A stretch of DNA of 61,192 nucleotides from Oscillospiraceae bacterium. Lineage in GTDB: Bacteria > Bacillota > Clostridia > Oscillospirales > Ruminococcaceae. Position 1 is the stretch's first letter, and the number at the start of each line of letters is the position of its first letter. Positions 1 through 61,192 of this stretch are shown here, piece after piece. Both the position numbers and the translations under genes were made by a program. Location: positions 1 through 61,192 of the forward strand of contig JAFUNR010000011.1 in assembly GCA_017472965.1 (NCBI GenBank). Direction: 5' to 3'. The notes under the pieces were generated by a model. That model had not been told where the DNA came from, made no database searches, and saw only the letters and a program-made list of their open reading frames with translations.

Positions 1-1
1 C

Positions 2-988
2 TGCATCATCAAGGACCTGATGGCAGGCAACAAGAACCTGCCCGACCAGTTCGAGGAAGAAAAGGTTGGCCACAACGCCATCGCCGGCGGCTTCCAGGGT
101 CAGCGTCAGTGGACCGACCACTGGCCCAACTGCGATTACCCCGAGGCTCTGCTGTCCTCCACCTTTGATTACGAGGGCGCCCGTGAGCCCTACACGCTGG
201 CCACCGAGAACGATATCCTCAACGGCATGGGCATGCTGATGATGCGTCTGCTGACCCACCGCGCCCAGATCTTTGCCGATGTGCGTACCTACTGGTCCGG
301 CGATGCCACCGAGCGCGTCACCGGCTACAAGCTGGAGGGCAAGGCTGCCGAATCCGACGGCATCATCCATCTGCTGAACTCCGGCGCGGCCTGTCTGGAT
401 GCCTCCGGTGTGTGCACCGATGAAAACGGCAATGCCATCATGAAGAAATGGTGGGAGGTCACCGAGGAAGATATCAAGAAGATGACCGAGGCCACCGTCT
501 GGTGCGAGGCCGGTCAGGATAACTTCCGCGGCGGCGGCTTCTCCAGCCACTTCAACACCTTCGCCGAAATGCCCGCCACCATGATCCGTCTGAATCTGGT
601 CAAGGGTCTGGGCCCCGTGCTGCAGATCGCCGAGGGCTGGACTGTCAACCTGCCGGAGGAGGTCAACGACACTCTGATGGAGCGCACCAACCCCACCTGG
701 CCCTGCACCTGGTTCGCCCCCCGCTGCGACGGCAAGGAAGGCTCTCCCTTCAAGACCGCCTATGAGGTCATGATGAACTGGGGCGCCAACCACGGCGCCA
801 TCAGCTACGGCCACATCGGCGCCGACCTGATCACCATGTGCAGCATGCTGCGCATCCCCGTGTGCATGCACAACGTGCCCGAGGAGGAGATCTTCCGTCC
901 CGCCTGCTGGAATGCCTTCGGTATGGATAAGGAAGGTCAGGACTACCGCGCCTGCGCCGCCTACGGCCCCCTGTACAAGGCTTATTGA
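2..988 (+). CDS. fucI: L-fucose isomerase, C-terminal part (gene starts before the window)
   Basis: Interconverts L-fucose and L-fuculose, the first committed step of fucose catabolism in the cytoplasm. The frame is open from base 2, and the codons before the first ATG (20) still match the family, so the 5' end lies outside; 328 residues of a family normally near 590 are present. Family landmarks include [23 protein letters not shown] and FADVRTYW (holding the metal-binding Glu and Asp), [19 protein letters not shown], and [13 protein letters not shown] with the metal-binding His near the end. It is followed by a hairpin terminator and then the mutarotase fucU, the usual fucose partner. Identification is secure. 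Confidence 0.96.
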
Positions 989-1032
989 TCCCGCAGCACC
1001 CGCGCTGCAAAAAGCTGACCGCAATATACACC

Positions 1033-1070
1033 GCAGCCGCCGTCCCCGAAAAAGGCGGCGGCTGCTTTTT
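1033..1070 (+). terminator. Intrinsic terminator between fucI and fucU
   Basis: Perfect 10-bp stem GCAGCCGCCG / CGGCGGCTGC (1033-1042 and 1056-1065) followed by five T. It lies inside the fuc gene pair, 17 nt before the fucU start codon, so it probably lowers fucU expression relative to fucI rather than ending the operon. Confidence 0.8.
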
Positions 1071-1087
1071 ACAAAAGAGGTAACGCC

Positions 1088-1528
1088 ATGCTGAAAGGTA
1101 TTTCTCCCATTCTCTCCCCCGAGATGCTCAAGGTCCTGTGCGAGATGGGCCACGGCGACTGCATCGTGCTGGGCGACGGCAATTTCCCCGCCGCCAGCAT
1201 GGGCAAAAACGCCACCGTGCTGCGCTGCGACGGCCACAGCTGCGCCGAGCTGCTGGATGCCATCCTGCAGCTGTTCCCGCTGGATACCTATGTGGAAAAG
1301 CCCGTCACCCTGATGGAGGTGGTGCCCGGCGACCCCGTGGAGACCCCTATCTGGGATGAGTACAAGGCCATCATCGCCAAGTACGATCCCCGCGGCGGCG
1401 ATGCGGTGGGCAACATCCCCCGCTTTGATTTCTACGATGCCAGCAAAAAGGCATGGGCCGTCATCGCCACCGGTGAAAAAGCTCTGTACGCCAACCTGAT
1501 CCTGCAAAAGGGCGTCGTGGTGGAATGA
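1088..1528 (+). CDS. fucU: L-fucose mutarotase (RbsD/FucU family)
   Basis: Interconverts alpha and beta anomers of L-fucose, feeding the isomerase encoded just upstream. The 146 residues match the usual family size of about 140. The N-terminal GHGD motif (residues 21-24) contains the family's catalytic His, followed by DGNFPA; the C-terminus contains a conserved Tyr-Ala-Asn stretch (ALYANLILQKGVV). The RBS AAGAGG lies 7 nt before the ATG at 1088. A terminator hairpin separates it from fucI, so it may be translated from readthrough transcripts only. Identification is strong from motifs and context. Confidence 0.93.
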   Translation: MLKGISPILSPEMLKVLCEMGHGDCIVLGDGNFPAASMGKNATVLRCDGHSCAELLDAILQLFPLDTYVEKPVTLMEVVPGDPVETPIWDEYKAIIAKYDPRGGDAVGNIPRFDFYDASKKAWAVIATGEKALYANLILQKGVVVE

Positions 1529-1637
1529 TCCGGCACAGCGGCGCTCTGCGCCCTGTAAAACAGGATGCAAAACCCGCTCCCAACCGATCCATCTGTCAAA
1601 CAATAGCTGACACATAAAAAGCACACCTGACAAAAAG

Positions 1638-1842
1638 GGCGTGCTGCAAAACAAAAATTTTACAACACGCCACGCGCGAAATTTTGTTTCGCGTGTAAAT
1701 TCCGCAGGAATTTGCTGCAATATCTGATGATTTTGGCTCGGTAAGATCCAAAATGGCGGCCCTGTCCGGGCCGCCAAATCTGATTTGACGGAGACGACAC
1801 GATTTTCGTGTCGTCTCCTGCTGTTTTACAAAATTGCAGCAG
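1638..1842. repeat. Array of eight consecutive hairpins in the convergent intergenic region
   Basis: The 385-nt gap between fucU and the AraC gene is almost entirely inverted repeats placed end to end: 1638-1671 (9 bp, one mismatch), 1672-1696 (10 bp with a G:T pair), 1697-1713 (7 bp), 1730-1754 (7 bp), 1754-1776 (9 bp), 1775-1787 (6 bp), 1790-1818 (13 bp, GGAGACGACACGA) and 1818-1842 (6 bp). The last ones could terminate the flanking convergent genes, but that does not need eight. No open frame is convincing here. It could be a palindromic non-autonomous element, an integron-like site or a structured RNA. Confidence 0.7.
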
Positions 1843-1913
1843 CTCCTTCCGTTTACCCGCGCTGTACGATATATCTTTTTTGGCGCAGTCAACGGCCGGG
1901 GCGGCAACGCCGT

Positions 1914-2666
1914 TCACACATCGATGCCGTGGAATCGCGAGGGCGGTGTCCGGAAATATTTCTTGAACTTTTTGGAGAAGGTGAACATATCCGGAAAGCC
2001 CAGCCGCTCCGCCGTCTCCTTCACACCGCTGCCCGCGCGGATCATGCGGCGGGCCTCCTCCATACGCAGGTTATCCCCGTACACATGGGGCGAAACGCCG
2101 GTGCATTCGCGGAAGCGTCTGGAAAAATAACTGTAGTTCATGTTGGAAATGCGCGCCAGCTCCTTGCCGGTAAAATGCACGCCAGGCTCTCGGTGGATGC
2201 GCTCCACCGCCTCCCGGATGCCCGGGGGCAGCTCTTTATCCAGCGATGCGCCGTCTTTTGCAAAATGGTACAGCAGCATCCGCAGGGCGCATTTCAGCGG
2301 CATCGGCTCCTCCGGACGGCTGCAGGTCTCGCAGAACAGCCGGAACAGCATCGGTTCGCTGCACACACATATTGAAAACCGGATGGGGCAATCCACGGTA
2401 AAGTGGCAGAAATAATGGGAGGACGGCTGCAGCGCCATGCCGGAAAAGCGGCAGCCCTCCGGAATAAAGAACAGGCTGCCCGCGGAGACGGTATAGCTTT
2501 CATCGTCCACCCGGTACCGGTAGCAGCCGCTGACGACCCCGATCACATCGCAGTCGAAGGTTTTCCCCTTATCGAAAACCTCCTCGCTGCGGTGTTTGTT
2601 TTTATCAATGATATTGAAAGTGATGGCGGCCTTTTCGATCAGCTCCGCTGCGAACCTTTGCTCCAT
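1914..2666 (-). CDS. AraC family transcriptional regulator
   Basis: DNA-binding regulator of about 250 residues. The N-terminal half looks like a cupin sensor domain (VSAGSLFFIPEGCRFSG). The C-terminal 100 residues form the AraC double helix-turn-helix: KELARISNMNYSYFSRRF, GVSPHVYG, then ETAERLGFPDMFTFSKKFKK and the terminal RTPPSRF. The ATG at 2666 is chosen over upstream starts because AAAGGGG precedes it and the sensor domain begins there; a longer frame would run through its own promoter. It is divergent from the sugar oxidoreductase cluster at 2915-4845 and probably regulates it, in response to a sugar (inference). Confidence 0.9.
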   Translation of the reverse strand: MEQRFAAELIEKAAITFNIIDKNKHRSEEVFDKGKTFDCDVIGVVSGCYRYRVDDESYTVSAGSLFFIPEGCRFSGMALQPSSHYFCHFTVDCPIRFSICVCSEPMLFRLFCETCSRPEEPMPLKCALRMLLYHFAKDGASLDKELPPGIREAVERIHREPGVHFTGKELARISNMNYSYFSRRFRECTGVSPHVYGDNLRMEEARRMIRAGSGVKETAERLGFPDMFTFSKKFKKYFRTPPSRFHGIDV

Positions 2667-2702
2667 CGCTCCGCGCCCCTTTCCGTCGGTATTCCTGTTT
2701 TT

Positions 2703-2730
2703 ATTATAGCACCCCGGTGGTGAAATGCAA
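2703..2730 (-). promoter_or_regulatory. Promoter of the AraC regulator
   Basis: On the minus strand TTGCAT (2725-2730), 16-nt spacer, TATAAT (2703-2708). The expected transcript would start about 30 nt before the ATG at 2666. Confidence 0.7.
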
Positions 2731-2771
2731 CTTTTTTGAAAATTCTGACATATTTTCGTCGATTTCAAACA

Positions 2772-2800
2772 TGGACAACCCGCTGCGGGTTTGCTATAGT
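2772..2800 (+). promoter_or_regulatory. Promoter with palindromic operator, driving the 2915-4845 cluster
   Basis: TGGACA (2772-2777), 17-nt spacer, TATAGT (2795-2800). The spacer holds a perfect 7-1-7 palindrome, AACCCGC-T-GCGGGTT (2777-2791), where a bound repressor would block RNA polymerase. The regulator is unknown: AraC proteins usually prefer direct repeats, while LacI or GntR proteins use palindromes. Confidence 0.7.
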
Positions 2801-2882
2801 AAAGACAGGACAGCACAGGCTGCGCGCCGCAGCGTGCAATAAGCAGCCGCGCTGTCCGCTTATACAAAACAGAAGGGAAGGG

Positions 2883-2909
2883 ATGCCGGAGCCGTCCGCG
2901 CTTCGGTAA
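2883..2909 (+). CDS. Possible 8-codon leader ORF
   Basis: ATG at 2883 directly follows a purine-rich Shine-Dalgarno sequence (AGAAGGGAAGGG). It encodes MPEPSALR and stops at 2909, five nucleotides before the ATG of the TIM-barrel gene. That gene has no ribosome binding site of its own nearby, so it may rely on ribosomes reinitiating after this ORF. It is too short to judge from coding statistics and could be chance. Confidence 0.35.
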   Translation: MPEPSALR

Positions 2910-2914
2910 CGCTT

Positions 2915-3762
2915 ATGCTGCCTACCATCAAAATCGGCGATACAAACATTTCCAGACTTATTGTGGGAGGAAATCCCTTCAGCGGAAACTCCCATGTGAA
3001 CGGTGAAATGGATCAGCAGATGCGGGAATATTTTTCCACCGCCCGCATCAAGGAGACCCTGTTCCGCTGCATGGAAAAGGCATCAACACCATGCAGATGC
3101 GGGGCGATATGCATATCATGCGCATGATCATGGAGTTCCGTCAGGACGGCGGCGATATGCACTGGATCGCCCAGACCGCCAGTGAATACGGCAGCCACGA
3201 GGGCAATGTGAACCAGATCATGTCCTACAAGCCCGCCGCCATCTACCACCACGGCAGCCTGACGGATTCCCTGTTCAAGGCCGGCCGCTACGAGGAGCTG
3301 AAGCAGCGGCTGGAGGTCATCCGTGCCACCGGCGTGCCTGTGGGTCTGGGCACCCATATGCCGGAGGTGCTGGCATACGCCGAGGAGCACAACTGGGATG
3401 TGGATTTCTACATGGCCAGCGTTTACAATCTGAGTCTGGGGTATGACCGTGTCAGCAGCGCCATCACCGGCAAAGCCAACACCGGCGAGCGCTTTGAGGA
3501 GGAGGATATCCCCGTGATGTACCGCATGATCCGGCAGGTATCCAAGCCCTGTCTTGCCTTCAAAATTTTGGGCGCCACCCGCCGCTGCGCCACGCAGGAG
3601 ACGGTGCAGGCCGCCTTTGACGAGGCCTTTGAAAACATCAAGCCCACCGATGCGGTGGTGGTGGGCATGTACCCGAAGAACGAGGATCAGCCCCGTCTGA
3701 ACAGCCTGTACACCGCGCAGGCCATCCGCCGCGCCGAGGCGCTGCGCCATGCGAAGGACTGA
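2915..3762 (+). pseudogene. Aldo/keto-reductase-like TIM-barrel protein, interrupted by a frameshift
   Basis: Two overlapping frames make up one protein of about 282 residues. The first (from ATG 2915) starts LPTIKIGDTNISRLIVGGNPFSG and is in frame until about 3080. There the expected continuation (EKGINTMQMRGDMH) is found one frame over and runs to 3762. A single missing base in GAAAAGGCATCAAC restores the whole frame. The fold and the opening LIVGGNPF resemble the aldo/keto reductase-like TIM barrels often found beside Gfo/Idh dehydrogenases; the substrate is unknown. Either a real inactivating deletion or a sequencing error. Gfo/Idh follows 63 nt later in the same operon. Confidence 0.75.
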
Positions 3763-3825
3763 TATCCGTGCCGCCGGAGCAAATTTGACGGCGGCATTCC
3801 CGCAACACGGAAAAGAGGAAGCTGT

Positions 3826-4845
3826 ATGAAAACGATGATCCCGGAGAAGCTCCGGTTCGGCATTCTGGGCGCCGGCATGATCGCCAACATCCATGCGCAG
3901 GCCATCCGCACCTTGCCTGGGGCACAGCTTGCCGGCGTGGCGGATGCATACCCGGCGGCGGCCGAAGCCTTTGCCGGACGGTACGGCATCGCCGCCTATC
4001 CCGATTACGGGGCCATGCTGGCCGACGATGCGGTGGATGTGATCTGCATCTGTACCCCCAGCGGGCTGCACGCGCAGCAGGCACTGCAGGCCATCCGTCA
4101 CCGCAGGCATGTCGTGCTGGAAAAGCCCATGGCGCTGACGACAGAGGATGCCGACCGCATCGCCGAAGAGGCCCGGTGCGCCGGTGTGCTGGTGACGGTC
4201 ATCTCGCAGCTGCGTTTTTCCGAGGATGTGCGCACGCTGAAGCGGCTGGTGGAGCAAAACGCCTTTGGCCGGCTGATATTCTGCAATCTGTTTATGAAAT
4301 ACTGGCGCGATCCCGCCTATTACGCCGCCAGCAGCTGGAAGGGCACCTTTGCACTGGACGGCGGCGGCGCACTGATGAATCAGGGTATTCACGGCATCGA
4401 CCTGCTGCTGCACATTGCCGGCAGCGCCGCGGTGCTGAAGGGCTGCAAACGGACGCTTTCGCACAAAATCGAGGTGGAGGATACCGCAGCGGCGCTGCTG
4501 GAATTTGAAAACGGCGCACTGGGTGTGATCGAGGCTTCCACCTGTACCGCCCCCGGCTTTGAGCGCCGCATCGAGATCCACGGTGACCGCGGCTGCGCGG
4601 TGCTGGTGGAGGACCGGCTTGCCGAACTGACGCTGGACGGCGAGGTGCTGCGGGACGAAAGTCGCCGCAGTGACGGACAGCGGTGCATCAACACCGCCAG
4701 CGATCCCGGAAAGCTGGACTGCAGCCTGCACGCACGGCAGCTGCAGAATATGATGAACGCCATCCGCGGCAGTGAACCGCTTGCCGTGGGCTGCGCCGAC
4801 GGCCGCCGCGCCGTGGAGCTGATCCTGAACATCTGCCGGGAATGA
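3826..4845 (+). CDS. Gfo/Idh/MocA family NAD(P)-dependent sugar dehydrogenase
   Basis: Predicted cytoplasmic oxidoreductase of 339 residues acting on a sugar or cyclitol. The N-terminal Rossmann fold shows GILGAGMIANIHAQAI (residues 12-27) and the family's EKP motif in VLEKPMALT; the C-terminal domain has the DGGGALMNQGIHGIDLLLH segment with the usual Asp and His near the active site. Its start is preceded by AGAGGAAGC. It is the last gene before a strong terminator and shares the promoter at 2772 with the broken TIM-barrel gene. Its last 42 coding/terminal bases recur exactly at 6677-6718. Substrate is not determinable from sequence. Confidence 0.93.
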   Translation: MKTMIPEKLRFGILGAGMIANIHAQAIRTLPGAQLAGVADAYPAAAEAFAGRYGIAAYPDYGAMLADDAVDVICICTPSGLHAQQALQAIRHRRHVVLEKPMALTTEDADRIAEEARCAGVLVTVISQLRFSEDVRTLKRLVEQNAFGRLIFCNLFMKYWRDPAYYAASSWKGTFALDGGGALMNQGIHGIDLLLHIAGSAAVLKGCKRTLSHKIEVEDTAAALLEFENGALGVIEASTCTAPGFERRIEIHGDRGCAVLVEDRLAELTLDGEVLRDESRRSDGQRCINTASDPGKLDCSLHARQLQNMMNAIRGSEPLAVGCADGRRAVELILNICRE

Positions 4846-4849
4846 CCGG
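4808..4849 (+). repeat. 42-bp exact repeat, first copy (3' end of the Gfo/Idh gene)
   Basis: Identical over 42 bases to 6677-6718. It covers the last 12 codons and stop of the dehydrogenase plus four bases beyond it. The following terminator is also similar in both places, showing that a paralogous gene end once existed at the second site. Confidence 0.95.
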
Positions 4850-4870
4850 TTTCCCCATCAAAAAGCCAGA

Positions 4871-4902
4871 GCCGCCGCACAGCAGTGCGGCGGCTTCTTT
4901 TT
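4871..4902 (+). terminator. Intrinsic terminator after the Gfo/Idh gene
   Basis: Perfect 10-bp stem GCCGCCGCAC / GTGCGGCGGC with an AGCA loop, followed by TTCTTTTT. A very similar hairpin (6740-6770) follows the duplicated 3' end further along. Confidence 0.9.
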
Positions 4903-4935
4903 ATCTTTCCAAAAAGCGGTTTCAATAAAAGCGAC

Positions 4936-6240
4936 TCACTCCACCCGGATGCTCCAGATGCGGGCGCGGCCCGCGCCGCCGAACTCCACCTCGAAGCCGA
5001 TGCTGTTGACCGGCAGCCCGAGGGACAGCGTATGTTCCCTGCGTTCCCCGTTTCCGGTCAGCCGTCCGGCAGCCTCGACAACGGTCATTTCCTCCTCCGG
5101 CGGCAGGCCGCGGTTGGAATTATTATGGAATTCACCGCTGTAAACGGTGCGGCGCACGCGAACGGGAGCATCCCCCTCGATGGCGGCATCCAGCACAAGG
5201 CGGGTCTTGCCGGCGGGGATATGCTGCGGCGGGGCCACCAGCACATTGCCGGCGGCAAAGGCAAAATCCAGACAGCCGTTTTTGCCGGGGATACCGGCAT
5301 CGGTGATGCCCTTGTACCAGAAGTGGCCGCGGCAGCCGTCAAAGCGCCAGCTGTAAAGATCGGTACGGGCCTTTTCCCGTGCCACGGCGGCGGCGCGGAT
5401 CTCCTCTACCGTGCCCACGATCAGGACATAATCAAAGGAATACTGAATATCGTGATCCAGGATCTCCTCGTGGTGCGGGCTGATATAGGCGGTGGGATTA
5501 TCCTTGGGGCCGCCGGTGCCGTCGCTTTCGTAGCTGCCGGTACCGAACTGCGTGGTGCTGGGCATCCAGATGCCAAGGCCGCAGTCCTCGTTATTCACCA
5601 GTGCGCTCCAGTGCTCGGTGGCAAAAAGGCGGCGGGGCGGCCAGCATTCGGTATCCAGCGTGTAGGGCACGGTGAGGGTATCGCCGGTGCAGGGGGTATT
5701 GCCCACATAGGTGACGGCCTTCCACCATTCGCCGTTGGTATATACGGCGGGCAGCTCCTGTCCGGTGGCCGGGTAGCGGGTGGTATCCGAGCGGGCATTG
5801 TTGATGCGGCTGGTCACCTCCACCTGTGCGCCGTTCAGCTTATACCAGGTCTCAAAGGTGCATTCGGCGGGCACATTGTTCAGCGGCCACAGCATGGGGC
5901 GGCACTTCACATAGACGGAAGTCTCCTCCACCCTATATTCCAGCATTTGGGAGCGGTTGCCGAAGGCATCCCCGCAGGAGATGGGATTCCATGCGCCGTG
6001 CGCCCAGTCGGGGCTGATCTCCACGCCCGCGGGGCGGTAGGGGCGGGGCAGCCCGTAAAAGGAAAGCTGCACCTGCCTGCCCCAGTCATAGCTGTTGATC
6101 AGGTTCTTTTTGCCGTGCGCGGCAAGGTAGGTGATCGCACCGCCCAGCGCCAGATTGACCCCCAGACGGATGCATTCGTTTTCCACATAGACGATGTGCT
6201 CATCGCCCAGAAAATCCAGATCCACAAACCGTTCGTACAT
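4936..6240 (-). CDS. Uncharacterised protein, probably carbohydrate-related beta-sandwich
   Basis: A 434-residue protein without signal peptide or membrane segment. The N-terminus (FVDLDFLGDEHIVYVENECIRLGV) and the many Trp/Tyr/Gly residues suggest a beta-sandwich of the galactose-mutarotase-like superfamily that handles sugars, but no catalytic motif can be named. AAAGGAGG precedes the ATG at 6240. It follows a decayed Gfo/Idh fragment in the same direction and shares its promoter at 6486-6514, implying it once worked beside a dehydrogenase. Function is not known to me. Confidence 0.8.
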   Translation of the reverse strand: MYERFVDLDFLGDEHIVYVENECIRLGVNLALGGAITYLAAHGKKNLINSYDWGRQVQLSFYGLPRPYRPAGVEISPDWAHGAWNPISCGDAFGNRSQMLEYRVEETSVYVKCRPMLWPLNNVPAECTFETWYKLNGAQVEVTSRINNARSDTTRYPATGQELPAVYTNGEWWKAVTYVGNTPCTGDTLTVPYTLDTECWPPRRLFATEHWSALVNNEDCGLGIWMPSTTQFGTGSYESDGTGGPKDNPTAYISPHHEEILDHDIQYSFDYVLIVGTVEEIRAAAVAREKARTDLYSWRFDGCRGHFWYKGITDAGIPGKNGCLDFAFAAGNVLVAPPQHIPAGKTRLVLDAAIEGDAPVRVRRTVYSGEFHNNSNRGLPPEEEMTVVEAAGRLTGNGERREHTLSLGLPVNSIGFEVEFGGAGRARIWSIRVE

Positions 6241-6282
6241 AAAAAGCCTCCTTTGAAAAATGCTCTGTCCGCGCCTTGCGGC

Positions 6283-6435
6283 TCAAAGCTGCGGATACCG
6301 GATGGTCACCGGACGGCCGGTTTTCGCGGATTCGCAGGTGGCGCGGCATACCGCCACGGTGGAAGCGCCCTCCATCGAGCTGATGGGCGCGGGACGGCCG
6401 GCCAGCAGCGCCACATTCAGTTTTTCTTTGCGAAT
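6283..6435 (-). pseudogene. Gfo/Idh/MocA dehydrogenase remnant with internal deletion and lost start
   Basis: Minus-strand reading gives an N-terminal IRKEKLNVALL piece joined directly to a family-type C-terminus (GRPAPISSMEGASTVAV, then CRATCESAKTGRPV and a stop at 6283). About 300 residues of a normal dehydrogenase are missing. The ribosome binding site AAGGAG remains at the correct distance, but the codon where a start is expected is ATT. The deletion apparently joined similar Val-Ala-Leu-Leu-Gly coding sequences. It lies upstream of the 4936-6240 gene, whose transcript it would begin. Confidence 0.65.
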
Positions 6436-6485
6436 TGTGGTATTCTCCTTTTTTCTGTTTTTGGCGTTTTCGCCTTTTCACCCCC

Positions 6486-6531
6486 ATTATAGCCGCATTT
6501 TCTTTACACAGCAATGGCAGAATGTTATACT
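6486..6531. promoter_or_regulatory. Back-to-back divergent promoters
   Basis: Minus strand: TTGCTG (6509-6514), 17-nt spacer, TATAAT (6486-6491), reading into the dehydrogenase remnant and the 4936-6240 gene. Plus strand: TTTACA (6503-6508), 17-nt spacer, TATACT (6526-6531), reading into the remnant at 6567. The two -35 hexamers are adjacent, so the polymerases would exclude each other. Confidence 0.7.
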
Positions 6532-6566
6532 TTCTTTGCCGAATGTTGTATGAAAAGGAGTCTGTG

Positions 6567-6718
6567 ATGAGATCTGCAAATCCTTTGCCGCCGGACGGAC
6601 TTGAGGTATGCGGCGGCTTCATCCGGCAAAAACGCCGTGAGAAACAGCCCTGCCGGAAAATCCGTTTTTTTGCAAAGCGCCGTGGAGCTGATCCTGAACA
6701 TCTGCCGGGAATGACCGG
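6567..6718 (+). pseudogene. Chimeric gene remnant ending in duplicated Gfo/Idh 3' sequence
   Basis: ATG 6567 has a good promoter (TATACT at 6526) and AAAAGGAG ribosome binding site. It opens with about 36 unrecognised codons (MRSANPLPPDGLEVCGGFIR...), probably the start of a divergent regulator. From 6677 the DNA switches to the 42-bp copy of the Gfo/Idh 3' end, out of the dehydrogenase frame, so the reading runs through the following terminator to a stop at 6839. The protein is unlikely to be functional. The junction marks a deletion between two former genes. Confidence 0.6.
6677..6718 (+). repeat. 42-bp exact repeat, second copy
   Basis: Identical to 4808-4849, the end of the intact Gfo/Idh gene. 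It is followed by a hairpin resembling the one at 4871-4902, so the homologous stretch continues with divergence. Confidence 0.95.
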
Positions 6719-6739
6719 CTGCCCGCTCAAAAAGCCGAA

Positions 6740-6770
6740 GCCTCCGCACCCGATCGTGCGGCGGCTTTTT
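6740..6770 (+). terminator. Intrinsic terminator after the duplicated gene end
   Basis: Stem GCCTCCGCAC / GTGCGGCGGC (one mismatch) followed by TTTTT. It is a diverged copy of the terminator at 4871-4902. Confidence 0.8.
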
Positions 6771-6798
6771 GTATGGCATTTTTTGCTTTATTCAATGC

Positions 6799-8388
6799 TC
6801 ACTTCAAAATCTGCGAGACCAGATTGTACTCGTTGGTGAGGATGGTATCGATCCCCATATCCAGATAGCGGCGGGCCTCGTCGGGGTCATCCGCCCAGAA
6901 GATATTGCACAGGATGCCGTGGGCGTGGGCCTTATCGATCATCTCCTGATTGAAATAGGGTTTGAACAGCTGCACCTTCTGCGCACCCAGCGCGATGGCG
7001 CGGTCCACAATGGCCCAGTTGCGGGAAAAATCGTGTCCCACGCAGACGGGGATATCTGGCGCGTACTGCTTGAAGGCGGTGATGTCGTCATCCCGTTCCA
7101 GCATGAAATAGCAGTGGCGGCTGCAATCGTACTGCCGGATGAGCGCCACGATCTTTTTCATAACGGCGGGATCGTAGGGGCCGGCCAACGGCTTGACATG
7201 GATATTCATCACCGTGCGCCCGCCCAGCTTCTGCAGGATCTCCTCAAAGCGGGGAATGCGCAAACCGGCGAATTTCTCCCCGAATTTGCAGCCGAAATCC
7301 AGCTGCTGCAGCTCTTCCCATGTGTGCTCGAAGATCAGACCCTCGCCGTTGCTCACACGCTCCAGCGTGGCATCGTGACAGGAGACGATCTCCCCGTCCT
7401 TTGTGGGCCACAGGTCGAATTCGATCTCCTGCGCGCCCATGGCCACCGCCGCACCGAAGGCCGGCATACTGTTTTCCGGCGCAACGGTGGAAAAGCCCCG
7501 GTGAGCACAGATGCGCGGGTAGGGCATATCGCTTTCAAAGGGCACCACGCCGGGGCCTGCATTGCGGTACTGCCACGGGGCGCGGCCGTATTCGATATAC
7601 TCGTGGTGGGCTGCGGGCGGGTTGCCGTAGCCGGCGGGCTTATAGTATTTTTCGGCAGGGTCGAATTCCACCGTCTCCATGCCGAAACGGCCCTTCATAT
7701 TCGCCAGCACCCTGCCGGTGGGGGATACCACCATGGATGCACCGCAGATATCCGAATCCTCGCTGAAGCTGACGGAGGAGCGCACCACCCATGCATTGGT
7801 ATTGTACGCAAGGAAGCGGCACATGATCTCGATGGCCTCGTGGGTGTCGCTGCGCTGCAGCGAGCAGCCGATGATGATATCCGGCTTTTGCCGTGCGATG
7901 GCGGCAAAGGCCTCGTAGAAATAGAAATCGTAGCAGGTCAGGAAAGCAAAGCGCAGGCCTTCCAGCTCCAGAATATACGGCGGCTCATCGGTCAGGGTGT
8001 AGCTGTTATCCAGCCGCAGCGCCTCTTTTTCCAGCGGGGGCAGATGTTTTTTGAAGTATTTGCCCGCAAGCGCACCGCTGCGGTCATAGGCATAGGTGGT
8101 GTTGCGCCAGCCGGTCTTTTCATGGCTGAGCGCATTGACGAACACCAGTGCGCCGCAGCGCTTTGCGGTCTCGGCACAGGCATCCAGCAGCGGGCCGATA
8201 AATTTTTCGTGCCAGAAGAGGGTCTCCTCCAGCGTGGCGGTGGCACAGGGCACATCGCTGTATTCCGGCAGCACGATCAGATCCATGCTCTCATCGCACT
8301 GCGCCAGCTTTTCCAGCTTGTAACGGAAATATTCCTCCATGGGGGCGGTATCCCGGGAATAGGGCGGCTGGATGATACAGGCTTTCAT
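6799..8388 (-). CDS. Nitrilase-superfamily hydrolase fused to glycerophosphodiester phosphodiesterase
   Basis: Two enzymes in one 529-residue chain. Residues 1 to about 270 are a carbon-nitrogen hydrolase with the Glu-Lys-Cys triad visible: Glu in IVLPEYSD, Lys in GKYFKKHLPP, Cys in AFLTCYDFYFYE. Residues about 295-529 are a GDPD TIM barrel with AHRGFSTVAPENS, the metal-binding Glu-Asp pair in EIEFDLWPT, and a later His in VSCHDATLER. AAAAGGAG precedes ATG 8388. It is the third gene of an operon after an MFS transporter and a separate GDPD. A combined amidase plus phosphodiesterase suggests one substrate, such as an N-acylated glycerophospho compound (inference). I do not know this fusion as a described enzyme. 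Confidence 0.9.
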   Translation of the reverse strand: MKACIIQPPYSRDTAPMEEYFRYKLEKLAQCDESMDLIVLPEYSDVPCATATLEETLFWHEKFIGPLLDACAETAKRCGALVFVNALSHEKTGWRNTTYAYDRSGALAGKYFKKHLPPLEKEALRLDNSYTLTDEPPYILELEGLRFAFLTCYDFYFYEAFAAIARQKPDIIIGCSLQRSDTHEAIEIMCRFLAYNTNAWVVRSSVSFSEDSDICGASMVVSPTGRVLANMKGRFGMETVEFDPAEKYYKPAGYGNPPAAHHEYIEYGRAPWQYRNAGPGVVPFESDMPYPRICAHRGFSTVAPENSMPAFGAAVAMGAQEIEFDLWPTKDGEIVSCHDATLERVSNGEGLIFEHTWEELQQLDFGCKFGEKFAGLRIPRFEEILQKLGGRTVMNIHVKPLAGPYDPAVMKKIVALIRQYDCSRHCYFMLERDDDITAFKQYAPDIPVCVGHDFSRNWAIVDRAIALGAQKVQLFKPYFNQEMIDKAHAHGILCNIFWADDPDEARRYLDMGIDTILTNEYNLVSQILK

Positions 8389-8476
8389 GGCGGTCTCCTT
8401 TTGATGTTTTTACGGTGGAAGGCTCCGTATATGCCGCGTTATCCGGCATATGCGGCGCAGCGGATCCGGCAGGCGC

Positions 8477-9244
8477 TCAGCGCAGCCCCAGCTCCTGCAG
8501 CTTTTTCACGGTGTCGGCGGGATAGTTGCTGCACACCATCACCGCGCCGTATTCGGCGCACTCCTTCAGGTGGGATGCCTTGACCACGCCCGCGCCGATC
8601 CACGGCTCGATGCCGTTGGCTTTCAGATATTCGTAATGGACGGGGCTGCGGTCATCAAAAATACAGGCGCAGTAAAGGTATTCCTCCGGCGGGCGGGTCA
8701 CATTGGCCATGATATCGTAGGGATAAAAGCCGTGCAGCAGATACCGGCCGGGCCATTTTGCATCGATATATTCCAGCACATGGGCATCAAAGCTGTTGAA
8801 TACCATTTTTTCGGCAAAGCCGTATTTTTCCACCAGCTCCACACAGGCATCGATGCAGGCGTGGCAGCGCTCCTCGTTGCCCTCGTACCAGTATTCCTTT
8901 ACCTCCAGATTCAGCAGCATGCCGGTGGGAGCCAGCAGCTCCAGCAGCTCTTCCAGCGTGGGGATGGGCGCGGGATCGTATTTATCGCCGGCGTTCAGGG
9001 TGCGTAGCTGTTCAAAGGTCAGCTCCTTCACCGCACCGGTGCCGTCGGTGGTACGGTCCACACGGTCATCGTGCATCAGCACCGGCACGCCGTCGGCGGA
9101 AAGCCGGACATCGGTTTCCAGCATATCCGCCCCGGAGGCAATGGCGGCTTCAAAGGCCGGGAGGGTGTTCTCCCAGCGGTTATAGCAATCCCCGCGGTGG
9201 CAGGTGACCCACATACGGTTTTCGGGCAGCGGCAGCTTTTTCAT
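8477..9244 (-). CDS. Glycerophosphodiester phosphodiesterase
   Basis: Hydrolyses glycerophosphodiesters to glycerol-3-phosphate and an alcohol; cytoplasmic, since no signal peptide is present. At 255 residues it has the size of UgpQ-type enzymes. Motifs in order: TCHRGDCYNRWENTLPAF, LETDVRLSADGVPVLMHDD with the metal-binding Glu and Asp and the second catalytic His, and NLEVKEYW. AAAGGAG precedes ATG 9244. It lies between the MFS transporter (40 nt upstream) and the nitrilase-GDPD fusion (88 nt downstream), so the operon has two different GDPD domains. Confidence 0.93.
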   Translation of the reverse strand: MKKLPLPENRMWVTCHRGDCYNRWENTLPAFEAAIASGADMLETDVRLSADGVPVLMHDDRVDRTTDGTGAVKELTFEQLRTLNAGDKYDPAPIPTLEELLELLAPTGMLLNLEVKEYWYEGNEERCHACIDACVELVEKYGFAEKMVFNSFDAHVLEYIDAKWPGRYLLHGFYPYDIMANVTRPPEEYLYCACIFDDRSPVHYEYLKANGIEPWIGAGVVKASHLKECAEYGAVMVCSNYPADTVKKLQELGLR

Positions 9245-9283
9245 GGCGTATCTCCTTTTTTCTCTGCGCAGCGCGCAGGCTTT

Positions 9284-10480
9284 TTATTTCCGTACCGCAT
9301 CGGCTGCGGCTTTTTTGCGTTTGGAGAGCAGCAGCATTGCCAGCATCACCAGCGGGAACGCCGCCGCCGCGAACAGACCCGGCTGCAGTGCGCCGCCCGC
9401 CGCGTTGGAGACCCAGCCCACCACACTGGGGCCGAAGCTGCAGCCCAGATCCCCGCCCAGCGCCAGAATGGCAAACAGGGCCGTGCCGCCGCGGGGGAAT
9501 TTTTCAGCCGCAAGGCTGAAGGTGCCGGGCCAGAAGATGGCCACCGAAAGGCCGCACACGCCGCACCCCAGCAGCGAGACCAGCGGCCACGGACTGAACA
9601 CGGTGATCAGATAGCTTGCCGCGCACAGCACAGCGCTGGCGCCGATGGCCGCCGGCAGCGGGATGCCCCGATCCCTGCCGAAGAAGGTGCGCCCTGCGCC
9701 CATCAGAACGGCGAACAGGCAGGGGCCCAGCAGATCGCCCAGCGTTTTGGAGACCTGCAGACCGGTCTCGGCAAACAGGCTGGACCACTGGCTCATGCCC
9801 TGTTCGCTGGCGCCGGCGCAGACCATCATGATAAAGAGCACCCAGAAGGCGCCGTCTTTGAAAAGCGAAAGCAGCGGGGTCTGCACCTCATCCTCCGCCA
9901 GCAGGCTGCGCATGGGCACCAGCAGGAAAAAGATGAGATTCACCGCCGGCACCGCCGCCCACAGCATGGGCAGCCAACGCCAGTTTTCCACCCCGAACAG
10001 CACGAAATAGCCGGTGGAAAGCAGGATCACCAGCACGCAGCCCCAGCAGTAGGAGGCGTGCAGCAGCGCCATGGAGCCGGATTTGCTCTCGCCGGGCAGC
10101 GCCTCCACAATGGGGCTGATGATGACCTCCAGCAGACCGCCGCCCAGCGCATTCAGAAACACCGCGATCATCAGGCCGGCATAGGCATCGGGCAGCGCAT
10201 AGGGCAGCACGCCCATGCACACAAGACCCGCCGCTGCCATGACCATGGAAAGCACCGCCGCCGCACGGTAGCCGATGCGGTCGATAAAACCGGCGCAGAC
10301 CAGATCCACTCCCAGCTGCAGCAGGAAATTGACGGTGATAATGGAGGTGATCTGCAGACGGCTCAGCCCGAAGCCATCCTGAAACGCGATGAACAGCAGC
10401 GGGGCCAGATTGTTGACGATGGCCTGCACGATATAGCCGGTGCAGGCGGCGCGAAAGGTTGCCTTGTATGTGAGCTTCAT
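9284..10480 (-). CDS. Major facilitator superfamily transporter
   Basis: A 398-residue inner-membrane protein of alternating hydrophobic helices, consistent with about 12 membrane segments. The inter-helix DRIGYRAAAVLS matches the MFS loop 2-3 signature. It ends in a basic tail (SKRKKAAADAVRK). It is the first gene of the operon MFS, GDPD, nitrilase-GDPD, driven by the promoter at 10592-10620, so it may import a glycerophosphodiester or its sugar derivative (inference). GAAAGAGG precedes ATG 10480. Confidence 0.9.
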   Translation of the reverse strand: MKLTYKATFRAACTGYIVQAIVNNLAPLLFIAFQDGFGLSRLQITSIITVNFLLQLGVDLVCAGFIDRIGYRAAAVLSMVMAAAGLVCMGVLPYALPDAYAGLMIAVFLNALGGGLLEVIISPIVEALPGESKSGSMALLHASYCWGCVLVILLSTGYFVLFGVENWRWLPMLWAAVPAVNLIFFLLVPMRSLLAEDEVQTPLLSLFKDGAFWVLFIMMVCAGASEQGMSQWSSLFAETGLQVSKTLGDLLGPCLFAVLMGAGRTFFGRDRGIPLPAAIGASAVLCAASYLITVFSPWPLVSLLGCGVCGLSVAIFWPGTFSLAAEKFPRGGTALFAILALGGDLGCSFGPSVVGWVSNAAGGALQPGLFAAAAFPLVMLAMLLLSKRKKAAADAVRK

Positions 10481-10591
10481 GGGTCTTGCCTCTTTCTTTG
10501 CGGGTGTTTTTGCGCGGGTGCTCCCCCGCAGCCGCCGCTTTGCGGCCGCACCGTTCCGCCGCCGTGCACGGCAGACTCTCTTTATACCGTC

Positions 10592-10620
10592 ATTATAATG
10601 AAATGTGTCGCTGTTTGCAA
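10592..10620 (-). promoter_or_regulatory. Promoter of the MFS-GDPD operon
   Basis: Minus strand TTGCAA (10615-10620), 17-nt spacer, TATAAT (10592-10597). It lies in the 314-nt gap between divergent genes; a TATACT at 10686-10691 could be the -10 of the PHP gene, but its -35 is poor. I see nothing else in the gap. Confidence 0.75.
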
Positions 10621-10794
10621 GGGATTTTGTCCTCCGCCCTGTCTCAAAAAAGCAAAAAGCTCTGGTAATTTTCCGGCACAGGCGGTATACTTATGTGGAA
10701 GACTTCCCCGCACCGCCGTCTGTTTTTGCACAGGCGCGCTCCTCCCCTGCTTTTTTGGATCTTACAGCACCTGCCCCGCGCAAAGGAGACCACC

Positions 10795-11619
10795 ATGGCG
10801 ATCACGCTTTACGATATGCACACCCACACCGAATACAGCCACGACAGCACCCAGTCCCTTGACGGGCTTTGCGCCGCAGAGCTTGCCGCCGGGGTGGCGG
10901 GGGTGGCGGTCACCGACCATTCCGACGGGCTTTACAGTCATAAAAACGGCGATTTTGAGCGTCTGATCCGGAGCAATCGCTGCTGCCGCGAGGCCGCCGC
11001 CCGCTGGGCCGGCCGGCTGGAGATCTTAAGCGGCGTGGAGATCGGCGAGGAGCTGTGGAGCCCCGAAAACGCCGCTGCGGTGCGTTCGCTGGCGGACTGG
11101 GATGTGGTGCTGGCCTCCAACCACTGCCTGCGGATGGAGGACGGCGAATATCTGGGGCTGGGGCCGCAGGATTATACCGTCTGGCCGCAGGAAAAGCTGG
11201 AGTATTTTATGCAGCGGTATCTGGAGCATCTGATCCTGACCGCCCGGCAGACGGATTACGACATCCTGACCCACATCGACATCCCGCTGCGGTACATCAC
11301 CGGCCGCGACGGCCGCATTCTTCAGCAGGAGCGCCGGGCCGACCTTGTGGACGAGCTTCTGCGCACGGTGATTTGCCGCGGCAAAACGCTGGAGGTGAAT
11401 ACCAGCGGCCTTGCGGGCAGCTGGCGTACCATGCCGGAAACGGATACCCTGCGCCGCTATTATGAACTGGGCGGGCGGCGCATCAGCATCGGCAGCGATG
11501 CCCATACCGCCGCGAATGCAGCGGCGGGGCTGCGGCAGACCGCAGAGCTCCTGCGCAGCATCGGCTTTACCGGCCAGACCGTCTACCGCAGACGGCAGCC
11601 GACAGAGATTCCTTTTTGA
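10795..11619 (+). CDS. PHP-domain phosphoesterase, histidinol-phosphatase-like
   Basis: Metal-dependent phosphoesterase of 274 residues. PHP motifs in order: DMHTHTEYSHDS (residues 6-17), VTDHSDG, ILSGVEIGEEL, ASNHCLRM, DILTHIDIP, LEVNTSG and ISIGSDAHT, which together supply the metal-binding His and Asp residues. The ATG at 10795 is used because AAAGGAG sits 6 nt upstream and the first metal motif follows at once. No other his genes are nearby and a peptidase follows, so the true substrate may be a small phosphorylated metabolite from the neighbouring operon rather than histidinol phosphate. Confidence 0.88.
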   Translation: MAITLYDMHTHTEYSHDSTQSLDGLCAAELAAGVAGVAVTDHSDGLYSHKNGDFERLIRSNRCCREAAARWAGRLEILSGVEIGEELWSPENAAAVRSLADWDVVLASNHCLRMEDGEYLGLGPQDYTVWPQEKLEYFMQRYLEHLILTARQTDYDILTHIDIPLRYITGRDGRILQQERRADLVDELLRTVICRGKTLEVNTSGLAGSWRTMPETDTLRRYYELGGRRISIGSDAHTAANAAAGLRQTAELLRSIGFTGQTVYRRRQPTEIPF

Positions 11620-11654
11620 AGCAGACCGCAAAGCAAACGATGGGAGGCAGCATT

Positions 11655-12674
11655 ATGAACACACCCTCTTTCTGGAAAACTGATCTTACAAGCATCGAGT
11701 CCGCATGGCAAAGCGCCGAAAAGGCAGCCGAAAAGCGCATCCTGTGCCGCAGCGCCGGCGGGCGTCCGGTATATATGCTGGCTTACGGCGAAAAAAAGAG
11801 CCGCGGCACGGCGAATTATTCCTCCGCGCTGGGTGCACACGACAAGGGCTGCTATGTTCCCCGCGCCCAGAAGCCGGCGGTGATCCTGATCGGTGCGGTG
11901 CACGGACAGGAGACCGAGGGCGTGGCGGCGCTGATGGAGCTGATCAGCCTGCTGGAGACCGGCTGCGATCTGCACGGACAGCGGGATGACGCCCTGCTTG
12001 CGCTGGTGCGGCAGCTGCGGCTCGTGATCGTGCCGGTGGCCAATCCGGACGGCCGTGCCCGCGTGCAGCCCGATGCCATGGTGGGCTGCAGCTTCGACGA
12101 CCTGCGCTACTGGGGACAGGGCACATGGAAGGATGGCAGCCTGTGCGGCTGGCCCGCGTGCAAGCGCATCCACCCCATCGCCGGTCACACCGACTTTCTG
12201 GGCGGGTACTACAACGATGACGGCATCAACCTGATGCACGACAATTTCTTCCATCCCATGGCGGCGGAAACACAGGCCATACTGGATCTGTGTGAGCAGG
12301 AGTGCGCCGATCTGGTGATCCACCTGCATGGCGGCGGCAACTGCCCCGGCAACTTTATACCCACCCACTATGTCACCCTGGAATGCTGCCGCTTTATCGA
12401 GGAGCTGGGCCGCCGCTGCAATGCCGCAGGTATGCGCGAGGGCATGCCCTATGTCTTCCCCGCAGAGCACACGCTGCCGCAGGGTGAAAACCCGCCCAGC
12501 TTCAATCTGGTCAGCGCCTGCCACCATGTCTGCGGCGGCGTATCCCTGTGCTACGAAAGCAACGAGGGTCTGACCGATGCCGATGATGGACTGCCCGGCT
12601 TTGACCACGATCGGATCCTGCGGATGCACCGCATCCTGTTTGCCGAAAGTCTCGCCCTGGTACAGGGAAAATAA
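11655..12674 (+). CDS. M14-family zinc carboxypeptidase-like protein
   Basis: A 339-residue protein with metallocarboxypeptidase features: the zinc pair His and Glu in IGAVHGQETEG, the VPVANPDG motif, the third zinc His in VIHLHGGG, and a late Glu in LCYESNEG at the position of the catalytic acid. There is no signal peptide, so it is probably cytoplasmic and may cleave amides of small molecules or peptidoglycan peptides. ATG 11655 follows GGGAGG. It starts 35 nt after the PHP gene and probably shares its transcript. Confidence 0.87.
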   Translation: MNTPSFWKTDLTSIESAWQSAEKAAEKRILCRSAGGRPVYMLAYGEKKSRGTANYSSALGAHDKGCYVPRAQKPAVILIGAVHGQETEGVAALMELISLLETGCDLHGQRDDALLALVRQLRLVIVPVANPDGRARVQPDAMVGCSFDDLRYWGQGTWKDGSLCGWPACKRIHPIAGHTDFLGGYYNDDGINLMHDNFFHPMAAETQAILDLCEQECADLVIHLHGGGNCPGNFIPTHYVTLECCRFIEELGRRCNAAGMREGMPYVFPAEHTLPQGENPPSFNLVSACHHVCGGVSLCYESNEGLTDADDGLPGFDHDRILRMHRILFAESLALVQGK

Positions 12675-12718
12675 AGAAAAAGGAAGCAACACCGGCCGCT
12701 TCCTTACCTGCCACGCAA

Positions 12719-12752
12719 AAAGGAGTTGTTGCAATTTTGCAACAACTCCTTT
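12719..12752. terminator. Long palindromic terminator between convergent genes
   Basis: Perfect 16-bp arms AAAGGAGTTGTTGCAA / TTGCAACAACTCCTTT separated by two T. On the minus strand it is followed by TTTTT, so it ends the glycosyltransferase transcript; in the other direction the T run is short. A second hairpin, AGGAAGC ... GCTTCCT (12681-12704), precedes it for the plus-strand gene. Confidence 0.85.
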
Positions 12753-12761
12753 GCATTACGC

Positions 12762-13766
12762 TCAGGTCCTGCCCAGATACCGGCGGATACGGTAATCGGC
12801 GTACACAAAGCAGTTGCCGATCATCCAGAATTCCAGCAGGATATAGTTGGGCAGATTTTTCAGACGGAATTTCGGCTTATCCAGCTTTTTGAACAGGCCG
12901 AAGGCCTCCTTCATGCCGGCGCGCCAGGGCCTGCCGTAGCCGTTGAGGGTGAAGAACAGCCATTTGACCAGATACCCCGGCACAAGAAAGATCAGATTGA
13001 GCAGCAGCATCAGCACCGGCATATTTTTATACGGCAGCAGCAGGTTGTTGCGGCCGCTCTGCAGCGCCTTGAAATCGTTGTATTTTGCGCCCTTTGCGCC
13101 GCCGGTGGTGGCGCCGCAGATGTGGTAGCAGCGGCTGGCCGGGCAGAAGATATTCTTATACCCCAGCGAGTTTGCCCGCCAGCCCAGATCCACATCCTCC
13201 AGATAGGCGAAGAAATTCTCATCAAAGGTGCCGATGGCATCCAGAATGCTCTTGCGGTACAGCGCCGCGCCGCCGCAGGCACTGAAAATGCGCTGCTGCT
13301 TCCGGTAGCGGTCGGCACGCAGGCCGTCGCCCCGCTTGCAGGCCCAGCCTACGATGGCCACATAATCGCCGGCATCATCCGCCAGATGGCGCTCGTAGTG
13401 GCGCAGCATCAGGCTCTGCACCGAAAAGATCTTTTCATCGGCATCCGCAGTGGCCAGCAGGGCGGCAAGCCAGTCCGGCTCGGCAAAGGCATCGTTGTTG
13501 AAAAGCACCACATAGGGCGCTTTTGCCGCGGCGATACCCTGATTCACCGCATGGGAAAAACCGGTGTTCGCACCGTTTTCGATCAGGGTGTAGTTTTCGC
13601 GGCCGCAGTAGCTGCGGGCGATGGCAAGGCTTTCATCCTTTGAGCCGTTATCGATGACGATCAGCTCAAAGGCCTGTTCGGTCTGCGCCCAGACGGATTC
13701 GATGGAATCCCGCAGCCAGCCCGCGCCGTTCAGATTGGGGATGACCACGCTTGCTTTGTATTCCAT
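12762..13766 (-). CDS. Family 2 glycosyltransferase
   Basis: Transfers a sugar from a nucleotide donor, probably to a cell-surface glycan. The GT-A domain spans residues 1 to about 250: ASVVIPNLNGAGWL, ELIVIDNGSKDES, the metal-binding VLFNNDAF region, SACGGAALYRKS and FAYLEDVDLGWRA. After that a hydrophobic stretch (LMLLLNLIFLVPGYLVKWLFF) anchors it to the membrane. The ATG at 13766 is preferred because GAGGGT lies before it and the fold begins immediately. It is divergent from a HAD phosphatase with which it shares a -35 box. Confidence 0.93.
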   Translation of the reverse strand: MEYKASVVIPNLNGAGWLRDSIESVWAQTEQAFELIVIDNGSKDESLAIARSYCGRENYTLIENGANTGFSHAVNQGIAAAKAPYVVLFNNDAFAEPDWLAALLATADADEKIFSVQSLMLRHYERHLADDAGDYVAIVGWACKRGDGLRADRYRKQQRIFSACGGAALYRKSILDAIGTFDENFFAYLEDVDLGWRANSLGYKNIFCPASRCYHICGATTGGAKGAKYNDFKALQSGRNNLLLPYKNMPVLMLLLNLIFLVPGYLVKWLFFTLNGYGRPWRAGMKEAFGLFKKLDKPKFRLKNLPNYILLEFWMIGNCFVYADYRIRRYLGRT

Positions 13767-13815
13767 GCTTTGTGACCCTCGTATTCTAAAGAAGTGGCGG
13801 CTTGCGCCTTTTTTC

Positions 13816-13867
13816 ATTATAACGGAAAACGGCGGGTATTGCAAGCCGCGGACAAGTGTGTTATGCT
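13816..13867. promoter_or_regulatory. Symmetric divergent promoters sharing one palindromic -35 box
   Basis: TTGCAA (13839-13844) is its own reverse complement. Exactly 17 nt to its left is ATTATA (13816-13821, TATAAT on the minus strand) for the glycosyltransferase. Exactly 17 nt to its right is TATGCT (13862-13867) for the HAD gene. Polymerase can read the same hexamer either way, so the two genes should compete for it. Confidence 0.75.
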
Positions 13868-13910
13868 GTTATCATACACGAAAACACGAGCCGAAAGGAT
13901 GAATATCACC

Positions 13911-14705
13911 ATGGCAAAGCTGAACGAAGTGAAAAAGATCAAGCTGTTTTTGCTGGATATGGACGGCACCTTTTATCTGGACGACCATCTGCTGCCCGGC
14001 GCAAGGGAGCTGCTGGAGCTGGAAAAGCAAGGCGGCTTTTCCACCCTGTTCCTGACCAACAACTCCAGCCGCAGCACGCTGGATTATGTGGCGCGGCTGG
14101 CAAAGCTTGGCGTGGAGGTGCCGCCGGAGAAGATCCTCACCTCCGGCGAGGCTTCCATCCGCTACATGAAGCGGGAGGGCTGGCCCACCCGCATTCTGCT
14201 CATCGGCACGCCCAGTCTGGAGCAGCAGTTCGCACAGGCCGGCTACACCCTGACCGATGAAAACCCCGAGGCGGTGGTGCTGGGCTTTGACACCACGCTG
14301 GATTACCGCAAGCTGACGCTGCTGTGCAATGCACTGCGTGCGGGGCTGCCGTACCTTGCCACCCATCCGGATTTCAACTGTCCGGTACAGGGCGGCTACA
14401 TTCCGGATATCGGCGCGATGATCGCCTTTGCCGAGGCCGCCACCGGCCGCCGCCCCGATGTGGTGATCGGCAAACCCAACGCCGGCATTGCCGAGGCCGC
14501 CGCCGAGCGCTGCGGCGTGCAGCTGGAGGATATCGCCATGGTGGGCGACCGGCTGTACACCGATATCGCGCTGGGCGCCTGCGGGGTAAAGACGGTATTC
14601 GTGCTTTCGGGCGAGGGCACGCTGGAGGAGCTGCCGCAGTATGAAGTGCAGCCCGACTGGATCTTTGAAAATATGCAGGGACTGGTGGATGCGCTGAATG
14701 CGTGA
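13911..14705 (+). CDS. HAD-superfamily phosphatase, NagD/AraL type
   Basis: Dephosphorylates a sugar phosphate or nucleotide monophosphate; 264 residues. HAD motif I is LFLLDMDGTFYLDD (nucleophile and acid Asp), motif II is FLTNNSS, motif III Lys lies in VVIGKPNAG, and motif IV is MVGDRLYTDIALG. The cap sits between motifs II and III, as in NagD proteins. The ATG at 13911 has GAAAGGA 11 nt upstream; an ATG at 13899 overlaps that site. Its promoter shares a -35 element with the divergent glycosyltransferase. Confidence 0.93.
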   Translation: MAKLNEVKKIKLFLLDMDGTFYLDDHLLPGARELLELEKQGGFSTLFLTNNSSRSTLDYVARLAKLGVEVPPEKILTSGEASIRYMKREGWPTRILLIGTPSLEQQFAQAGYTLTDENPEAVVLGFDTTLDYRKLTLLCNALRAGLPYLATHPDFNCPVQGGYIPDIGAMIAFAEAATGRRPDVVIGKPNAGIAEAAAERCGVQLEDIAMVGDRLYTDIALGACGVKTVFVLSGEGTLEELPQYEVQPDWIFENMQGLVDALNA

Positions 14706-14732
14706 ACCGGATTCTGCCATCTTTTGAAAATG

Positions 14733-14777
14733 ATGACCGCTTTTGAGACTTACAAGAGCGGTCATTTGTGCTACAAT
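14733..14777 (+). promoter_or_regulatory. Promoter of the second MFS gene overlapping an inverted repeat
   Basis: CTTACA (14749-14754), 17-nt spacer, TACAAT (14772-14777). The inverted repeat ATGACCGCT / AGCGGTCAT (14733-14741 and 14757-14765) straddles the -35 hexamer. It could be an operator or the terminator of the HAD gene, or both. Confidence 0.6.
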
Positions 14778-14855
14778 AGACCTGAAAAAGAAAAATGCCG
14801 GAGCCTGTGCCGAAGCGTACAGCCCTGACAGGTCTCCGCCTTTTCAGGAGGAAGC

Positions 14856-16094
14856 ATGAACGATCCGAAACTGTGCCGCGCCCCCCGCACCATGAGCAAC
14901 GAAGCAAAATACTATCTGCGCGGATGTCTGGAATCCGTGGTGGTGCTTTTTATCGCCGGCGGCATCATCCAGACCTTCTTTGCCGATATCGGCTTTTCCG
15001 CCCAGCAGATCGGCAATTACACCGGCCTTGCCAGCATCGTGCAGGTGGTGGTGATGATCCTGAGCATCTTTTTTGCCGATACCACCCGCAATGTCAAGGG
15101 CACCATGGCGCTGCTGTGCAGCGGACAGGTGATCTTCTGCGCGGTGATGCTGGTGCCCTGCCTTACGGAAGGGGTCTCCGCCGATACCGTGTACTGGCTT
15201 TCCATGGTGCTGTGCGTGGTGCGCAACCTGATGGCGGGCTTCAGCGGCATTCTGTTCTTCCGTATGATGTACATTCTGGCAGACCCGGCGGATTTTTCCC
15301 GGCTGGAAAGCAACAACACCATCCTGTGCGGCATCGTCTCCATCGCCGCCAGCAGTCTGGTCAGCTTTCTGGCGGCGCAGGTGGGCTTTCGCAGCATCAT
15401 GGCGGCGGGCTTTATCATCAGCATCCTGTTCTCCTTCGGCATGGCGTGGGCGCTGAACAGCCTGCGGCCCCGCGGCGATTTTTCCCCGCCGCCGGCACAG
15501 CCCTTCCGTCCGGCAGTGATGTGGCGCAGAGATTTTCGCTTTTTCTATCTGCCCAATCTGATGCGGGGCATCTGCAACGGTCTGATGGGTATGATGACGG
15601 TGGTATTCCTCCGCGAGATCTCTGCCGACACTGCCACCGTCAGTACGCTGACAGCCATCAGCTCGGTGGCCACCGTTGTGGGCGCATGGCTGTTCAACCA
15701 GCTGCACAAGCGTTTTTTCCGCACGGCTACCCTGTACGCCGCCTGCAGTGCGGTGATGTGCCTGCTGCTGCCGCTGCTGCTGATCGGCCGCAGTCCCATG
15801 CTCTTTTTCATTCTGCATTTTGTCATCTACTGCGCGTATGCCTCCAATAACATCGCCGGAGCGCTGTACCCCAGCGAATATGTGCCCTACGAGGATATCG
15901 GCGCATATACCTCGCTGCGGCTGATCGTCATGACACTGGGCTCGGCGCTCTCCAGCTACGCCATCCCCTTCCTGCTGGAAAGGATGCCCACCGCCGCGCT
16001 GCTGACACTGTGCGGCGCTGTGCAGCTGGCAAGCGGCCTGTCGTTTTTGTACTACGACCGGCGCTATGTGCGCTCTGCAAAGACCGCTTCTTGA
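14856..16094 (+). CDS. Major facilitator superfamily transporter
   Basis: A 412-residue polytopic membrane protein with about 12 hydrophobic helices, beginning after a polar lead (residues 1-22). The loop between helices 2 and 3 contains FFADTTRNVKG, matching the MFS loop position. AGGAGG precedes ATG 14856. No terminator is visible before the sialidase-like gene 153 nt on, so the two may be co-transcribed, in which case a sugar released by the sialidase could be its cargo (inference). Confidence 0.88.
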   Translation: MNDPKLCRAPRTMSNEAKYYLRGCLESVVVLFIAGGIIQTFFADIGFSAQQIGNYTGLASIVQVVVMILSIFFADTTRNVKGTMALLCSGQVIFCAVMLVPCLTEGVSADTVYWLSMVLCVVRNLMAGFSGILFFRMMYILADPADFSRLESNNTILCGIVSIAASSLVSFLAAQVGFRSIMAAGFIISILFSFGMAWALNSLRPRGDFSPPPAQPFRPAVMWRRDFRFFYLPNLMRGICNGLMGMMTVVFLREISADTATVSTLTAISSVATVVGAWLFNQLHKRFFRTATLYAACSAVMCLLLPLLLIGRSPMLFFILHFVIYCAYASNNIAGALYPSEYVPYEDIGAYTSLRLIVMTLGSALSSYAIPFLLERMPTAALLTLCGAVQLASGLSFLYYDRRYVRSAKTAS

Positions 16095-16180
16095 GCCCTT
16101 TTCAGCCCGTTTTCCTGCGTGATGCAGACCGTTCAGGCCGCAATGCGGCGGATCTCTCCCGACACGCCAAAAGGGATCAG

Positions 16181-16201
16181 GGGGATATCCCCGCGTACAA
16201 T
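16181..16201 (+). promoter_or_regulatory. Palindrome plus -10-like element before the sialidase gene
   Basis: Perfect 12-bp palindrome GGGGATATCCCC (16181-16192), then TACAAT (16196-16201). No good -35 hexamer lies at 17 nt, so an activator would be needed, or the palindrome is an operator on a readthrough transcript. Confidence 0.4.
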
Positions 16202-16247
16202 ATGTCCCTGTGCAAATGAATTCAAAAGGAAAGGTCCGGTGAGAATC

Positions 16248-17324
16248 ATGAATGTTTTAACTTCCGACATCAGGAAAATCGGCAGAGAATCGCTGTTCCT
16301 TCATGTGGGCGGAAACATCCCGCGCATGGGCGAGGGCACATTTATACGCCTCCGCGACCGGTCCGTCATGTTTGCCTACACAAGCTTTACGGGCGATCTT
16401 GCGGGGGATGACTGCCCGGCTGATATCGCCGCAGTCGTTTCAACGGATGAGGGCGAAAGCTGGAGCGTGCCGCGCATTCTGCTGCAGCATGACGAAAGCA
16501 GCCGCAACCTGATGTGCCCCTCTCTTTTCCGGTTAAAAAGCGGCAAAATCGGCATGCTGCTGGACCGGAAGGAAGGCGGCGACTGCATTCCGTATTTTTC
16601 GGTTTCGGCGGATGAGGGCCGTACCTTTTCTCCGCCCCGGCCGTGTATAGACGGACACGGTGTCTATGTATTCGAAAACGACCATGCGGTGGTACTGCAA
16701 AGCGGAAGGATCCTTGTGCCGCTCAACCGTCACGATACGGCCGATGGAGCATTCAGCTACTATGGCAGGATGCTGATGCTGGCCTCCGACGATGACGGCG
16801 AAACATGGAATATTATCTCCGAAGAGATCGCCAGCCCGTTTTCCTGTGAAGTGACTGCAGCGGGCCTTCAGGAAACCGCCGTTTATCAGCTGCCGGACGG
16901 CACGGTCCGCGGCATCTGCCGTACAGATCTGGGCAGCCAGTGGGAGTGCTTTTCAAAGGATGACGGCGCCACATGGTCAGCCCCTGTGCCCAACCGCTTC
17001 TTTTCGGGCCCCGATGCGCCCCTGCTGATGAAGGATGCCGGCCCCTTTACGGTGGCGGTATTCTGCTCCATGCCGCATTTCACCGCACGAAACGAAGCAC
17101 GCACCTGGGGGCGCACCCCGATCGTTGCGGCGGTAAGTGACGACAAGGGGAAAACCTTCAGCCGTGTATTTTACCTCGAGGACGACCTTGCGAACGGATA
17201 TTGCTATCCCGCCATTTTTGACGGCGGCGATTATATGCTGGTATCCTACTACCATTCGGATGATCTGGATTGCCCGCTTCGCTCGACCAGGATCCTCAAA
17301 ATCGCATACAGTGAGCTTGTGTGA
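16248..17324 (+). CDS. Sialidase-like exo-glycosidase with Asp-box repeats
   Basis: A six-bladed beta-propeller protein of 358 residues. Five Asp-box (S-x-D-x-G-x-x-W/F) repeats can be read: STDEGESW, SADEGRTF, SDDDGETW, SKDDGATW and SDDKGKTF. No signal peptide is visible, so it would act inside the cell on imported glycans unless exported otherwise. ATG 16248 is chosen because purine-rich AAAAGGAAAGG and GGTGAG precede it and the fold starts there. It follows an MFS permease and ends at a strong terminator. Sialic acid as the actual substrate is not certain, because Asp-box propellers also hydrolyse other sugars. Confidence 0.88.
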   Translation: MNVLTSDIRKIGRESLFLHVGGNIPRMGEGTFIRLRDRSVMFAYTSFTGDLAGDDCPADIAAVVSTDEGESWSVPRILLQHDESSRNLMCPSLFRLKSGKIGMLLDRKEGGDCIPYFSVSADEGRTFSPPRPCIDGHGVYVFENDHAVVLQSGRILVPLNRHDTADGAFSYYGRMLMLASDDDGETWNIISEEIASPFSCEVTAAGLQETAVYQLPDGTVRGICRTDLGSQWECFSKDDGATWSAPVPNRFFSGPDAPLLMKDAGPFTVAVFCSMPHFTARNEARTWGRTPIVAAVSDDKGKTFSRVFYLEDDLANGYCYPAIFDGGDYMLVSYYHSDDLDCPLRSTRILKIAYSELV

Positions 17325-17342
17325 GGAGCTCGAAGCATGAAA

Positions 17343-17381
17343 AAAGCCTTCGCCGGTCGGAACGGCGAAGGCTTTCTTTTT
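17343..17381 (+). terminator. Intrinsic terminator after the sialidase-like gene
   Basis: 13-bp perfect stem AAAGCCTTCGCCG / CGGCGAAGGCTTT (17343-17355 and 17363-17375), then CTTTTT. The A run before it also makes it usable for the convergent esterase gene. Confidence 0.9.
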
Positions 17382-17395
17382 ATGCTTTTCCGGCT

Positions 17396-18556
17396 TTATT
17401 CCGTTTCGGGACATTTCCAGTCCCAGATGGGGGCGGGCGCATCGAACAGCAGCCGGCCCATATTTTCGTGCAAAGGCGTACCGAAGCGCTTATTCTGGAT
17501 GACGGAGAACAGCATGGTCAGATCCTCCAGGGTGTGGCTGTGACCGCCGGGCTTCCAGTACCACAGGATATTCTCCGGACAGCCGTGCAGCTTCCACACC
17601 TCGCGGGCGGCGATGCTCGTCTGATAGCTGCCCAGCGGGTTGCCCCAGATATCATCCGCCGCCTCGCTCATCAGCAGGGTACGGGGAGCGATCATGGCCT
17701 TCATCATATGACAGTCAAAGGGCAGCTCTTCCTCGCACCGGACATAGTCCCCCATGCGGGGGCCGAACCAGAAGCCAAGGTTCTTCCAGATATCGGAAAG
17801 CGTCTCGCTGGGGAGCTCTTTCTCTTCACCGGCGGGGATGCCTTTCATATGCACCCGGTAGCAGGAGCCGCTGCCGGCACAGGTCTGCACCGGATTGACA
17901 ATGGCAATGCGCTCATCCAGTGCGCCGGCCAGCATGGCGGTTTTGCCGCCGCGGCTGTGACCGGTGACGGCAATACAGCTCATATCCACATAATCCATCT
18001 GTGCCAGCGCATCAATGGCGCGGCTGTAGCCCCACGCCCATGCGCCCAGCGCACCGAAATCGTACTCCGGATAGCATTCATACAGCGGGCCGGTGCGGCC
18101 GTCGCACCAGGGCTGCTGGCTGGCGGTATCGTCCGCCAGCTGAGTGCGGTCGAAGCGGGCAAAGATGATGCCGTTATCGGTGAACAGGCGGATATTGGTC
18201 ATATCATTGGTGACGGCATACACGCCGTCGCCATCCAGCACCACGGGGTATTTTTTCTCCCGCTCATAATCCGCGGGCAAAAACACATACATGGTGTAGA
18301 CCACCGGATGCGCCAGCCGTCCGGTGGTGATGCGGTAGGCCACGATGGCATTGGGCACCAGCGCCTGCTTGCAGGTGCGCTGCACCCGCACGAAATCCGG
18401 CTGCGGCGGCTGATGGCCGTACTGCAGTGTGATGACATCCTCATACAGTTCGGCGCGGCGGGCGCGCCAGTCGGCGGTGTTTTTCACCTTTTCGCCGTTT
18501 TTGAAGGTAAAGGGATCGGGCAGCCTGCCCAGCACTTTGTAATCGGTCACCTGCAT
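17396..18556 (-). CDS. Alpha/beta-hydrolase esterase, CE15 glucuronoyl-esterase-like
   Basis: A 386-residue hydrolase without a signal peptide. The nucleophile elbow TGHSRGGKTAMLAGA matches the CE15-type G-x-S-R-x-G-K context that surrounds the catalytic Ser. A later SEAADDIWGNPLGSY region and a C-terminal WKPGGHSHT with the catalytic His complete the pattern. The family cleaves esters between uronic acids and lignin or sugars; the substrate here is unknown. AGGGAGG precedes ATG 18556. It starts 47 nt after the CNNM gene in the same direction, with a small palindrome GCTGAAGCTTCAGC (18585-18598) between, so it may share that transcript. Confidence 0.83.
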   Translation of the reverse strand: MQVTDYKVLGRLPDPFTFKNGEKVKNTADWRARRAELYEDVITLQYGHQPPQPDFVRVQRTCKQALVPNAIVAYRITTGRLAHPVVYTMYVFLPADYEREKKYPVVLDGDGVYAVTNDMTNIRLFTDNGIIFARFDRTQLADDTASQQPWCDGRTGPLYECYPEYDFGALGAWAWGYSRAIDALAQMDYVDMSCIAVTGHSRGGKTAMLAGALDERIAIVNPVQTCAGSGSCYRVHMKGIPAGEEKELPSETLSDIWKNLGFWFGPRMGDYVRCEEELPFDCHMMKAMIAPRTLLMSEAADDIWGNPLGSYQTSIAAREVWKLHGCPENILWYWKPGGHSHTLEDLTMLFSVIQNKRFGTPLHENMGRLLFDAPAPIWDWKCPETE

Positions 18557-18603
18557 GATGTATTCCTCCCTGCAAACGAAGTCTGCTGAAGCTTCAGCAC
18601 CTT

Positions 18604-19989
18604 TTATTTCGCCTTTTTCTCGGTCTTGACGGCGGTCTTGAGGAAGGTTTCCTCCCCGGCCTCCGGTTCTTCCTTTGGCAGCACGCGGACAGCGGCAAGG
18701 CGCATATGGCGGCTTTCCACCTGCAGCACCTTTACCTGCAGACCCTGCAGGGTCAGCTCGGTGGTCTCGCCGTCGGCCAGCACACGGCCCAGCGTACCGA
18801 ACACCAGCCCGCCGAAGGTATCGTACTCATCGGCATCGGCATCCAGCTCCACCTCCAACAGCTTTTCCACCTCGTCCAGCGGGGCGGTGCCCCGGATCAG
18901 CCAGCTGCCGTCCGGCTGGGGGGTGATCTCCTCGGAATCGCGGGCGGGCACACCGTCGTCGCCCAGATCGCCCACCAGACGCTGCACCAGATCCGACATG
19001 GTGATGATGCCGTACACGCCGCCGTATTCATCCAGCACCACGGCAAAGCTGTGGCCGGCATTGCGCATATTCTGCAGCAGCACATTGGCGGTGACAGTCT
19101 GAGGCACAAACCATGCGGGGCGCACCGCCTGCTGCATAACGGTATCCCGGTCGGTGGAGGGCAGACGGAAGTAATCGCGCACATCCAGCACGCCGCGGAT
19201 ATCATCCACACCGTCGCCGCACACGGGGAAACGGGTCAGCCGGCAGCTGCGGATTGTCTCATCCCACTCTTCGGGGCTTTCCTCCAGCCACAGAGCCTGC
19301 AGCTCGGTACGGTGGGTGGCAAGCTCGCCGGCGGTGAGATCGTCAAAATCAAAGACATTGTTGATGAATTCCTGCTCGATGGTATCGATGACGCCCTTTT
19401 CGCTGCCGGCATCCACCATCATGCGGATCTCCTCCTCGCTGACCTCGTCATCGTGGGCATTGGGATCGATGCCCATCAGCCGCAGCACGCCGTTGGTGGA
19501 AAGGGTGAGCAGCCCGACGATGGGGGCAAACGCCTTGGAGACAAAGCTGAGCAGACCGGAAAGCGCCAGCGCGAGGCTTTCGGCCTTTTTCATGGCCACC
19601 TGCTTGGGCACCAGCTCGCCGAACACCAGCGTGAAATAGGAAAGGATCAGCGTGATGACCACGACGGCGATGCTTTCCAGCACAGAGGTGGGGATGGAGA
19701 CCCCCAGCCCCACCAGCCAGTCCACCAGCACGCCGGAAAAATTCTCGGCGGCAAAGGCGGAACCGAGGAAGCCGGCCAGTGTGATGGCCACCTGAATGGT
19801 GGAAAGGAAGCGCCCCGGCTGGGCGGTGAGCCTGACAAGGCGCTTTGCGCGGCGGTCGCCGCTTTCGGCCAGCTTTTCCAGCTTGGTATCGTTGAAGGAA
19901 ATGACGGCGATCTCGGCGCAGGCAAAGACGGCGTTCAGCGCTATGAGCACCACCTGCAGCAAAATGACAAAGCCTATGGAATCGTTCAT
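18604..19989 (-). CDS. CNNM/CorC-family magnesium transporter (hemolysin-C-related)
   Basis: A 461-residue membrane protein. Residues 1 to about 190 form the CNNM (DUF21) domain with its FACAEIAVISF and GELVPKQVAMKKAE signatures; about 205-335 form a CBS-domain pair (FAVVLDEYGGVYGIITMSD is the second); about 345-435 form the CorC_HlyC domain (ADEYDTFGGLVFG). Family members in S. aureus and B. subtilis are credited with Mg2+ export and Mg2+ tolerance. The start has AAGGAG 14 nt upstream, an unusually long gap. A strong promoter 300 nt upstream and a leader with ORF plus terminator suggest attenuation control. Confidence 0.93.
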   Translation of the reverse strand: MNDSIGFVILLQVVLIALNAVFACAEIAVISFNDTKLEKLAESGDRRAKRLVRLTAQPGRFLSTIQVAITLAGFLGSAFAAENFSGVLVDWLVGLGVSIPTSVLESIAVVVITLILSYFTLVFGELVPKQVAMKKAESLALALSGLLSFVSKAFAPIVGLLTLSTNGVLRLMGIDPNAHDDEVSEEEIRMMVDAGSEKGVIDTIEQEFINNVFDFDDLTAGELATHRTELQALWLEESPEEWDETIRSCRLTRFPVCGDGVDDIRGVLDVRDYFRLPSTDRDTVMQQAVRPAWFVPQTVTANVLLQNMRNAGHSFAVVLDEYGGVYGIITMSDLVQRLVGDLGDDGVPARDSEEITPQPDGSWLIRGTAPLDEVEKLLEVELDADADEYDTFGGLVFGTLGRVLADGETTELTLQGLQVKVLQVESRHMRLAAVRVLPKEEPEAGEETFLKTAVKTEKKAK

Positions 19990-20084
19990 GATGAAAAGAA
20001 TTGCTCCTTATGTGTGATTTTTATCAAAAGTAAAACAGTCGGTCGGCAAACGGGCGATCTCCGCAAATGCGCCGCAGCGGCGCC

Positions 20085-20234
20085 TCATTTCGGCGAGTGC
20101 GGCGAAAACAAATACAAAAAGGCATACCCGGGCGGCCCTGCACCGAGGGCTGCGGGTATGCCTGTATGTATGGTATTTGTGATCATATAACAGGGACCGG
20201 GGGTATTGGTTCGGTCCGGGTCAGGGTCAGCCAT
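20085..20234 (-). CDS. Candidate regulatory leader peptide, acidic and proline-rich at its start
   Basis: A 49-codon ORF in the CNNM leader. ATG 20234 has AAGGAG (20248-20253) 13 nt upstream. It begins MADPDPDRTNTPGP, alternating Asp and Pro in the way that destabilises translating ribosomes at low Mg2+, as known for the enterobacterial MgtL leader (MEPDPTPLP). Codons 25-38 lie exactly on the arms of the intrinsic terminator at 20116-20162, and the stop codon (20085) comes after its T run. A ribosome that finishes translation would unfold the terminator; one that drops off early would let it form. Not recognised as a known protein; the regulatory role is inference. Confidence 0.55.
   Translation of the reverse strand: MADPDPDRTNTPGPCYMITNTIHTGIPAALGAGPPGYAFLYLFSPHSPK
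20116..20162 (-). terminator. Leader terminator upstream of the CNNM gene (attenuator candidate)
   Basis: On the minus strand, perfect 10-bp arms GGCATACCCG / CGGGTATGCC, an inner GCCCT / AGGGC stem, and TTTTT immediately after. It sits about 130 nt into the transcript and 126 nt before the CNNM start, and no other gene ends here, so it can only act on the CNNM transcript. Confidence 0.88.
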
Positions 20235-20276
20235 GATGACAAAAATGCTCCTTGTAACAGGTGATTACAATTGACA

Positions 20277-20329
20277 CAGCCGAATCGGCTGCACGGATAT
20301 AGTATACCCGCACAGAAGGGTTTTGTCAA
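20277..20329 (-). promoter_or_regulatory. Strong promoter of the CNNM transcript with palindrome at the start site
   Basis: Minus strand TTGACA (20324-20329, consensus), 17-nt spacer, TATACT (20301-20306). Transcription should begin near 20294. A perfect palindrome CAGCCGA-A-TCGGCTG (20277-20291) lies right at the transcript's 5' end and would form a 5' hairpin or act as an operator. Confidence 0.85.
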
Positions 20330-20374
20330 GTGCCGCAGGGCAGCAGCAGGAGCGGTTTCTCCTCCGTTTTTAAC

Positions 20375-20405
20375 AAAAAGAGCCGCCGCAGCGCCGCGGC
20401 AGCTC
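20375..20405 (-). terminator. Intrinsic terminator after pmbA
   Basis: On the minus strand, arms GAGCTGCCGC / GCGGCGGCTC (nine of ten paired), then TTTTTG. It separates the tldD-pmbA operon from the CNNM promoter that begins 46 nt further on. Confidence 0.85.
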
Positions 20406-20434
20406 TTTTGTACATCCATATTCATCCGTACGGT

Positions 20435-21775
20435 TTACTTGCCCGCGATGGTCAGGCCTTCCACCAGAACACTGGGGGAGGCATAGCCGGTGATGCCGCC
20501 GGCGGAGGGCATTTCGACATTGGAGGCAACGACTTTGATACCGCGCAGCAGACCGAGGAAATTGCCGGCTGCGGTGAAAGAGCGCACCGGTGCGCCCAGC
20601 CTGCCGTTTTCGATCATGAAGCCGGCGCTCTGCAGCGAGAAATCGCCGCTGACCGGGTTGGCTCCGGCGTGCAGACCGCCCAGACTGTCGATATACACAC
20701 CCTTTTCGATGCCGGCAAGCAGCTCTTCCTCGCTGACGGTGCCGGGGGTCAGCACCAGCGTGAAGGGGCTGATGCCCACCTTGGAGGCAAAGCTCGCCTT
20801 GGCGGCGTTGCCGGTGGTGGCCTTGCCTGCGGCGGCGGCGGTGCTCAGGTTATACAGCAGCGTATGCAGCACACCGTTTTCGATGATATTCTTGCGCACG
20901 GTGGGGCTGCCCTCGGCGTCAAAGGGCATGGGCATGGGGCTTTCGGGATAGAAGGGATCGTCCGTCAGCGTAACGCAGGGCGCGGCGATGACCTCGCCCT
21001 CTTTTCCCTTCAGCGGAGAAAGGCCCTTGAGGGCGTTTTCAGCGTTGAATACACCGGCAAAGGTAGCCAGCAGCTGGGTCATGGCCTTAGGGGAGAACAC
21101 CACCGGCCATGCGCCGGTGGGGGCCACATCCGCGCCCAGCTTCGCCTTGGCGGCGGCCACGGCAGCGGCGGCGTTGGCGGCCACATCCAGTTCGGCAAAG
21201 GGCTTGACCTGCCGCTTGTACTCGTTGGCCTTTTCGCTGCCGTCGGTGACAACGGCGGCGGACATACAGCCGGTGACGGTGCCCTCGCGGCAGACATCCA
21301 GCCCGCGGGAGTTGCAGATGGCGATGGTGCAGCGCTCGGCAAAGGCCATGCCGCTGGAGCCGTCGATGGCGCCGGCGGCATACAGGGCATCCTGACCGGC
21401 CAGCACGGTCTCGATGAGCGCGGCGGCGGCGGGCATGGGCTGGTCATCGGCGGCAAGCGCCGTGTAGCTCTGACCGCCCTCCACCAGAAATGCCGGCTCT
21501 TCGCATTCCAGCACGGCGGCGTTATCCGCGGCGCGGCGCACCAGCTCCGCGGCATTTTCCGCGGCAAGGGATTCGGTGGAGGCATAGCCCATACGGCCAT
21601 TCACAAGGCAGCGCAGGCAGACACCGCCCTCGACGGCGCTGGTGAATTTGTTGATCTCATGCTGGAAAGCGCCCACACTGGTGCTTTCGGCAGCGGAGTA
21701 ATACAGCTCGTAATCGGCCACGCCCGCAGCGGCAGCAGCGGCGGCAACGGCCTGTTTGAATGCATTGAAATCCAT
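20435..21775 (-). CDS. pmbA: TldE/PmbA metalloprotease subunit
   Basis: Non-zinc partner of the TldD-TldE heterodimer, a cytoplasmic protease that threads and cuts unfolded peptides and matures some peptide natural products. At 446 residues it has the normal family length. Conserved features include NSRGLDVCREGT, the C-terminal GISPFTLVLTPG and the end SLQSAGFMIENGRLG...TAAGNF; the HExxH zinc motif is absent, as expected for TldE. Unusually Ala-rich. It follows tldD by 16 nt with its own GGAGG site and ends at a terminator. Confidence 0.94.
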   Translation of the reverse strand: MDFNAFKQAVAAAAAAAGVADYELYYSAAESTSVGAFQHEINKFTSAVEGGVCLRCLVNGRMGYASTESLAAENAAELVRRAADNAAVLECEEPAFLVEGGQSYTALAADDQPMPAAAALIETVLAGQDALYAAGAIDGSSGMAFAERCTIAICNSRGLDVCREGTVTGCMSAAVVTDGSEKANEYKRQVKPFAELDVAANAAAAVAAAKAKLGADVAPTGAWPVVFSPKAMTQLLATFAGVFNAENALKGLSPLKGKEGEVIAAPCVTLTDDPFYPESPMPMPFDAEGSPTVRKNIIENGVLHTLLYNLSTAAAAGKATTGNAAKASFASKVGISPFTLVLTPGTVSEEELLAGIEKGVYIDSLGGLHAGANPVSGDFSLQSAGFMIENGRLGAPVRSFTAAGNFLGLLRGIKVVASNVEMPSAGGITGYASPSVLVEGLTIAGK

Positions 21776-21791
21776 ATGTCAGTTTCCTCCT

Positions 21792-23171
21792 TTAACGACC
21801 GCCCACGGTGATGGACGAAACGCGGATCAGCGGCTGGCCCACATTGGTGGGAACACTGCCGGACGAAGAGCCGCACATACCCTGACCGCATTCCAGCTCG
21901 GCGCCCACCATATCGATCTTCTGAATGACATCGGAGCCCTTGCCCACCAGCGAAGCGCCGCGCACCGGCTCACAGACCTTGCCGTTGCGGATGATATAGC
22001 CCTCGTTGACGGCAAAGTTGAATTCGCCGGTGACGGGGTTGACCGAGCCGCCGCCCATCTCGCGGGCATACAGGCCGTACTCGATGGAGGCGAAGATATC
22101 CTCGTTCTTATCCGTGCCGGGAGCGAGGAAGGTATTGGACATACGGGAGGTGGGGGTATAGGCGTAGCTCTGGCGGCGGCCGCTGCCGGTGGAGGGCATA
22201 CCCATGCGCCGGCCGTTGAACTTATCCACCATATAGCTTTTCAGCACGCCGTTTTCAATGAGCACCTTGCGCTGCGCGGGGGTGCCCTCGTCGTCGATAT
22301 TGAAGGAGCCCCACGCATTGGGGATGGTGGCATCGTCGATGGCGGTGACCTTTTCGTTGGCGATCTTCTGGCCCAGCTTACCGCAGAACTGGCTGTTGCC
22401 GTAGGCCACGCCGGAGGCTTCCAGCGAATGGCCGCAGGCCTCGTGGAAGATGACACCGCCGAAGCCGTTTTCGATGGCGACGGGCATCACGCCGGCGGGG
22501 CAGTAAGCGGCATTCACCATGGTGACAGCCTGTCTGGCGGCATGGATGCCGGTCTCGCGGGGGCTGACGGTCTCAAAAAGCTCCATGCCCATGCGTGCGC
22601 CGGGACGGCAGCCGCCGGTCTGGGTCTCGCCGTTTTTCTCGGCCACGGCGCTGATCATCATGCGGGTACGGATCTGGCGATCCTGCGCATACACGCCCTC
22701 GCTGTTGGCAATGAGGATGTTGTGATCCACATCCAGCAGCGTGCCGGTGACCTGCACCACGCTGGCATCGTATTCCTTTGCGGCGGCGCAGCCCTCTTTG
22801 ACCAGCGCAATCTTTTCCGCGTTGCTCACATCGGCGGGCACAGTTTTGATGGGGTGGATATCGCCGAACAGGCGGCCGCGCAGCACGATGGAAATTTCTG
22901 CCGTGCCCTGACCCAGCGCCTCGGCCGCGGCGGCGGCACATTTGACAAGACCCTCCTCGGTGGTATCCACCGTGGTGGCCATAACGCTGCGCAGACCCTT
23001 GAAAACGCGCACGGCTGCGCCGGCGACGGTGGCATCGTTGATGGCATCCACCTTGCCGCCGATGACTTCGATGGAATGATTCAGCGTGTTTTCACCGAAC
23101 AGCTCGGCATAATCCGCGCCGGTGGAAGCGGCCACGGCGAGCACACGCTCACAGATGTGTTTCGGGATCAT
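21792..23171 (-). CDS. tldD: TldD zinc metalloprotease subunit
   Basis: Catalytic half of the TldD/TldE protease, 459 residues. The zinc-binding HEACGHSLEASG motif lies near residue 240 (family HExxxH), and GMCGSSSGSVPTNVGQPL at the C-terminus is the family's conserved end. ATG 23171 is chosen because AAGGAGG stands just before it; the longer frame back to 23219 runs into the promoter. The promoter TTGACT-17-TATACT (23204-23232) drives tldD then pmbA. No peptide-antibiotic precursor gene was seen next to it, so a general proteolytic role is likelier. Confidence 0.95.
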   Translation of the reverse strand: MIPKHICERVLAVAASTGADYAELFGENTLNHSIEVIGGKVDAINDATVAGAAVRVFKGLRSVMATTVDTTEEGLVKCAAAAAEALGQGTAEISIVLRGRLFGDIHPIKTVPADVSNAEKIALVKEGCAAAKEYDASVVQVTGTLLDVDHNILIANSEGVYAQDRQIRTRMMISAVAEKNGETQTGGCRPGARMGMELFETVSPRETGIHAARQAVTMVNAAYCPAGVMPVAIENGFGGVIFHEACGHSLEASGVAYGNSQFCGKLGQKIANEKVTAIDDATIPNAWGSFNIDDEGTPAQRKVLIENGVLKSYMVDKFNGRRMGMPSTGSGRRQSYAYTPTSRMSNTFLAPGTDKNEDIFASIEYGLYAREMGGGSVNPVTGEFNFAVNEGYIIRNGKVCEPVRGASLVGKGSDVIQKIDMVGAELECGQGMCGSSSGSVPTNVGQPLIRVSSITVGGR

Positions 23172-23203
23172 GGAAGGATCCTCCTTTTCCTTTTGATAGT
23201 AAG

Positions 23204-23232
23204 AGTATAAATCGCACACCGCGGAAAGTCAA
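23204..23232 (-). promoter_or_regulatory. Promoter of tldD-pmbA
   Basis: Minus strand TTGACT (23227-23232), 17-nt spacer, TATACT (23204-23209). Confidence 0.8.
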
Positions 23233-23240
23233 GAAAACAG

Positions 23241-23278
23241 AGATAAAATGTCCCGGATCGCATCACACGATCCGGGAC
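23241..23278 (-). terminator. Terminator of the MBOAT operon
   Basis: Perfect 11-bp arms GTCCCGGATCG / CGATCCGGGAC (23250-23260 and 23268-23278) with a 7-nt loop; the minus-strand tail is ATTTTATC. It lies just after the stop of the large membrane protein and before the tldD promoter. Confidence 0.85.
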
Positions 23279-23283
23279 GAATA

Positions 23284-25611
23284 TCAGTTCTTTTTCTTTT
23301 TGAGCAGACTGAGAGGGGTAACCTGCTTTTTTGTACAGTACACAGCAAGGCCGAATGCCGCAAGCGCTGCAAGCGAGAACACCTCGCAGGCGCGGAAAGT
23401 GAGCGGCGAAGTATACCGCACCGTCACGCTGCCTTCGGCTGCCGGCACGGCAAAGGCAACTCTGCCGCCATCCGTATACTTGGTGGGATACACCCGCTGG
23501 CCGTCCACCATGATCTCGTAGTTCGGGATGTAGGTCACCGGCAGAATGATCCTGTTTTCCTCTCCCTGCGAAAGATCCATCGCGTAACGGAAGCTCATCT
23601 TTGTGCCGTAGCGGGTATAGCCGGAAATCGTCATCGACGGGTTATCGCTTTCCAGAACCGGCGGATCGGCGATCATGGCATCCAGATCGCTGCCCTCCAC
23701 AAGGTATTCGGCCTGACCCACCGCCAGCTGACCGTCGAGCCAGCTTCTGTAATAGCTTTTGCTGACGATTTTTTCATTATTGTAGCCCACAATATTCTGG
23801 ATCATCATCAGCGCCGAAAAAACCGCCAGAATGATCACCAATCCGTTCGCTGCATGACGATGGCTCTTTTTGACCGGCGCTTTTTGCAATACCGATCCGT
23901 ACAGTACCGCCGAACACAGTTGGACCATGGCAGTGTACCGATACGGGAACTGCACCGAAGAAAGCACAGTGCCCAGCAGCGGGATCTTTTCCACAAAGCT
24001 CCACGGAAACAGAGCCGTGGATGCCACCAGGAAAAAGATCATGTTAAAATACAGATTATCCTGTACACCATTATCGGATTCTTTTTCCCTGTTCGCAAAA
24101 ATCAGCCTTGCCGCCGGATACAGCAGCAGCACCAGCACCGAAAGAATACCAACCGGATGCGGTCCGATCAGATTCAGCTTTGTCAGCGAGAACAGATTGC
24201 TGATATCCGCCGATGCAGCAGAGGATGTGACAGCGCCGCGAGTAAATACGATAAGCCCCAGCTGCAGCATCATCAACACCATTGGGCCAAGCAGCCACAG
24301 ATTGATCAGCACCGTAAATGCAGCAGCATAAATAAGCGGCAGAATTCGTTTTTCTTTACTGAAAAGCTGTTTTATACCGAGCAGACAAAACAACCCTGCA
24401 AAAATCACCGTCATTTCGGTGGTAAGGATATGTGCCTGCAGCACGCCGGTGGCTCCCACAACAAGATAGCCCCAGTCCTTTTTATCACCATACAGGACAG
24501 CATACAGACCGTAGGCAACGAGCGGCAGGAACGCCATAGCCGTAACTTCGCCGATCGCGCTGCGGAAATAGGCGCAAATCAGCCGGTACGGCAGCAGAGT
24601 ATACACAACAGCCAGCGTGATTCCTGTAAACCGGTTTTGGGAAAGCCTTTTGAATGCAGTATAGCTGCACACATAGGTAAGTGCGTTCACAAGAACGATA
24701 TACACCTTGTATCCGGTGTACACACTGACACCCAGAACACGAAGAACCGCCGGGATATACAAAAGCAGTTCCGGATAGAACAGAGAATTGGGATAGCCGT
24801 AATCGTTGAGGGTGCCGCCGTGGATGCGCACGGGGAACTGTCCGCTTTGCAGGCCGCGGGCCATACCCTCGATGCGCGCCATGTGAAACGGCGTATCATG
24901 TCCTGCGATTATGCCGCTATCCAGAACAGGCAGACTGGACAGAAACACCGTTCCCGCCGCTACCAGCAAAAAGAGCAGCGCGGTTTCCCTGCTTTCCACC
25001 CTGCCGCCAAGAATTTCTGTGCCCTGTGAACGGAATTTTCCATTCAGCACGAAAAACAGCGCAACTGTCAGAAGCAGCGTGATCCCGATCAAAAACCAGG
25101 TATCCTCATAAACATATTCTCCGCTGCGGAGGTTCACTCTGCCCAGCTGGAAGGCCGGATCGGTGGTTTCCACCGTGACAAACACACTGTCCACCGCCTG
25201 ATCCAGCACAAAAGAGGTTTTATAGGCGGAATCATGCATATCGATCGCATGATTCACAAACACCTTACCGCCGGAATTATCCTGTGAGATATAGTCGGCT
25301 GCAAAGATTTTGAATACCGAGCTTTCATCGGCAGCGCTGTACTGCAATTCAACGAAGTATTCCGTGGATTCGCCGCTCACCTCAAGGCGCAGCGGACCAA
25401 GTGTCAGGCACCGGACGGTATCCTCCCCCTCCGGCACAAAATACTGCCATGCAGAATTATCTCCGGAATATTCCTCAATGTGCACCTGTCGAAAATCCGT
25501 CTGCACATACTGTACAGAGTGGATATCCGCTTTTCTGTTCAAAAACAGAATGCCGCACATCGCCAGAGCAGCCAGGAGCAGCCATATCCCATACAGCTTT
25601 TTCTTCTTCAT
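23284..25611 (-). CDS. Large polytopic membrane protein, GT-C glycosyltransferase-like
   Basis: A 775-residue protein. A signal-anchor helix (residues about 6-25) leads to a beta-rich extracytoplasmic domain of about 130 residues, then about 11 hydrophobic helices between residues 170 and 590, another extracytoplasmic domain, and a last helix before a KKKK tail. The first large loop contains IIAGHDTPFHMARI, an acidic loop typical of GT-C lipid-linked glycosyltransferases and YfhO-like proteins. It probably transfers a sugar to a surface polymer. ATG 25611 has TTGGAG upstream. Third gene after the MBOAT and SGNH genes; all three likely act on one polysaccharide. Confidence 0.8.
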   Translation of the reverse strand: MKKKKLYGIWLLLAALAMCGILFLNRKADIHSVQYVQTDFRQVHIEEYSGDNSAWQYFVPEGEDTVRCLTLGPLRLEVSGESTEYFVELQYSAADESSVFKIFAADYISQDNSGGKVFVNHAIDMHDSAYKTSFVLDQAVDSVFVTVETTDPAFQLGRVNLRSGEYVYEDTWFLIGITLLLTVALFFVLNGKFRSQGTEILGGRVESRETALLFLLVAAGTVFLSSLPVLDSGIIAGHDTPFHMARIEGMARGLQSGQFPVRIHGGTLNDYGYPNSLFYPELLLYIPAVLRVLGVSVYTGYKVYIVLVNALTYVCSYTAFKRLSQNRFTGITLAVVYTLLPYRLICAYFRSAIGEVTAMAFLPLVAYGLYAVLYGDKKDWGYLVVGATGVLQAHILTTEMTVIFAGLFCLLGIKQLFSKEKRILPLIYAAAFTVLINLWLLGPMVLMMLQLGLIVFTRGAVTSSAASADISNLFSLTKLNLIGPHPVGILSVLVLLLYPAARLIFANREKESDNGVQDNLYFNMIFFLVASTALFPWSFVEKIPLLGTVLSSVQFPYRYTAMVQLCSAVLYGSVLQKAPVKKSHRHAANGLVIILAVFSALMMIQNIVGYNNEKIVSKSYYRSWLDGQLAVGQAEYLVEGSDLDAMIADPPVLESDNPSMTISGYTRYGTKMSFRYAMDLSQGEENRIILPVTYIPNYEIMVDGQRVYPTKYTDGGRVAFAVPAAEGSVTVRYTSPLTFRACEVFSLAALAAFGLAVYCTKKQVTPLSLLKKKKN

Positions 25612-25626
25612 AAACAACTCCAATGC

Positions 25627-27072
25627 TTATTTGTAATTATCCAGAATGTCCGAGGTGAATTCCTTGGTTTTCAGCACGCCGTTTTCCAGCCATGCGGCCA
25701 TGACCGGCCGCTGCAGCACATTATCAAACAGCACCAGCTTGACAGGCGATGCATCCCCGCCGGGGACAGCGGTGCCGTTGAGCAGGATTTCGGCGGTATC
25801 GGCGGCAAATTCCGCGGTGCCGTCCGCACCGAACATGGCAAAGCTGATTTTGCCCTGTGCAGCTTCGGCATCTGTGCCGCACACCAGCAGGCTGTCATCC
25901 GCAGCGACCGTGATGCCGTTTTGGGCAAGGCCGGCATTGAGGATATCCAGAACGGAGTCCTCCGCCGCCGCGGTGTTGATCAGCAGCGTGATGCAGTCAT
26001 CCTGCGCCGCCGCCTGCAGCCAGTCTTTCAGCTGCGTGTGCACCATCACGGCATTCAGCGCGGGCACACGCTCGAACCGGCTGTAATCCTGCTGCAGCAT
26101 CGCATACTGCACATGCTCCTCTTTTGTGGCAGCAGATGCGCCCACGCTTTCCAGATAATCGCACAGATCGGCGGTGATCTTCACCGCACCGTACCAGTTG
26201 CAGTGGCCCGCATCGGCCAGATCCCGGCTGTAATCAAAGCCGATCCTTTCGCAATCGTCACCGTACAGATAGTTGAAGAAGGGAATGCCCTTTTCCGCAC
26301 TGTAGCGCTCCACCCAGTTCAGCACGCCGGTCTCCTCAGTGGCATAGGCATACGGTGTCAGGGTGAAGATCAGCTTGATCCCCTTTTTCTCGCACAGGGA
26401 AACGATCTTATCCAGATATTCCACGCAGTATTCGTATGGCACCAGCTCCTCTGCGGCAATTTCCGCGGTGGGAGTCTCCACACCGGCAGCCTGGGTCAGA
26501 TAGCCGTAGCCCTTCAGGTAATCGTGCTGTTTGCGCGGATCGTAGGAAAGATACGACCAGTCAAAGGTTTTCCAGCGGGTGTGATAGCGGGAGATATACA
26601 GAAACTCCTGCGCCTTGCGCAGATCCAGCCCGCAGAATTCGCTGGTTTTGATCAGCTGCCAGCGGTTCCAGCCCGGCAGCAGGTTAAAGCTGTTGCTGTA
26701 GCTGGTTCTGTCGATCTCCTCGGGCATGATATAGGAGTGCCCATAGACCATGCCGTACATCTCCAGCACGATGTATTCCGGCGACTGAGTCTTCAGCGCC
26801 TCGACAATATAATGGTAGGAGACCCACATGGGCTGACTCCACGAAAAAGCATTCACGGCGGAAAGATTGTTTTTCTCCCACAGCATACTGGGGATATACC
26901 CGCTGTTGACATGGCTGGAGCCCACGATCAGCACATCCACCGAATCCTCCGGCTCGGAGTAAACCGCCGAGAAGGTGGTCTCGCGGTCGGCAATGGCATA
27001 GGAGACGACCGCGATCAACGCAAAGGCGACCAGCGCAAAGGCGATGAATTCCAGAATTTTTTTCATTCGCAC
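25627..27072 (-). CDS. SGNH/AlgJ-like acyltransferase partner of the MBOAT protein
   Basis: A 481-residue membrane-anchored protein: one N-terminal helix (residues about 5-27) then an extracytoplasmic SGNH hydrolase fold. The GDS-type block is DVLIVGSSHVNSGYIPS with the nucleophile Ser, and the C-terminal Asp-His pair appears in DLADAGHCNWYGA. This arrangement matches DltD, AlgX/AlgJ and similar partners that pass an acyl group from an MBOAT protein to a polymer. The last 150 residues look like an added domain. It starts 6 nt after the MBOAT gene. The acyl group and polymer are unknown. Confidence 0.85.
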   Translation of the reverse strand: MRMKKILEFIAFALVAFALIAVVSYAIADRETTFSAVYSEPEDSVDVLIVGSSHVNSGYIPSMLWEKNNLSAVNAFSWSQPMWVSYHYIVEALKTQSPEYIVLEMYGMVYGHSYIMPEEIDRTSYSNSFNLLPGWNRWQLIKTSEFCGLDLRKAQEFLYISRYHTRWKTFDWSYLSYDPRKQHDYLKGYGYLTQAAGVETPTAEIAAEELVPYEYCVEYLDKIVSLCEKKGIKLIFTLTPYAYATEETGVLNWVERYSAEKGIPFFNYLYGDDCERIGFDYSRDLADAGHCNWYGAVKITADLCDYLESVGASAATKEEHVQYAMLQQDYSRFERVPALNAVMVHTQLKDWLQAAAQDDCITLLINTAAAEDSVLDILNAGLAQNGITVAADDSLLVCGTDAEAAQGKISFAMFGADGTAEFAADTAEILLNGTAVPGGDASPVKLVLFDNVLQRPVMAAWLENGVLKTKEFTSDILDNYK

Positions 27073-27078
27073 ACCCCT

Positions 27079-28560
27079 TTAGAACTGGAAATAGATAAAC
27101 GGCGTTGCATCGTACTGCGGCCCGTAAACACCGAAGATCAGAATGCTGAAGATCAGCGCCAGACACACCGCCCACCGCAGCGGCAGCTTCAGCGCCAGTA
27201 CACGGTCGGCAAGATCCGTTTTTGCCTGCAGCAGGTCCACCACCCACAGCACTGCCAGCGACACGGCAGCCACCAGCAGATCCTTCCAGTCAAGGCCGTA
27301 GCTGAACAGCGTTTCGCTGAAAAGCACGGAAAAATTGCTGTCGGACACAATGGAGCGGATCACCTGCGCTGCCTGCGGCAGGGAATCGGCGCGGAAGAAG
27401 ATGTAGGTGATATCCACAAGGATAAAGGTGGTGATCATTCTGCCCGCATCCAGCAGCTTTTCGTGTTTGGAAAGTCCGATTTTTTTATAGAATTTTTTCC
27501 GGCTTTTTCTGGTCAGAGCACCCACCACGCGGTAGACGGCATGGATCACGCCCCAGATCACATAGGTCCATCGGGCGCCGTGCCAGAAGCCGCTGATGAC
27601 AAACACCAGCACAAAGCCCCAGTAAACCGCCCTCTGGGCATTTTTCGAGCTCCACACAAACGGGGTATAGATATAATCCTCGAACCATTTGGAAAGAGAG
27701 ATATGCCAGCGATCCCAGAAATCCGCCATGGATTTTGCGCTGTAGGGAAAGCGGAAGTTGCGCATCAGGGTAAAGCCCAGCGCCTTTGCCACGCCCAGCG
27801 CGATCACGGAATAGGAGGCAAAATCGCAGTAGATCTGCAGCGCAAAAAGCACCGTGGCCAGCAGCAGCACCGAGCCATCCGCCTGTGTGTAATTGTTATA
27901 GACATGATCCACAAAGATGGAGAGCCTGTCCGCAATGACCACCTTCATAAACATACCCCAGCCGGCGATCAGCAGACCTTTTTTCAGGTTGTCGAGGTTG
28001 AAATATGTGGGCTTCTGCAGCTGGGGCAGCAGATTGGTGGCACGCTCGATGGGGCCCGCCACCAGCTGCGGAAAGAACATGACAAACAGCGCATAGCGGA
28101 AGGGATTTTTCTCCACCTGAATGGTGCTGCGGTACACATCGATGGAATACCCCAGCGCCTGAAAAATGTAAAAGCTGATGCCCACCGGCAGCGCCACCTG
28201 CAGGAAGGGCAGCGTTATGCCGGTGACGGCGGTGATATTTTCGATAAAGAAATTGTAGTATTTGAACACGAAAAGAACGGCAAGATTCAGTACCAGCACC
28301 GTATAAAGCGTGATCTTACTGATCTTTTTTTCTTTCTCCTGCGCCATACCGCTGCGGCGGCAGCGATCCATCACCATGGAACCCAGCCATGTGACACCGA
28401 CGGAGAAACCGATGAGCACAATGTATTTTGCATTCCAGCACATATAGAAATATGCGCTGCAGCCCAACAGCCAGATCCATCTGATTTTTGCCGGCAGCAC
28501 AAAATACAGCAGCAGTGTTATCGGCAGGAAGATCAAAAACTCAAAGGAATTGAACAGCAT
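27079..28560 (-). CDS. MBOAT family O-acyltransferase (AlgI/DltB-like)
   Basis: A 493-residue polytopic membrane enzyme carrying an acyl group across the membrane for polymer O-acylation. Family landmarks: FPQLVAGPIERATNLLPQL, the conserved NFRFPYSAKSMADFWDRWHISLSKWF stretch (split here by helices), and FVISGFWHGARWTYVIWG with the catalytic His. ATG 28560 follows an AGAGG site; an upstream in-frame start at 28593 lacks one. First gene of a three-gene operon with promoter at 28718-28746 and terminator at 23241-23278. No dlt genes are nearby, so an exopolysaccharide is a likelier substrate than teichoic acid. Confidence 0.93.
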   Translation of the reverse strand: MLFNSFEFLIFLPITLLLYFVLPAKIRWIWLLGCSAYFYMCWNAKYIVLIGFSVGVTWLGSMVMDRCRRSGMAQEKEKKISKITLYTVLVLNLAVLFVFKYYNFFIENITAVTGITLPFLQVALPVGISFYIFQALGYSIDVYRSTIQVEKNPFRYALFVMFFPQLVAGPIERATNLLPQLQKPTYFNLDNLKKGLLIAGWGMFMKVVIADRLSIFVDHVYNNYTQADGSVLLLATVLFALQIYCDFASYSVIALGVAKALGFTLMRNFRFPYSAKSMADFWDRWHISLSKWFEDYIYTPFVWSSKNAQRAVYWGFVLVFVISGFWHGARWTYVIWGVIHAVYRVVGALTRKSRKKFYKKIGLSKHEKLLDAGRMITTFILVDITYIFFRADSLPQAAQVIRSIVSDSNFSVLFSETLFSYGLDWKDLLVAAVSLAVLWVVDLLQAKTDLADRVLALKLPLRWAVCLALIFSILIFGVYGPQYDATPFIYFQF

Positions 28561-28717
28561 AAAAACCTCTGTGGCAGTGAAAATCCACCGCAATTTTCAT
28601 AGTCTGCGCATTATGCGAAAACGCAGGGCACATTTTTCCGGCGGCTTTCGCCGTCTGTCTGATAAAAGGGAAAAGAGATACCTCTTTTTCGCATTTTGAC
28701 GGAAGAATATTTTATCT

Positions 28718-28746
28718 ATTATAGCACTTTACGGATACAATGTCAC
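28718..28746 (-). promoter_or_regulatory. Promoter of the MBOAT operon
   Basis: Minus strand GTGACA (28741-28746), 17-nt spacer, TATAAT (28718-28723). The upstream GH28 gene ends only 35 nt away without an obvious terminator, so some readthrough is possible. Confidence 0.75.
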
Positions 28747-28780
28747 GAAAATCCAAAGGAAAGCGCAACGACCCGCCGCC

Positions 28781-30058
28781 TTACTCCGCAGCGGCGGTCA
28801 CTTCCACATCCACCATCTGCAGGCCCTCCACATGGCGGATCGTGCCGAAGGTCTTTGCCTGCACCTTCACATTTTCAAAGCGGAAGTTTCTGAAGGGCTT
28901 TTCGGGAATGCCCTCGATATCAAAGGCAAGCGACGGGCCGTCGTAATCGGGGGTGAGCACGGAGGTGACATTGCGGATGGTGATATCCCGCGCTTCGGGC
29001 AGACCCTGTTCGGGATCCACCGGCTGGGAGAGAATACGCCAGCGCTCGGGGATCTCGCCTTCCCATCCTTCGGGGATATCGCTGTAGCTGTAAGCGGGGT
29101 ACCAGTCGAACTCAAAGCGGAAGGGCCAGCCCACATTGGTCATGGTCAGATTTTCCACCAGAATGTTTTCGATAACGCCGCCGCGCTTGCGGGCGCTTTT
29201 CAGCCGGAAGCCGATCATATTACCGTTGAAGGTGATATTGCGCATGGTGATGTTGCGGATGCAGCCAGAGGTCTCGCTGCCAAGGGTCAGGCCGTGGCCG
29301 CTGGGGAAGGTGCAGTTCTGCACCAGCACATCCTCGCAGGGGCGGGCGACCCGCAGGCCGTCGGCATCGCGTCCGGCCTTGATGCAGACATTGTCATCAT
29401 TGCAGGCCACCATGCAGTCCTCCACCAGTACATGACGGCTGGAATCGATATCGATACCGTCGGTGCTGGGACCGTAGTTTTCGTAGATCTGCAGCCGGCG
29501 GATGACCACATTCTCGCAGTAGCAGACGTGCACGTTCCAGAAGCCGGAGCGGGTGGAGTGGAAATCCTCCAGCACCACATTTTTGCAGTTCATGACGATC
29601 AGGTTGCGCACCCGCAGGCAGTCGTAATCCAGAAAAGCCATCAGGCCCTTCTCCTTATAGCCCTTGCGCATACCGCCCTCGTAATCGTCGCCCCAGTATT
29701 TGTGCCACCAATGCTCGCCCTGACCGTTGATCACGCCCTCGCCGCAGATGCGCAGGTTATCGCAATCGGTTGCATTGAGCAGACCGGCAGGCCAGTCCAT
29801 CTCCACACCGGCCACGCGGGTGCGGATGATGGGATACTGGCTTTCATCGGTGGTGCCGCGCAGCTCGGCGCCCTTTTCAAAGCGCAGGGTCATATCGCCG
29901 TGCAGCCAGACCGCGCCGGAAAGCCACACGCCCGCGGGGATGACCAGCTCGCCTTTAGCCGCGCCGGCGGCATCGGAGGCCGCCTGAATGGCGGCGGTGC
30001 AAAGGACCTCGCCGCCGGGTACTGCGCCGAAATCCGCAATGGAAAAGCTGTTGCTCAT
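28781..30058 (-). CDS. GH28 polygalacturonase-like glycoside hydrolase
   Basis: A right-handed beta-helix hydrolase of 425 residues that cleaves galacturonic-acid linkages in pectin. GH28 motifs in order: STDGIDIDSS (the NTD position, here TDG), CNDDNVCIKAG with the catalytic Asp pair, SGHGLTLGSE with the catalytic His, and IGFRLKSARKRGG with the substrate-binding Arg and Lys. No signal peptide is seen, so it would act on imported oligosaccharides. The N-terminal FGAVPGG is typical. AAGGAG precedes ATG 30058. It follows an RpiB-like isomerase by 56 nt, likely in one operon. Confidence 0.93.
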   Translation of the reverse strand: MSNSFSIADFGAVPGGEVLCTAAIQAASDAAGAAKGELVIPAGVWLSGAVWLHGDMTLRFEKGAELRGTTDESQYPIIRTRVAGVEMDWPAGLLNATDCDNLRICGEGVINGQGEHWWHKYWGDDYEGGMRKGYKEKGLMAFLDYDCLRVRNLIVMNCKNVVLEDFHSTRSGFWNVHVCYCENVVIRRLQIYENYGPSTDGIDIDSSRHVLVEDCMVACNDDNVCIKAGRDADGLRVARPCEDVLVQNCTFPSGHGLTLGSETSGCIRNITMRNITFNGNMIGFRLKSARKRGGVIENILVENLTMTNVGWPFRFEFDWYPAYSYSDIPEGWEGEIPERWRILSQPVDPEQGLPEARDITIRNVTSVLTPDYDGPSLAFDIEGIPEKPFRNFRFENVKVQAKTFGTIRHVEGLQMVDVEVTAAAE

Positions 30059-30114
30059 GGGAAAATTCTCCTTTTTTCAGCATGACGGGAACGGCGCACG
30101 CCGCCTGCCGCCGT

Positions 30115-30585
30115 TTATTTGAAGTTCTCGTCCTCGATGGCCTTCAGATCGCCCAGCAGACCGGCGACATAGGCGGCCTTTTCGGCGGGGAAGCCCTGCA
30201 CGAAGCTTGCGGCAAGGTAGGCATCCGCCATGGCGCAGGCGTTGCCGGGAGCCACCACATTGCCGCCCATGGCCAGCACGTTGGCATCGTTGATGACGGG
30301 GATGCCCTGTGCGGTAAAGACGCTTTCGCAGGTGACGGCGTAAACGCCCTTGAATTTATTGGCGGCGACACACACGCCTGCACCGCTGCCGCAGATGGCG
30401 ATGGCTTTTTCGGCCACACCCTGCTGCAATGCGCGTGCGATGGCAGCGCCCGCCTGCGGATAGGTAGCGGGATTACCCTCCGTCATGCCCACATCGATGA
30501 CCTCGTGACCGGAATTCAGCAGATGAGCCTTGACGGCCTCCTTCAGCGCATAGCCCGCGCCCTCGCTTGCGATCAGAACCTTCAT
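30115..30585 (-). CDS. RpiB/LacA/LacB family sugar-phosphate isomerase
   Basis: Aldose-ketose isomerase of 156 residues. The conserved CGSGAGVCVAANK loop with the active-site Cys (family CGTGxG) is near residues 65-77, and PATYPQAGAAIA and GGNVVAPGNA fit other family positions. Residue differences from ribose-5-phosphate enzymes (IASEGAGYALKE at the start) suggest a different sugar, such as a hexose or a uronate derivative, fitting the pectinase encoded downstream. AAAGGGAG precedes ATG 30585. A TATGAT at 30636-30641 is its likely -10, with a weak TTCCAT 17 nt away. Confidence 0.87.
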   Translation of the reverse strand: MKVLIASEGAGYALKEAVKAHLLNSGHEVIDVGMTEGNPATYPQAGAAIARALQQGVAEKAIAICGSGAGVCVAANKFKGVYAVTCESVFTAQGIPVINDANVLAMGGNVVAPGNACAMADAYLAASFVQGFPAEKAAYVAGLLGDLKAIEDENFK

Positions 30586-30668
30586 GGTGCTCTCCCTTTC
30601 TGCCGGCGCGCCGGCGGCAACAATATTTCAGTTTAATCATACCACGGAATCCGATAAAATGGAATACA

Positions 30669-30699
30669 TAAAAACGCCCGCCGGAAAAATTCCGGCGGG
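30669..30699 (-). terminator. Terminator after the alpha-galactosidase operon
   Basis: Perfect 10-bp arms CCCGCCGGAA / TTCCGGCGGG with an AAA/TTT loop; on the minus strand CG then TTTTT follows. Confidence 0.9.
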
Positions 30700-30729
30700 A
30701 CGCGGGGTCAGATACAGGGACCGGGAGAC

Positions 30730-30951
30730 TCATTCCTCCGGCAGCGGAGCGAACAGCGCACAGCCCTGCCGGCGGAACTGAGCGATTTTTTCCTGCAGCA
30801 GCCCGGTGCTGCAGCCGAAAAAGGAGGCAAGACAGTCCATACACTGAAACTGCTGTGCTCCCCGGTTGATGAGCTTGCGGGTGAGGGCGATCTCATCCGG
30901 CACCAACGGCGCACCGCACACGCAGCAGCGGACGCTTTCCGACGCGGGCAT
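30730..30951 (-). CDS. Small zinc-ribbon-like protein, uncharacterised
   Basis: A 73-residue protein with two Cys pairs, CCVCGAP (residues 9-12 region) and QCMDCLASFFGC, spaced like a small zinc ribbon. Its ATG overlaps the stop codon of the alpha-galactosidase (TGATG), so translation is coupled. The hydrophilic tail (LLQEKIAQFRRQG) looks helical. No relative of known function is recognised. It may be a DNA- or RNA-binding accessory, or a metal chaperone; its place at the end of a sugar operon is the only clue. Confidence 0.7.
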   Translation of the reverse strand: MPASESVRCCVCGAPLVPDEIALTRKLINRGAQQFQCMDCLASFFGCSTGLLQEKIAQFRRQGCALFAPLPEE

Positions 30952-32093
30952 CAGCGCTCCACCACTCTGGCACGGAAGACGCGGCAGCCATGGGCAGGTA
31001 CATCGCACTGGAAGATCTCGTTGTCCATCACGGTATCCTCCCCGCTCCACACGTCATGCAGCACAAGCGTTCTGCCGGTGCCCACGGCCAGACCGAGATT
31101 TTCCGCGGCAAAATGCTGGCAGCACGCACCGTCGGCAAGATTGAACAGGCCGATGGCGATATCGCCGTTTTCCATCAGGCGGCCAAAGACAAAGCTCTGC
31201 GCCGGATCGTTCCAGCCGGCGTTGCCGTCGTAAATGCGGAACGCCATACGGCCGGCACCATCCTGATTGATGGCGATCACCTCGGGGTTGAGCAGGATGG
31301 CGCGGGCGCCCTCGCTCATATTGCGGATATCGCAGCCGATCATCAGCGGGCTGGACAGGAACGCCCACAGCGAAAAATGGGTGCGGTACTCCTCATCCGT
31401 GCAGCCGGTGAGCGCCGCATGACCCTTGCCGTACATACCCACCACCAGCATATCCATATCGTTGAAGCAGTTGATACGACCATAGATCTGGTCCGGCAGC
31501 TGCGCCTGTGCAATGGAGCGGATGGAAGCCCAGCTGTCGTGGATATCACCGGTGGAACGCCACAGATGGCAGCCGGTACCGGCCATCCACTGCTTGGTAT
31601 CCTCCACGCCCCAGCTGCAGCCACTGAAAACGATATCCCGGCCGCAGTTGGCCAGCGCAACACCCATACGGCGGTACAGATCCTCGCCCCGGCGGGTGGA
31701 GGGATGGAAGCAGTAATCGTATTTCAGGTAATCCACGCCCCATGCGGCAAAGGTGGCGGCATCCACAAACTCATGGTCAAAGCTGCCGGGATAACGGGCG
31801 CAGGTCAGCGGGCCGGCGCAGGAGTACATACCGAATTTCAGCCCCTTGCTGTGGACATAATCCGCCACATATTTCATGCCGTGGGGGAATTTTTCAGGGT
31901 CGGCCTCCAGCCTGCCGTCGGCGCCGCGCACCCGTTTGCTCCAGCAGTCATCGATCACCAGATATTCATAGCCGGCGGCCAGCAGACCGTTTTCCACCAT
32001 GGCATCGGCGCTGCGCATCACCACTTCCTCACTGATATCCGGGCCGAAGGTATTCCAGCTGTTCCAGCCCATAGGGGGTCTTGTCACGATCAT
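30951..32093 (-). CDS. GH27 alpha-galactosidase
   Basis: Releases terminal alpha-galactose from oligosaccharides such as raffinose-type sugars or host glycans. The 380 residues start with the hallmark PPMGWNSWNTFG; the nucleophile Asp lies in VDYLKYDYCF, the acid/base Asp in WRSTGDIHDSW, and the substrate loop IDDCWSKR is conserved. The C-terminal beta domain follows at about residue 290. No signal peptide is present, so it is intracellular. GGAGAACC precedes ATG 32093. The operon order is GNAT, alpha-galactosidase, zinc-ribbon protein. GH27 in bacteria is less common than GH36. Confidence 0.95.
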   Translation of the reverse strand: MIVTRPPMGWNSWNTFGPDISEEVVMRSADAMVENGLLAAGYEYLVIDDCWSKRVRGADGRLEADPEKFPHGMKYVADYVHSKGLKFGMYSCAGPLTCARYPGSFDHEFVDAATFAAWGVDYLKYDYCFHPSTRRGEDLYRRMGVALANCGRDIVFSGCSWGVEDTKQWMAGTGCHLWRSTGDIHDSWASIRSIAQAQLPDQIYGRINCFNDMDMLVVGMYGKGHAALTGCTDEEYRTHFSLWAFLSSPLMIGCDIRNMSEGARAILLNPEVIAINQDGAGRMAFRIYDGNAGWNDPAQSFVFGRLMENGDIAIGLFNLADGACCQHFAAENLGLAVGTGRTLVLHDVWSGEDTVMDNEIFQCDVPAHGCRVFRARVVER

Positions 32094-32162
32094 GTTCGGT
32101 TCTCCTTTTTGTTTTATTGCTGCGAGAGAGGTATTTTCCCCTCTTTTTTCCGTTTTTGTGCG

Positions 32163-32678
32163 TCACACCGGCATCTCGTAGGCCACGCGGGGGCTGCCGG
32201 CTTCAAGACCGTCCGCCAGATACAAAAGACCGCAGTGGGTAAAGCCGGCTTTTTCCAGCATGGTGCGCATGGGGCGGTTATCGGGATGGGTATCCACCCG
32301 CAGTGCAGACAGCCCCAGCTGTGCGCACAGGCTGCGGCAGTGGGCGGCGGCGGCGCGGCCAACGCCTTTGCCGCGGGCTTCGGGCGCAACGGCGATGCGG
32401 TGCAGTGCACCGTAGGGCCCGGGGATGCGCCAGCCGCCCTCGGCAAGCGAAGCATAGCTGGGATCGGGCAGGGTATCAAAGACGAACGCCGCCAGCGGGG
32501 CACCGTCCTCCTCGATGAGCCACAGCCGCTGCAGGGCAATATCCTGCTGCGCTTCGGGCAGGGCGGGATAACCCTGCTGCCACTGGGGCAGACCCTGCGC
32601 CTTCATAAAAATTTTGGCGTTTTCCCACAGGGAAAGCACCGCGGGGATATCCTGTTCGGCGGCTTTGCGGATGATCAT
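32163..32678 (-). CDS. GNAT family N-acetyltransferase
   Basis: Transfers an acetyl group from acetyl-CoA to an amine; 171 residues. The acetyl-CoA loop is VAPEARGKGVGRAAAAHC (R/Q-x-x-G-x-G/A type), preceded by beta-4 (ALHRIAV) and followed by LRVDTHPDNRPMRTMLEKAGF. AAAGGAG precedes ATG 32678. The substrate is unknown. It is upstream of the alpha-galactosidase by 69 nt and probably co-transcribed. Confidence 0.92.
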   Translation of the reverse strand: MIIRKAAEQDIPAVLSLWENAKIFMKAQGLPQWQQGYPALPEAQQDIALQRLWLIEEDGAPLAAFVFDTLPDPSYASLAEGGWRIPGPYGALHRIAVAPEARGKGVGRAAAAHCRSLCAQLGLSALRVDTHPDNRPMRTMLEKAGFTHCGLLYLADGLEAGSPRVAYEMPV

Positions 32679-33031
32679 AGGGAAAGCTCCTTTACCAAGA
32701 AATCATTTACATTCCGTGCACATTTTTTCAAAAAGCGCGGCACGGAACAACAGTTTGTACACGGCGAAAAAACCTTTTGTAAAACCGCGGAATGTTGAAA
32801 ACTTTGTTATTTTTGTTGAAAACCGGTGGACAAGCGGTGGAAACCGCCCGTTTCAGCCACACAAAAACACGCAGAATGGGGGCTTTTCTCCGGTTGAAAG
32901 GTTTTCCACACCGTTTTCAACATCCGTTGAAAAAATATACGGGAAGTCAAAGCGCCTTGCGAAAATTACCACACTTGGGTGTGGGGATGGGAATGAAGCA
33001 CCCCTGCGGAATGGGAAGCGGGACAGCGGCT
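32679..33031. other. Intergenic stretch with repeated GTTGAAAA/TGTGGAAAA-like words
   Basis: No gene was found in these 353 nt. It contains an 8-bp inverted repeat TTCCGTGC / GCACGGAA (32712-32719 and 32740-32747), the words ATGTTGAAAAC (about 32792) and its reverse complement GTTTTCAACAT (about 32913), further GTTGAAA words, and one TTTTCCACA at 32902-32910. A weak hairpin CCACAC / GTGTGG near 32970-32987 may end the isomerase transcript. Function unknown. Confidence 0.5.
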
Positions 33032-33937
33032 TCACTCCTCAAGGCAGCCGTAGCGGGAAAGGATGCAGCAGCCCATCTCGTACAGAAAGCGCTCGGCGGC
33101 CTGCTTCAGCTCCAGCGGGGCGGCCAGCAGACGGGTATCTGCCGGATACTGCCGTTTTTTGTCTGCGGGCGTGAAGACAGCGCCCACCTCGAAGGTGAAA
33201 TACCCGCTGTAGCCGATCTTCTGCAGGCCGTGCATCACGGCATCCAGATTCAGCGTACCGAAGAAGGGCATCAGGTGGGTATCCTCCTCTTTGCCGCCGC
33301 CGTTATCCTGAATGTGCAGCGCACGGACATGGCTGCCCAGCAGCTGCAGCTCTTCATCCTGGGGCATATCCTGCATATTGGCATGGCCGGCATCCCACAC
33401 CGCATGGAAAAGCGGATGATCCACGCATTCGATCAGACCCAGCAGATCCGCGGCGTTGTCGATCCAGTACAGACCGTCCACACAGCGCTTGTTGAAGTTT
33501 TCCGCCAGAATGTTGACACCGTATTTCTCCGCCCGCGCAAGGATGGGAGCGAAAAAGCGCTTGTTTTCGGCAAAGGTCTCCTCCACGCTCAGGCCCGGCC
33601 GGTAGCCGGAGTGCACCACCAGATTGGGGATGCCCCACGCGCCGCAGGCATCCACACAGCGGAGGGTATCCTCGATGAACTGCTCATTATCCGGCGCGAT
33701 GGGTGCGCCCATGGGGGAATGCGCCTGCACCAGCCGGATGCCAGTGGCATCCGCCGCGCGGCGGATCTCCTCAAAATAGGCTTTGTGATCCGCACTGTAC
33801 ACGCCGCTGTGATCGCGGTAGTCGCTGCCGAAATTGTAATCGGCGCAGGTAAAGCCCGCCTCGCGGATCCAGCGCAGCGCTTCGGTCTGCGAGGAGGTAT
33901 AGGCGGCAAAATCCCCGGTGGATGTGGCAAGCTTCAT
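33032..33937 (-). CDS. Sugar phosphate isomerase/epimerase family protein
   Basis: A TIM-barrel protein of 301 residues of the xylose-isomerase-like (AP endonuclease 2) superfamily. Metal-site segments can be read: VHSGYRPG, ILAENFNKR with a Glu, WDAGHANM with Asp and His, ALHIQDNGGGKEEDTH with His and Asp, and FTFEVG with a final Glu. It probably epimerises or isomerises a keto-sugar; the substrate is unknown. AAAGGAGG precedes ATG 33937. A TATAAT at 34033-34038 on the minus strand is a likely -10. It appears monocistronic. Confidence 0.88.
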   Translation of the reverse strand: MKLATSTGDFAAYTSSQTEALRWIREAGFTCADYNFGSDYRDHSGVYSADHKAYFEEIRRAADATGIRLVQAHSPMGAPIAPDNEQFIEDTLRCVDACGAWGIPNLVVHSGYRPGLSVEETFAENKRFFAPILARAEKYGVNILAENFNKRCVDGLYWIDNAADLLGLIECVDHPLFHAVWDAGHANMQDMPQDEELQLLGSHVRALHIQDNGGGKEEDTHLMPFFGTLNLDAVMHGLQKIGYSGYFTFEVGAVFTPADKKRQYPADTRLLAAPLELKQAAERFLYEMGCCILSRYGCLEE

Positions 33938-34111
33938 AAGATACCTCCTTTTTTTTTACGGCGCGGGCAAAAACGGCGGACTGCACACGGGCCGGAAAAG
34001 CCGCACCGCTTTTGCCGCAGGTCTGTAAGCCCATTATACCACGCTGCGGCAGAGATTGCACCCGCCCGCAGCGGATTTTTCGAGAAAATCTTTCCTGTGC
34101 AGGATCCGCAT

Positions 34112-34150
34112 AAAAAACGCCGGCCGCCCCTTTTTTCAGGGACAGCCGAC
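34112..34150 (-). terminator. Terminator after the putative metal exporter
   Basis: Minus-strand arms GTCGGC-TGTCCC / GGGGCG-GCCGGC with one G:T pair and a small internal mismatch, loop TGAAAAAA, tail GTTTTTTA. Confidence 0.75.
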
Positions 34151-34182
34151 ACAGTTTGTTCCTTTTGCAAAAGCCGCCGCGC

Positions 34183-35037
34183 TTACAGCACCAGCGACGC
34201 CAGATACCCTCCGGCCACGGCGCACAGGTACAGCACGCCCATCAGCTTCAGGTTGCCTTTTTTGCTCGGATTGGTGCGCCACAGCACAATCAAGCCCACG
34301 CCCGCGCCGCTGCAAAGCCCCGCGAACAGCGCCCCGAAGGAGAGCATGCCGCCGGTATACATCTGCATCAGCAGCACGCTTGCCGCGCAGTTGGGCACAA
34401 AGCCCACCAGCGCCGCCAGCGGCACCTGCAGCGGGCCCATGCCGGCCAGTACGGAGGCGATCCACTCCTCGCCGGCAAGCTCCATCAGCGCGCCGAAGGC
34501 AAAGGTGAGCACAAACACCAGCGCAAACACCTGCAGCGTGTGGCGCAGTGCCGCTAAAAAGATATTGCCCTCGGTCTCGTGATCCGCGCCGCAGTACACA
34601 TCCTCCTGCCGGCCGGAGTAACCGCCCCACCCGCCGCGGCGGATGGCAACGGCGCGATCCAGCACAAAGCCGCAGACCAGCGCCATCGCCAGCTTGCAGC
34701 CGATGAGCACCAGCAGGGTGCGCCAGTCGCCGCCGGCAGCCAGCAGCGGCAGCGCCTCATCCGAGGTGGCGATGAATACCGCCAGCAGCGTGCCCGGGGT
34801 GATCACACGGCCTGCGTACAAATTGGCTGCCATGGCGGAAAAACCGCACTGCGGCACCAGCCCCAGCATGCCGCCCACGGCAAAGCCCCAGCGGCCGTTG
34901 CCGGCCAGCAGCTTCTGCAGACGGGCGGTCTGGGATTGCTCCACATATTCGATGAGAAGATACGCCAGAAACAGAAACGGCAGCATTTTCAGACAATCCA
35001 GCGCCGCGTGTTCCAGCAGATGAAGAAAGGTATGCAT
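34183..35037 (-). CDS. Putative 10-TM heavy-metal exporter (ArsP_2-like)
   Basis: A 284-residue membrane protein with two related halves: VGGMLGLVPQCGFSAMAANLYAG in the first and LAALVGFVPNCAASVLLMQMYTGG in the second. The repeated VPxC motif with Cys in a membrane helix, plus the His/Cys-containing central loop (DVYCGADHETEG), resembles the putative manganese/arsenic exporter family. It probably moves a metal or metalloid out of the cell. AAGGAG lies 14 nt before ATG 35037, a long gap. No arsenic resistance genes are adjacent. Family assignment is from memory of the motif; the ion is uncertain. Confidence 0.75.
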   Translation of the reverse strand: MHTFLHLLEHAALDCLKMLPFLFLAYLLIEYVEQSQTARLQKLLAGNGRWGFAVGGMLGLVPQCGFSAMAANLYAGRVITPGTLLAVFIATSDEALPLLAAGGDWRTLLVLIGCKLAMALVCGFVLDRAVAIRRGGWGGYSGRQEDVYCGADHETEGNIFLAALRHTLQVFALVFVLTFAFGALMELAGEEWIASVLAGMGPLQVPLAALVGFVPNCAASVLLMQMYTGGMLSFGALFAGLCSGAGVGLIVLWRTNPSKKGNLKLMGVLYLCAVAGGYLASLVL

Positions 35038-35162
35038 ATCGGGGGGTAAGCTCCTTATTTTATATATGTACAGGAATGATACGGTTTGGTGCAGCTTGCA
35101 TTATACCAGACTTTCTGCCCCAAATGCAACACCCCATACCCCTATAAGGTATCCGCCGCGCC

Positions 35163-35191
35163 TTGACAATCCCCCGCGCAGCTTTTATACT
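35163..35191 (+). promoter_or_regulatory. Strong promoter of the phosphofructokinase gene
   Basis: TTGACA (35163-35168, consensus), 17-nt spacer, TATACT (35186-35191). It is among the best promoters in the window, fitting a central glycolytic gene. Confidence 0.9.
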
Positions 35192-35262
35192 TGAATAGAA
35201 AAGACATATCCTTTGCGGCACAGCCCGCAAACCGATTTTTGCAAAGAGAAAGGCAGAATGCT

Positions 35263-36498
35263 ATGGGTAAGAATTTCATCGTGGGACAGTCCGGCGGCCC
35301 CACCGCCGTCATCAATGCGAGCCTTGCCGGCGTTGCAGCCGCGGCGCTTGCGCACATCCGCAGCACCGGCAGCGGTACTGTTTACGGGATGCAGCACGGC
35401 ATTCAGGGCTTTGCCCGGGGCGAGGTGGTGGATCTGGGCGCACAGCTGGATACCGAAGCCGCCATCGCACTGCTGAAAACCACCCCCGCCGCCGCGCTGG
35501 GCAGCTGCCGCCGCCGTCTGCCCGCCGCCGCCGATGAGCCGCAGGTGTACGAGGATATCTTCCGCCGGCTGCAGCAGCTGGATATCGGCTGTTTCCTTTA
35601 CATCGGCGGCAACGACTCGATGGATACCATCCAGAAGCTGCACGACTGGGGCGCGGCGCACGGCAGCGATATCCGCTTTGTTGGCGTGCCCAAGACCATC
35701 GACAACGATCTGGCCATGACCGACCACACCCCCGGCTACGGCAGCGCGGCGCGGTACATCGCCACTGTGATGAAGGAGCTGCTGTGCGATTCGCTGGTGT
35801 ACGACGAAAAGCGTGTGACGGTGGTGGAGATCATGGGCCGCAACGCCGGCTGGCTGGCCGGTGCGGCGGCGCTGGCTGCCGATGAGGAATGCGCCGGCCC
35901 CGACCTGCTTTATCTGCCCGAGACCCCCTTTGATGTGGAGGATTTTGTGCGCCGTGTGGATGCGCTGCAGCAAAAGCGCAAAAGCGTGGTGGTGGCCATT
36001 TCGGAGGGCATCCGGCTGGATGACGGCCGCTATGTGTGCGAGCTGAGCAATACCAGCGCCAGCGTGGATGTGTTCGGCCACCGGCAGCTTTCCGGCGCGG
36101 CCAGCACGCTGAGCGCCATTCTGAACAGCCGTCTTGGCGCAAAATGCCGTGCGGTGGAGCTTTCCACCATGCAGCGGTGTGCGGCGCATCTGGCCGCGGG
36201 TGCAGATGTGGAGGAGGCCTTTGCCGCAGGCGCGGCAGGCGTGAAGGCGGCGCTGGCCGGCGAAAGCGGCTGCATGGTGACGCTGGTGCGCAGCAGCACC
36301 GATCCCTATGTGTGCGAATGCGCGACAGCGGATATCCACGCCATTGCCAATGCGGAAAAGACCGTGCCGCTTGCATGGATCGACACCGAAAACGCCACCG
36401 TGACAAAGGAATTTCTGGATTACGCCCGCCCGCTGATCCTGGGCGAAAACGCCGTGGTATGGGCAAACGGCATCCCGAAGCATTTTGTGGTGAAGTAA
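35263..36498 (+). CDS. pfp: 6-phosphofructokinase, PPi-dependent type
   Basis: Phosphorylates fructose-6-phosphate in glycolysis, here probably with pyrophosphate. The 411 residues begin KNFIVGQSGGPTAVINASL. Substrate motifs are YIGGNDSMDTIQKL, GVPKTIDNDLAMTDHTPG and EIMGRNAGWLAG. The Lys of PKTIDND is the PPi-enzyme residue where ATP enzymes have Gly (GTIDND), and the GGNDS replaces the ATP-type GGDGS. ATG 35263 follows GAGAAAGG. A polysaccharide deacetylase-like gene follows after 54 nt. Because the reaction is reversible it can also serve gluconeogenesis. Confidence 0.92.
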   Translation: MGKNFIVGQSGGPTAVINASLAGVAAAALAHIRSTGSGTVYGMQHGIQGFARGEVVDLGAQLDTEAAIALLKTTPAAALGSCRRRLPAAADEPQVYEDIFRRLQQLDIGCFLYIGGNDSMDTIQKLHDWGAAHGSDIRFVGVPKTIDNDLAMTDHTPGYGSAARYIATVMKELLCDSLVYDEKRVTVVEIMGRNAGWLAGAAALAADEECAGPDLLYLPETPFDVEDFVRRVDALQQKRKSVVVAISEGIRLDDGRYVCELSNTSASVDVFGHRQLSGAASTLSAILNSRLGAKCRAVELSTMQRCAAHLAAGADVEEAFAAGAAGVKAALAGESGCMVTLVRSSTDPYVCECATADIHAIANAEKTVPLAWIDTENATVTKEFLDYARPLILGENAVVWANGIPKHFVVK

Positions 36499-36552
36499 GC
36501 ACACGGCACGCCTGTGCGGCAGCCGGCTGCATCCGATGAAAGGGGTTTTATC

Positions 36553-37398
36553 ATGGCAAGCATGTTCATCCGTTTTCCCGAGGGGAAGCTCAAAGCCTTC
36601 ACCGTCAGCTACGACGACGGCATCGAAAGCGATATTCCGCTGGCGCAGATGCTGCGCGCCCGCGGCATGAAGGGTACCTTCAACATCAGCAGCAGACTGT
36701 ACGCGCCGGAGGATCATGTCTACCCCGCCGGCACCACCCACCGCAAGCTGAAGCTGAGTGCACGCACCGCCGCCTATGAGGGGATGGAGGTGGCCATCCA
36801 CGGCGCCACCCATCCGTTTCTGGAACAGCTGCCCGGCGCACTGTGCGTACAGGAGATCCTGGAGGACCGCATCGGTCTGGAAAAGGAATTCGGCTGCATC
36901 GTGCGGGGCATGGCGTACCCCTTCGGCAGCTGGTCGGACGATGTGCTGGAAACCCTGCGCCTGTGCGGGGTAAGCTATGCCCGCACCACCCGCGCCACCC
37001 ACAGCTTCCGGCTGCCGGCAAACTGGCTGCTGCTGGATCCCACCTGCCACCACGATGACCCCGCGCTGTTTGAGCTGGCGGAAAAATTTGTAAACGGCAG
37101 TCCGCTTGCCACCAGCAGCCATGCGCCGTGGATGTTCTATGTGTGGGGCCACACCTATGAATTTGAGCAGAAGAACAACTGGGACCGCATGGAAAAGCTG
37201 CTGGATCTGGTGGCGGGCAAGGAGGATGTATGGTACGCCGCCAACGGCGAGATCCGCGATTACGCCGAAGCTTACCGTTCGCTGGTCTTTGCCGCCGACG
37301 GCCACATGGTACACAACCCCTCGGCCGTCAAGGTGTGGTTCGAGTATAATGGCGCAGTCTACAGCGTGGAGCCGGGCAGCACCTGTACGCTTTGGTGA
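36553..37398 (+). CDS. Polysaccharide deacetylase-like (NodB-fold) protein
   Basis: A 281-residue protein of the CE4 superfamily without a signal peptide. The first motif is VSYDDGIESD with the metal Asp, and the second is VAIHGATHPFLE with the two metal His, shorter and different from the classical TFDDGP / H(S/T)xxH. MAYPFGSWSDD and YVWGHTYEFEQ fit later motifs. It is a cytoplasmic variant, possibly deacetylating imported sugars. AAGGGG stands before ATG 36553. It follows pfp, likely on the same transcript. Confidence 0.87.
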   Translation: MASMFIRFPEGKLKAFTVSYDDGIESDIPLAQMLRARGMKGTFNISSRLYAPEDHVYPAGTTHRKLKLSARTAAYEGMEVAIHGATHPFLEQLPGALCVQEILEDRIGLEKEFGCIVRGMAYPFGSWSDDVLETLRLCGVSYARTTRATHSFRLPANWLLLDPTCHHDDPALFELAEKFVNGSPLATSSHAPWMFYVWGHTYEFEQKNNWDRMEKLLDLVAGKEDVWYAANGEIRDYAEAYRSLVFAADGHMVHNPSAVKVWFEYNGAVYSVEPGSTCTLW

Positions 37399-37476
37399 TT
37401 TTGTATCATTTTATCCATACAGTATAGAAAGTAATAGATTTTCCGCAAAAAAATTACAAACTCGCACCAAAAACCC

Positions 37477-37507
37477 TTGACCTTCCAGTGGATGGAGGGT
37501 GTACTCT
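37477..37507 (+). promoter_or_regulatory. MerR-type promoter/operator with 19-bp spacer
   Basis: TTGACC (37477-37482) and TACTCT (37502-37507) are separated by 19 nt, the overlong spacing typical of MerR-activated promoters. The spacer contains an imperfect dyad ACCTTCCA-GTGGA-TGGAGGGT (seven of eight paired), the usual MerR site. The MerR gene starts 75 nt downstream, so it probably controls itself and the YbjQ gene. Confidence 0.8.
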
Positions 37508-37581
37508 GAATATGCAAAAGGCAAAAGCTGCTGCGGAGCACCTGCCCGCGGCAGCTTCTTACAACAGGAAGGACGACAGCA

Positions 37582-38220
37582 ATGCGCATCAACGAGGTGG
37601 AACGCCGTGTGGGCGTCACCAAAAAGAACATCCGCTTTTACGAGGACGAGGGCCTGCTCAAGCCGGGGCGCAGCGCCGAAAACGGCTACCGGGATTACAC
37701 CGAGGCCGATGTGGAAGCACTGGCCAGGATCAAGCTGCTGCGGCAGCTTTCGGTACCGCTGGAGGACATTCGCCGGCTGCAGACCGGCGAGCTGACGCTG
37801 ACCGCATGTATGCACACCCAGCAGGCAGAGCTTGAGCGCCGTGCCCGGGATCTGGAGCAGATCAGCGGCGTGTGCGCCGACATTGCACAAAGCGGCACGG
37901 AACTGGAAAGCATGGATGTTTCCGCGTGGGAAGCGCGCATCGCCGAACTGGAAAGGACGGGTACACGCTTTATGAATGTGAAAAACGACCGCACAAAAAA
38001 ACTGCTGGGGCCGACGGCCATCACGGTGGGGCTGTGCATTGTGCTGCTGGCCGCCGAGGTGCTGCTGGTGCAGGCCATCCGCGCCGAAGCACCGCCGCTG
38101 CTGATCAGCATCCTGCTGCTGGGCGCACCGCCGGCGGTGGCGGGCGGGCTGATCGCCGCACTGTGGCTGCGTGTAAAGGAAGTGGAAGGAGGAGAAGAGG
38201 ATGAAGCTGCTCAGTATTGA
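37582..38220 (+). CDS. MerR family regulator with C-terminal membrane anchor
   Basis: A 212-residue regulator. Residues 1-70 are the MerR winged helix: MRINEVERRVGVTKKNIRFYEDEGLL, then NGYRDYTEADVEAL and LEDIRRL. A coiled linker (about 75-130) follows. Residues about 142-190 form two hydrophobic helices (VGLCIVLLAAEVLLVQA and ISILLLGAPPAVAGGLIAALWL) instead of a soluble effector domain. It should sit on the inner membrane and sense envelope or membrane-active signals (inference). An AGGAAGGACG site precedes ATG 37582. Its end overlaps the YbjQ gene by 20 nt. Membrane-bound MerR proteins are uncommon. Confidence 0.88.
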   Translation: MRINEVERRVGVTKKNIRFYEDEGLLKPGRSAENGYRDYTEADVEALARIKLLRQLSVPLEDIRRLQTGELTLTACMHTQQAELERRARDLEQISGVCADIAQSGTELESMDVSAWEARIAELERTGTRFMNVKNDRTKKLLGPTAITVGLCIVLLAAEVLLVQAIRAEAPPLLISILLLGAPPAVAGGLIAALWLRVKEVEGGEEDEAAQY

Positions 38221-38512
38221 TCACATCCCCGGTGCCGAAATCGAGGCGCTGGGCATGGTAAAGGGCACGGTGGTCTATTCCAAAAATTTCGGCCGCGATT
38301 TTATGGCCGGCATGAAAACGCTGGTGGGCGGCGAGATCGTGGGCTACACCGAAATGCTCAACGAGGCCCGGCAGATCGCCGTCAAGCGGATGGTGGACGA
38401 GGCCGAGACGCTTGGCGCGGATGCCATCGTGGGCATCCGTTACGGCTCTGCCGAGATCATGTCCGGCGCGGCGGAATGCATCGCCTACGGCACCGCAGTG
38501 AAGGTGCTGTAA
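38201..38512 (+). CDS. YbjQ/UPF0145 family protein
   Basis: A 103-residue protein that probably forms a ring-like pentamer, as known for the family. It has the family core: ALGMVKGTVVYSKNFGRD, the GGEIVGYTEMLNEAR helix, and AVKRMVDEAETLGADAIVGIRYG. Its function is unknown; members are often found with membrane-stress genes. The start overlaps the last 20 nt of the MerR gene and its GGAGAAGAGG site lies inside it, so translation is coupled and it is the likely target or co-sensor of that regulator. Confidence 0.9.
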   Translation: MKLLSIDHIPGAEIEALGMVKGTVVYSKNFGRDFMAGMKTLVGGEIVGYTEMLNEARQIAVKRMVDEAETLGADAIVGIRYGSAEIMSGAAECIAYGTAVKVL

Positions 38513-38546
38513 AGGAAGGTCTGCCGAACAGAAAATATATGCAGCG

Positions 38547-38589
38547 AAAAAGCCGCCGCGGGCGCAAATGCGTTCCGGGGCGGCTTTTT
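38547..38589. terminator. Bidirectional terminator between YbjQ and the Gld operon
   Basis: AAAAAGCCGCC / GGCGGCTTTTT arms (38547-38557 and 38579-38589) with an inner partly paired loop; T runs in both directions serve both convergent transcripts. Confidence 0.9.
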
Positions 38590-38619
38590 ATGCTTTTTTC
38601 TGTTTTACTCTGCGGGGAC

Positions 38620-39705
38620 TCACTCGCCCTGCGCGGCATCAATGACTGTAGCCAGATCGGCGGGGGTGGCGGAGATCAGGCCCTCCACCTGTGCGCCGGA
38701 GATCTGATACACGCCCTTCTGACCGGGTGCGGCGGCATAGCGGCGGTTCATATTGCCCTCCACCGCGCCCACATACAGGGTCAGGGTATCGGTGACGGCA
38801 ACGCCCTGCTCATCGCTCAGGGTGTAATCGATGCTGATGACGGTGCGGGCGGCTTCGTCCAGCTGCCATTCCGCCAGCTGCGCTTCGGTGGGCTTCCACG
38901 CGGCGGCGGCAGCATAGGTCAGCCGGTGCAGACGGTCCAGAATGGTGGTGGCGGTGGCGGGATCCACCTTTTCGGATGCTTCACCCTGCACCGCCTGCCA
39001 CAGCGGCTGACCGGTTTCGGCATCGGTGTCGTAGGGGGTGATGGCCAGCGGCTGCGCACCGGGAGCCTGCACCCGGATGCCGGTGATCAGCGCATTTGCC
39101 ATATCCGGCATCGGCTCGTAGACCATCATTTCCATCATATCCGCATCGAACATGGTGACGAAATGCTCCGTCACGGTATAAAGCCCTGTGCCGTCATCCA
39201 CCTGCAGGTAATAGTTGCCGGTGACTCCGTTCTTTGCGCCCACGGTCAGAGTACGGGTACTGCTGCCGTCGGAGAGGGTGATCACCTGCACCGGCTCGGC
39301 AAAGCCGTAATCGCCGGAGCTCTGCGCAGTGAAGTGCTCCTCGGGCGAAAGCATGGTCAGCACCTCGCACATGGTCTGTACCGGCTCGGCATCCACCGGG
39401 AAATCCGGCTGCTGCACCCACTGCCAGCCGTCGCCGCTGCGCTGCAGGGTGACGGTCTCGCCTGTTTTGGCAAAAAAGCTCATGCTGTCGATGCTGCCGG
39501 AGGCCGGCAGCACATCCAGCGCGATGCCGGAGGTCTCCTGCGCGTTTTCCTGCGCCTTCTGCGCAGCATTCAGCACCAGCACGGCGGCAGCCAGCACCGC
39601 CACAGCGGCGATGCCGGCACAAAGCGCCAGCAGCTTTTTGCGGGTACGGGCGCGGCGGCGCTCCTCTGCGGTGCCGGGGGCGGCTCCGGTGTATTTTTCA
39701 CTCAT
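38620..39705 (-). CDS. DUF4340-domain membrane-anchored protein
   Basis: Accessory subunit of a Gld-type ABC system, 361 residues. A basic N-terminus (RRRARTRKKL) leads to one membrane helix (LLALCAGIAAVAVLAAAVLVL) and then a long extracytoplasmic domain with repeated beta motifs (KTGETVTLQRSGDGWQW) of the DUF4340 type. Its ATG overlaps the end of the GldG-like gene by 4 nt (coupled). It is always found with GldG-like proteins; the role is unknown. Last gene of the operon, ending at a bidirectional terminator. Confidence 0.85.
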   Translation of the reverse strand: MSEKYTGAAPGTAEERRRARTRKKLLALCAGIAAVAVLAAAVLVLNAAQKAQENAQETSGIALDVLPASGSIDSMSFFAKTGETVTLQRSGDGWQWVQQPDFPVDAEPVQTMCEVLTMLSPEEHFTAQSSGDYGFAEPVQVITLSDGSSTRTLTVGAKNGVTGNYYLQVDDGTGLYTVTEHFVTMFDADMMEMMVYEPMPDMANALITGIRVQAPGAQPLAITPYDTDAETGQPLWQAVQGEASEKVDPATATTILDRLHRLTYAAAAAWKPTEAQLAEWQLDEAARTVISIDYTLSDEQGVAVTDTLTLYVGAVEGNMNRRYAAAPGQKGVYQISGAQVEGLISATPADLATVIDAAQGE

Positions 39706-41156
39706 CGCAGCGCCCTCCTGCGGACAAACACCAGCACGCCCACGCCCACACAGGCCAGCGGCAGCAGCGCGGTGTAGACGGTCTTCCACAGACCGGCGGC
39801 GGCAGTGCTGACCATCAGCGATTCGGTGGCGTAATTTTTGCCGGCGATGGAGATGGCGCTCTCGTGCTCGCACAAAGCGCCCATGGTATTGACAAACAGG
39901 GTGTAGTTGTTGCCGGAGGTCCAGCTGTTCAATTCACTGTTGAGCAGCATACCGCTGGAATACCACACCAGTTCGCCCTCGGTAACGGTGTTGACGGCGC
40001 GCATAGCCAGATCAAAGCTGCCGCTCTCATCCTCCGCACTCTTTTCGATGCTGGTATCGCTCTGCAGCTCCGCCTTGCGGTAGGCGGTGTCGGAGCTCAT
40101 CAGCAGCGGGGTGTAGACCACATCCTCCGAAGCGGCATCCGTTTTGACGATGCTCTGACCCATGTAGTAAAGCACATACTGGCCGTTGGAATTCAGGGGA
40201 ATGGTGATCTCGCTGGAGCTGGACAGATCGGGCAGCATATACATGGGGTACTGATAGTAGAAATTGCTGTTGCCCTCCAGCACCAGACCGGGCTGCACGG
40301 CAAGGCCCCAGCTGTCGGTCAGGGCGGTGAGGTTGGGCATATCGGGCTGGCCGAAGTTGGTCAGCAGCACCAGCTTGCCGCCGGCGGCAAGGTAATCCTG
40401 CAGCAGCTGCAGCTCGTTATCATACAGATCGGCGGCGGGAGAATCGATGATCACCGCGGCGGCATCCTCCGGAACAGCGCCGGCGGAAAGCAGCGCCAGC
40501 TGCTCCACCGTGATATTCTTATCGCCCACGGCGGAGGCAAGCGCCGCAGAGAAGCCCGGCTCACCGTGACCGGTCAGGTAATACGCCACGGGCAGATCCT
40601 CGCTGGTGACATAATCCAGCGCGGCGGTCAGGGCGTTTTCACCCTTATAGCTGCTGGTGGTGGTGTAATCGCTGTAATCCTCGGTGAATTCATACTCGGT
40701 GACATAAATGGAATCGTAGCCCACCACCTTGGTACGCAGCGCGCTTTCGACGATCAGGCTGTTCTGGGTCAGGCCGTCGCTGGCGTATTTGCTCATAAAG
40801 CCGGGATTGACGGTGGGATCGATGTGCTCCACAGCCACCTTGTCGGAGAGCGCATCGTAATTCTTGAGCATCTCGCCGATGGCGCTGTCCTGATAGCCCT
40901 CGCTGGCCACCCAGTAAACGGTGACCTCCATCGGCAGGTTTTCCACCACGGCCTCGGTCTCGGCGCCGATGGAATACAGCTGCGCGGCGGTGACATCGTA
41001 GCGGATCCACCCGGCGGGCAGCTTGCCCACAGCCACATTCAGCAGCACCAGCAGCGCCAGCACGATGACGGCGGCCAGCACCGACCAGCCGCCCTTGTAC
41101 ATCTGGCGGTCAAAGCGGAAGCGGGGAGCCTTTGCGGCAGTTTTGTTTTCTTTCAT
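39702..41156 (-). CDS. GldG-like ABC-system extracytoplasmic subunit
   Basis: A 484-residue protein with an N-terminal helix (WSVLAAVIVLALLVLLNVAVG), an extracytoplasmic Rossmann-like domain (LPVAYYLTGHGEPGFSAALAS and KLVLLTNFGQ match the ABC_transp_aux family, PF09822-type), and a C-terminal helix before RRRALR. It belongs with the ATPase and permease upstream. In Bacteroidetes, Gld proteins support gliding, but in Firmicutes the same set exists without gliding, so the cargo is unknown. It starts 17 nt after the permease gene, with AAAGGGGG upstream. Confidence 0.87.
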   Translation of the reverse strand: MKENKTAAKAPRFRFDRQMYKGGWSVLAAVIVLALLVLLNVAVGKLPAGWIRYDVTAAQLYSIGAETEAVVENLPMEVTVYWVASEGYQDSAIGEMLKNYDALSDKVAVEHIDPTVNPGFMSKYASDGLTQNSLIVESALRTKVVGYDSIYVTEYEFTEDYSDYTTTSSYKGENALTAALDYVTSEDLPVAYYLTGHGEPGFSAALASAVGDKNITVEQLALLSAGAVPEDAAAVIIDSPAADLYDNELQLLQDYLAAGGKLVLLTNFGQPDMPNLTALTDSWGLAVQPGLVLEGNSNFYYQYPMYMLPDLSSSSEITIPLNSNGQYVLYYMGQSIVKTDAASEDVVYTPLLMSSDTAYRKAELQSDTSIEKSAEDESGSFDLAMRAVNTVTEGELVWYSSGMLLNSELNSWTSGNNYTLFVNTMGALCEHESAISIAGKNYATESLMVSTAAAGLWKTVYTALLPLACVGVGVLVFVRRRALR

Positions 41157-41173
41157 TGCAGCTTCCCCCTTTC

Positions 41174-42037
41174 TCAGTTATAACGGCGGCGTTCCAGCGA
41201 CTGCACGGTCAGAAACAGGAACAGCACGATGACGGAGAGATAATACACCACGGAGGTGACGCTGAAGATACCGTTGATGAAAACAAGGAACGGCTCGAAC
41301 AGATCGATGGCACCCATGGCGGCGCTCAGCGCAGAAACGACAGCGGCGCTGTCGGCCAGATACAGTGCCAGCAGCACCACAAGGCCCACACCGGCGGCAG
41401 CGCCCGCCAGCACGCGGCTGCGGGTCATATACCACACAAGGAAGCCCAGTGCAAGACAGATGACCGCCAGACACGCCACAGCGGCGCCGGCAGAGCTGGT
41501 GACCAGACTGGTGATGCCGCCGCTCAGATAGCTCAGCAGCAGCACGGCAAAGCCGCACAGCGCGGCAACGATCTGGTTTTCGGTAACGGAGGAGAAGAAC
41601 ACGCCGACGGCAAGACAGGCGCAGGTCATCAGCAGCCAGGCAAAGATCGCGCCGTAGCTGATGGAAAACTCCACCGTACCATACAGCGAAAGCACCAGCG
41701 GGCAGGTGCAGAACACCGCAAAGGGCACACCGATGACGGTGACACAGGCAAGGAATTTGGCCAGCACGATCTCCACCGTGCGCACCGGGGCGCACAGCAG
41801 CAGCTGGTCGGTTTTCTGGCGGCGCTCCTCACTGAAGGAACGCATGGTGAGCAGCGGGCAGAACACCAGCAGCACGATCAGGGTATTGTAAAGCACCAGA
41901 CCGTAGTTGGAGTAGCCGTTCTGCAAATTGTAGGCGGTGAAATAAAAGCCGTTCATCAGCAGCAGAAATGCGATGAGCAGATAGCCGATGGGCGAGGTGA
42001 AATAGCTGTGCACCTCGCGGCGGTAGATGGCGAGCAT
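41174..42037 (-). CDS. ABC-2 type permease (GldF-like)
   Basis: A 287-residue inner-membrane permease with six hydrophobic helices. The N-terminus (LAIYRREVHSYFTSPIGYLLIA) and the conserved MRSFSEERRQKTDQLLLCAP between helices 2 and 3 are typical of GldF/ABC-2 membrane subunits. The ATG at 42037 has GAGGAAG upstream and sits 1 nt from the ATPase stop codon, so translation is coupled. Longer upstream frames are Pro/Arg-rich and overlap the ATPase tail in another frame. Confidence 0.92.
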   Translation of the reverse strand: MLAIYRREVHSYFTSPIGYLLIAFLLLMNGFYFTAYNLQNGYSNYGLVLYNTLIVLLVFCPLLTMRSFSEERRQKTDQLLLCAPVRTVEIVLAKFLACVTVIGVPFAVFCTCPLVLSLYGTVEFSISYGAIFAWLLMTCACLAVGVFFSSVTENQIVAALCGFAVLLLSYLSGGITSLVTSSAGAAVACLAVICLALGFLVWYMTRSRVLAGAAAGVGLVVLLALYLADSAAVVSALSAAMGAIDLFEPFLVFINGIFSVTSVVYYLSVIVLFLFLTVQSLERRRYN

Positions 42038-42038
42038 A

Positions 42039-43091
42039 TCAGGCTTCCTCCTTTCCTTCGGGTGCGGCAGCGCTTTGCGCGGCATCGTCAGCAGCGGCAG
42101 CTTCACTTTCCTCCGCCGCGGCGCGGGCGGCGGCAATCTCGGCAGCGGCCTTGGCCTCGGCAGCGCGGGCAGCCTCCTCCTCACCGGTCAGCTCAAGGAA
42201 GATATCCTCCAGACTGACGGATGCGCTGGCGGCCTCCAGAATGGCGCAGCCGGCCTTGGCCATGCTCCAGAAAAGCGCTTCGCGCACATCGGCATCGCTT
42301 TCCAGCTGCACACGCACAAGACCCTCGCCTGCTTCGGCAATTTCCAGCCCGCTGACGGGAAATCCCTGCAGCGCGGCGCGCACCGCCTCGGCTTTTCCCT
42401 TGATGAGCAGCTGATGGCGGTTGGTGCCGGCGGCGCGGCGGGCAAGATTTTCGGGGGTGTCCTGCGCCACAAGACGGCCGTGGGAAAGGATCAGCACCAC
42501 ATCCGCCACCTCGCTGATCTCGGAAAGGATGTGGCTGGAAAGCAGCACGGTGTGCTCTCCGCCCAGCCCGCGGATCAGCTCGCGCACCTCGATGCGCTGC
42601 AGCGGGTCAAGGCCGACGGTGGGCTCATCCAGAATGATGACGGGGGGATCGCCCACCAGCGCCTGTGCAATGCCCACGCGCTGCTTGTAGCCCTTGGAAA
42701 GGGTACGGATCAGCCGGTGCTGCACGCCTGTCAGGCCGGTGCGCTCCAGGATCTGCTCCAGCTGCGCCTGCTTTGCCGGCACTTTTTTCAATCCGGCGGC
42801 AAAGCGCAGGTATTCCAGCACCGTCATTTCGGGGTAAAGCGGCGGCTGCTCGGGCAGATAGCCGATCTGGCGGCGGGCGGCCTGCGGCTCTTCAAACACA
42901 TCCCAGCCATTGACGGTGACGCTGCCTTCGGCGGCGGCAAGGTAACCGGTAAGGATATTCATAGTGGTGGATTTGCCCGCGCCGTTTGGCCCGAGGAAAC
43001 CGTAGATCCGGCCGGGCTGCAGCGAGAATGAGATATCATCCACCGCCAGCAGCTTGCCGTAGCGCCGGGTCAGATGCTTGACTTCGATCAA
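42039..43091 (-). CDS. ABC transporter ATP-binding protein (GldA-like), TTG start
   Basis: Energises the Gld-type system; 350 residues. Walker A GPNGAGKS, Q-loop region IGYLPEQPPLYPEM, signature LSKGYKQRVGIAQAL, Walker B PVIILDEPTVGLDP and the H-loop SSHILSE are intact. After the usual 300 residues comes an Ala/Glu-rich tail of about 45 residues (AEAKAAAEIAAARAAAEE). No ATG fits: the start is TTG at 43091 with a perfect AGGAGG 9 nt upstream, directly before the IEVKHLTRRYG start of the fold. It heads the four-gene operon. Confidence 0.93.
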   Translation of the reverse strand: MIEVKHLTRRYGKLLAVDDISFSLQPGRIYGFLGPNGAGKSTTMNILTGYLAAAEGSVTVNGWDVFEEPQAARRQIGYLPEQPPLYPEMTVLEYLRFAAGLKKVPAKQAQLEQILERTGLTGVQHRLIRTLSKGYKQRVGIAQALVGDPPVIILDEPTVGLDPLQRIEVRELIRGLGGEHTVLLSSHILSEISEVADVVLILSHGRLVAQDTPENLARRAAGTNRHQLLIKGKAEAVRAALQGFPVSGLEIAEAGEGLVRVQLESDADVREALFWSMAKAGCAILEAASASVSLEDIFLELTGEEEAARAAEAKAAAEIAAARAAAEESEAAAADDAAQSAAAPEGKEEA

Positions 43092-43239
43092 TTCGTTTCG
43101 CCTCCTGTATCCGCTGCGCAAAGGGATATTCCCCCGCAGCTTTTCACTGTAAGGAATATCATATCGGATATCTGTCAAAGTTGCTTGCGAAACTTGTGAA
43201 ATAAATGTGAACAATCTGTGAAACAGTTTTTGCAAAGGT

Positions 43240-43278
43240 GTATCCGCTTTCGAAAAGATATACAAAAAAGCGGGATAC
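43240..43278. repeat. Inverted repeat in the divergent gap before the DUF3048 genes
   Basis: GTATCCGCTTT / AAAGCGGGATAC (43240-43250 and 43267-43278), paired except for one extra base. Just left of it are three TGTGAA words (43195-43225). The gap (325 nt) separates the ABC ATPase from the first lipoprotein gene; the site may bind a regulator of either. Confidence 0.5.
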
Positions 43279-43323
43279 ACTTTATAAAAAAAGAGGAAAA
43301 TCCTTCCGGCGGGACGGCAGGTA

Positions 43324-43352
43324 TTTACAACGCCGGCAAAATCATATATCAT
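43324..43352 (+). promoter_or_regulatory. Promoter of the first DUF3048 gene
   Basis: TTTACA (43324-43329), 17-nt spacer, TATCAT (43347-43352), about 65 nt before the start codon. Confidence 0.75.
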
Positions 43353-43416
43353 TATAAAACAGCAATGCGGCGCACTGCCGCCTTTGCCAAGAAAAAAGAA
43401 CGGAGAGCAACCACAC

Positions 43417-44673
43417 ATGAAACGCCTGACCGTGATCCTGCTGTGCCTGTGTCTGTGTCTGGGTCTGTGCGCCTGCGCCAGCGCCGGCGGCGACCTGCCC
43501 ACCAGCACATCGGGGCCCGTTTCCCAGCCGGAGAGTTCCTCTGTGCCGGAGCCGGAGCCCGAACCCGAGCCCGAACCCGAACCGCCGCCTCCCCCGCCGT
43601 TTTTGCCGGAGTATCTGACCGGCCTGGAGCAGGGCGAGGATTATGACCCCAACCGGCGCGTCACCGCCGTGATGGTGAACAACATCTCTGCCTGCCGGCC
43701 GCAGCGCGGTCTGACTCAGGCGGATATCCTGTTCGAGACCAAGGTGGAGGGCGGCATCACCCGCTTCATGGCGCTGTTTGCCGATTATACCAAGATCGAG
43801 GGCGATGTGGGCCCGGTGCGCAGCGGCCGCGATCAGTTCCTGCGGCTCGCCATCCCCTTCAACGCCTTTTATATGCACATCGGCCGCAGCGGCATCACCC
43901 AGACCTATATCGATCAGAACGAATACTGGGACCGCGATGTGGACGGCAATACCTACAATTTCATCTACCGCGATCAGGGCCGCCTGAACAGCGGCTTCAG
44001 CTACGAGCACACCGCTTTTACCACGGCGGATCTGCTGCAGCAGGTGTATGAAAAGGGTGAATACAACACCGAGTATACTTACGGCGAGGGCGCTACCTGC
44101 TTCGGCTTTGTGCCCTATGACGAAAACGGCGGCGAGCGCGAGATCGTGGGCGAGGATGCCACCGCGGTACGCATCACCCACTCCTACAGCTACCGCACCA
44201 ATTTTGATTACGACGAGGCCGCCGGCAACTATGCCATGAGCCAGTACAACGGCAGCCGCGGCGTGTGGCACGACACCATCGATGAAAACAACGGTGAGCA
44301 GCTGCATTTTGAAAATGTGCTGGTGCTGTTTGCCGACATCACCACCTATCCCTACCCGGGCGGCAATCTGGATGCCAACGGCAACGACAAGGGCGATCCC
44401 AACTACCAGAATCTGAACATGGATTACGGCGGACTGGGCTACTACTTCGCCAACGGCAAAATGGAACCGATCCGCTGGTTCAAGGGCGCCACCACCGATA
44501 TGCTGCGCTTTACGGATATGGATGAGAATCCCATGCTGCTCAACTGCGGCAAGAGCTACATCGGTTTTGTGGATCTGGATGAATACTACAACTTCAGCTA
44601 CAGCGGCCCGGAGGTCGTGGTGGAGGAAGAAGTCATCGAGAGCACCGGCACCGAAGCCGAGATCGGCGACTGA
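43417..44673 (+). CDS. DUF3048 (YerB-like) lipoprotein
   Basis: Predicted surface lipoprotein of 418 residues. The signal peptide (MKRLTVILLCLCLCLGLCAC) ends in a lipobox-like LGLC-A/LCAC. A Pro-Glu linker (residues about 42-68, repeated PEPEP followed by PPPPPP) leads to the DUF3048 domain, marked by VMVNNISACRPQRGLTQADILFETKVEGGITR and the VGPVRSGRDQFLRLA block, then a C-terminal DUF3048_C part. Biochemical function is unknown. GGAGAG precedes ATG 43417; the promoter is at 43324 and a terminator at 44696. A paralogue follows 210 nt on. Confidence 0.9.
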   Translation: MKRLTVILLCLCLCLGLCACASAGGDLPTSTSGPVSQPESSSVPEPEPEPEPEPEPPPPPPFLPEYLTGLEQGEDYDPNRRVTAVMVNNISACRPQRGLTQADILFETKVEGGITRFMALFADYTKIEGDVGPVRSGRDQFLRLAIPFNAFYMHIGRSGITQTYIDQNEYWDRDVDGNTYNFIYRDQGRLNSGFSYEHTAFTTADLLQQVYEKGEYNTEYTYGEGATCFGFVPYDENGGEREIVGEDATAVRITHSYSYRTNFDYDEAAGNYAMSQYNGSRGVWHDTIDENNGEQLHFENVLVLFADITTYPYPGGNLDANGNDKGDPNYQNLNMDYGGLGYYFANGKMEPIRWFKGATTDMLRFTDMDENPMLLNCGKSYIGFVDLDEYYNFSYSGPEVVVEEEVIESTGTEAEIGD

Positions 44674-44695
44674 TCAAACCAACCGCATATTTTAC

Positions 44696-44731
44696 GGGGA
44701 GCTGCCGGAAAGACGGCGGCTCCCCTTTTTT
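44696..44731 (+). terminator. Terminator after the first DUF3048 gene
   Basis: Arms GGGGAGCTGCCG / CGGCGGCTCCCC (one mismatch), loop GAAAGA, then TTTTTT. Confidence 0.9.
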
Positions 44732-44797
44732 ATGCGGATCCGCTGCGGACATTCCCCTTCAAACGGTGAAAAATCTGTATCCGGTGTGTCACAAAGC

Positions 44798-44826
44798 TTT
44801 ACTTTTGTACCCAAACAGGGTATACT
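44798..44826 (+). promoter_or_regulatory. Promoter of the second DUF3048 gene with palindrome in the spacer
   Basis: TTTACT (44798-44803), 17-nt spacer, TATACT (44821-44826). The spacer/-10 boundary carries TACCC-AAACA-GGGTA, a 5-5-5 inverted repeat that could bind a repressor. Confidence 0.75.
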
Positions 44827-44883
44827 GTTAAAAAAGAACGGTCTTTTGGGGCCGAAACGCCATATAAAGGAGGGGTGTTCCCC

Positions 44884-46032
44884 ATGAAAACGATCAAAAT
44901 CAGGCTGCTGGCGCTGATGCTGTGCGCTGCTGTGTGCTTTGGCTGTCTGACAGCGATGAGCGGGTGCGCCTCTCTGGGCGAAAGCAACGGCACCATTCCC
45001 ACCGTATCGCAGCCCACCGAAAAGCCCGATGATACCGGCAAGCCGGAGGATGAGCCGGAGCCGGAGGAGATCATCCCGCTGGACTGCAACCCGCTGACCG
45101 GCCAAAAGCTGGAAAACGGCACCACCGATCTGCGCCCCGTGGCCGTCATGCTGGATAATTCCAGCGCGGCGCTGCCCCACAGCGGCATTGCCGCCGCCAG
45201 CGTGGTATACGAGATGGTGACCGAGGGCGGTATTCCCCGCCTGATGGCAGTGTTTCCCAGCGCGGCGGCGATCCCCGGCAAGCTGGGACCGGTGCGCAGC
45301 ACCCGCGACCAGTTCGTGCAGCTGCTGATCCCCGAAAACATGATCCTGCTGCACATCGGCTGCAGCGTTTACGCCGCCGATATGCTCAATGCCCACGAAT
45401 ATCCCACGGTGGACGGCATTTATCTGGGCAACATCATCTATGGCTTTGACGAGGTACGCGCCGCCACGCGGGATAATTCCCACTGCTTCTACACCAACAA
45501 CGAGCTGGCCGCCGCCGGCATTGCCTATAAGGAAATTGCCGCCAAAGGCAGCGTGGACACGCTGTTCCGCTTTGTGCCTTATGACAAGCCCGTGCGGGAA
45601 TGCGAGCTGCCCGCTTCCACAGTGGAATTTTCCTTCTCGATGTCAGTACCGGTAAGCTTTGTGTACAATACCGAAACCGCCCGCTACGCCAAGACCGAAT
45701 ACGGTCTGCCCCAGATGGACGAGGCCACCGGTGAGCAGGCGAGCTACACCAATCTGCTGCTGCTTGGCTGCCCGGTGGGGCTGAAAAGCGACGAGCTGTG
45801 CACGGATTTTGATTTTACCGGCGGCGGTGAGGGCTATTACTTCACCCACGGCTCCTGCGAAAAGGTGCAGTGGAAAAAGGGTGATGTGGAGGATCCGCTG
45901 ACCCTTTACACCGCTGACGGCAAACAGGAGCTTGCTGTGAATACGGGCACCAGCTATGTGGCCTTTATCGATAACCGTGCGCTGGAGGGCACCCTGCTGG
46001 TGGATACCGTTTCTCCGTACAAAGCGGAGTAA
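44884..46032 (+). CDS. DUF3048 (YerB-like) lipoprotein, second paralogue
   Basis: A 382-residue paralogue of the preceding protein. A signal peptide of about 25 residues ends in the lipobox MSGC; a short Pro/Glu/Asp linker (EKPDDTGKPEDEPEPEE) follows. The DUF3048 domain has VMLDNSSAALPHSGIAAASVVYEM and LGPVRSTRDQFVQLLIPE. AAAGGAGG stands 10 nt before ATG 44884; a GTG at 44875 is less likely since the signal peptide would begin later. It has its own promoter and terminator, so the pair is separately controlled. Confidence 0.9.
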   Translation: MKTIKIRLLALMLCAAVCFGCLTAMSGCASLGESNGTIPTVSQPTEKPDDTGKPEDEPEPEEIIPLDCNPLTGQKLENGTTDLRPVAVMLDNSSAALPHSGIAAASVVYEMVTEGGIPRLMAVFPSAAAIPGKLGPVRSTRDQFVQLLIPENMILLHIGCSVYAADMLNAHEYPTVDGIYLGNIIYGFDEVRAATRDNSHCFYTNNELAAAGIAYKEIAAKGSVDTLFRFVPYDKPVRECELPASTVEFSFSMSVPVSFVYNTETARYAKTEYGLPQMDEATGEQASYTNLLLLGCPVGLKSDELCTDFDFTGGGEGYYFTHGSCEKVQWKKGDVEDPLTLYTADGKQELAVNTGTSYVAFIDNRALEGTLLVDTVSPYKAE

Positions 46033-46118
46033 GGAAAGCCGCTTCCCCGCTCCCCTCAACCCCTTTTATAAAGAAGCGCCCGTCTCCTTTACGGAGCGGG
46101 CTCCCTGAAACAGCAAAC

Positions 46119-46152
46119 CCTCCCTGCGAAAAGTCTCACAGGGAGGATTTTT
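46119..46152 (+). terminator. Terminator after the second DUF3048 gene
   Basis: Arms CCTCCCTG / CAGGGAGG (46119-46126 and 46139-46146) then ATTTTTG. Its sequence strongly resembles the hairpin at 54844-54879. Confidence 0.85.
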
Positions 46153-46182
46153 GTTTTACATCTGCGCGGCAGCTTTTTTGGC

Positions 46183-47025
46183 TCAGCCGCCGAGGTTTGC
46201 AAGAAATTCTTTTTTCAGCGCCGGCTGCACTTCAGCGTAGCCGCCGGAGCGGAAAACCTGCAGCAGCTGTGTGCGCAGGCGCTGCCAGCTTTCGCCCTCG
46301 CGCCGCACAAGGATGGGATAATACCACACGCCGTTCTTTTCGGCGGCATCGCAGTCACCGGGGGCATCGCCCACCATCAGCACATGATCCGGCGCATAGC
46401 CGAATTCCAGCATTCTTTCAATGCAGCGGGCCTTGCTGCCGCAATCCTGTGCCAGTGTGATATCGGTGTGCTGCAGCAGGCCGAATTTCTCCCATTCCTC
46501 CACCACCGCATCGCGGTTGGCGCTGGAGACGATGGCCACATCGGCAAATTCACCGGCGGCGGCCAGACCCTCCTTTGCGCCGGCAAAGGGAATCTTCAGC
46601 TCCTCCGGCAGCTTCACAATGGCGGCGTTGACCGCTTTGGACCACGCCAGCGCCTTTGCCAGCACCGGATGCCCGCCGGCGGCAACGGCCGCGGCCAGCG
46701 CATCGTTGGAAAGCGCGGGGCTGGTTTTCACCCAGTCATTCAGCGCGGCAATGCCATCGATGGGGGCATACTGCGCATCGATCTCGGTCAGGTGCATGGC
46801 CAGACCCTTGAAGCGATTGACACCGCGGGTCATGCTGTACAGGTTGATCTCGTTCCAGCGGGCAAGGATGGGCTCACGCCATTCCTCCAGTTGCCATTCT
46901 GCCACCATGCAGGGGCCGAAGCAGTGAAAATGCTTGCAGTCCATGGTATCCATGGCGCAGCCGTCGGAATCCACACACACCAGCCAGTCGTGCTTTTTCT
47001 CAAAGGCTTCAAACACATCTGCCAT
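46183..47025 (-). CDS. HAD-superfamily hydrolase
   Basis: A 280-residue phosphatase-like protein. Motif I is VCVDSDGCAMDTMD, where the residue two after the nucleophile Asp is Asp in DSDG, motif II is AIVSSANRD, the motif III Lys lies in GSKARCIERM, and motif IV is MVGDAPGDCDAAEKNG. The large insert between motif I and II (residues about 30-145) is a helical cap. ATG 47025 is used, with AAGAGG upstream; GTG at 47034 is possible. It follows the GH3 gene by 12 nt, so it may dephosphorylate a sugar released in that pathway. Confidence 0.88.
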   Translation of the reverse strand: MADVFEAFEKKHDWLVCVDSDGCAMDTMDCKHFHCFGPCMVAEWQLEEWREPILARWNEINLYSMTRGVNRFKGLAMHLTEIDAQYAPIDGIAALNDWVKTSPALSNDALAAAVAAGGHPVLAKALAWSKAVNAAIVKLPEELKIPFAGAKEGLAAAGEFADVAIVSSANRDAVVEEWEKFGLLQHTDITLAQDCGSKARCIERMLEFGYAPDHVLMVGDAPGDCDAAEKNGVWYYPILVRREGESWQRLRTQLLQVFRSGGYAEVQPALKKEFLANLGG

Positions 47026-47037
47026 AGGGCGCACCTC

Positions 47038-48813
47038 TTACAGGCGGGCATCCCACAGACCGCAGAAGCTGTCGATGGGGTCCTTACCCTTGAAGGCATC
47101 GGGGCCGGCCACCAGCGCATCCACCAGTGCTTCCATGGTGGCGGGCTTGGAATCGTAGGCATTGATATAGGTGCGGAACTGGGGCACATCCGCCAGCATG
47201 GTGGGAGCATTGACGCTGATACCCACCACCGGCAGCTCAAAGACATACCAGGGGATCTCGCCGCCGCCCTTGCTCATACCGAAAACGGGGCGGCCGCTCA
47301 TCACATCGCACAGGGTGATGACCAGATCCTGCTGGGAGGTAAAATCGGCGATGGCATTCTTGCCGGCAAAATACAGATTCAGGCTGGGCTTCTCGCCGGC
47401 GGCGATCATCTTTTTCATCTTCTCCAGCGGGCTTTCGTAGATGAAGGCATCAAAGCCCTTTTCGATCAGACGGTCGCGCAGATCCTCGGCGGGGGTCTTG
47501 CGGTTCATGCCGCCGCCCATGGCCATGGCAGCCAGCGCCATAAAGGGAGAATCCGGCCCCTTGACATGGACGATCATGATGCGCTTATACTTTTCCGGGG
47601 TCAGGGGCAGCACGCCCTCGTCCTTATACTTGACCAGTGTGACGGCGTCACGGGCGATGGCAGCATGCACATCCCTGTACTCCTGCTTACCGATCTCGGA
47701 GGCCAGCACCTCGGGCGCGGGCACCAGATCCGCTTTGGCCTTTTTGTGCAGACCCATCTTTGCCTTCAGGCCCAGAATGCGGGTCAGGGCCTCCGTCATG
47801 CGCTCCTCACTGATCCTGCCGGTGGTATAGGCCTCCAGCATGGTGGCGAAATCCTCGTCGGGATCGTTGAAGAACAGGAACATATCGCAGCCGGCATTGA
47901 TGGCGGCGGGCAGCATCTCCCTGCGGGTCATGCGGTCGGTCATTGCGACCATGTGGGAGGCATCGGTAACGACCATGCCGTTGAAGCCCAGCTTGTCGCG
48001 CAGCAGGGTGGTCATAATATCATAGGAAAGGGTGGCGGGCATCATCTCGTCCGGCGTGATAGCCGGATTGATGGCGCGGGCATACTCCGGCAGCATGATG
48101 TGGCCGCCCATGATGGCATCCAGACCGCCGTCGATCAGGGTCCTGTACACCATGCCGTAGGTCGCATCCCACTCCTCCACCGACATCCCGTTGATGTTGT
48201 TGGCCATGTGGGCATCGCGGTGATCCAGACCGTTGCCGGGGAAATGCTTGGCAGCGCAGGCAAAGCCCCCGTTCTCGTGGGCACCTTCCATATAAGCCAG
48301 GCTCATGGCGGCAACGCGCCCGGGATCATTGCCGAAGGCGCGGGTGACCACCTCGGTGTTCAGCCAGTTGTAGTGGATATCGCACACGGGGGCAAAGGCC
48401 ATATTGCAGCCGATGGCGGCAGCCTCGGCATTGGCGTATTTGCCCAGCGCACGGGCATATTCATTCTTGCCGGTGGCACCGATCTTGATGCCCGCACCGA
48501 TGTGGGTACCATCGGCTGCAGCGCCGTCGCCGCCGCTTTCGGTATTGCAGGCAATGAACACCGGCACTTTGGCATACTGCTGCAGAATGCGGTTCTGGTT
48601 CTGCACCATGGCGGAGGGCATATTGTTGTAGCGGCAGCCGCCCAGATGGAAGCGCTCCATCAGATCCTTCAGGTAGGCTTCATCCTGGCTGGCCATCAGC
48701 TGGAAGAACAGCTGGCCCACTTTTTCCTCGGCAGACATGGAGGCGATGGTGTTTTCCACCCACGCGATGCCCTCATCATCGAGGAAATACGGTTTCGCGC
48801 GCAGATCAGTCAT
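47038..48813 (-). CDS. GH3 family beta-N-acetylhexosaminidase-like hydrolase
   Basis: A 591-residue intracellular glycosidase. The NagZ-type motif FACAAKHFPGNGLDHRDAH (family KHFPG-G-D-H-D-H) with the His/Asp dyad is near residue 190, and the nucleophile Asp is in GMVVTDASHM. An additional C-terminal alpha/beta domain (about residues 390-591) is present, longer than in minimal NagZ. It probably cleaves N-acetylglucosaminides from peptidoglycan or host glycans. ATG 48813 is preferred because AAAGGGG precedes it. HAD gene follows. Confidence 0.92.
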   Translation of the reverse strand: MTDLRAKPYFLDDEGIAWVENTIASMSAEEKVGQLFFQLMASQDEAYLKDLMERFHLGGCRYNNMPSAMVQNQNRILQQYAKVPVFIACNTESGGDGAAADGTHIGAGIKIGATGKNEYARALGKYANAEAAAIGCNMAFAPVCDIHYNWLNTEVVTRAFGNDPGRVAAMSLAYMEGAHENGGFACAAKHFPGNGLDHRDAHMANNINGMSVEEWDATYGMVYRTLIDGGLDAIMGGHIMLPEYARAINPAITPDEMMPATLSYDIMTTLLRDKLGFNGMVVTDASHMVAMTDRMTRREMLPAAINAGCDMFLFFNDPDEDFATMLEAYTTGRISEERMTEALTRILGLKAKMGLHKKAKADLVPAPEVLASEIGKQEYRDVHAAIARDAVTLVKYKDEGVLPLTPEKYKRIMIVHVKGPDSPFMALAAMAMGGGMNRKTPAEDLRDRLIEKGFDAFIYESPLEKMKKMIAAGEKPSLNLYFAGKNAIADFTSQQDLVITLCDVMSGRPVFGMSKGGGEIPWYVFELPVVGISVNAPTMLADVPQFRTYINAYDSKPATMEALVDALVAGPDAFKGKDPIDSFCGLWDARL

Positions 48814-48913
48814 TGGTAAGATCCCCTTTCGATTTTCCCTTTTTTGTGTATGGCAGAATTGCGGATGCAATGCGTTCCCTTTGCCGGATGCGGGCGGGAA
48901 TAAAAAAAGACAA

Positions 48914-48949
48914 AAGCCACCCGCGGTGAGGTTTTCACACGGATGGCTT
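48914..48949 (-). terminator. Terminator of the HEAT-repeat gene
   Basis: Minus strand arms AGCCATCCG-TGTGA / TCAC-CGCGGGTGGCT with small mismatches, followed by TTTTG and a T-rich stretch. Confidence 0.8.
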
Positions 48950-48992
48950 CTGTTCCTTCTTCCTTTTGCCGAAAGTGAAGCAGACGCAGGAA

Positions 48993-49328
48993 TTACTCCT
49001 CGTCGTTCTTCATGTTGTGCAGCAGCTCCAGAGCAGCGGCGATAGCGTTCTTCAGCTCTTCGCTGGTAGCAGTCTTGACCTGATACATCAGCTGAGTGAT
49101 GGCAGCGGGACGACCCTGCTCGCCCAGAGCCTTGACGGCGTTGATCTTGCACTCGACATTGTCAGAGTTCAGCATGGTGATCAGGGTGTTGTAAGCGCCG
49201 TCCTCCTTGCTCTTGGCACAGGCAGCAGCGATGGCGGGCACCTTGCTCATATCAGCCTTCTCAACAACGGCGGTCAGCTTCTCCCACTTGCCGCGCTTCA
49301 CCATGGATTCCGCATTAAAACCAAACAT
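48993..49328 (-). CDS. Small HEAT-repeat protein
   Basis: A 111-residue all-helical protein of about three HEAT-like helix pairs (SKVPAIAAACAKSKEDGAYNTL, NVECKINAVKALGEQG, AITQLMYQVKT). It lacks signal peptide and enzyme motifs and probably binds another protein. Codon use differs from its neighbours: many GCT and GGT, all Lys codons AAG, the pattern of highly expressed genes here. AAAGGA precedes ATG 49328, and it has a strong promoter (TTGACA) and its own terminator. Function unknown. Confidence 0.85.
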   Translation of the reverse strand: MFGFNAESMVKRGKWEKLTAVVEKADMSKVPAIAAACAKSKEDGAYNTLITMLNSDNVECKINAVKALGEQGRPAAITQLMYQVKTATSEELKNAIAAALELLHNMKNDEE

Positions 49329-49384
49329 AATAAACTATCCTTTCTTTCGTTGTGCAATCGTTTCTCTTTTTGGCACTAATGGAT

Positions 49385-49413
49385 AGTTTACCGCTTTTTT
49401 TGTAAAATGTCAA
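49385..49413 (-). promoter_or_regulatory. Strong promoter of the HEAT-repeat gene
   Basis: Minus strand TTGACA (49408-49413), 17-nt spacer, TAAACT (49385-49390). It lies in the 427-nt divergent gap to glnN; nothing else gene-like is seen there besides the glnN promoter. Confidence 0.8.
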
Positions 49414-49651
49414 CAAAGTTTTTCGTGAAATTTCTATAAATATTTTGCACGACCGATCGTTTTGCAGACGACCGCTTCACCGACTTTTTCACATCTAAAA
49501 TTATAAAAGTATCCGCAGTGAAAGTCAACCGCCACAGGTGACCCAAAACAGGACTTGTGCGGCACAGCCAGTGCGTTATTTCCGGCATTTCTTGAGCGTT
49601 TTAGCCAAAACAGAGCGAAAACACCCCTGCATGCCCTGTGCAAACACCCTG

Positions 49652-49680
49652 TTGACGAACGGTGTATTTATCAATATAAT
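49652..49680 (+). promoter_or_regulatory. Promoter of the glutamine synthetase gene
   Basis: TTGACG (49652-49657), 17-nt spacer, TATAAT (49675-49680, consensus), 75 nt before the start codon. Confidence 0.88.
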
Positions 49681-49755
49681 TAAATGTATATTACACAGGA
49701 TGCGCACGCCCTGCGGCGATATGCACATCCGCCGCAATCCAAAGGAGAGAATTTT

Positions 49756-51852
49756 ATGGAGATCTTCAGCGAAAGCTACGGCAGCCTTGTTTTCAGCGAT
49801 CATGTGATGAAGCAGCGCCTGCCCGAGGCCGTTTACAAAAGCCTTCACGCCACGCTGCGCCGTGGTGCTCCGCTGGATGCCGAGATCGCCGCCGAGGTGG
49901 CCGCCGCCATGAAGGACTGGGCCATTGAGCACGGTGCGACCCACTATACTCACTGGTTTCAGCCGCTGACAGGCTCCACCAGTGAAAAGCACGACAGCTT
50001 TATCGAGCCGGCAAAGGACGGCCGTGCCATACTGGAGTTTTCCGCCAAGGCGCTGATCCGCGGCGAGCCGGATGCTTCCAGCTTTCCCAGCGGCGGCCTG
50101 CGCGCCACCTGCGAGGCCCGCGGCTACACCGCGTGGGATCCCACCAGCTATGCCTTTATCAAGGACGAGGTGCTGTGCATTCCCACCGCCTTTTGCAGCT
50201 ACAGCGGCGAAGCGCTGGATAAAAAGACCCCCCTGCTGCGCAGCATGGCCACACTGAACCGGCAGGCACTGCGCATCCTGAAGCTGTTTGGCCGGGATGA
50301 CATCAAGCAGGTGCAGGCAACCGTGGGCGCAGAGCAGGAATATTTTCTGGTGGACCGCGCCCTGTATGAGCAGCGCAAGGATCTTGCCTTCTGCGGGCGC
50401 ACCCTGTTCGGCGCGATGCCGCCCAAGGGACAGGAGATGGACGACCACTATTTCGGGGTGATCAAGCCCCGTGTGCTGGCCTTTATGAAAGAGCTGGATG
50501 CCGAGCTGTGGAAGCTGGGCGTGCCCGCCAAGACCCGCCACAACGAGGGCGCCCCCGCCCAGCACGAGCTGGCCCCGCTTTTCACCACCGCCAACATCGC
50601 CATGGATGCCAATCAGCTGACCATGGAGATGATGAAGAAGATCGCCCACCGGCAGGGACTGGAATGCCTGCTGCATGAAAAGCCCTTCAAGGGTGTGAAC
50701 GGCAGCGGCAAGCACAACAACTGGTCGCTTTCGGTCTACAAGGGCGACAATCTGCTGAATCCCGGCAAAAATCCCCACGAAAATCTGCAGTTCCTGCTGT
50801 TCCTCACCGCCGTGCTGCACGCGGTGGATGAATATCAGGATCTGCTGCGCATCTCGGTGGCAAGCGCCGGCAATGATCACCGTCTGGGTGCGCACGAAGC
50901 CCCGCCCGCCATCATCAGCGTCTTTATGGGGGACGAGCTTTCCAGCGTGATCGATGCGCTGTGCACCGACAGCGAATACCACAGGCCCGGCAAAATCAAG
51001 CTGGAGCTGGGTGTGGACACGCTGCCTCCCTTCAGCAAGGACAACACCGACCGCAACCGCACCAGCCCCATGGCTTTCACCGGCAACAAGTTCGAGTTCC
51101 GCATGCCCGGCGCCAACATGAGCCTTTCGGACGCCAATGTGGTGCTGAACACCGCCGTGGCCGAGATCCTGCGCCGCTATGCCGATGAGCTGGAGACTGC
51201 CGGCGCCGAAAACTTCAGCGCCGCCGCCGGCGCGCTGGTGCGCCGCGAGCTGCGCGCCCACCGGCGTATCGTGTTTGACGGCAACGGCTACACCGATGAA
51301 TGGAAAGCCGAGGCCGCCCGCCGCGGACTGCTGGATCTGCCCTCCACTCCGGATGCTCTGCCCTACTACCTGCACCCCAAGAACATCGCTCTTTTTGAAA
51401 GCCACGGCATTTTCACCAAGGCGGAGATCTCCGCCCGCTACGAGGTGTGCATGGAGCAGTACGCCAAGACCCTGCACATCGAAGCGCTGACCATGCTGGA
51501 CATGGTGCGCAAGCAGATCCTGCCGGCGGTATGGAGCTTTTCGGCAAAGCTGGCGGAGAGCCTTACCGCTAAGCGCCGGCTGAATCTGGGCCTTGCCACC
51601 CGTGCCGAGGAGGATACCCTGCGCCGCTGCTGCCAGCTTTCGGATACCCTTGCCGCCGCTGCCGATGCGCTGGAATCGCTGATCCCCGATTCCTCCGCCT
51701 GCACATCGGAGAACGCCGCCCTCATCTACCGCGACAAGGTGCTGCCCTGCATGGATGCCGTGCGCGAAGCCGCCGATGCGCTGGAGGGTCTGTGTGCCGA
51801 AAGCGACTGGCCCTTCCCCAACTATACCCAGCTGCTTTTCGGTGTGAACTGA
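49756..51852 (+). CDS. glnN: Type III glutamine synthetase
   Basis: Makes glutamine from glutamate, ammonia and ATP; 698 residues, the size of the large GSIII family (type I is near 450). Features include [21 protein letters not shown], the [17 protein letters not shown] metal site, [18 protein letters not shown], the KHNNWSL ATP region and the long C-terminal helical part. AGGAG precedes ATG 49756. No regulator or ammonium transporter is adjacent. Common in Bacteroides and Clostridia gut species. Confidence 0.96.
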
Positions 51853-51979
51853 GCGGGCGCACACTTACCGCCGCTTTCCACCGCGGGGCGCTTTGCGGCG
51901 CCGCCGGCAGGCTTTTTCCGCAAAATACTGCCGCTTTTCAATTACAAATCGTATAGTTCATCGCAATATATACAATTCG

Positions 51980-52024
51980 ATCGCTGTTTCTGTGAAAAAA
52001 CACCATAGAAGCAGCGATTTTTTT
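51980..52024 (+). terminator. Terminator after glnN
   Basis: Arms ATCGCTG / CAGCGAT (51980-51986 and 52012-52018) with further inner pairing around a CTGTGAAAAAACACCATAG loop, then seven T. Confidence 0.85.
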
Positions 52025-52110
52025 GGCATTGCGGCGCACAGGGGCATCTTGTGTTTTGCGGGATGTTCCTCTATAATGGACTTGAAAACCGACAACGGGA
52101 GGAAGCTATC

Positions 52111-53940
52111 ATGCAGGAAAACGCAAGCTGGCTGCGTCCGAAAACCACCCGGCGCTATCTGCACCCGCCCAAAGCGGAGCGCCTGTACACACTGTGGGCA
52201 GAGGGAAAGCTGATCCTCGGCGAGGTGGAGCGCTGCATCGACTGGCGCAGCTACCGCCGGCTGGATTGCAGCGGCCTGTGGCTGGTGCAGGGCGAAAGTG
52301 ACGAGGCGCTGGATTTTCATACCGTACAAAACACCGTCCCGGAAAACGGCACGCCCATCCACGGGCTGCTCCACTCAGCGGGAGCGCTTTCCATCGGCAT
52401 GGAGGCCTTTTGCAGCATCGAGCGCAGACCCACCTGCTTTATCCGCCTGCGGCTGAGCAACACCGGCACGGCGGCGGTACACACCCCGCTGGCGCTGCTG
52501 CTGCGCAGCGGGCGGGAAAAGGAGCTGGTGTTCGGCAGCCCCGATGTATATGCCAGCTACGCCCCGGATGTGAATGTCTGGAAGACCGCCCCCGCCACAT
52601 GGCGGCTGAAGGCTGCCGGCGGGCGCACCGTGGTCATCGACGAGGATGCGTTCCTGACAGCGGAGGGTATGCCTGTCCGCTTTGACGAAGCCGCCGGTGC
52701 GCTGCGCTTTGACGCGGCACTGCAGCCGGGCGAAAGCGCGGTGCTGACGCTGTCCTTCGGCAAAGGCGAGGCGCTGCCCTTTCTCTACGAGCAGGAAAAA
52801 GCGCTGACGGAGCGCTTCTGGCAGCGGGAGCTGACCCGTCTGTGCAGCCTGCCCGCCGCGGTGCAAAACGATCCAAAGCGCCTGCATCTTGTGCAGAGCC
52901 TGACGGTGCAGACACTGCAATGCTTCTGCCATCCCGTTGACCGGGATTGGCTGCTGCCCCGGCAGGGCGGCCTGCAGCGGCTGATCTGGCCGTGGGAATC
53001 CGTTGCCGTACTGGAGGCACTGGGCCGCGCCGGCGATTTTGCGGATTATATCGAGCCGGTGTTTGATCTGTACTTTACCGTTTTGCAGGCGCCGGACGGC
53101 GAGATCCGTCCCGCCGGCGAAAACTGGGCCAACATCACCGCTTCGGCGCTGTACAGCTTTGCACGCTACACCATGGATCGCAGCGAACGCTTTTATCACA
53201 AATACCGGGATCACGCCATGGCGGCCTTTGAGTGGATCCGCCGTACCCGCGCTGCCACGCCGGAGGGCGAAGGCTGCTTTGCCGGATTGTTCCCGCCCAT
53301 GCGCGCCTGCGATTGGGCTCAGGTCTTTCAGGCCTGGCTGAGCACCGATTCGGTCAATCTGCTGGGCGTGACCGCCTTTGCCGAGGCCGCCGAGCGGTTC
53401 GGCGATCCCCGCGCCGCCGAGATCCGCCGGGAGGTCGACGACTATCTCGCCGTGATGCGCCGGCTGGTCCGCCCGTACCTGCAGCAGGCGGATGCCGACG
53501 GTGTGCTGCGCATACCTATGTGTCCGGACGGCAACGACAAGCCGCTGCTGGAGGGCTTCTTCCCCCGGCTGAACTACGGCCGCCTGCTGGAGCTGGGGGT
53601 GATCCCGCTGCAGTATGCCGGTGCTCTGCTGCGTTTTCTGAAGGAGGAGGGTCTATACCGCAGCGGCCTGTACGGGCACATGGCCTTCCGCGACGGCAAC
53701 ACCCACATCTGGTATGTGTGCGGCTACGCCGAGTACAGCTGGTTTGTCAGCTGGCTGAAGCAGGGCGACCGCGCCGCCGCAAAGGAGATCCTCGACAGCT
53801 TCCTGCAATATTCCATCACGGAGGAATGCTATATTCTGGAGCGCTTTGCCGATAACGATCCATGGTTTGTGCCGTGGAGCCCCAATGCCAGCGGCAACGG
53901 CCGGCTGATCAGCATGCTGCTGCAGTACTATGCCGACTGA
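52111..53940 (+). CDS. Uncharacterised six-hairpin-glycosidase-like protein
   Basis: A 609-residue cytoplasmic protein. The first 240 residues are beta-rich (RRLDCSGLWLVQGES, IERRPTCFIRLRLSNTG), and the rest is an (alpha/alpha)6 barrel with Trp/Tyr-rich turns (QRLIWPWESVAVLEAL, GLYGHMAFRDGNTHIWYVCGYAEYSW). This layout resembles GH families with a beta-sandwich plus six-hairpin domain, such as amylo-glucosidase-like enzymes. Catalytic acids cannot be assigned with confidence. GGGAGG precedes ATG 52111 and TATAAT is at 52072. An MBL-fold gene follows 41 nt on. Confidence 0.75.
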   Translation: MQENASWLRPKTTRRYLHPPKAERLYTLWAEGKLILGEVERCIDWRSYRRLDCSGLWLVQGESDEALDFHTVQNTVPENGTPIHGLLHSAGALSIGMEAFCSIERRPTCFIRLRLSNTGTAAVHTPLALLLRSGREKELVFGSPDVYASYAPDVNVWKTAPATWRLKAAGGRTVVIDEDAFLTAEGMPVRFDEAAGALRFDAALQPGESAVLTLSFGKGEALPFLYEQEKALTERFWQRELTRLCSLPAAVQNDPKRLHLVQSLTVQTLQCFCHPVDRDWLLPRQGGLQRLIWPWESVAVLEALGRAGDFADYIEPVFDLYFTVLQAPDGEIRPAGENWANITASALYSFARYTMDRSERFYHKYRDHAMAAFEWIRRTRAATPEGEGCFAGLFPPMRACDWAQVFQAWLSTDSVNLLGVTAFAEAAERFGDPRAAEIRREVDDYLAVMRRLVRPYLQQADADGVLRIPMCPDGNDKPLLEGFFPRLNYGRLLELGVIPLQYAGALLRFLKEEGLYRSGLYGHMAFRDGNTHIWYVCGYAEYSWFVSWLKQGDRAAAKEILDSFLQYSITEECYILERFADNDPWFVPWSPNASGNGRLISMLLQYYAD

Positions 53941-53981
53941 GCCGGTCTCTTTTCCCGCAGATACGTGAAAGGAGTCTATTT

Positions 53982-54791
53982 ATGAGTACGCTTTATATGC
54001 AGAAATCCGTTACGGATACCATCTGTCTTTCTCTGATCTTTCAGGACGGCGGGGAACTTACTGTGTTTGACGGCGGCTTTGAAAGCGAGGGCGAAAATCT
54101 GGCCGCGGTGCTGAACCGGCTGGGCGGACGGGTGAAATACTGGGTGCTGACCCACCCCCACGATGATCATATGGGCGCCTTCTGCCATGTGATGGAACAC
54201 CATCCCGAGATCACGGTGGAGGCTGCCTGCTACCATTTTCTGCCCTATGAGCTGATATGCCGGCACAGCCACAGCGATCCTAACTCGCTGGCAATGATCC
54301 CCCGCATTGCGCCGCTGTGTGAAGCGCGCGGCACAAGGATCATCACCGCCTGCGCCGGGGATACGCTTGGTGTGGGCGGCGCGGCGCTTGTCTGTCTGCG
54401 CCAGCCGGATCCGGCGCTGACGCAGGATCAGATCAACAATTCCAGCACGGTGTGGCGCATCGAAACCAACGGCAAGCGCATTCTGATCCTTGGGGATCTT
54501 GGCAGGCTTGCCGGCGAACAGCTGGCGCAGACCCTGCCCGCCGCAGAGCTGAAAAGCGATTACGTCCAGATGGCGCACCACGGCCAGAACGGCGCGGACA
54601 AGCGGCTGTACGAGCTGATCGACCCCGATTACTGCATCTGGTGCACCCCCACATGGGTGTGGGACAACATGGGCGAGGGCGGCTACGACACCGGCCCTTT
54701 CAAAACCGTCATCACCCGCGGCTGGATGAGCGAGCTTGGCATCAAGCGGCACTATGTGGACAAGGACGGACCGTTTGCTATCGAGTTGTAA
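53982..54791 (+). CDS. Metallo-beta-lactamase-fold hydrolase
   Basis: A 269-residue binuclear metal hydrolase. The metal motif is VLTHPHDDHMGAF (HxHxDH); further ligands are Asp in RILILGDLG and His in QMAHHGQNGADK, as in ComEC/Rec2-type MBL domains. No signal peptide, so cytoplasmic. It may hydrolyse a phosphodiester or a sugar ester. AAAGGAG precedes ATG 53982. Probably co-transcribed with the six-hairpin protein upstream, with a terminator at 54844. Confidence 0.88.
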   Translation: MSTLYMQKSVTDTICLSLIFQDGGELTVFDGGFESEGENLAAVLNRLGGRVKYWVLTHPHDDHMGAFCHVMEHHPEITVEAACYHFLPYELICRHSHSDPNSLAMIPRIAPLCEARGTRIITACAGDTLGVGGAALVCLRQPDPALTQDQINNSSTVWRIETNGKRILILGDLGRLAGEQLAQTLPAAELKSDYVQMAHHGQNGADKRLYELIDPDYCIWCTPTWVWDNMGEGGYDTGPFKTVITRGWMSELGIKRHYVDKDGPFAIEL

Positions 54792-54843
54792 ACGAACAAC
54801 AGAAAAACAGGCACGCATTTAGGCGGATGCTCGTAAAACAGTT

Positions 54844-54879
54844 AAACCTCCCAGTGAGAAATCTCATAGGGAGGTTTTT
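54844..54879 (+). terminator. Terminator after the MBL gene
   Basis: Arms AAACCTCCC / GGGAGGTTT with inner TGAGA / TCTCA pairing, then TTTTT. Its similarity to 46119-46152 suggests a family of related terminators. Confidence 0.88.
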
Positions 54880-54907
54880 CGTATGATGCACTGGCGCAGT
54901 AGCGCGC

Positions 54908-55359
54908 AAGGCTCCCTTGTGTAAAGGGAGCTGTCAGCGAAGCTGACTGAGGGATTGTTTCACCGCAGAATCAATATGCTCACAAACGCCGAGGAAATTT
55001 CTGCTTACTTCGTTGTTGGGAATCCGAATAACGGTAAGACCATATCTCTCCAAAAACGATGTGCGTTCTGCATCTTTTTCCATTTCATCTGTTTCATAGT
55101 GTTGTGAGCCATCCAACTCAATAACAAGTTTTGCTTCTGCACTGTAAAAATCAGCAATATATTTTCCAAGCACTTTTTGTCGGGAAAAGCGAACAGGATA
55201 AGTACGCAGAAAATCGTACCAAAGATGCCGTTCTTCCTTTGTCATTTCTTTTCGCAGTTGCTTTGCCAATGGAACCAACTGCTTATTATGCTTTGACTGC
55301 ATGACAATCCCTCCGTCACGGCTTTGCCGTGCCACCTCCCTTTACACAAGGGAGGCTTT
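54908..55359. mobile_element. Palindrome-flanked DUF559 unit (candidate mobile element)
   Basis: Two inverted copies of one complex repeat face each other: left arm 54908-54960, right arm 55304-55359. Each has a hairpin CTCCCTT-GTGT-AAAGGGAG-like core, a second hairpin (GTCAGC-GAA-GCTGAC left; GCACGGC-AAA-GCCGTG right) and ends in GAGGGATTGT. Between them is one gene, whose ribosome binding site comes from the right arm and whose stop codon lies in the left arm. Sequence composition inside is lower in GC than the neighbourhood. I recall the repeat as common in Faecalibacterium-like genomes. Mobility is inference. Confidence 0.65.
54934..55302 (-). CDS. DUF559 family endonuclease-like protein
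   Basis: A 122-residue protein with the DUF559 fold related to very-short-patch repair endonucleases: LRKEMTKEERHLWYDFLR, FSRQKVLGKYIADFYSAEAKLVIELDGSQHYE (read here as two parts around the catalytic Asp and Glu-x-Asp) and DAERTSFLERYGLTVIRI. The GGAGGG of the flanking repeat sits 6 nt before ATG 55302, and the last residues (KQSLSQLR) and stop are encoded by the other repeat arm. Likely cuts or nicks DNA; whether it moves its own repeats is unknown. Confidence 0.85.
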   Translation of the reverse strand: MQSKHNKQLVPLAKQLRKEMTKEERHLWYDFLRTYPVRFSRQKVLGKYIADFYSAEAKLVIELDGSQHYETDEMEKDAERTSFLERYGLTVIRIPNNEVSRNFLGVCEHIDSAVKQSLSQLR

Positions 55360-55444
55360 GGTGCGGTGCACCATCGCACCAAACGTACTACACCGCAAGG
55401 TGTATAGAAGTGCGCCTTTATATCTGTTCGATAGACTGGATCTC

Positions 55445-55894
55445 TTATTTTAAATCCTTTTGATAGTATGCAAATTCCTCATCCCGTTTTACTTCAGAAT
55501 AACCTAATTTCTTGTAAAATGCATTTGTTCTTACATTCCAAAGAGGTGTATCAAGCATAATTTGCTTAACATGCGGATAGCGTTTTTCTATCAAGGTCAT
55601 CAAAGAAATACCGTATCCCTTCCTGTGATGAATTGGGTCTATAAATATTCTTCCCACATATAGAAATTCCCCATTATTGTCCAAAAACAAAATTGCTCCA
55701 CCAACGATTTCTCCATCTTCAATAGCTTGAAATAAATGTCCCTTATTCAGCATATCCTCATGCCATGGCACAGAATCATATTCCGGAGGCCCGCCCGAGG
55801 TGGAAGACCCAACAGTAATATCGCTATTAAAAGCAGCCTTCGATATGGCCACTATTTTTCCTATGTATTTTAATTCTGCATTTTCAATCTTCAT
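55445..55894 (-). CDS. GNAT family acetyltransferase
   Basis: A 149-residue N-acetyltransferase. The acetyl-CoA motif IDPIHHRKGYGISLM and the C-terminal NVRTNAFYKKLGYSEV are typical. Codon use is markedly AT-rich (AAA, ATT, TTT) next to a GC-rich surround, and the neighbouring DUF559 element is also AT-rich, pointing to recent acquisition. AGAGG precedes ATG 55894; GTG 55903 is too close to it. Substrate unknown; no resistance motif was recognised. Confidence 0.9.
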   Translation of the reverse strand: MKIENAELKYIGKIVAISKAAFNSDITVGSSTSGGPPEYDSVPWHEDMLNKGHLFQAIEDGEIVGGAILFLDNNGEFLYVGRIFIDPIHHRKGYGISLMTLIEKRYPHVKQIMLDTPLWNVRTNAFYKKLGYSEVKRDEEFAYYQKDLK

Positions 55895-55968
55895 AAAAAA
55901 CACATCCTCTTAGAATTCAAGTCTAACTGTTTGATCTATTCTATCATATCGCCGCAATACAGACAAGA

Positions 55969-56000
55969 ACAGCCCCGGTAGAAGTATCTGCCGGGACTGT
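55969..56000 (-). terminator. Terminator after the proB-proA-PHP operon
   Basis: Minus strand arms ACAGTCCCGGCAGA / TCTACCGGGGCTGT, 13 of 14 paired with one G:T, loop TACT, tail TCTTGT. Confidence 0.65.
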
Positions 56001-56054
56001 AACCGTTTTATGAGCACCCACCCTTACGGCGTGCCTGTTGTTTTTTAGCAGTTT

Positions 56055-56777
56055 TTACGGCAGAACGATGCTTTCGCCCAGCTGCATGATGTAATCGCCG
56101 CTTTTCAGCAAGGCGGCAAGCTCAAAGGAATCCTTCGGCAGCGATGCCATGCGGGTGGCGCACAGGCCGTGGTGACCGGGATGATGGTAATCGGTGCCCA
56201 TAGTCACGGGCAGGCCGGTGCCGGCATACTGTTTTGCAGCCAGCGCCACGCGGCTGTTGTGATTGGGGTGCATATTGAACACCTCCACACCGTCCAGCAG
56301 GACGGCATCCAGCGGGGTGCAGCCATCCCGCATGGGATGCGCCTGTACAAAGAAGCTCTTTTCGCTTTTGCAGTCCCGCACAAAGGCGGCGGCATCCGCA
56401 TCCAGATAGTCGTAAATATCCCGCAGCATGGCTTCATCCACGCCGTAGATCAGATAATCACTGCAGCCGTGGGCACTCCAGCGCAGCTCGGCGCCCAGCC
56501 ACACCGTCATGCCCAGCTTTGCAGCCTCGTCACAGGCCTCGTGCCAGCAGTCAAAATACATGGCAAGGTATTTTTCCTTATCCATCTCTCCCAGGATCTG
56601 CTGCGACAGCAGCGGGAAGAAATGGTTGGTCAATGCCAGCGCGTCATAGCCGGCATCGTGGAAAATACGCACCACCTCCCGCGCGGGCAGATCGCCGCAG
56701 GGCGATGCCGGGCTGCAGTGGGCGTGCAGCTCCACGCGGAAGGGATATTGCTCCAGCAGTTGTTTTTTCAGTTCCAT
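56055..56777 (-). CDS. PHP-domain metal-dependent phosphoesterase
   Basis: A 240-residue PHP protein. Metal motifs: VELHAHCSPASPCGD, ALTNHFFP, WLGAELRWSAHG, FVQAHPMRDG, FNMHPNHNSR and MGTDYHHPGHHG. The extra His in the last motif and Cys-rich middle are unlike histidinol phosphatase. ATG 56777 follows GAGG. Third gene of the proline operon: its start lies 44 nt after the proA stop codon. It may remove a phosphorylated proline-pathway intermediate, though this is a guess. Confidence 0.82.
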   Translation of the reverse strand: MELKKQLLEQYPFRVELHAHCSPASPCGDLPAREVVRIFHDAGYDALALTNHFFPLLSQQILGEMDKEKYLAMYFDCWHEACDEAAKLGMTVWLGAELRWSAHGCSDYLIYGVDEAMLRDIYDYLDADAAAFVRDCKSEKSFFVQAHPMRDGCTPLDAVLLDGVEVFNMHPNHNSRVALAAKQYAGTGLPVTMGTDYHHPGHHGLCATRMASLPKDSFELAALLKSGDYIMQLGESIVLP

Positions 56778-56820
56778 GCTCCGTACCTCGTTTTGCATCG
56801 TGCGGCAGCGCCGCGGAAAA

Positions 56821-58080
56821 TCAGCGGATATGCCCACTGCCCTTGATCACATATTTATAGGTGGTCAGCTCGGCAAGGCCCATGGGCCCGCGGGCATGCA
56901 GCTTCTGGGTGGAGATGCCCATCTCGCAGCCAAGGCCGAACTCGCCGCCGTCGGTAAAGCGGGTGGAAGCATTGACATACACCGCGGCGGAATCCACCTG
57001 CCGGGTGAACAGGGCCGCATTGCGGGTGTTGCGGGTCAGGATGGCTTCGCTGTGGTGGGTGGAGTGGGCATTGATGTGGGCGATGGCCGCCTGCACATCC
57101 TCCACCACCCGCACGGCGAGGATATGATCCAGAAACTCGGTATCGAAATCGGCTTCGCCTGCCGGAGTGCCCTCAATGAGGGCGGCTGCGGCGGCATCCA
57201 GCCGCAGCTCCACCGGCACAAGGCCCGCGGCGATACGCTGCTCCACCAGCGCTTCACGCACAGCAGGCAGCAGCGCGGGGGCGATATCCCGGTGCACCAG
57301 CAGCACCTCGGCGGCGTTGCACACGGAGGGTCGGCTGGTTTTGGCGTTGGTGATGATCTTTACCGCCTGCTGCACATCGGCGCTGCGGTCGGCAAAGATA
57401 TGGCAGATGCCCTGTCCGGTCTGGATGCAGGGCACGGTGGCATTTTCCACGCAGGCGCGGATCAGCCCGCCGCCGCCGCGGGGGATCAGCAGATCCACCA
57501 GTCCGTCGGCAGTCATCAGGGTATTGGCGGCGGCACGGGTGGTATCCTGTACCAGATTGATCAGTGCCGGGGGCAGGCCACAGGCGGCAAGTCCCTCATG
57601 CAGCGCATCCACAATGGCGGCGGCACTGGCGTGGGCCTCTTTGCCGCTTTTCAGCACACAAACATTGCCGCTTTTCAGCGCAAGGGCGGCGGCATCGGAG
57701 GTGACATTGGGACGGCTTTCGTAAATGATGGCCACCACTCCCAGCGGCACGGCGATCTTTTCGATACGCAGGCCGTCGGCACGGGTGTGCTTTGCCAGTA
57801 CACGCCCCAGCGGCGAAGGCAGCGCACACAGAGCCTCCAGCCCGGCGGCCATACTCTCCACCCGGTTTTCGTTGAGCAGCAGCCGGTCCACCATCACGGG
57901 GCCCAGCTTTTCCTTTGCCGCCTCCACATCCAGCGCGTTTGCGGCCAGAATGGCGGCGGTATTGCGGCGCAGCGCCGCGGCCATGGCCCGCAGTGCGGCA
58001 TTCTGCTCCTCACAACTCAGCGCGGCGGCGGCAGGACACGCCGCTTTGGCGGTGTGCAGCATCTGCAGGGTATCCGTCAT
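56821..58080 (-). CDS. proA: Gamma-glutamyl phosphate reductase
   Basis: Reduces gamma-glutamyl phosphate to glutamate semialdehyde with NADPH, the second step of proline synthesis; 419 residues, normal size. Motifs: PLGVVAIIYESRPNVTSDAA, LKSGNVCVLKSGKEA, the catalytic Cys in SRPSVCNAAEVLLV, and the C-terminal GLAELTTYKYVIKGSG. It starts 1 nt after the proB stop codon, so translation is coupled. Confidence 0.97.
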   Translation of the reverse strand: MTDTLQMLHTAKAACPAAAALSCEEQNAALRAMAAALRRNTAAILAANALDVEAAKEKLGPVMVDRLLLNENRVESMAAGLEALCALPSPLGRVLAKHTRADGLRIEKIAVPLGVVAIIYESRPNVTSDAAALALKSGNVCVLKSGKEAHASAAAIVDALHEGLAACGLPPALINLVQDTTRAAANTLMTADGLVDLLIPRGGGGLIRACVENATVPCIQTGQGICHIFADRSADVQQAVKIITNAKTSRPSVCNAAEVLLVHRDIAPALLPAVREALVEQRIAAGLVPVELRLDAAAAALIEGTPAGEADFDTEFLDHILAVRVVEDVQAAIAHINAHSTHHSEAILTRNTRNAALFTRQVDSAAVYVNASTRFTDGGEFGLGCEMGISTQKLHARGPMGLAELTTYKYVIKGSGHIR

Positions 58081-58081
58081 A

Positions 58082-58849
58082 TCAGTTTCCCCCTTTGAAA
58101 AGTGTACCGAAGCTCTCGCCGTCCAGCAGACGGTACAGAATTTCGGGATCCGCGCCGTTGGCGATGATCATATCGATGCCCGCCGCAGCGCAGCGTTTGG
58201 CCGCGCCCAGCTTGGTGACCATGCCGCCGGTGCCCAATTTCGTGCCGGCACAGCCGGCCAGCACCTCGATCTCGGGGGTGACAGCCTCCACCACCGGGAT
58301 CAGCTGCGCATCCGGATGGGTGTGGGGATCGGCGGTGTACAGGCCGTCAATATCCGAAAGCAGCACCAGCAGATCCGCCGAGGCCGCTGTGGCCACGATG
58401 GCGGCCAGCGTATCGTTATCACCCACGGCGATCTCCTGTGTGGCGACGGTATCATTTTCGTTGACGATGGGCAGTGCCCCCAGCTGCAGCAGGCGCCCCA
58501 GCGTGTTGTGGATATTGTGCAGCCGCTCGGGATCCTCCACATCCGAACCGGTGAGCAGCAGCTGCGCCACCACATGATTGTATTCGCCGAACAGCTTATC
58601 GTAGGTATACATCAGTTCGCACTGACCCACGGCGGCAGCGGCCTGCTTGGTGGGCATATCAGACGGCCGGCCCGGCAGCGAAAGCTTGCCCACGCCCATG
58701 CCGATGGCGCCGCTGGATACCAGCACCAGCTCATGTCCGGCGTTTTTCAGATCGCTGAGCACACGGCACAGCGCGGTAATGCGGCGGATATTGACCCGTC
58801 CGGTGGAATGTGTGAGGGTAGAGGTGCCCACTTTGATGACGATGCGCAT
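58082..58849 (-). CDS. proB: Glutamate 5-kinase
   Basis: Phosphorylates glutamate with ATP, the first and feedback-regulated step of proline synthesis. The 255 residues form only the amino-acid-kinase domain, without the C-terminal PUA domain of E. coli ProB; short versions are common in Gram-positives. Motifs: RIVIKVGTSTLT, VLVSSGAIGMGVGKL, IVNENDTVATQEI and GTGGMVTKLGAAKRC. AAAGGGG precedes ATG 58849. The promoter TTGCAT-17-TATAAT is at 58905-58933. Leads the proB-proA-PHP operon. Confidence 0.97.
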   Translation of the reverse strand: MRIVIKVGTSTLTHSTGRVNIRRITALCRVLSDLKNAGHELVLVSSGAIGMGVGKLSLPGRPSDMPTKQAAAAVGQCELMYTYDKLFGEYNHVVAQLLLTGSDVEDPERLHNIHNTLGRLLQLGALPIVNENDTVATQEIAVGDNDTLAAIVATAASADLLVLLSDIDGLYTADPHTHPDAQLIPVVEAVTPEIEVLAGCAGTKLGTGGMVTKLGAAKRCAAAGIDMIIANGADPEILYRLLDGESFGTLFKGGN

Positions 58850-58904
58850 GGTATTTTCCCCTTTTTTGCGGTATGCGGGCGAAGGCCCGGCTTGTTTGGC
58901 TTTT

Positions 58905-58933
58905 ATTATACACCCCACACCGTCCGGATGCAA
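58905..58933 (-). promoter_or_regulatory. Promoter of the proB operon
   Basis: Minus strand TTGCAT (58928-58933), 17-nt spacer, TATAAT (58905-58910), as in the AraC promoter. Confidence 0.8.
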
Positions 58934-59023
58934 CCCAAAACGACAGAGAAGATGCGGCAGGATAAACGCGCTGCAGTTTTCAGCAGAGTGTCGGCGGCAG
59001 GTCTTTCCCCTTCTCTATCCGCG

Positions 59024-59060
59024 CAAAAAAAGAAGCTGCAGCACCGGAATGCTGCAGCTT
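59024..59060 (-). terminator. Terminator after the bactofilin gene
   Basis: Perfect 11-bp arms AAGCTGCAGCA / TGCTGCAGCTT, then on the minus strand CTTTTTTT. Confidence 0.92.
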
Positions 59061-59080
59061 GCAAAGCTTGCGTTTTATCC

Positions 59081-59719
59081 TCAGGCCTTCTTTGCGCCCA
59101 TGGTGACAGCGCCGCTGATGACGGCGCCCTGCGCCATGGTCATGGTGCCGGTGGTGATGTTGCCTTCCACAGAGGCGTTGATATCCAGAGCCAGATTGCC
59201 CTTGACCTCCACATCGCCCTTGACCGCGCCGGAGCAAACCAGATCGCCGGCAAAAACATTGCCCTTCAAACAGGTGCCGCTGCTCAGCAGAACGCTTTCC
59301 TTGATGTTCACATCGCCCACAACGCCGCCGCCCATGACATTCAGGCTGCCGGCACTGATATTGCTCTGCACCAGAGAACGCACGATGACCTTGCCTTCGG
59401 TAACGATCTCTCCCTTGAACTGACCGGCGATCTCCACATCACCCTTGGCGGTCAGCTTGCCCTCCAGAGTGACACCGGAAGCAAGATAGGTGACGGGCAC
59501 ATTTTCCTCAACAGGAGCAGGAGCAGGTGCGGGGGCAGCCTTGACCTCGGCCTTGACCTCGGCGGCCACTTCCTTGCGGATCTCCTCCAGCAGGTCAGCC
59601 TCAAGCTCGGGTGCCTTGGAGGCAGGGGCAGCCTTGGGGGCAGCCTTTTCCGCAGCCGGCTCCTTGCCAACGCCGAACATCTCGTACATTGCCTGGGACA
59701 GGTTTTCCTTCTTGCTCAT
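59081..59719 (-). CDS. Bactofilin family cytoskeletal protein
   Basis: A 212-residue protein that polymerises into filaments and often guides peptidoglycan enzymes. An N-terminal tail with Ala-Pro-Lys runs (residues about 20-75, APAPAPAP) is followed by a right-handed beta-helix of about 125 residues with regular V/I-x-G repeats (GDVEIAGQFKGEIVTEG, AGSLNVMGGGVVGDVN). No membrane segment. The upstream GAGAGAGAGA site precedes ATG 59719, 22 nt after the deacetylase stop codon, so the two probably form a cell-wall shaping pair. Confidence 0.92.
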   Translation of the reverse strand: MSKKENLSQAMYEMFGVGKEPAAEKAAPKAAPASKAPELEADLLEEIRKEVAAEVKAEVKAAPAPAPAPVEENVPVTYLASGVTLEGKLTAKGDVEIAGQFKGEIVTEGKVIVRSLVQSNISAGSLNVMGGGVVGDVNIKESVLLSSGTCLKGNVFAGDLVCSGAVKGDVEVKGNLALDINASVEGNITTGTMTMAQGAVISGAVTMGAKKA

Positions 59720-59741
59720 GATCTCTCTCTCTTTCTCTCTT

Positions 59742-60710
59742 TTATTCCGGATAACTGAACAGGATCGGCTGTGTATTTTCATGCAGGCTGTCCAGTTTGA
59801 ACCCCATTTCCTGAAGCTGGTCTATCATGGAAGGCAAGGCTTCCACCGTGGTGTATTTATACTCCGAATCGTGCATCAGCACCACGCCGCGCTTGACACG
59901 CTGGGCTCCGCTGACCACATTGTAAAGCAGCTGCGCCGAACTGATAGGAGTGGAGGATGCATCCGCACTGGCAACATTCCAGTCGTGGGGCACAAAGCCA
60001 CGGCGCAGCATTTCGGCGATGATCTCCCGGTAAACACCGTGGTTGTGGTTGTTGATGCTGCCGCCCGCAAAACGGAACACCGTGGGGGTGACGCCGGTGG
60101 TCTCGCGGATCTGGGTGAAGATGGCGTACATATCCTCCAGATACGCTTCCACCGAGGCATAGATCTTTTTATACTGGTGGGTGTATGTATGCATGCCGAT
60201 GGTATGGCCTTCATCCACGATCTGCTTCATCCACTGCAGACGCTCCTCATCGGACTGACCCACCACAAAGAAAGTGGCCTTGACGTTTTTCTCGCGCAGA
60301 ATGTCCAGGATCTCCGGCGTGCGGTTGGAGGGGCCATCATCAAAGGTAAGGTAGATGACATTTTCCTCGTTCGTGACTGCGCCCAACTCCTGCGGGGCGT
60401 AAAAATCGGGATACATCTGCTGGTAGGCGATCTTTTCAGGGGTGAGGGCTTTGGCCTGCTCTTCGGCCTGCTTCTGGATCATTTCGTTGAGCGCCACCTC
60501 GGCGGCGGTCTCCAGCGCAGCCATCTGATCCAACTCCTCCTGATAGGAAAGGCGCTGCTGCTCCATCTCCATCGAAAGGCGCTCACACTCATGCTGCTGC
60601 CGATGCAGCTGGATCCCCCAGCGGACGGCCAGCACGGTAGGAACCGTGATCAGAATGATGACCGTCAGCAGGATCAGATTTTTGAAAAAGCGAACGCTTC
60701 CGAAATACAT
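59742..60710 (-). CDS. Membrane-anchored polysaccharide deacetylase (CE4)
   Basis: Predicted peptidoglycan or surface-sugar deacetylase, 322 residues. A signal-anchor helix (residues about 10-30) is followed by a coiled linker of about 75 residues (ERLSMEMEQQRLSYQEELDQM) that spaces the catalytic domain from the membrane. The CE4 motifs are VIYLTFDDGPSN with the metal Asp, GMHTYTHQY with the two metal His, and RFAGGSIN and HDSEYKY for later ones. GAAAGAGG precedes ATG 60710. It is followed by a bactofilin that could position it. Confidence 0.95.
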   Translation of the reverse strand: MYFGSVRFFKNLILLTVIILITVPTVLAVRWGIQLHRQQHECERLSMEMEQQRLSYQEELDQMAALETAAEVALNEMIQKQAEEQAKALTPEKIAYQQMYPDFYAPQELGAVTNEENVIYLTFDDGPSNRTPEILDILREKNVKATFFVVGQSDEERLQWMKQIVDEGHTIGMHTYTHQYKKIYASVEAYLEDMYAIFTQIRETTGVTPTVFRFAGGSINNHNHGVYREIIAEMLRRGFVPHDWNVASADASSTPISSAQLLYNVVSGAQRVKRGVVLMHDSEYKYTTVEALPSMIDQLQEMGFKLDSLHENTQPILFSYPE

Positions 60711-60789
60711 GAAACTGGCCTCTTTCTATCGGGTTGGCAGACCTGTCGACGGGGTCGAAAAAACACACAGCTGCCGTCTGTGTCTTTTT

Positions 60790-60818
60790 ATTATAACAGG
60801 ATAAAACGGGAAAGTCCA
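60790..60818 (-). promoter_or_regulatory. Promoter of the deacetylase-bactofilin pair
   Basis: Minus strand TGGACT (60813-60818), 17-nt spacer, TATAAT (60790-60795). Confidence 0.75.
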
Positions 60819-60982
60819 CAAAAAAAGGCATATTTACGCATTTTTTTGCTTTTTCCGGAAATTTTTACGTGTTTCCGGTAATTTATCGCTTTCATTCCTG
60901 ATTTATGTTATGCGGTTGTGCGGTTTTTGATGACGGAAAGATCTGTTTTCTTCTATATCGCATTCATATTTTATTGAAATCC

Positions 60983-61044
60983 GTACGGGAGATCGAGTGC
61001 AGCTGCCGGAATCGCAGCAGGGTTGGTACGGGAGATCGAATGCA
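60983..61044. repeat. Pair of 19-bp direct repeats in the 3' noncoding end
   Basis: GTACGGGAGATCGAGTGCA (60983-61001) and the same with one change (61026-61044), 43 nt apart. The 370-nt stretch to the window end holds no gene I can support. A short ATGCC-TTC-GGCAT hairpin follows at 61049-61061. Confidence 0.7.
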
Positions 61045-61147
61045 AACGATGCCTTCGGCATAGTGATTTGTCAAACTAAGTGCAACACAAAGCAAGTTCA
61101 GAAGCCCACAAATCGGCAGCAGAACGAAAACCTAAAACTTTACGAGG

Positions 61148-61178
61148 CCTGGCGTTGATCAACGCCAGGTTTCGTTTT
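61148..61178 (+). terminator. Perfect 22-bp palindrome with T-rich tail at the window end
   Basis: CCTGGCGTT-GATC-AACGCCAGG (61148-61169) is a perfect palindrome followed by TTTCGTTTT. It looks like an intrinsic terminator, but no gene ends before it in the window; it could also be an element end or the terminator of a small RNA. Confidence 0.55.
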
Positions 61179-61192
61179 AATGTAGCAGGAGA

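Follow-up and report, generated by a model that had tools for sequence, protein, structure and literature searches.

The window analyzed here is the whole 61,192-nt stretch of contig JAFUNR010000011.1 from an Oscillospiraceae bacterium, and it carries on its minus strand a gene for a CNNM protein predicted to export Mg2+ (Pfam matches PF01595 at 1.9e-51, PF03471 at 1.2e-15 and PF00571 at 4.4e-8). A promoter, a leader ORF (hereafter uORF) and a terminator precede this gene, an arrangement that our analysis confirmed (Table 1). The original prediction had described a TTGACA-17-TATACT promoter followed by a 49-codon ORF with an Asp/Pro-rich opening, codons 25 to 38 of which would span both arms of a perfect terminator, with the stop codon falling past the T-run. 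Promoter and ORF are both present on that strand, the overlap is exact (20162 to 20121) and the stop codon does lie beyond the T-run, but calling the terminator perfect was too strong, given that its 10 uninterrupted outer pairs enclose a 2-nt bulge and one mismatch.

Table 1. Features of the CNNM gene and its leader in the window
Feature	Coordinates	Strand	Remarks
Sigma-70-type promoter, TTGACA-17-TATACT	20301..20329	-	11/12 consensus matches
Shine-Dalgarno (SD) of the leader ORF, AAGGAG	20248..20253	-	13 nt 5' of the ATG; from sequence
Leader ORF (uORF), 49 codons, MADPDPDRTNTPGP...	20085..20234	-	ATG at 20234
Acidic/proline stretch, uORF codons 2-14, proposed ribosome destabilizer	20193..20231	-	Residue profile of 105 uORFs
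Terminator hairpin under uORF codons 25-38	20121..20162	-	-29.1 kcal/mol, z -3.7
Terminator T-run, T5	20116..20120	-	From sequence
uORF stop codon, TGA	20085..20087	-	28 nt past the T-run; from sequence
SD of the CNNM gene	20004..20009	-	Start region similar to that of the uORF
CNNM-CBS-CorC_HlyC gene, 461 aa, predicted Mg2+ exporter	18604..19989	-	Pfam

Transcription probably starts near position 20294. Scanning 4 kb for promoters gave 2 promoter-like sites against 1.3 in shuffles, a count that is by itself no proof. The uORF (20234 to 20085, minus strand) translates as MADPDPDRTNTPGPCYMITNTIHTGIPAALGAGPPGYAFLYLFSPHSPK. An alternative TTG start at 20242 (LSSWLTLTRTEPIPPVPVI), which has a more usual SD spacing, was set aside, as relatives appear to keep the ATG frame together with the long spacing. 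None of 200 shuffles was as stable as the terminator hairpin, and inclusion of an outer AT stem brings it to -33.5 kcal/mol (z -5.7); the terminator is absent from the output of a simple terminator scan. A scan with Rfam models gave no hit above the gathering score in the window, and among 20 CNNM loci it gave tRNAs only, which speaks against an M-box or other known riboswitch in the leaders scanned. The CNNM protein itself begins MNDSIGFVIL, with a single D/E/P among residues 2 to 11, and is thus not acidic/proline-rich at its start. The start regions of the uORF (20222 to 20270) and of the CNNM gene (19975 to 20024) resemble each other (AATCAC...AAGGAGC-ATT..TCATCATG), with a local alignment score of 35 that none of 2,000 mononucleotide shuffles reached, and they look as if one had been copied from the other.

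Leader ORFs upstream of clostridial CNNM genes

Relatives were compared in two collections. The family set comprises 145 CNNM loci with a usable start (of 147, L007 and L133 being without one) from three orthologue searches, some of them from the order and beyond; loci that were truncated or distant (L014 and L026-L030 of 30 loci, L047 and L049-L067 of 37) were left out, and from the third search the best listed matches down to G192 were used, leaving out weaker ones. The class set holds 89 CNNM loci from across the class, taken among the matches listed. One locus occurs in both sets (L039 = L215), giving 233 distinct loci. Our basic rule for a uORF asked for an SD of at least 5 together with four or more D/E/P among residues 2 to 11; the strict rule was defined by D/E at residue 2 or 3 and a length of at most 60 codons.

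An ORF of this kind before CNNM genes is more than a chance ORF. By the basic rule it occurs at 60 of the 145 family-set loci, whereas dinucleotide shuffles predict 1.7 and the reverse strand yields 1, and when at least 5 D/E/P are required it is still found at 32 loci against 0.1 in shuffles. The strict rule identifies a uORF at 75/145 family-set and 30/89 class-set loci, the latter distributed over 13 of 37 families, whereas the control genes yield 0/30 (TrkH) and 3/27 (MgtE, 27 of 30 loci, with L294, L296 and L297 left out; Fisher test against the pooled controls, 1.6e-9). Together the 233 distinct loci, 104 of them positive, encode 104 distinct strict uORF peptides, starting for instance MDDGDSNAPAKPP, MDDGDPARCP, MEDSDSNTDHP, MDDPDSGDAHPGEYP or MNADGDAEPDRP in the family set and MDDSPLPER, VDDSPLPEP or MDDIPEDIR in the class set. 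The motif AGGAG-N-ATG-GAY-GAY-GGN-GAY (SD-MDDGD) has five matches in 197 whole genomes, all five directly upstream of a CNNM gene, and a promoter matching at least 10/12 consensus positions lies just 5' of the uORF at 55 of 75 family-set loci (1.4 expected from mononucleotide shuffles). The comparison of relatives for a conserved frame and D/P start that the original prediction had proposed therefore did not refute it, an acidic/proline-start ORF with its own promoter being common before CNNM genes. For the genus of the window there is one further genome, 88% complete, and it gave no match at E<=1e-80, so the exact uORF of the window has no close homologue for comparison. CNNM paralogues of another subfamily showed a strict uORF at 3 of 20 loci; those of L331 and L340 look real (MEDDSDSNNPCHHPS and MDSDSSDDYDNCYLRNDKHICG) and the third, L329, looks spurious.

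The uORFs appear to be under selection as coding sequence. Related uORFs were sorted into 15 groups, and codons 2 to 12 were compared in 36 pairs drawn from these; codons with a single difference were synonymous in 35 of 69 cases against 16.8 expected (binomial p 3e-6, for pairs that are non-independent and groups that were picked by eye), and the differences fell 17, 14 and 38 times on the three codon positions. The other two frames stayed at chance, with 20 synonymous differences against 19.2 and 20 against 19.9, so the excess is limited to the uORFs' own frame. Across 105 uORFs the peptide is acidic over residues 2 to 8, with D/E in 91% at position 2 and 76% at position 3 (values partly set by how the sample was selected, later positions less so), P in 32% at position 5, and K/R in 0 to 3% at positions 2 to 7 and richer from 18 on. 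Among residues 2 to 10, Asp outnumbers Glu 288 to 51, and some uORFs are without proline near their start. Aligned SD-start spacing is longer for uORFs (median 12, n = 96) than for CNNM starts (median 8, n = 100; p 3e-18), a trait that may make early elongation weaker or put it under strain.

That the D/P-start ORF would overlie a terminator in relatives also was borne out at most family-set loci, where a strong terminator precedes the gene at 68 of 79 uORF loci (here without the 60-codon limit that defines the 75 strict loci), whereas loci of the acidic gene-start type have one in 7 of 36 cases (p 5e-12). The contrast did not extend to the class set, with 19/30 uORF against 12/21 gene-start loci (p 0.77), counts made by rule; by eye, the uORF loci L187, L214, L216 and L217 seem to have arms spaced more widely or paired more weakly than our limits admit, and L193, L200 and L203 seem mislabelled as gene type. 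At L214 and L216, whose uORFs read MDDIPGHIRSSKALC and MDDIPEDIRSSRALC, apparent terminator arms (GGCAC ... GTGCCTTTTTTT) stand on either side of a very long loop.

No hairpin could be placed at 10 of the 79 family-set uORF loci, and the one chosen at L087 looks wrong. At the other 69, the uORF stop codon precedes the hairpin by more than 12 nt once and by up to 12 nt 8 times, and lies in the 5' arm or loop 23 times, in the 3' arm 17 times and beyond the hairpin 20 times, so that it falls at most 12 nt before, in or beyond the hairpin in 68 of 69; the window belongs to the group beyond. Placed hairpins are stable (mean z -5.81, 61/62 below -2) and begin a median of 59 nt downstream of the uORF start. 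Their arms vary much between loci (59 distinct), with pair types taken from minimum-energy folds, which are paired by construction and are not independent evidence of covariation. Besides this hairpin the leaders showed no structure, either upstream (mean z 0.08, 62 loci) or downstream (0.03, 57 loci), and no upstream competitor for the terminator 5' arm was detected (mean z +0.29, 0/70 loci below -2 against shuffles). Folding of family-set leaders likewise found no conserved pause hairpin; an antiterminator, a pause hairpin and an RBS-sequestering hairpin were dropped for want of any signal in the leader folds.

Acidic starts within CNNM proteins and leaders of MgtE genes

Relatives lacking the uORF often begin the CNNM protein itself with MDPDS, MPDPDS, MDDPGS, MPEGDP or MSDPDGGS. 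Such an acidic/proline gene start occurs at 40 of 145 family-set loci, and the two forms are seldom together: 4 family-set loci have both, 71 only the uORF, 36 only the gene start and 34 neither by the rules used (p 1.6e-10), and the class set follows the same trend with 3, 27, 21 and 38 of its 89 loci (p 0.011). Several switches between the two forms seem to have taken place: a tree of 93 proteins, some of them wrongly labelled, requires 22 changes when three labels are used and 10 when uORF is set against gene type. Most simply read, a single sensing element can be placed either in a leader or within the gene itself. Acidic starts as such are not confined to CNNM genes, being found in 14/27 MgtE and 0/30 TrkH genes (CNNM against pooled controls, p 0.74), and they were rejected as stand-alone evidence because they are equally frequent in MgtE.

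At two loci of MgtE importer genes, L270 and L291, we observed MgtL-like leader ORFs, MEPGSKRSPDPDGQRRTEGFLSADK and MEPGSTCSPEPDGRRRYILKY, which start approximately 157 and 290 nt ahead of the matched MgtE sequence and have no Rfam match; the idea that leader peptides of MgtE form another widespread class was dropped after their motif gave one match in 291 class genomes. M-box riboswitches lie 5' of two of the 20 MgtE genes scanned (L281, 2981-3140; L289, 1204-1373), which implies that some importers here are under another kind of Mg2+ control.

A putative translation-abortion attenuator

We propose that the leader is a translation-abortion attenuator for a predicted Mg2+ exporter, a reading that we consider probable. 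Its promoter, the uORF and the selection on it, the terminator, their overlap and the absence of a competing structure are supported by sequence and comparison. That ribosomes fall off at the D/P codons, that Mg2+ is the principal signal and in which direction the CNNM protein of the window transports are inferences. RNA polymerase starting near 20294 would make the leader while a ribosome begins the uORF. Given enough Mg2+, a stable ribosome would pass the Asp/Pro codons 2 to 14, trail the polymerase into codons 25 to 38 and keep the terminator arms apart, such that transcription would continue into the CNNM gene. At low Mg2+, the acidic/proline nascent chain would cause drop-off within the first dozen codons, upon which the hairpin would fold, transcription would end near 20116 and the exporter would not be made. 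An acidic/proline start on the CNNM protein would respond alike, because translation of the exporter would itself be aborted.

N-termini rich in D/E have been reported to destabilize the ribosome and abort translation (PMC9718836), drop-off on the EPDP of MgtL at low Mg2+ is described as a Mg2+ sensor (PMC11282234), and in E. coli a ribosome close to an intrinsic terminator is reported to repress termination (PMC4824070). A ribosome past codons 2 to 14 must next cover the terminator arms, so translation should block termination, which abortion should allow. As the terminator 5' arm has no rival pairing partner upstream, translation is expected to turn the gene on and early abortion to turn it off, and the architecture of the window argues for a gene that is off upon abortion. 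Expression at high Mg2+ is reasonable for a family linked to Mg2+ export, as MpfA has been, though whether it exports or regulates export was left open by its authors (PMC6711546). It is also in line with Salmonella corC- and mgpA-lacZ fusions, which are reported to go up at 10 mM Mg2+ (PMC12421838). On balance the original prediction is partly supported: the polarity that it proposed fits leaders without a competitor for the 5' arm, and the ORF class is conserved.

MgtL, the leader peptide of mgtA in E. coli and Salmonella, is described as a short ORF with an acidic/proline start that precedes a Mg2+ transporter gene and controls transcription into it, as we propose here. The window differs in its host (Clostridia), in a gene for a predicted exporter rather than an importer, in an intrinsic terminator of hairpin and T-run rather than a Rho-dependent one, in leaders of its type having no alternative RNA folds that we could find, and in the reversed polarity expected. 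MgtQ of Salmonella mgtCBRU, in which Asp/Glu codons near the start are reported to abort translation and set Mg2+ transporter expression (PMC8092293), is described as using alternative stems to control how the RBS of an importer is released, and there abortion promotes expression instead. E. coli CorC (YbeX) has been described as opening with an IRD sequence, which is suggested to raise CorC at high Mg2+ (PMC12421838, citing Chadani et al. 2021); the same account gives YoaL as leader peptide of mgpA, a relative of corC, and presents CorC as cytoplasmic and MgpA as a TerC-domain protein, on which description neither would be a CNNM protein. As far as it is described, CorC shares with the window an acidic start associated with a Mg2+ efflux gene of CorC type and the same expected polarity, but its IRD is within the protein whereas that of the window would be in a uORF of its own that overlies a terminator, and the clostridial CNNM relatives starting MDPDS or MDDPGS are a nearer match to it than the uORF is.

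The pyrBI attenuator senses UTP via polymerase pausing, whereas the variable proposed here is ribosome stability. In attenuators of this type the leader ORF extends across an intrinsic terminator and there is no antiterminator, a layout shared with the window, and a ribosome near the polymerase blocks the terminator, as we propose here. The pyrBI leader has been named as pause-coupled (PMC4824070). Among the papers listed in our literature searches, none showed a leader peptide or attenuator for CNNM or, in Clostridia, one linked to Mg2+, and the main text of a survey of premature terminators names neither magnesium nor CorC, hemolysin or a CBS domain (PMC2965389). The statement that no such case had been described therefore holds for a CNNM attenuator within this search, but an IRD start on CorC, for which the expected polarity is the same, has been published (PMC12421838). 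The clostridial uORF over a terminator would combine a sensor like that of MgtL, a geometry like that of pyrBI and the polarity suggested for CorC.

The same switch of uORF and terminator could instead gauge translation capacity or energy, for example through ABC-F rescue at early acidic codons, and not Mg2+. The leader shows nothing that is Mg2+-specific, and the E. coli ABC-F protein EttA is reported to relieve stalling and drop-off at early acidic residues, those of MgtL included (PMC11282234); a general gauge, however, is not expected to pick a single Mg2+ gene family, and the uORF class is tied to CNNM both by its exact motif (5/5 in 197 genomes) and by its scarcity before TrkH (0/30) and MgtE (3/27), which makes this reading rather unlikely. 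We regard as very improbable an opposite, MgtL-like polarity in which abortion would free a termination-preventing sequence and turn CNNM on at low Mg2+. It takes its appeal from an acidic/proline start like that of MgtL, where abortion is described as switching the gene on (PMC11282234), but it needs an alternative pairing, and the 5' arm has a competitor at z < -2 in 0/70 loci, the region upstream of the terminator is unstructured (mean z 0.08), and expression at low Mg2+ would be wrong for an exporter.

Both the likeness of uORFs to acidic gene starts (MDDGDS, MDDPGS) and that of the two start regions in the window (score 35, 0/2,000 shuffles) would suit a passive relic, that is, an old CNNM start cut off by insertion of a terminator that is constitutive. 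A relic should nonetheless lack the synonymous excess seen in 15 groups, a promoter of its own (55/75) and a stop codon at, in or beyond the terminator (68/69), and if the acidic start served membrane topology instead, it is seemingly not needed by the protein, since 71 of 75 proteins behind a uORF have no acidic start by our rule; either version is improbable. Slimmer still are the chances of a classical amino-acid attenuator for Asp or Pro supply. Asp codons are indeed frequent in residues 2 to 10 (288 Asp to 51 Glu in 105 uORFs), yet no antiterminator hairpin was found in 70 loci, some uORFs are proline-free near the start, the acidic codons sit at the start of the ORF and not at the hairpin, and the CNNM gene is without a known link to Asp or Pro supply.

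Transcription-translation coupling and the Mg2+ economy of Clostridia

For a translation-abortion attenuator, an objection comes from transcription-translation coupling. Bacillota have been classed among bacteria with runaway transcription, in which the polymerase moves ahead of the ribosomes (PMC13323073), and tight coupling in this phylum is doubtful. For an E. coli terminator placed 30 nt after the start codon, translation is reported to have cost only about 10% of its efficiency (PMC4824070). Without polymerase pausing, most transcripts would terminate ahead of the arrival of the ribosome. Together with a hairpin at a median of 59 nt, runaway transcription and the small E. coli effect imply either a pause not seen in our folds or a read-through that represents a regulated minority of transcripts. 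The wider proposition is that across Clostridia ribosome stability is the Mg2+ sensor of CNNM exporters, supplied interchangeably by a uORF that overlies an intrinsic terminator or by the exporter's own first codons, with the leader ribosome matching the pace of the polymerase in a supposedly uncoupled phylum; we hold the odds of this to be even.

If true, translation-abortion attenuation of CNNM genes would invert the principle of MgtL, with the fragility of the ribosome licensing export at high Mg2+, and would make a leader-peptide attenuator widespread in Bacillota, a phylum for which attenuation coupled to the ribosome is considered difficult. It would also explain the MDPDS-like starts of a sizeable share of clostridial CNNM proteins, and would offer more than 100 different natural sequences from which to learn which nascent chains destabilize ribosomes. 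In these bacteria the ribosome's own stability may be the magnesium gauge that permits synthesis of the exporter.
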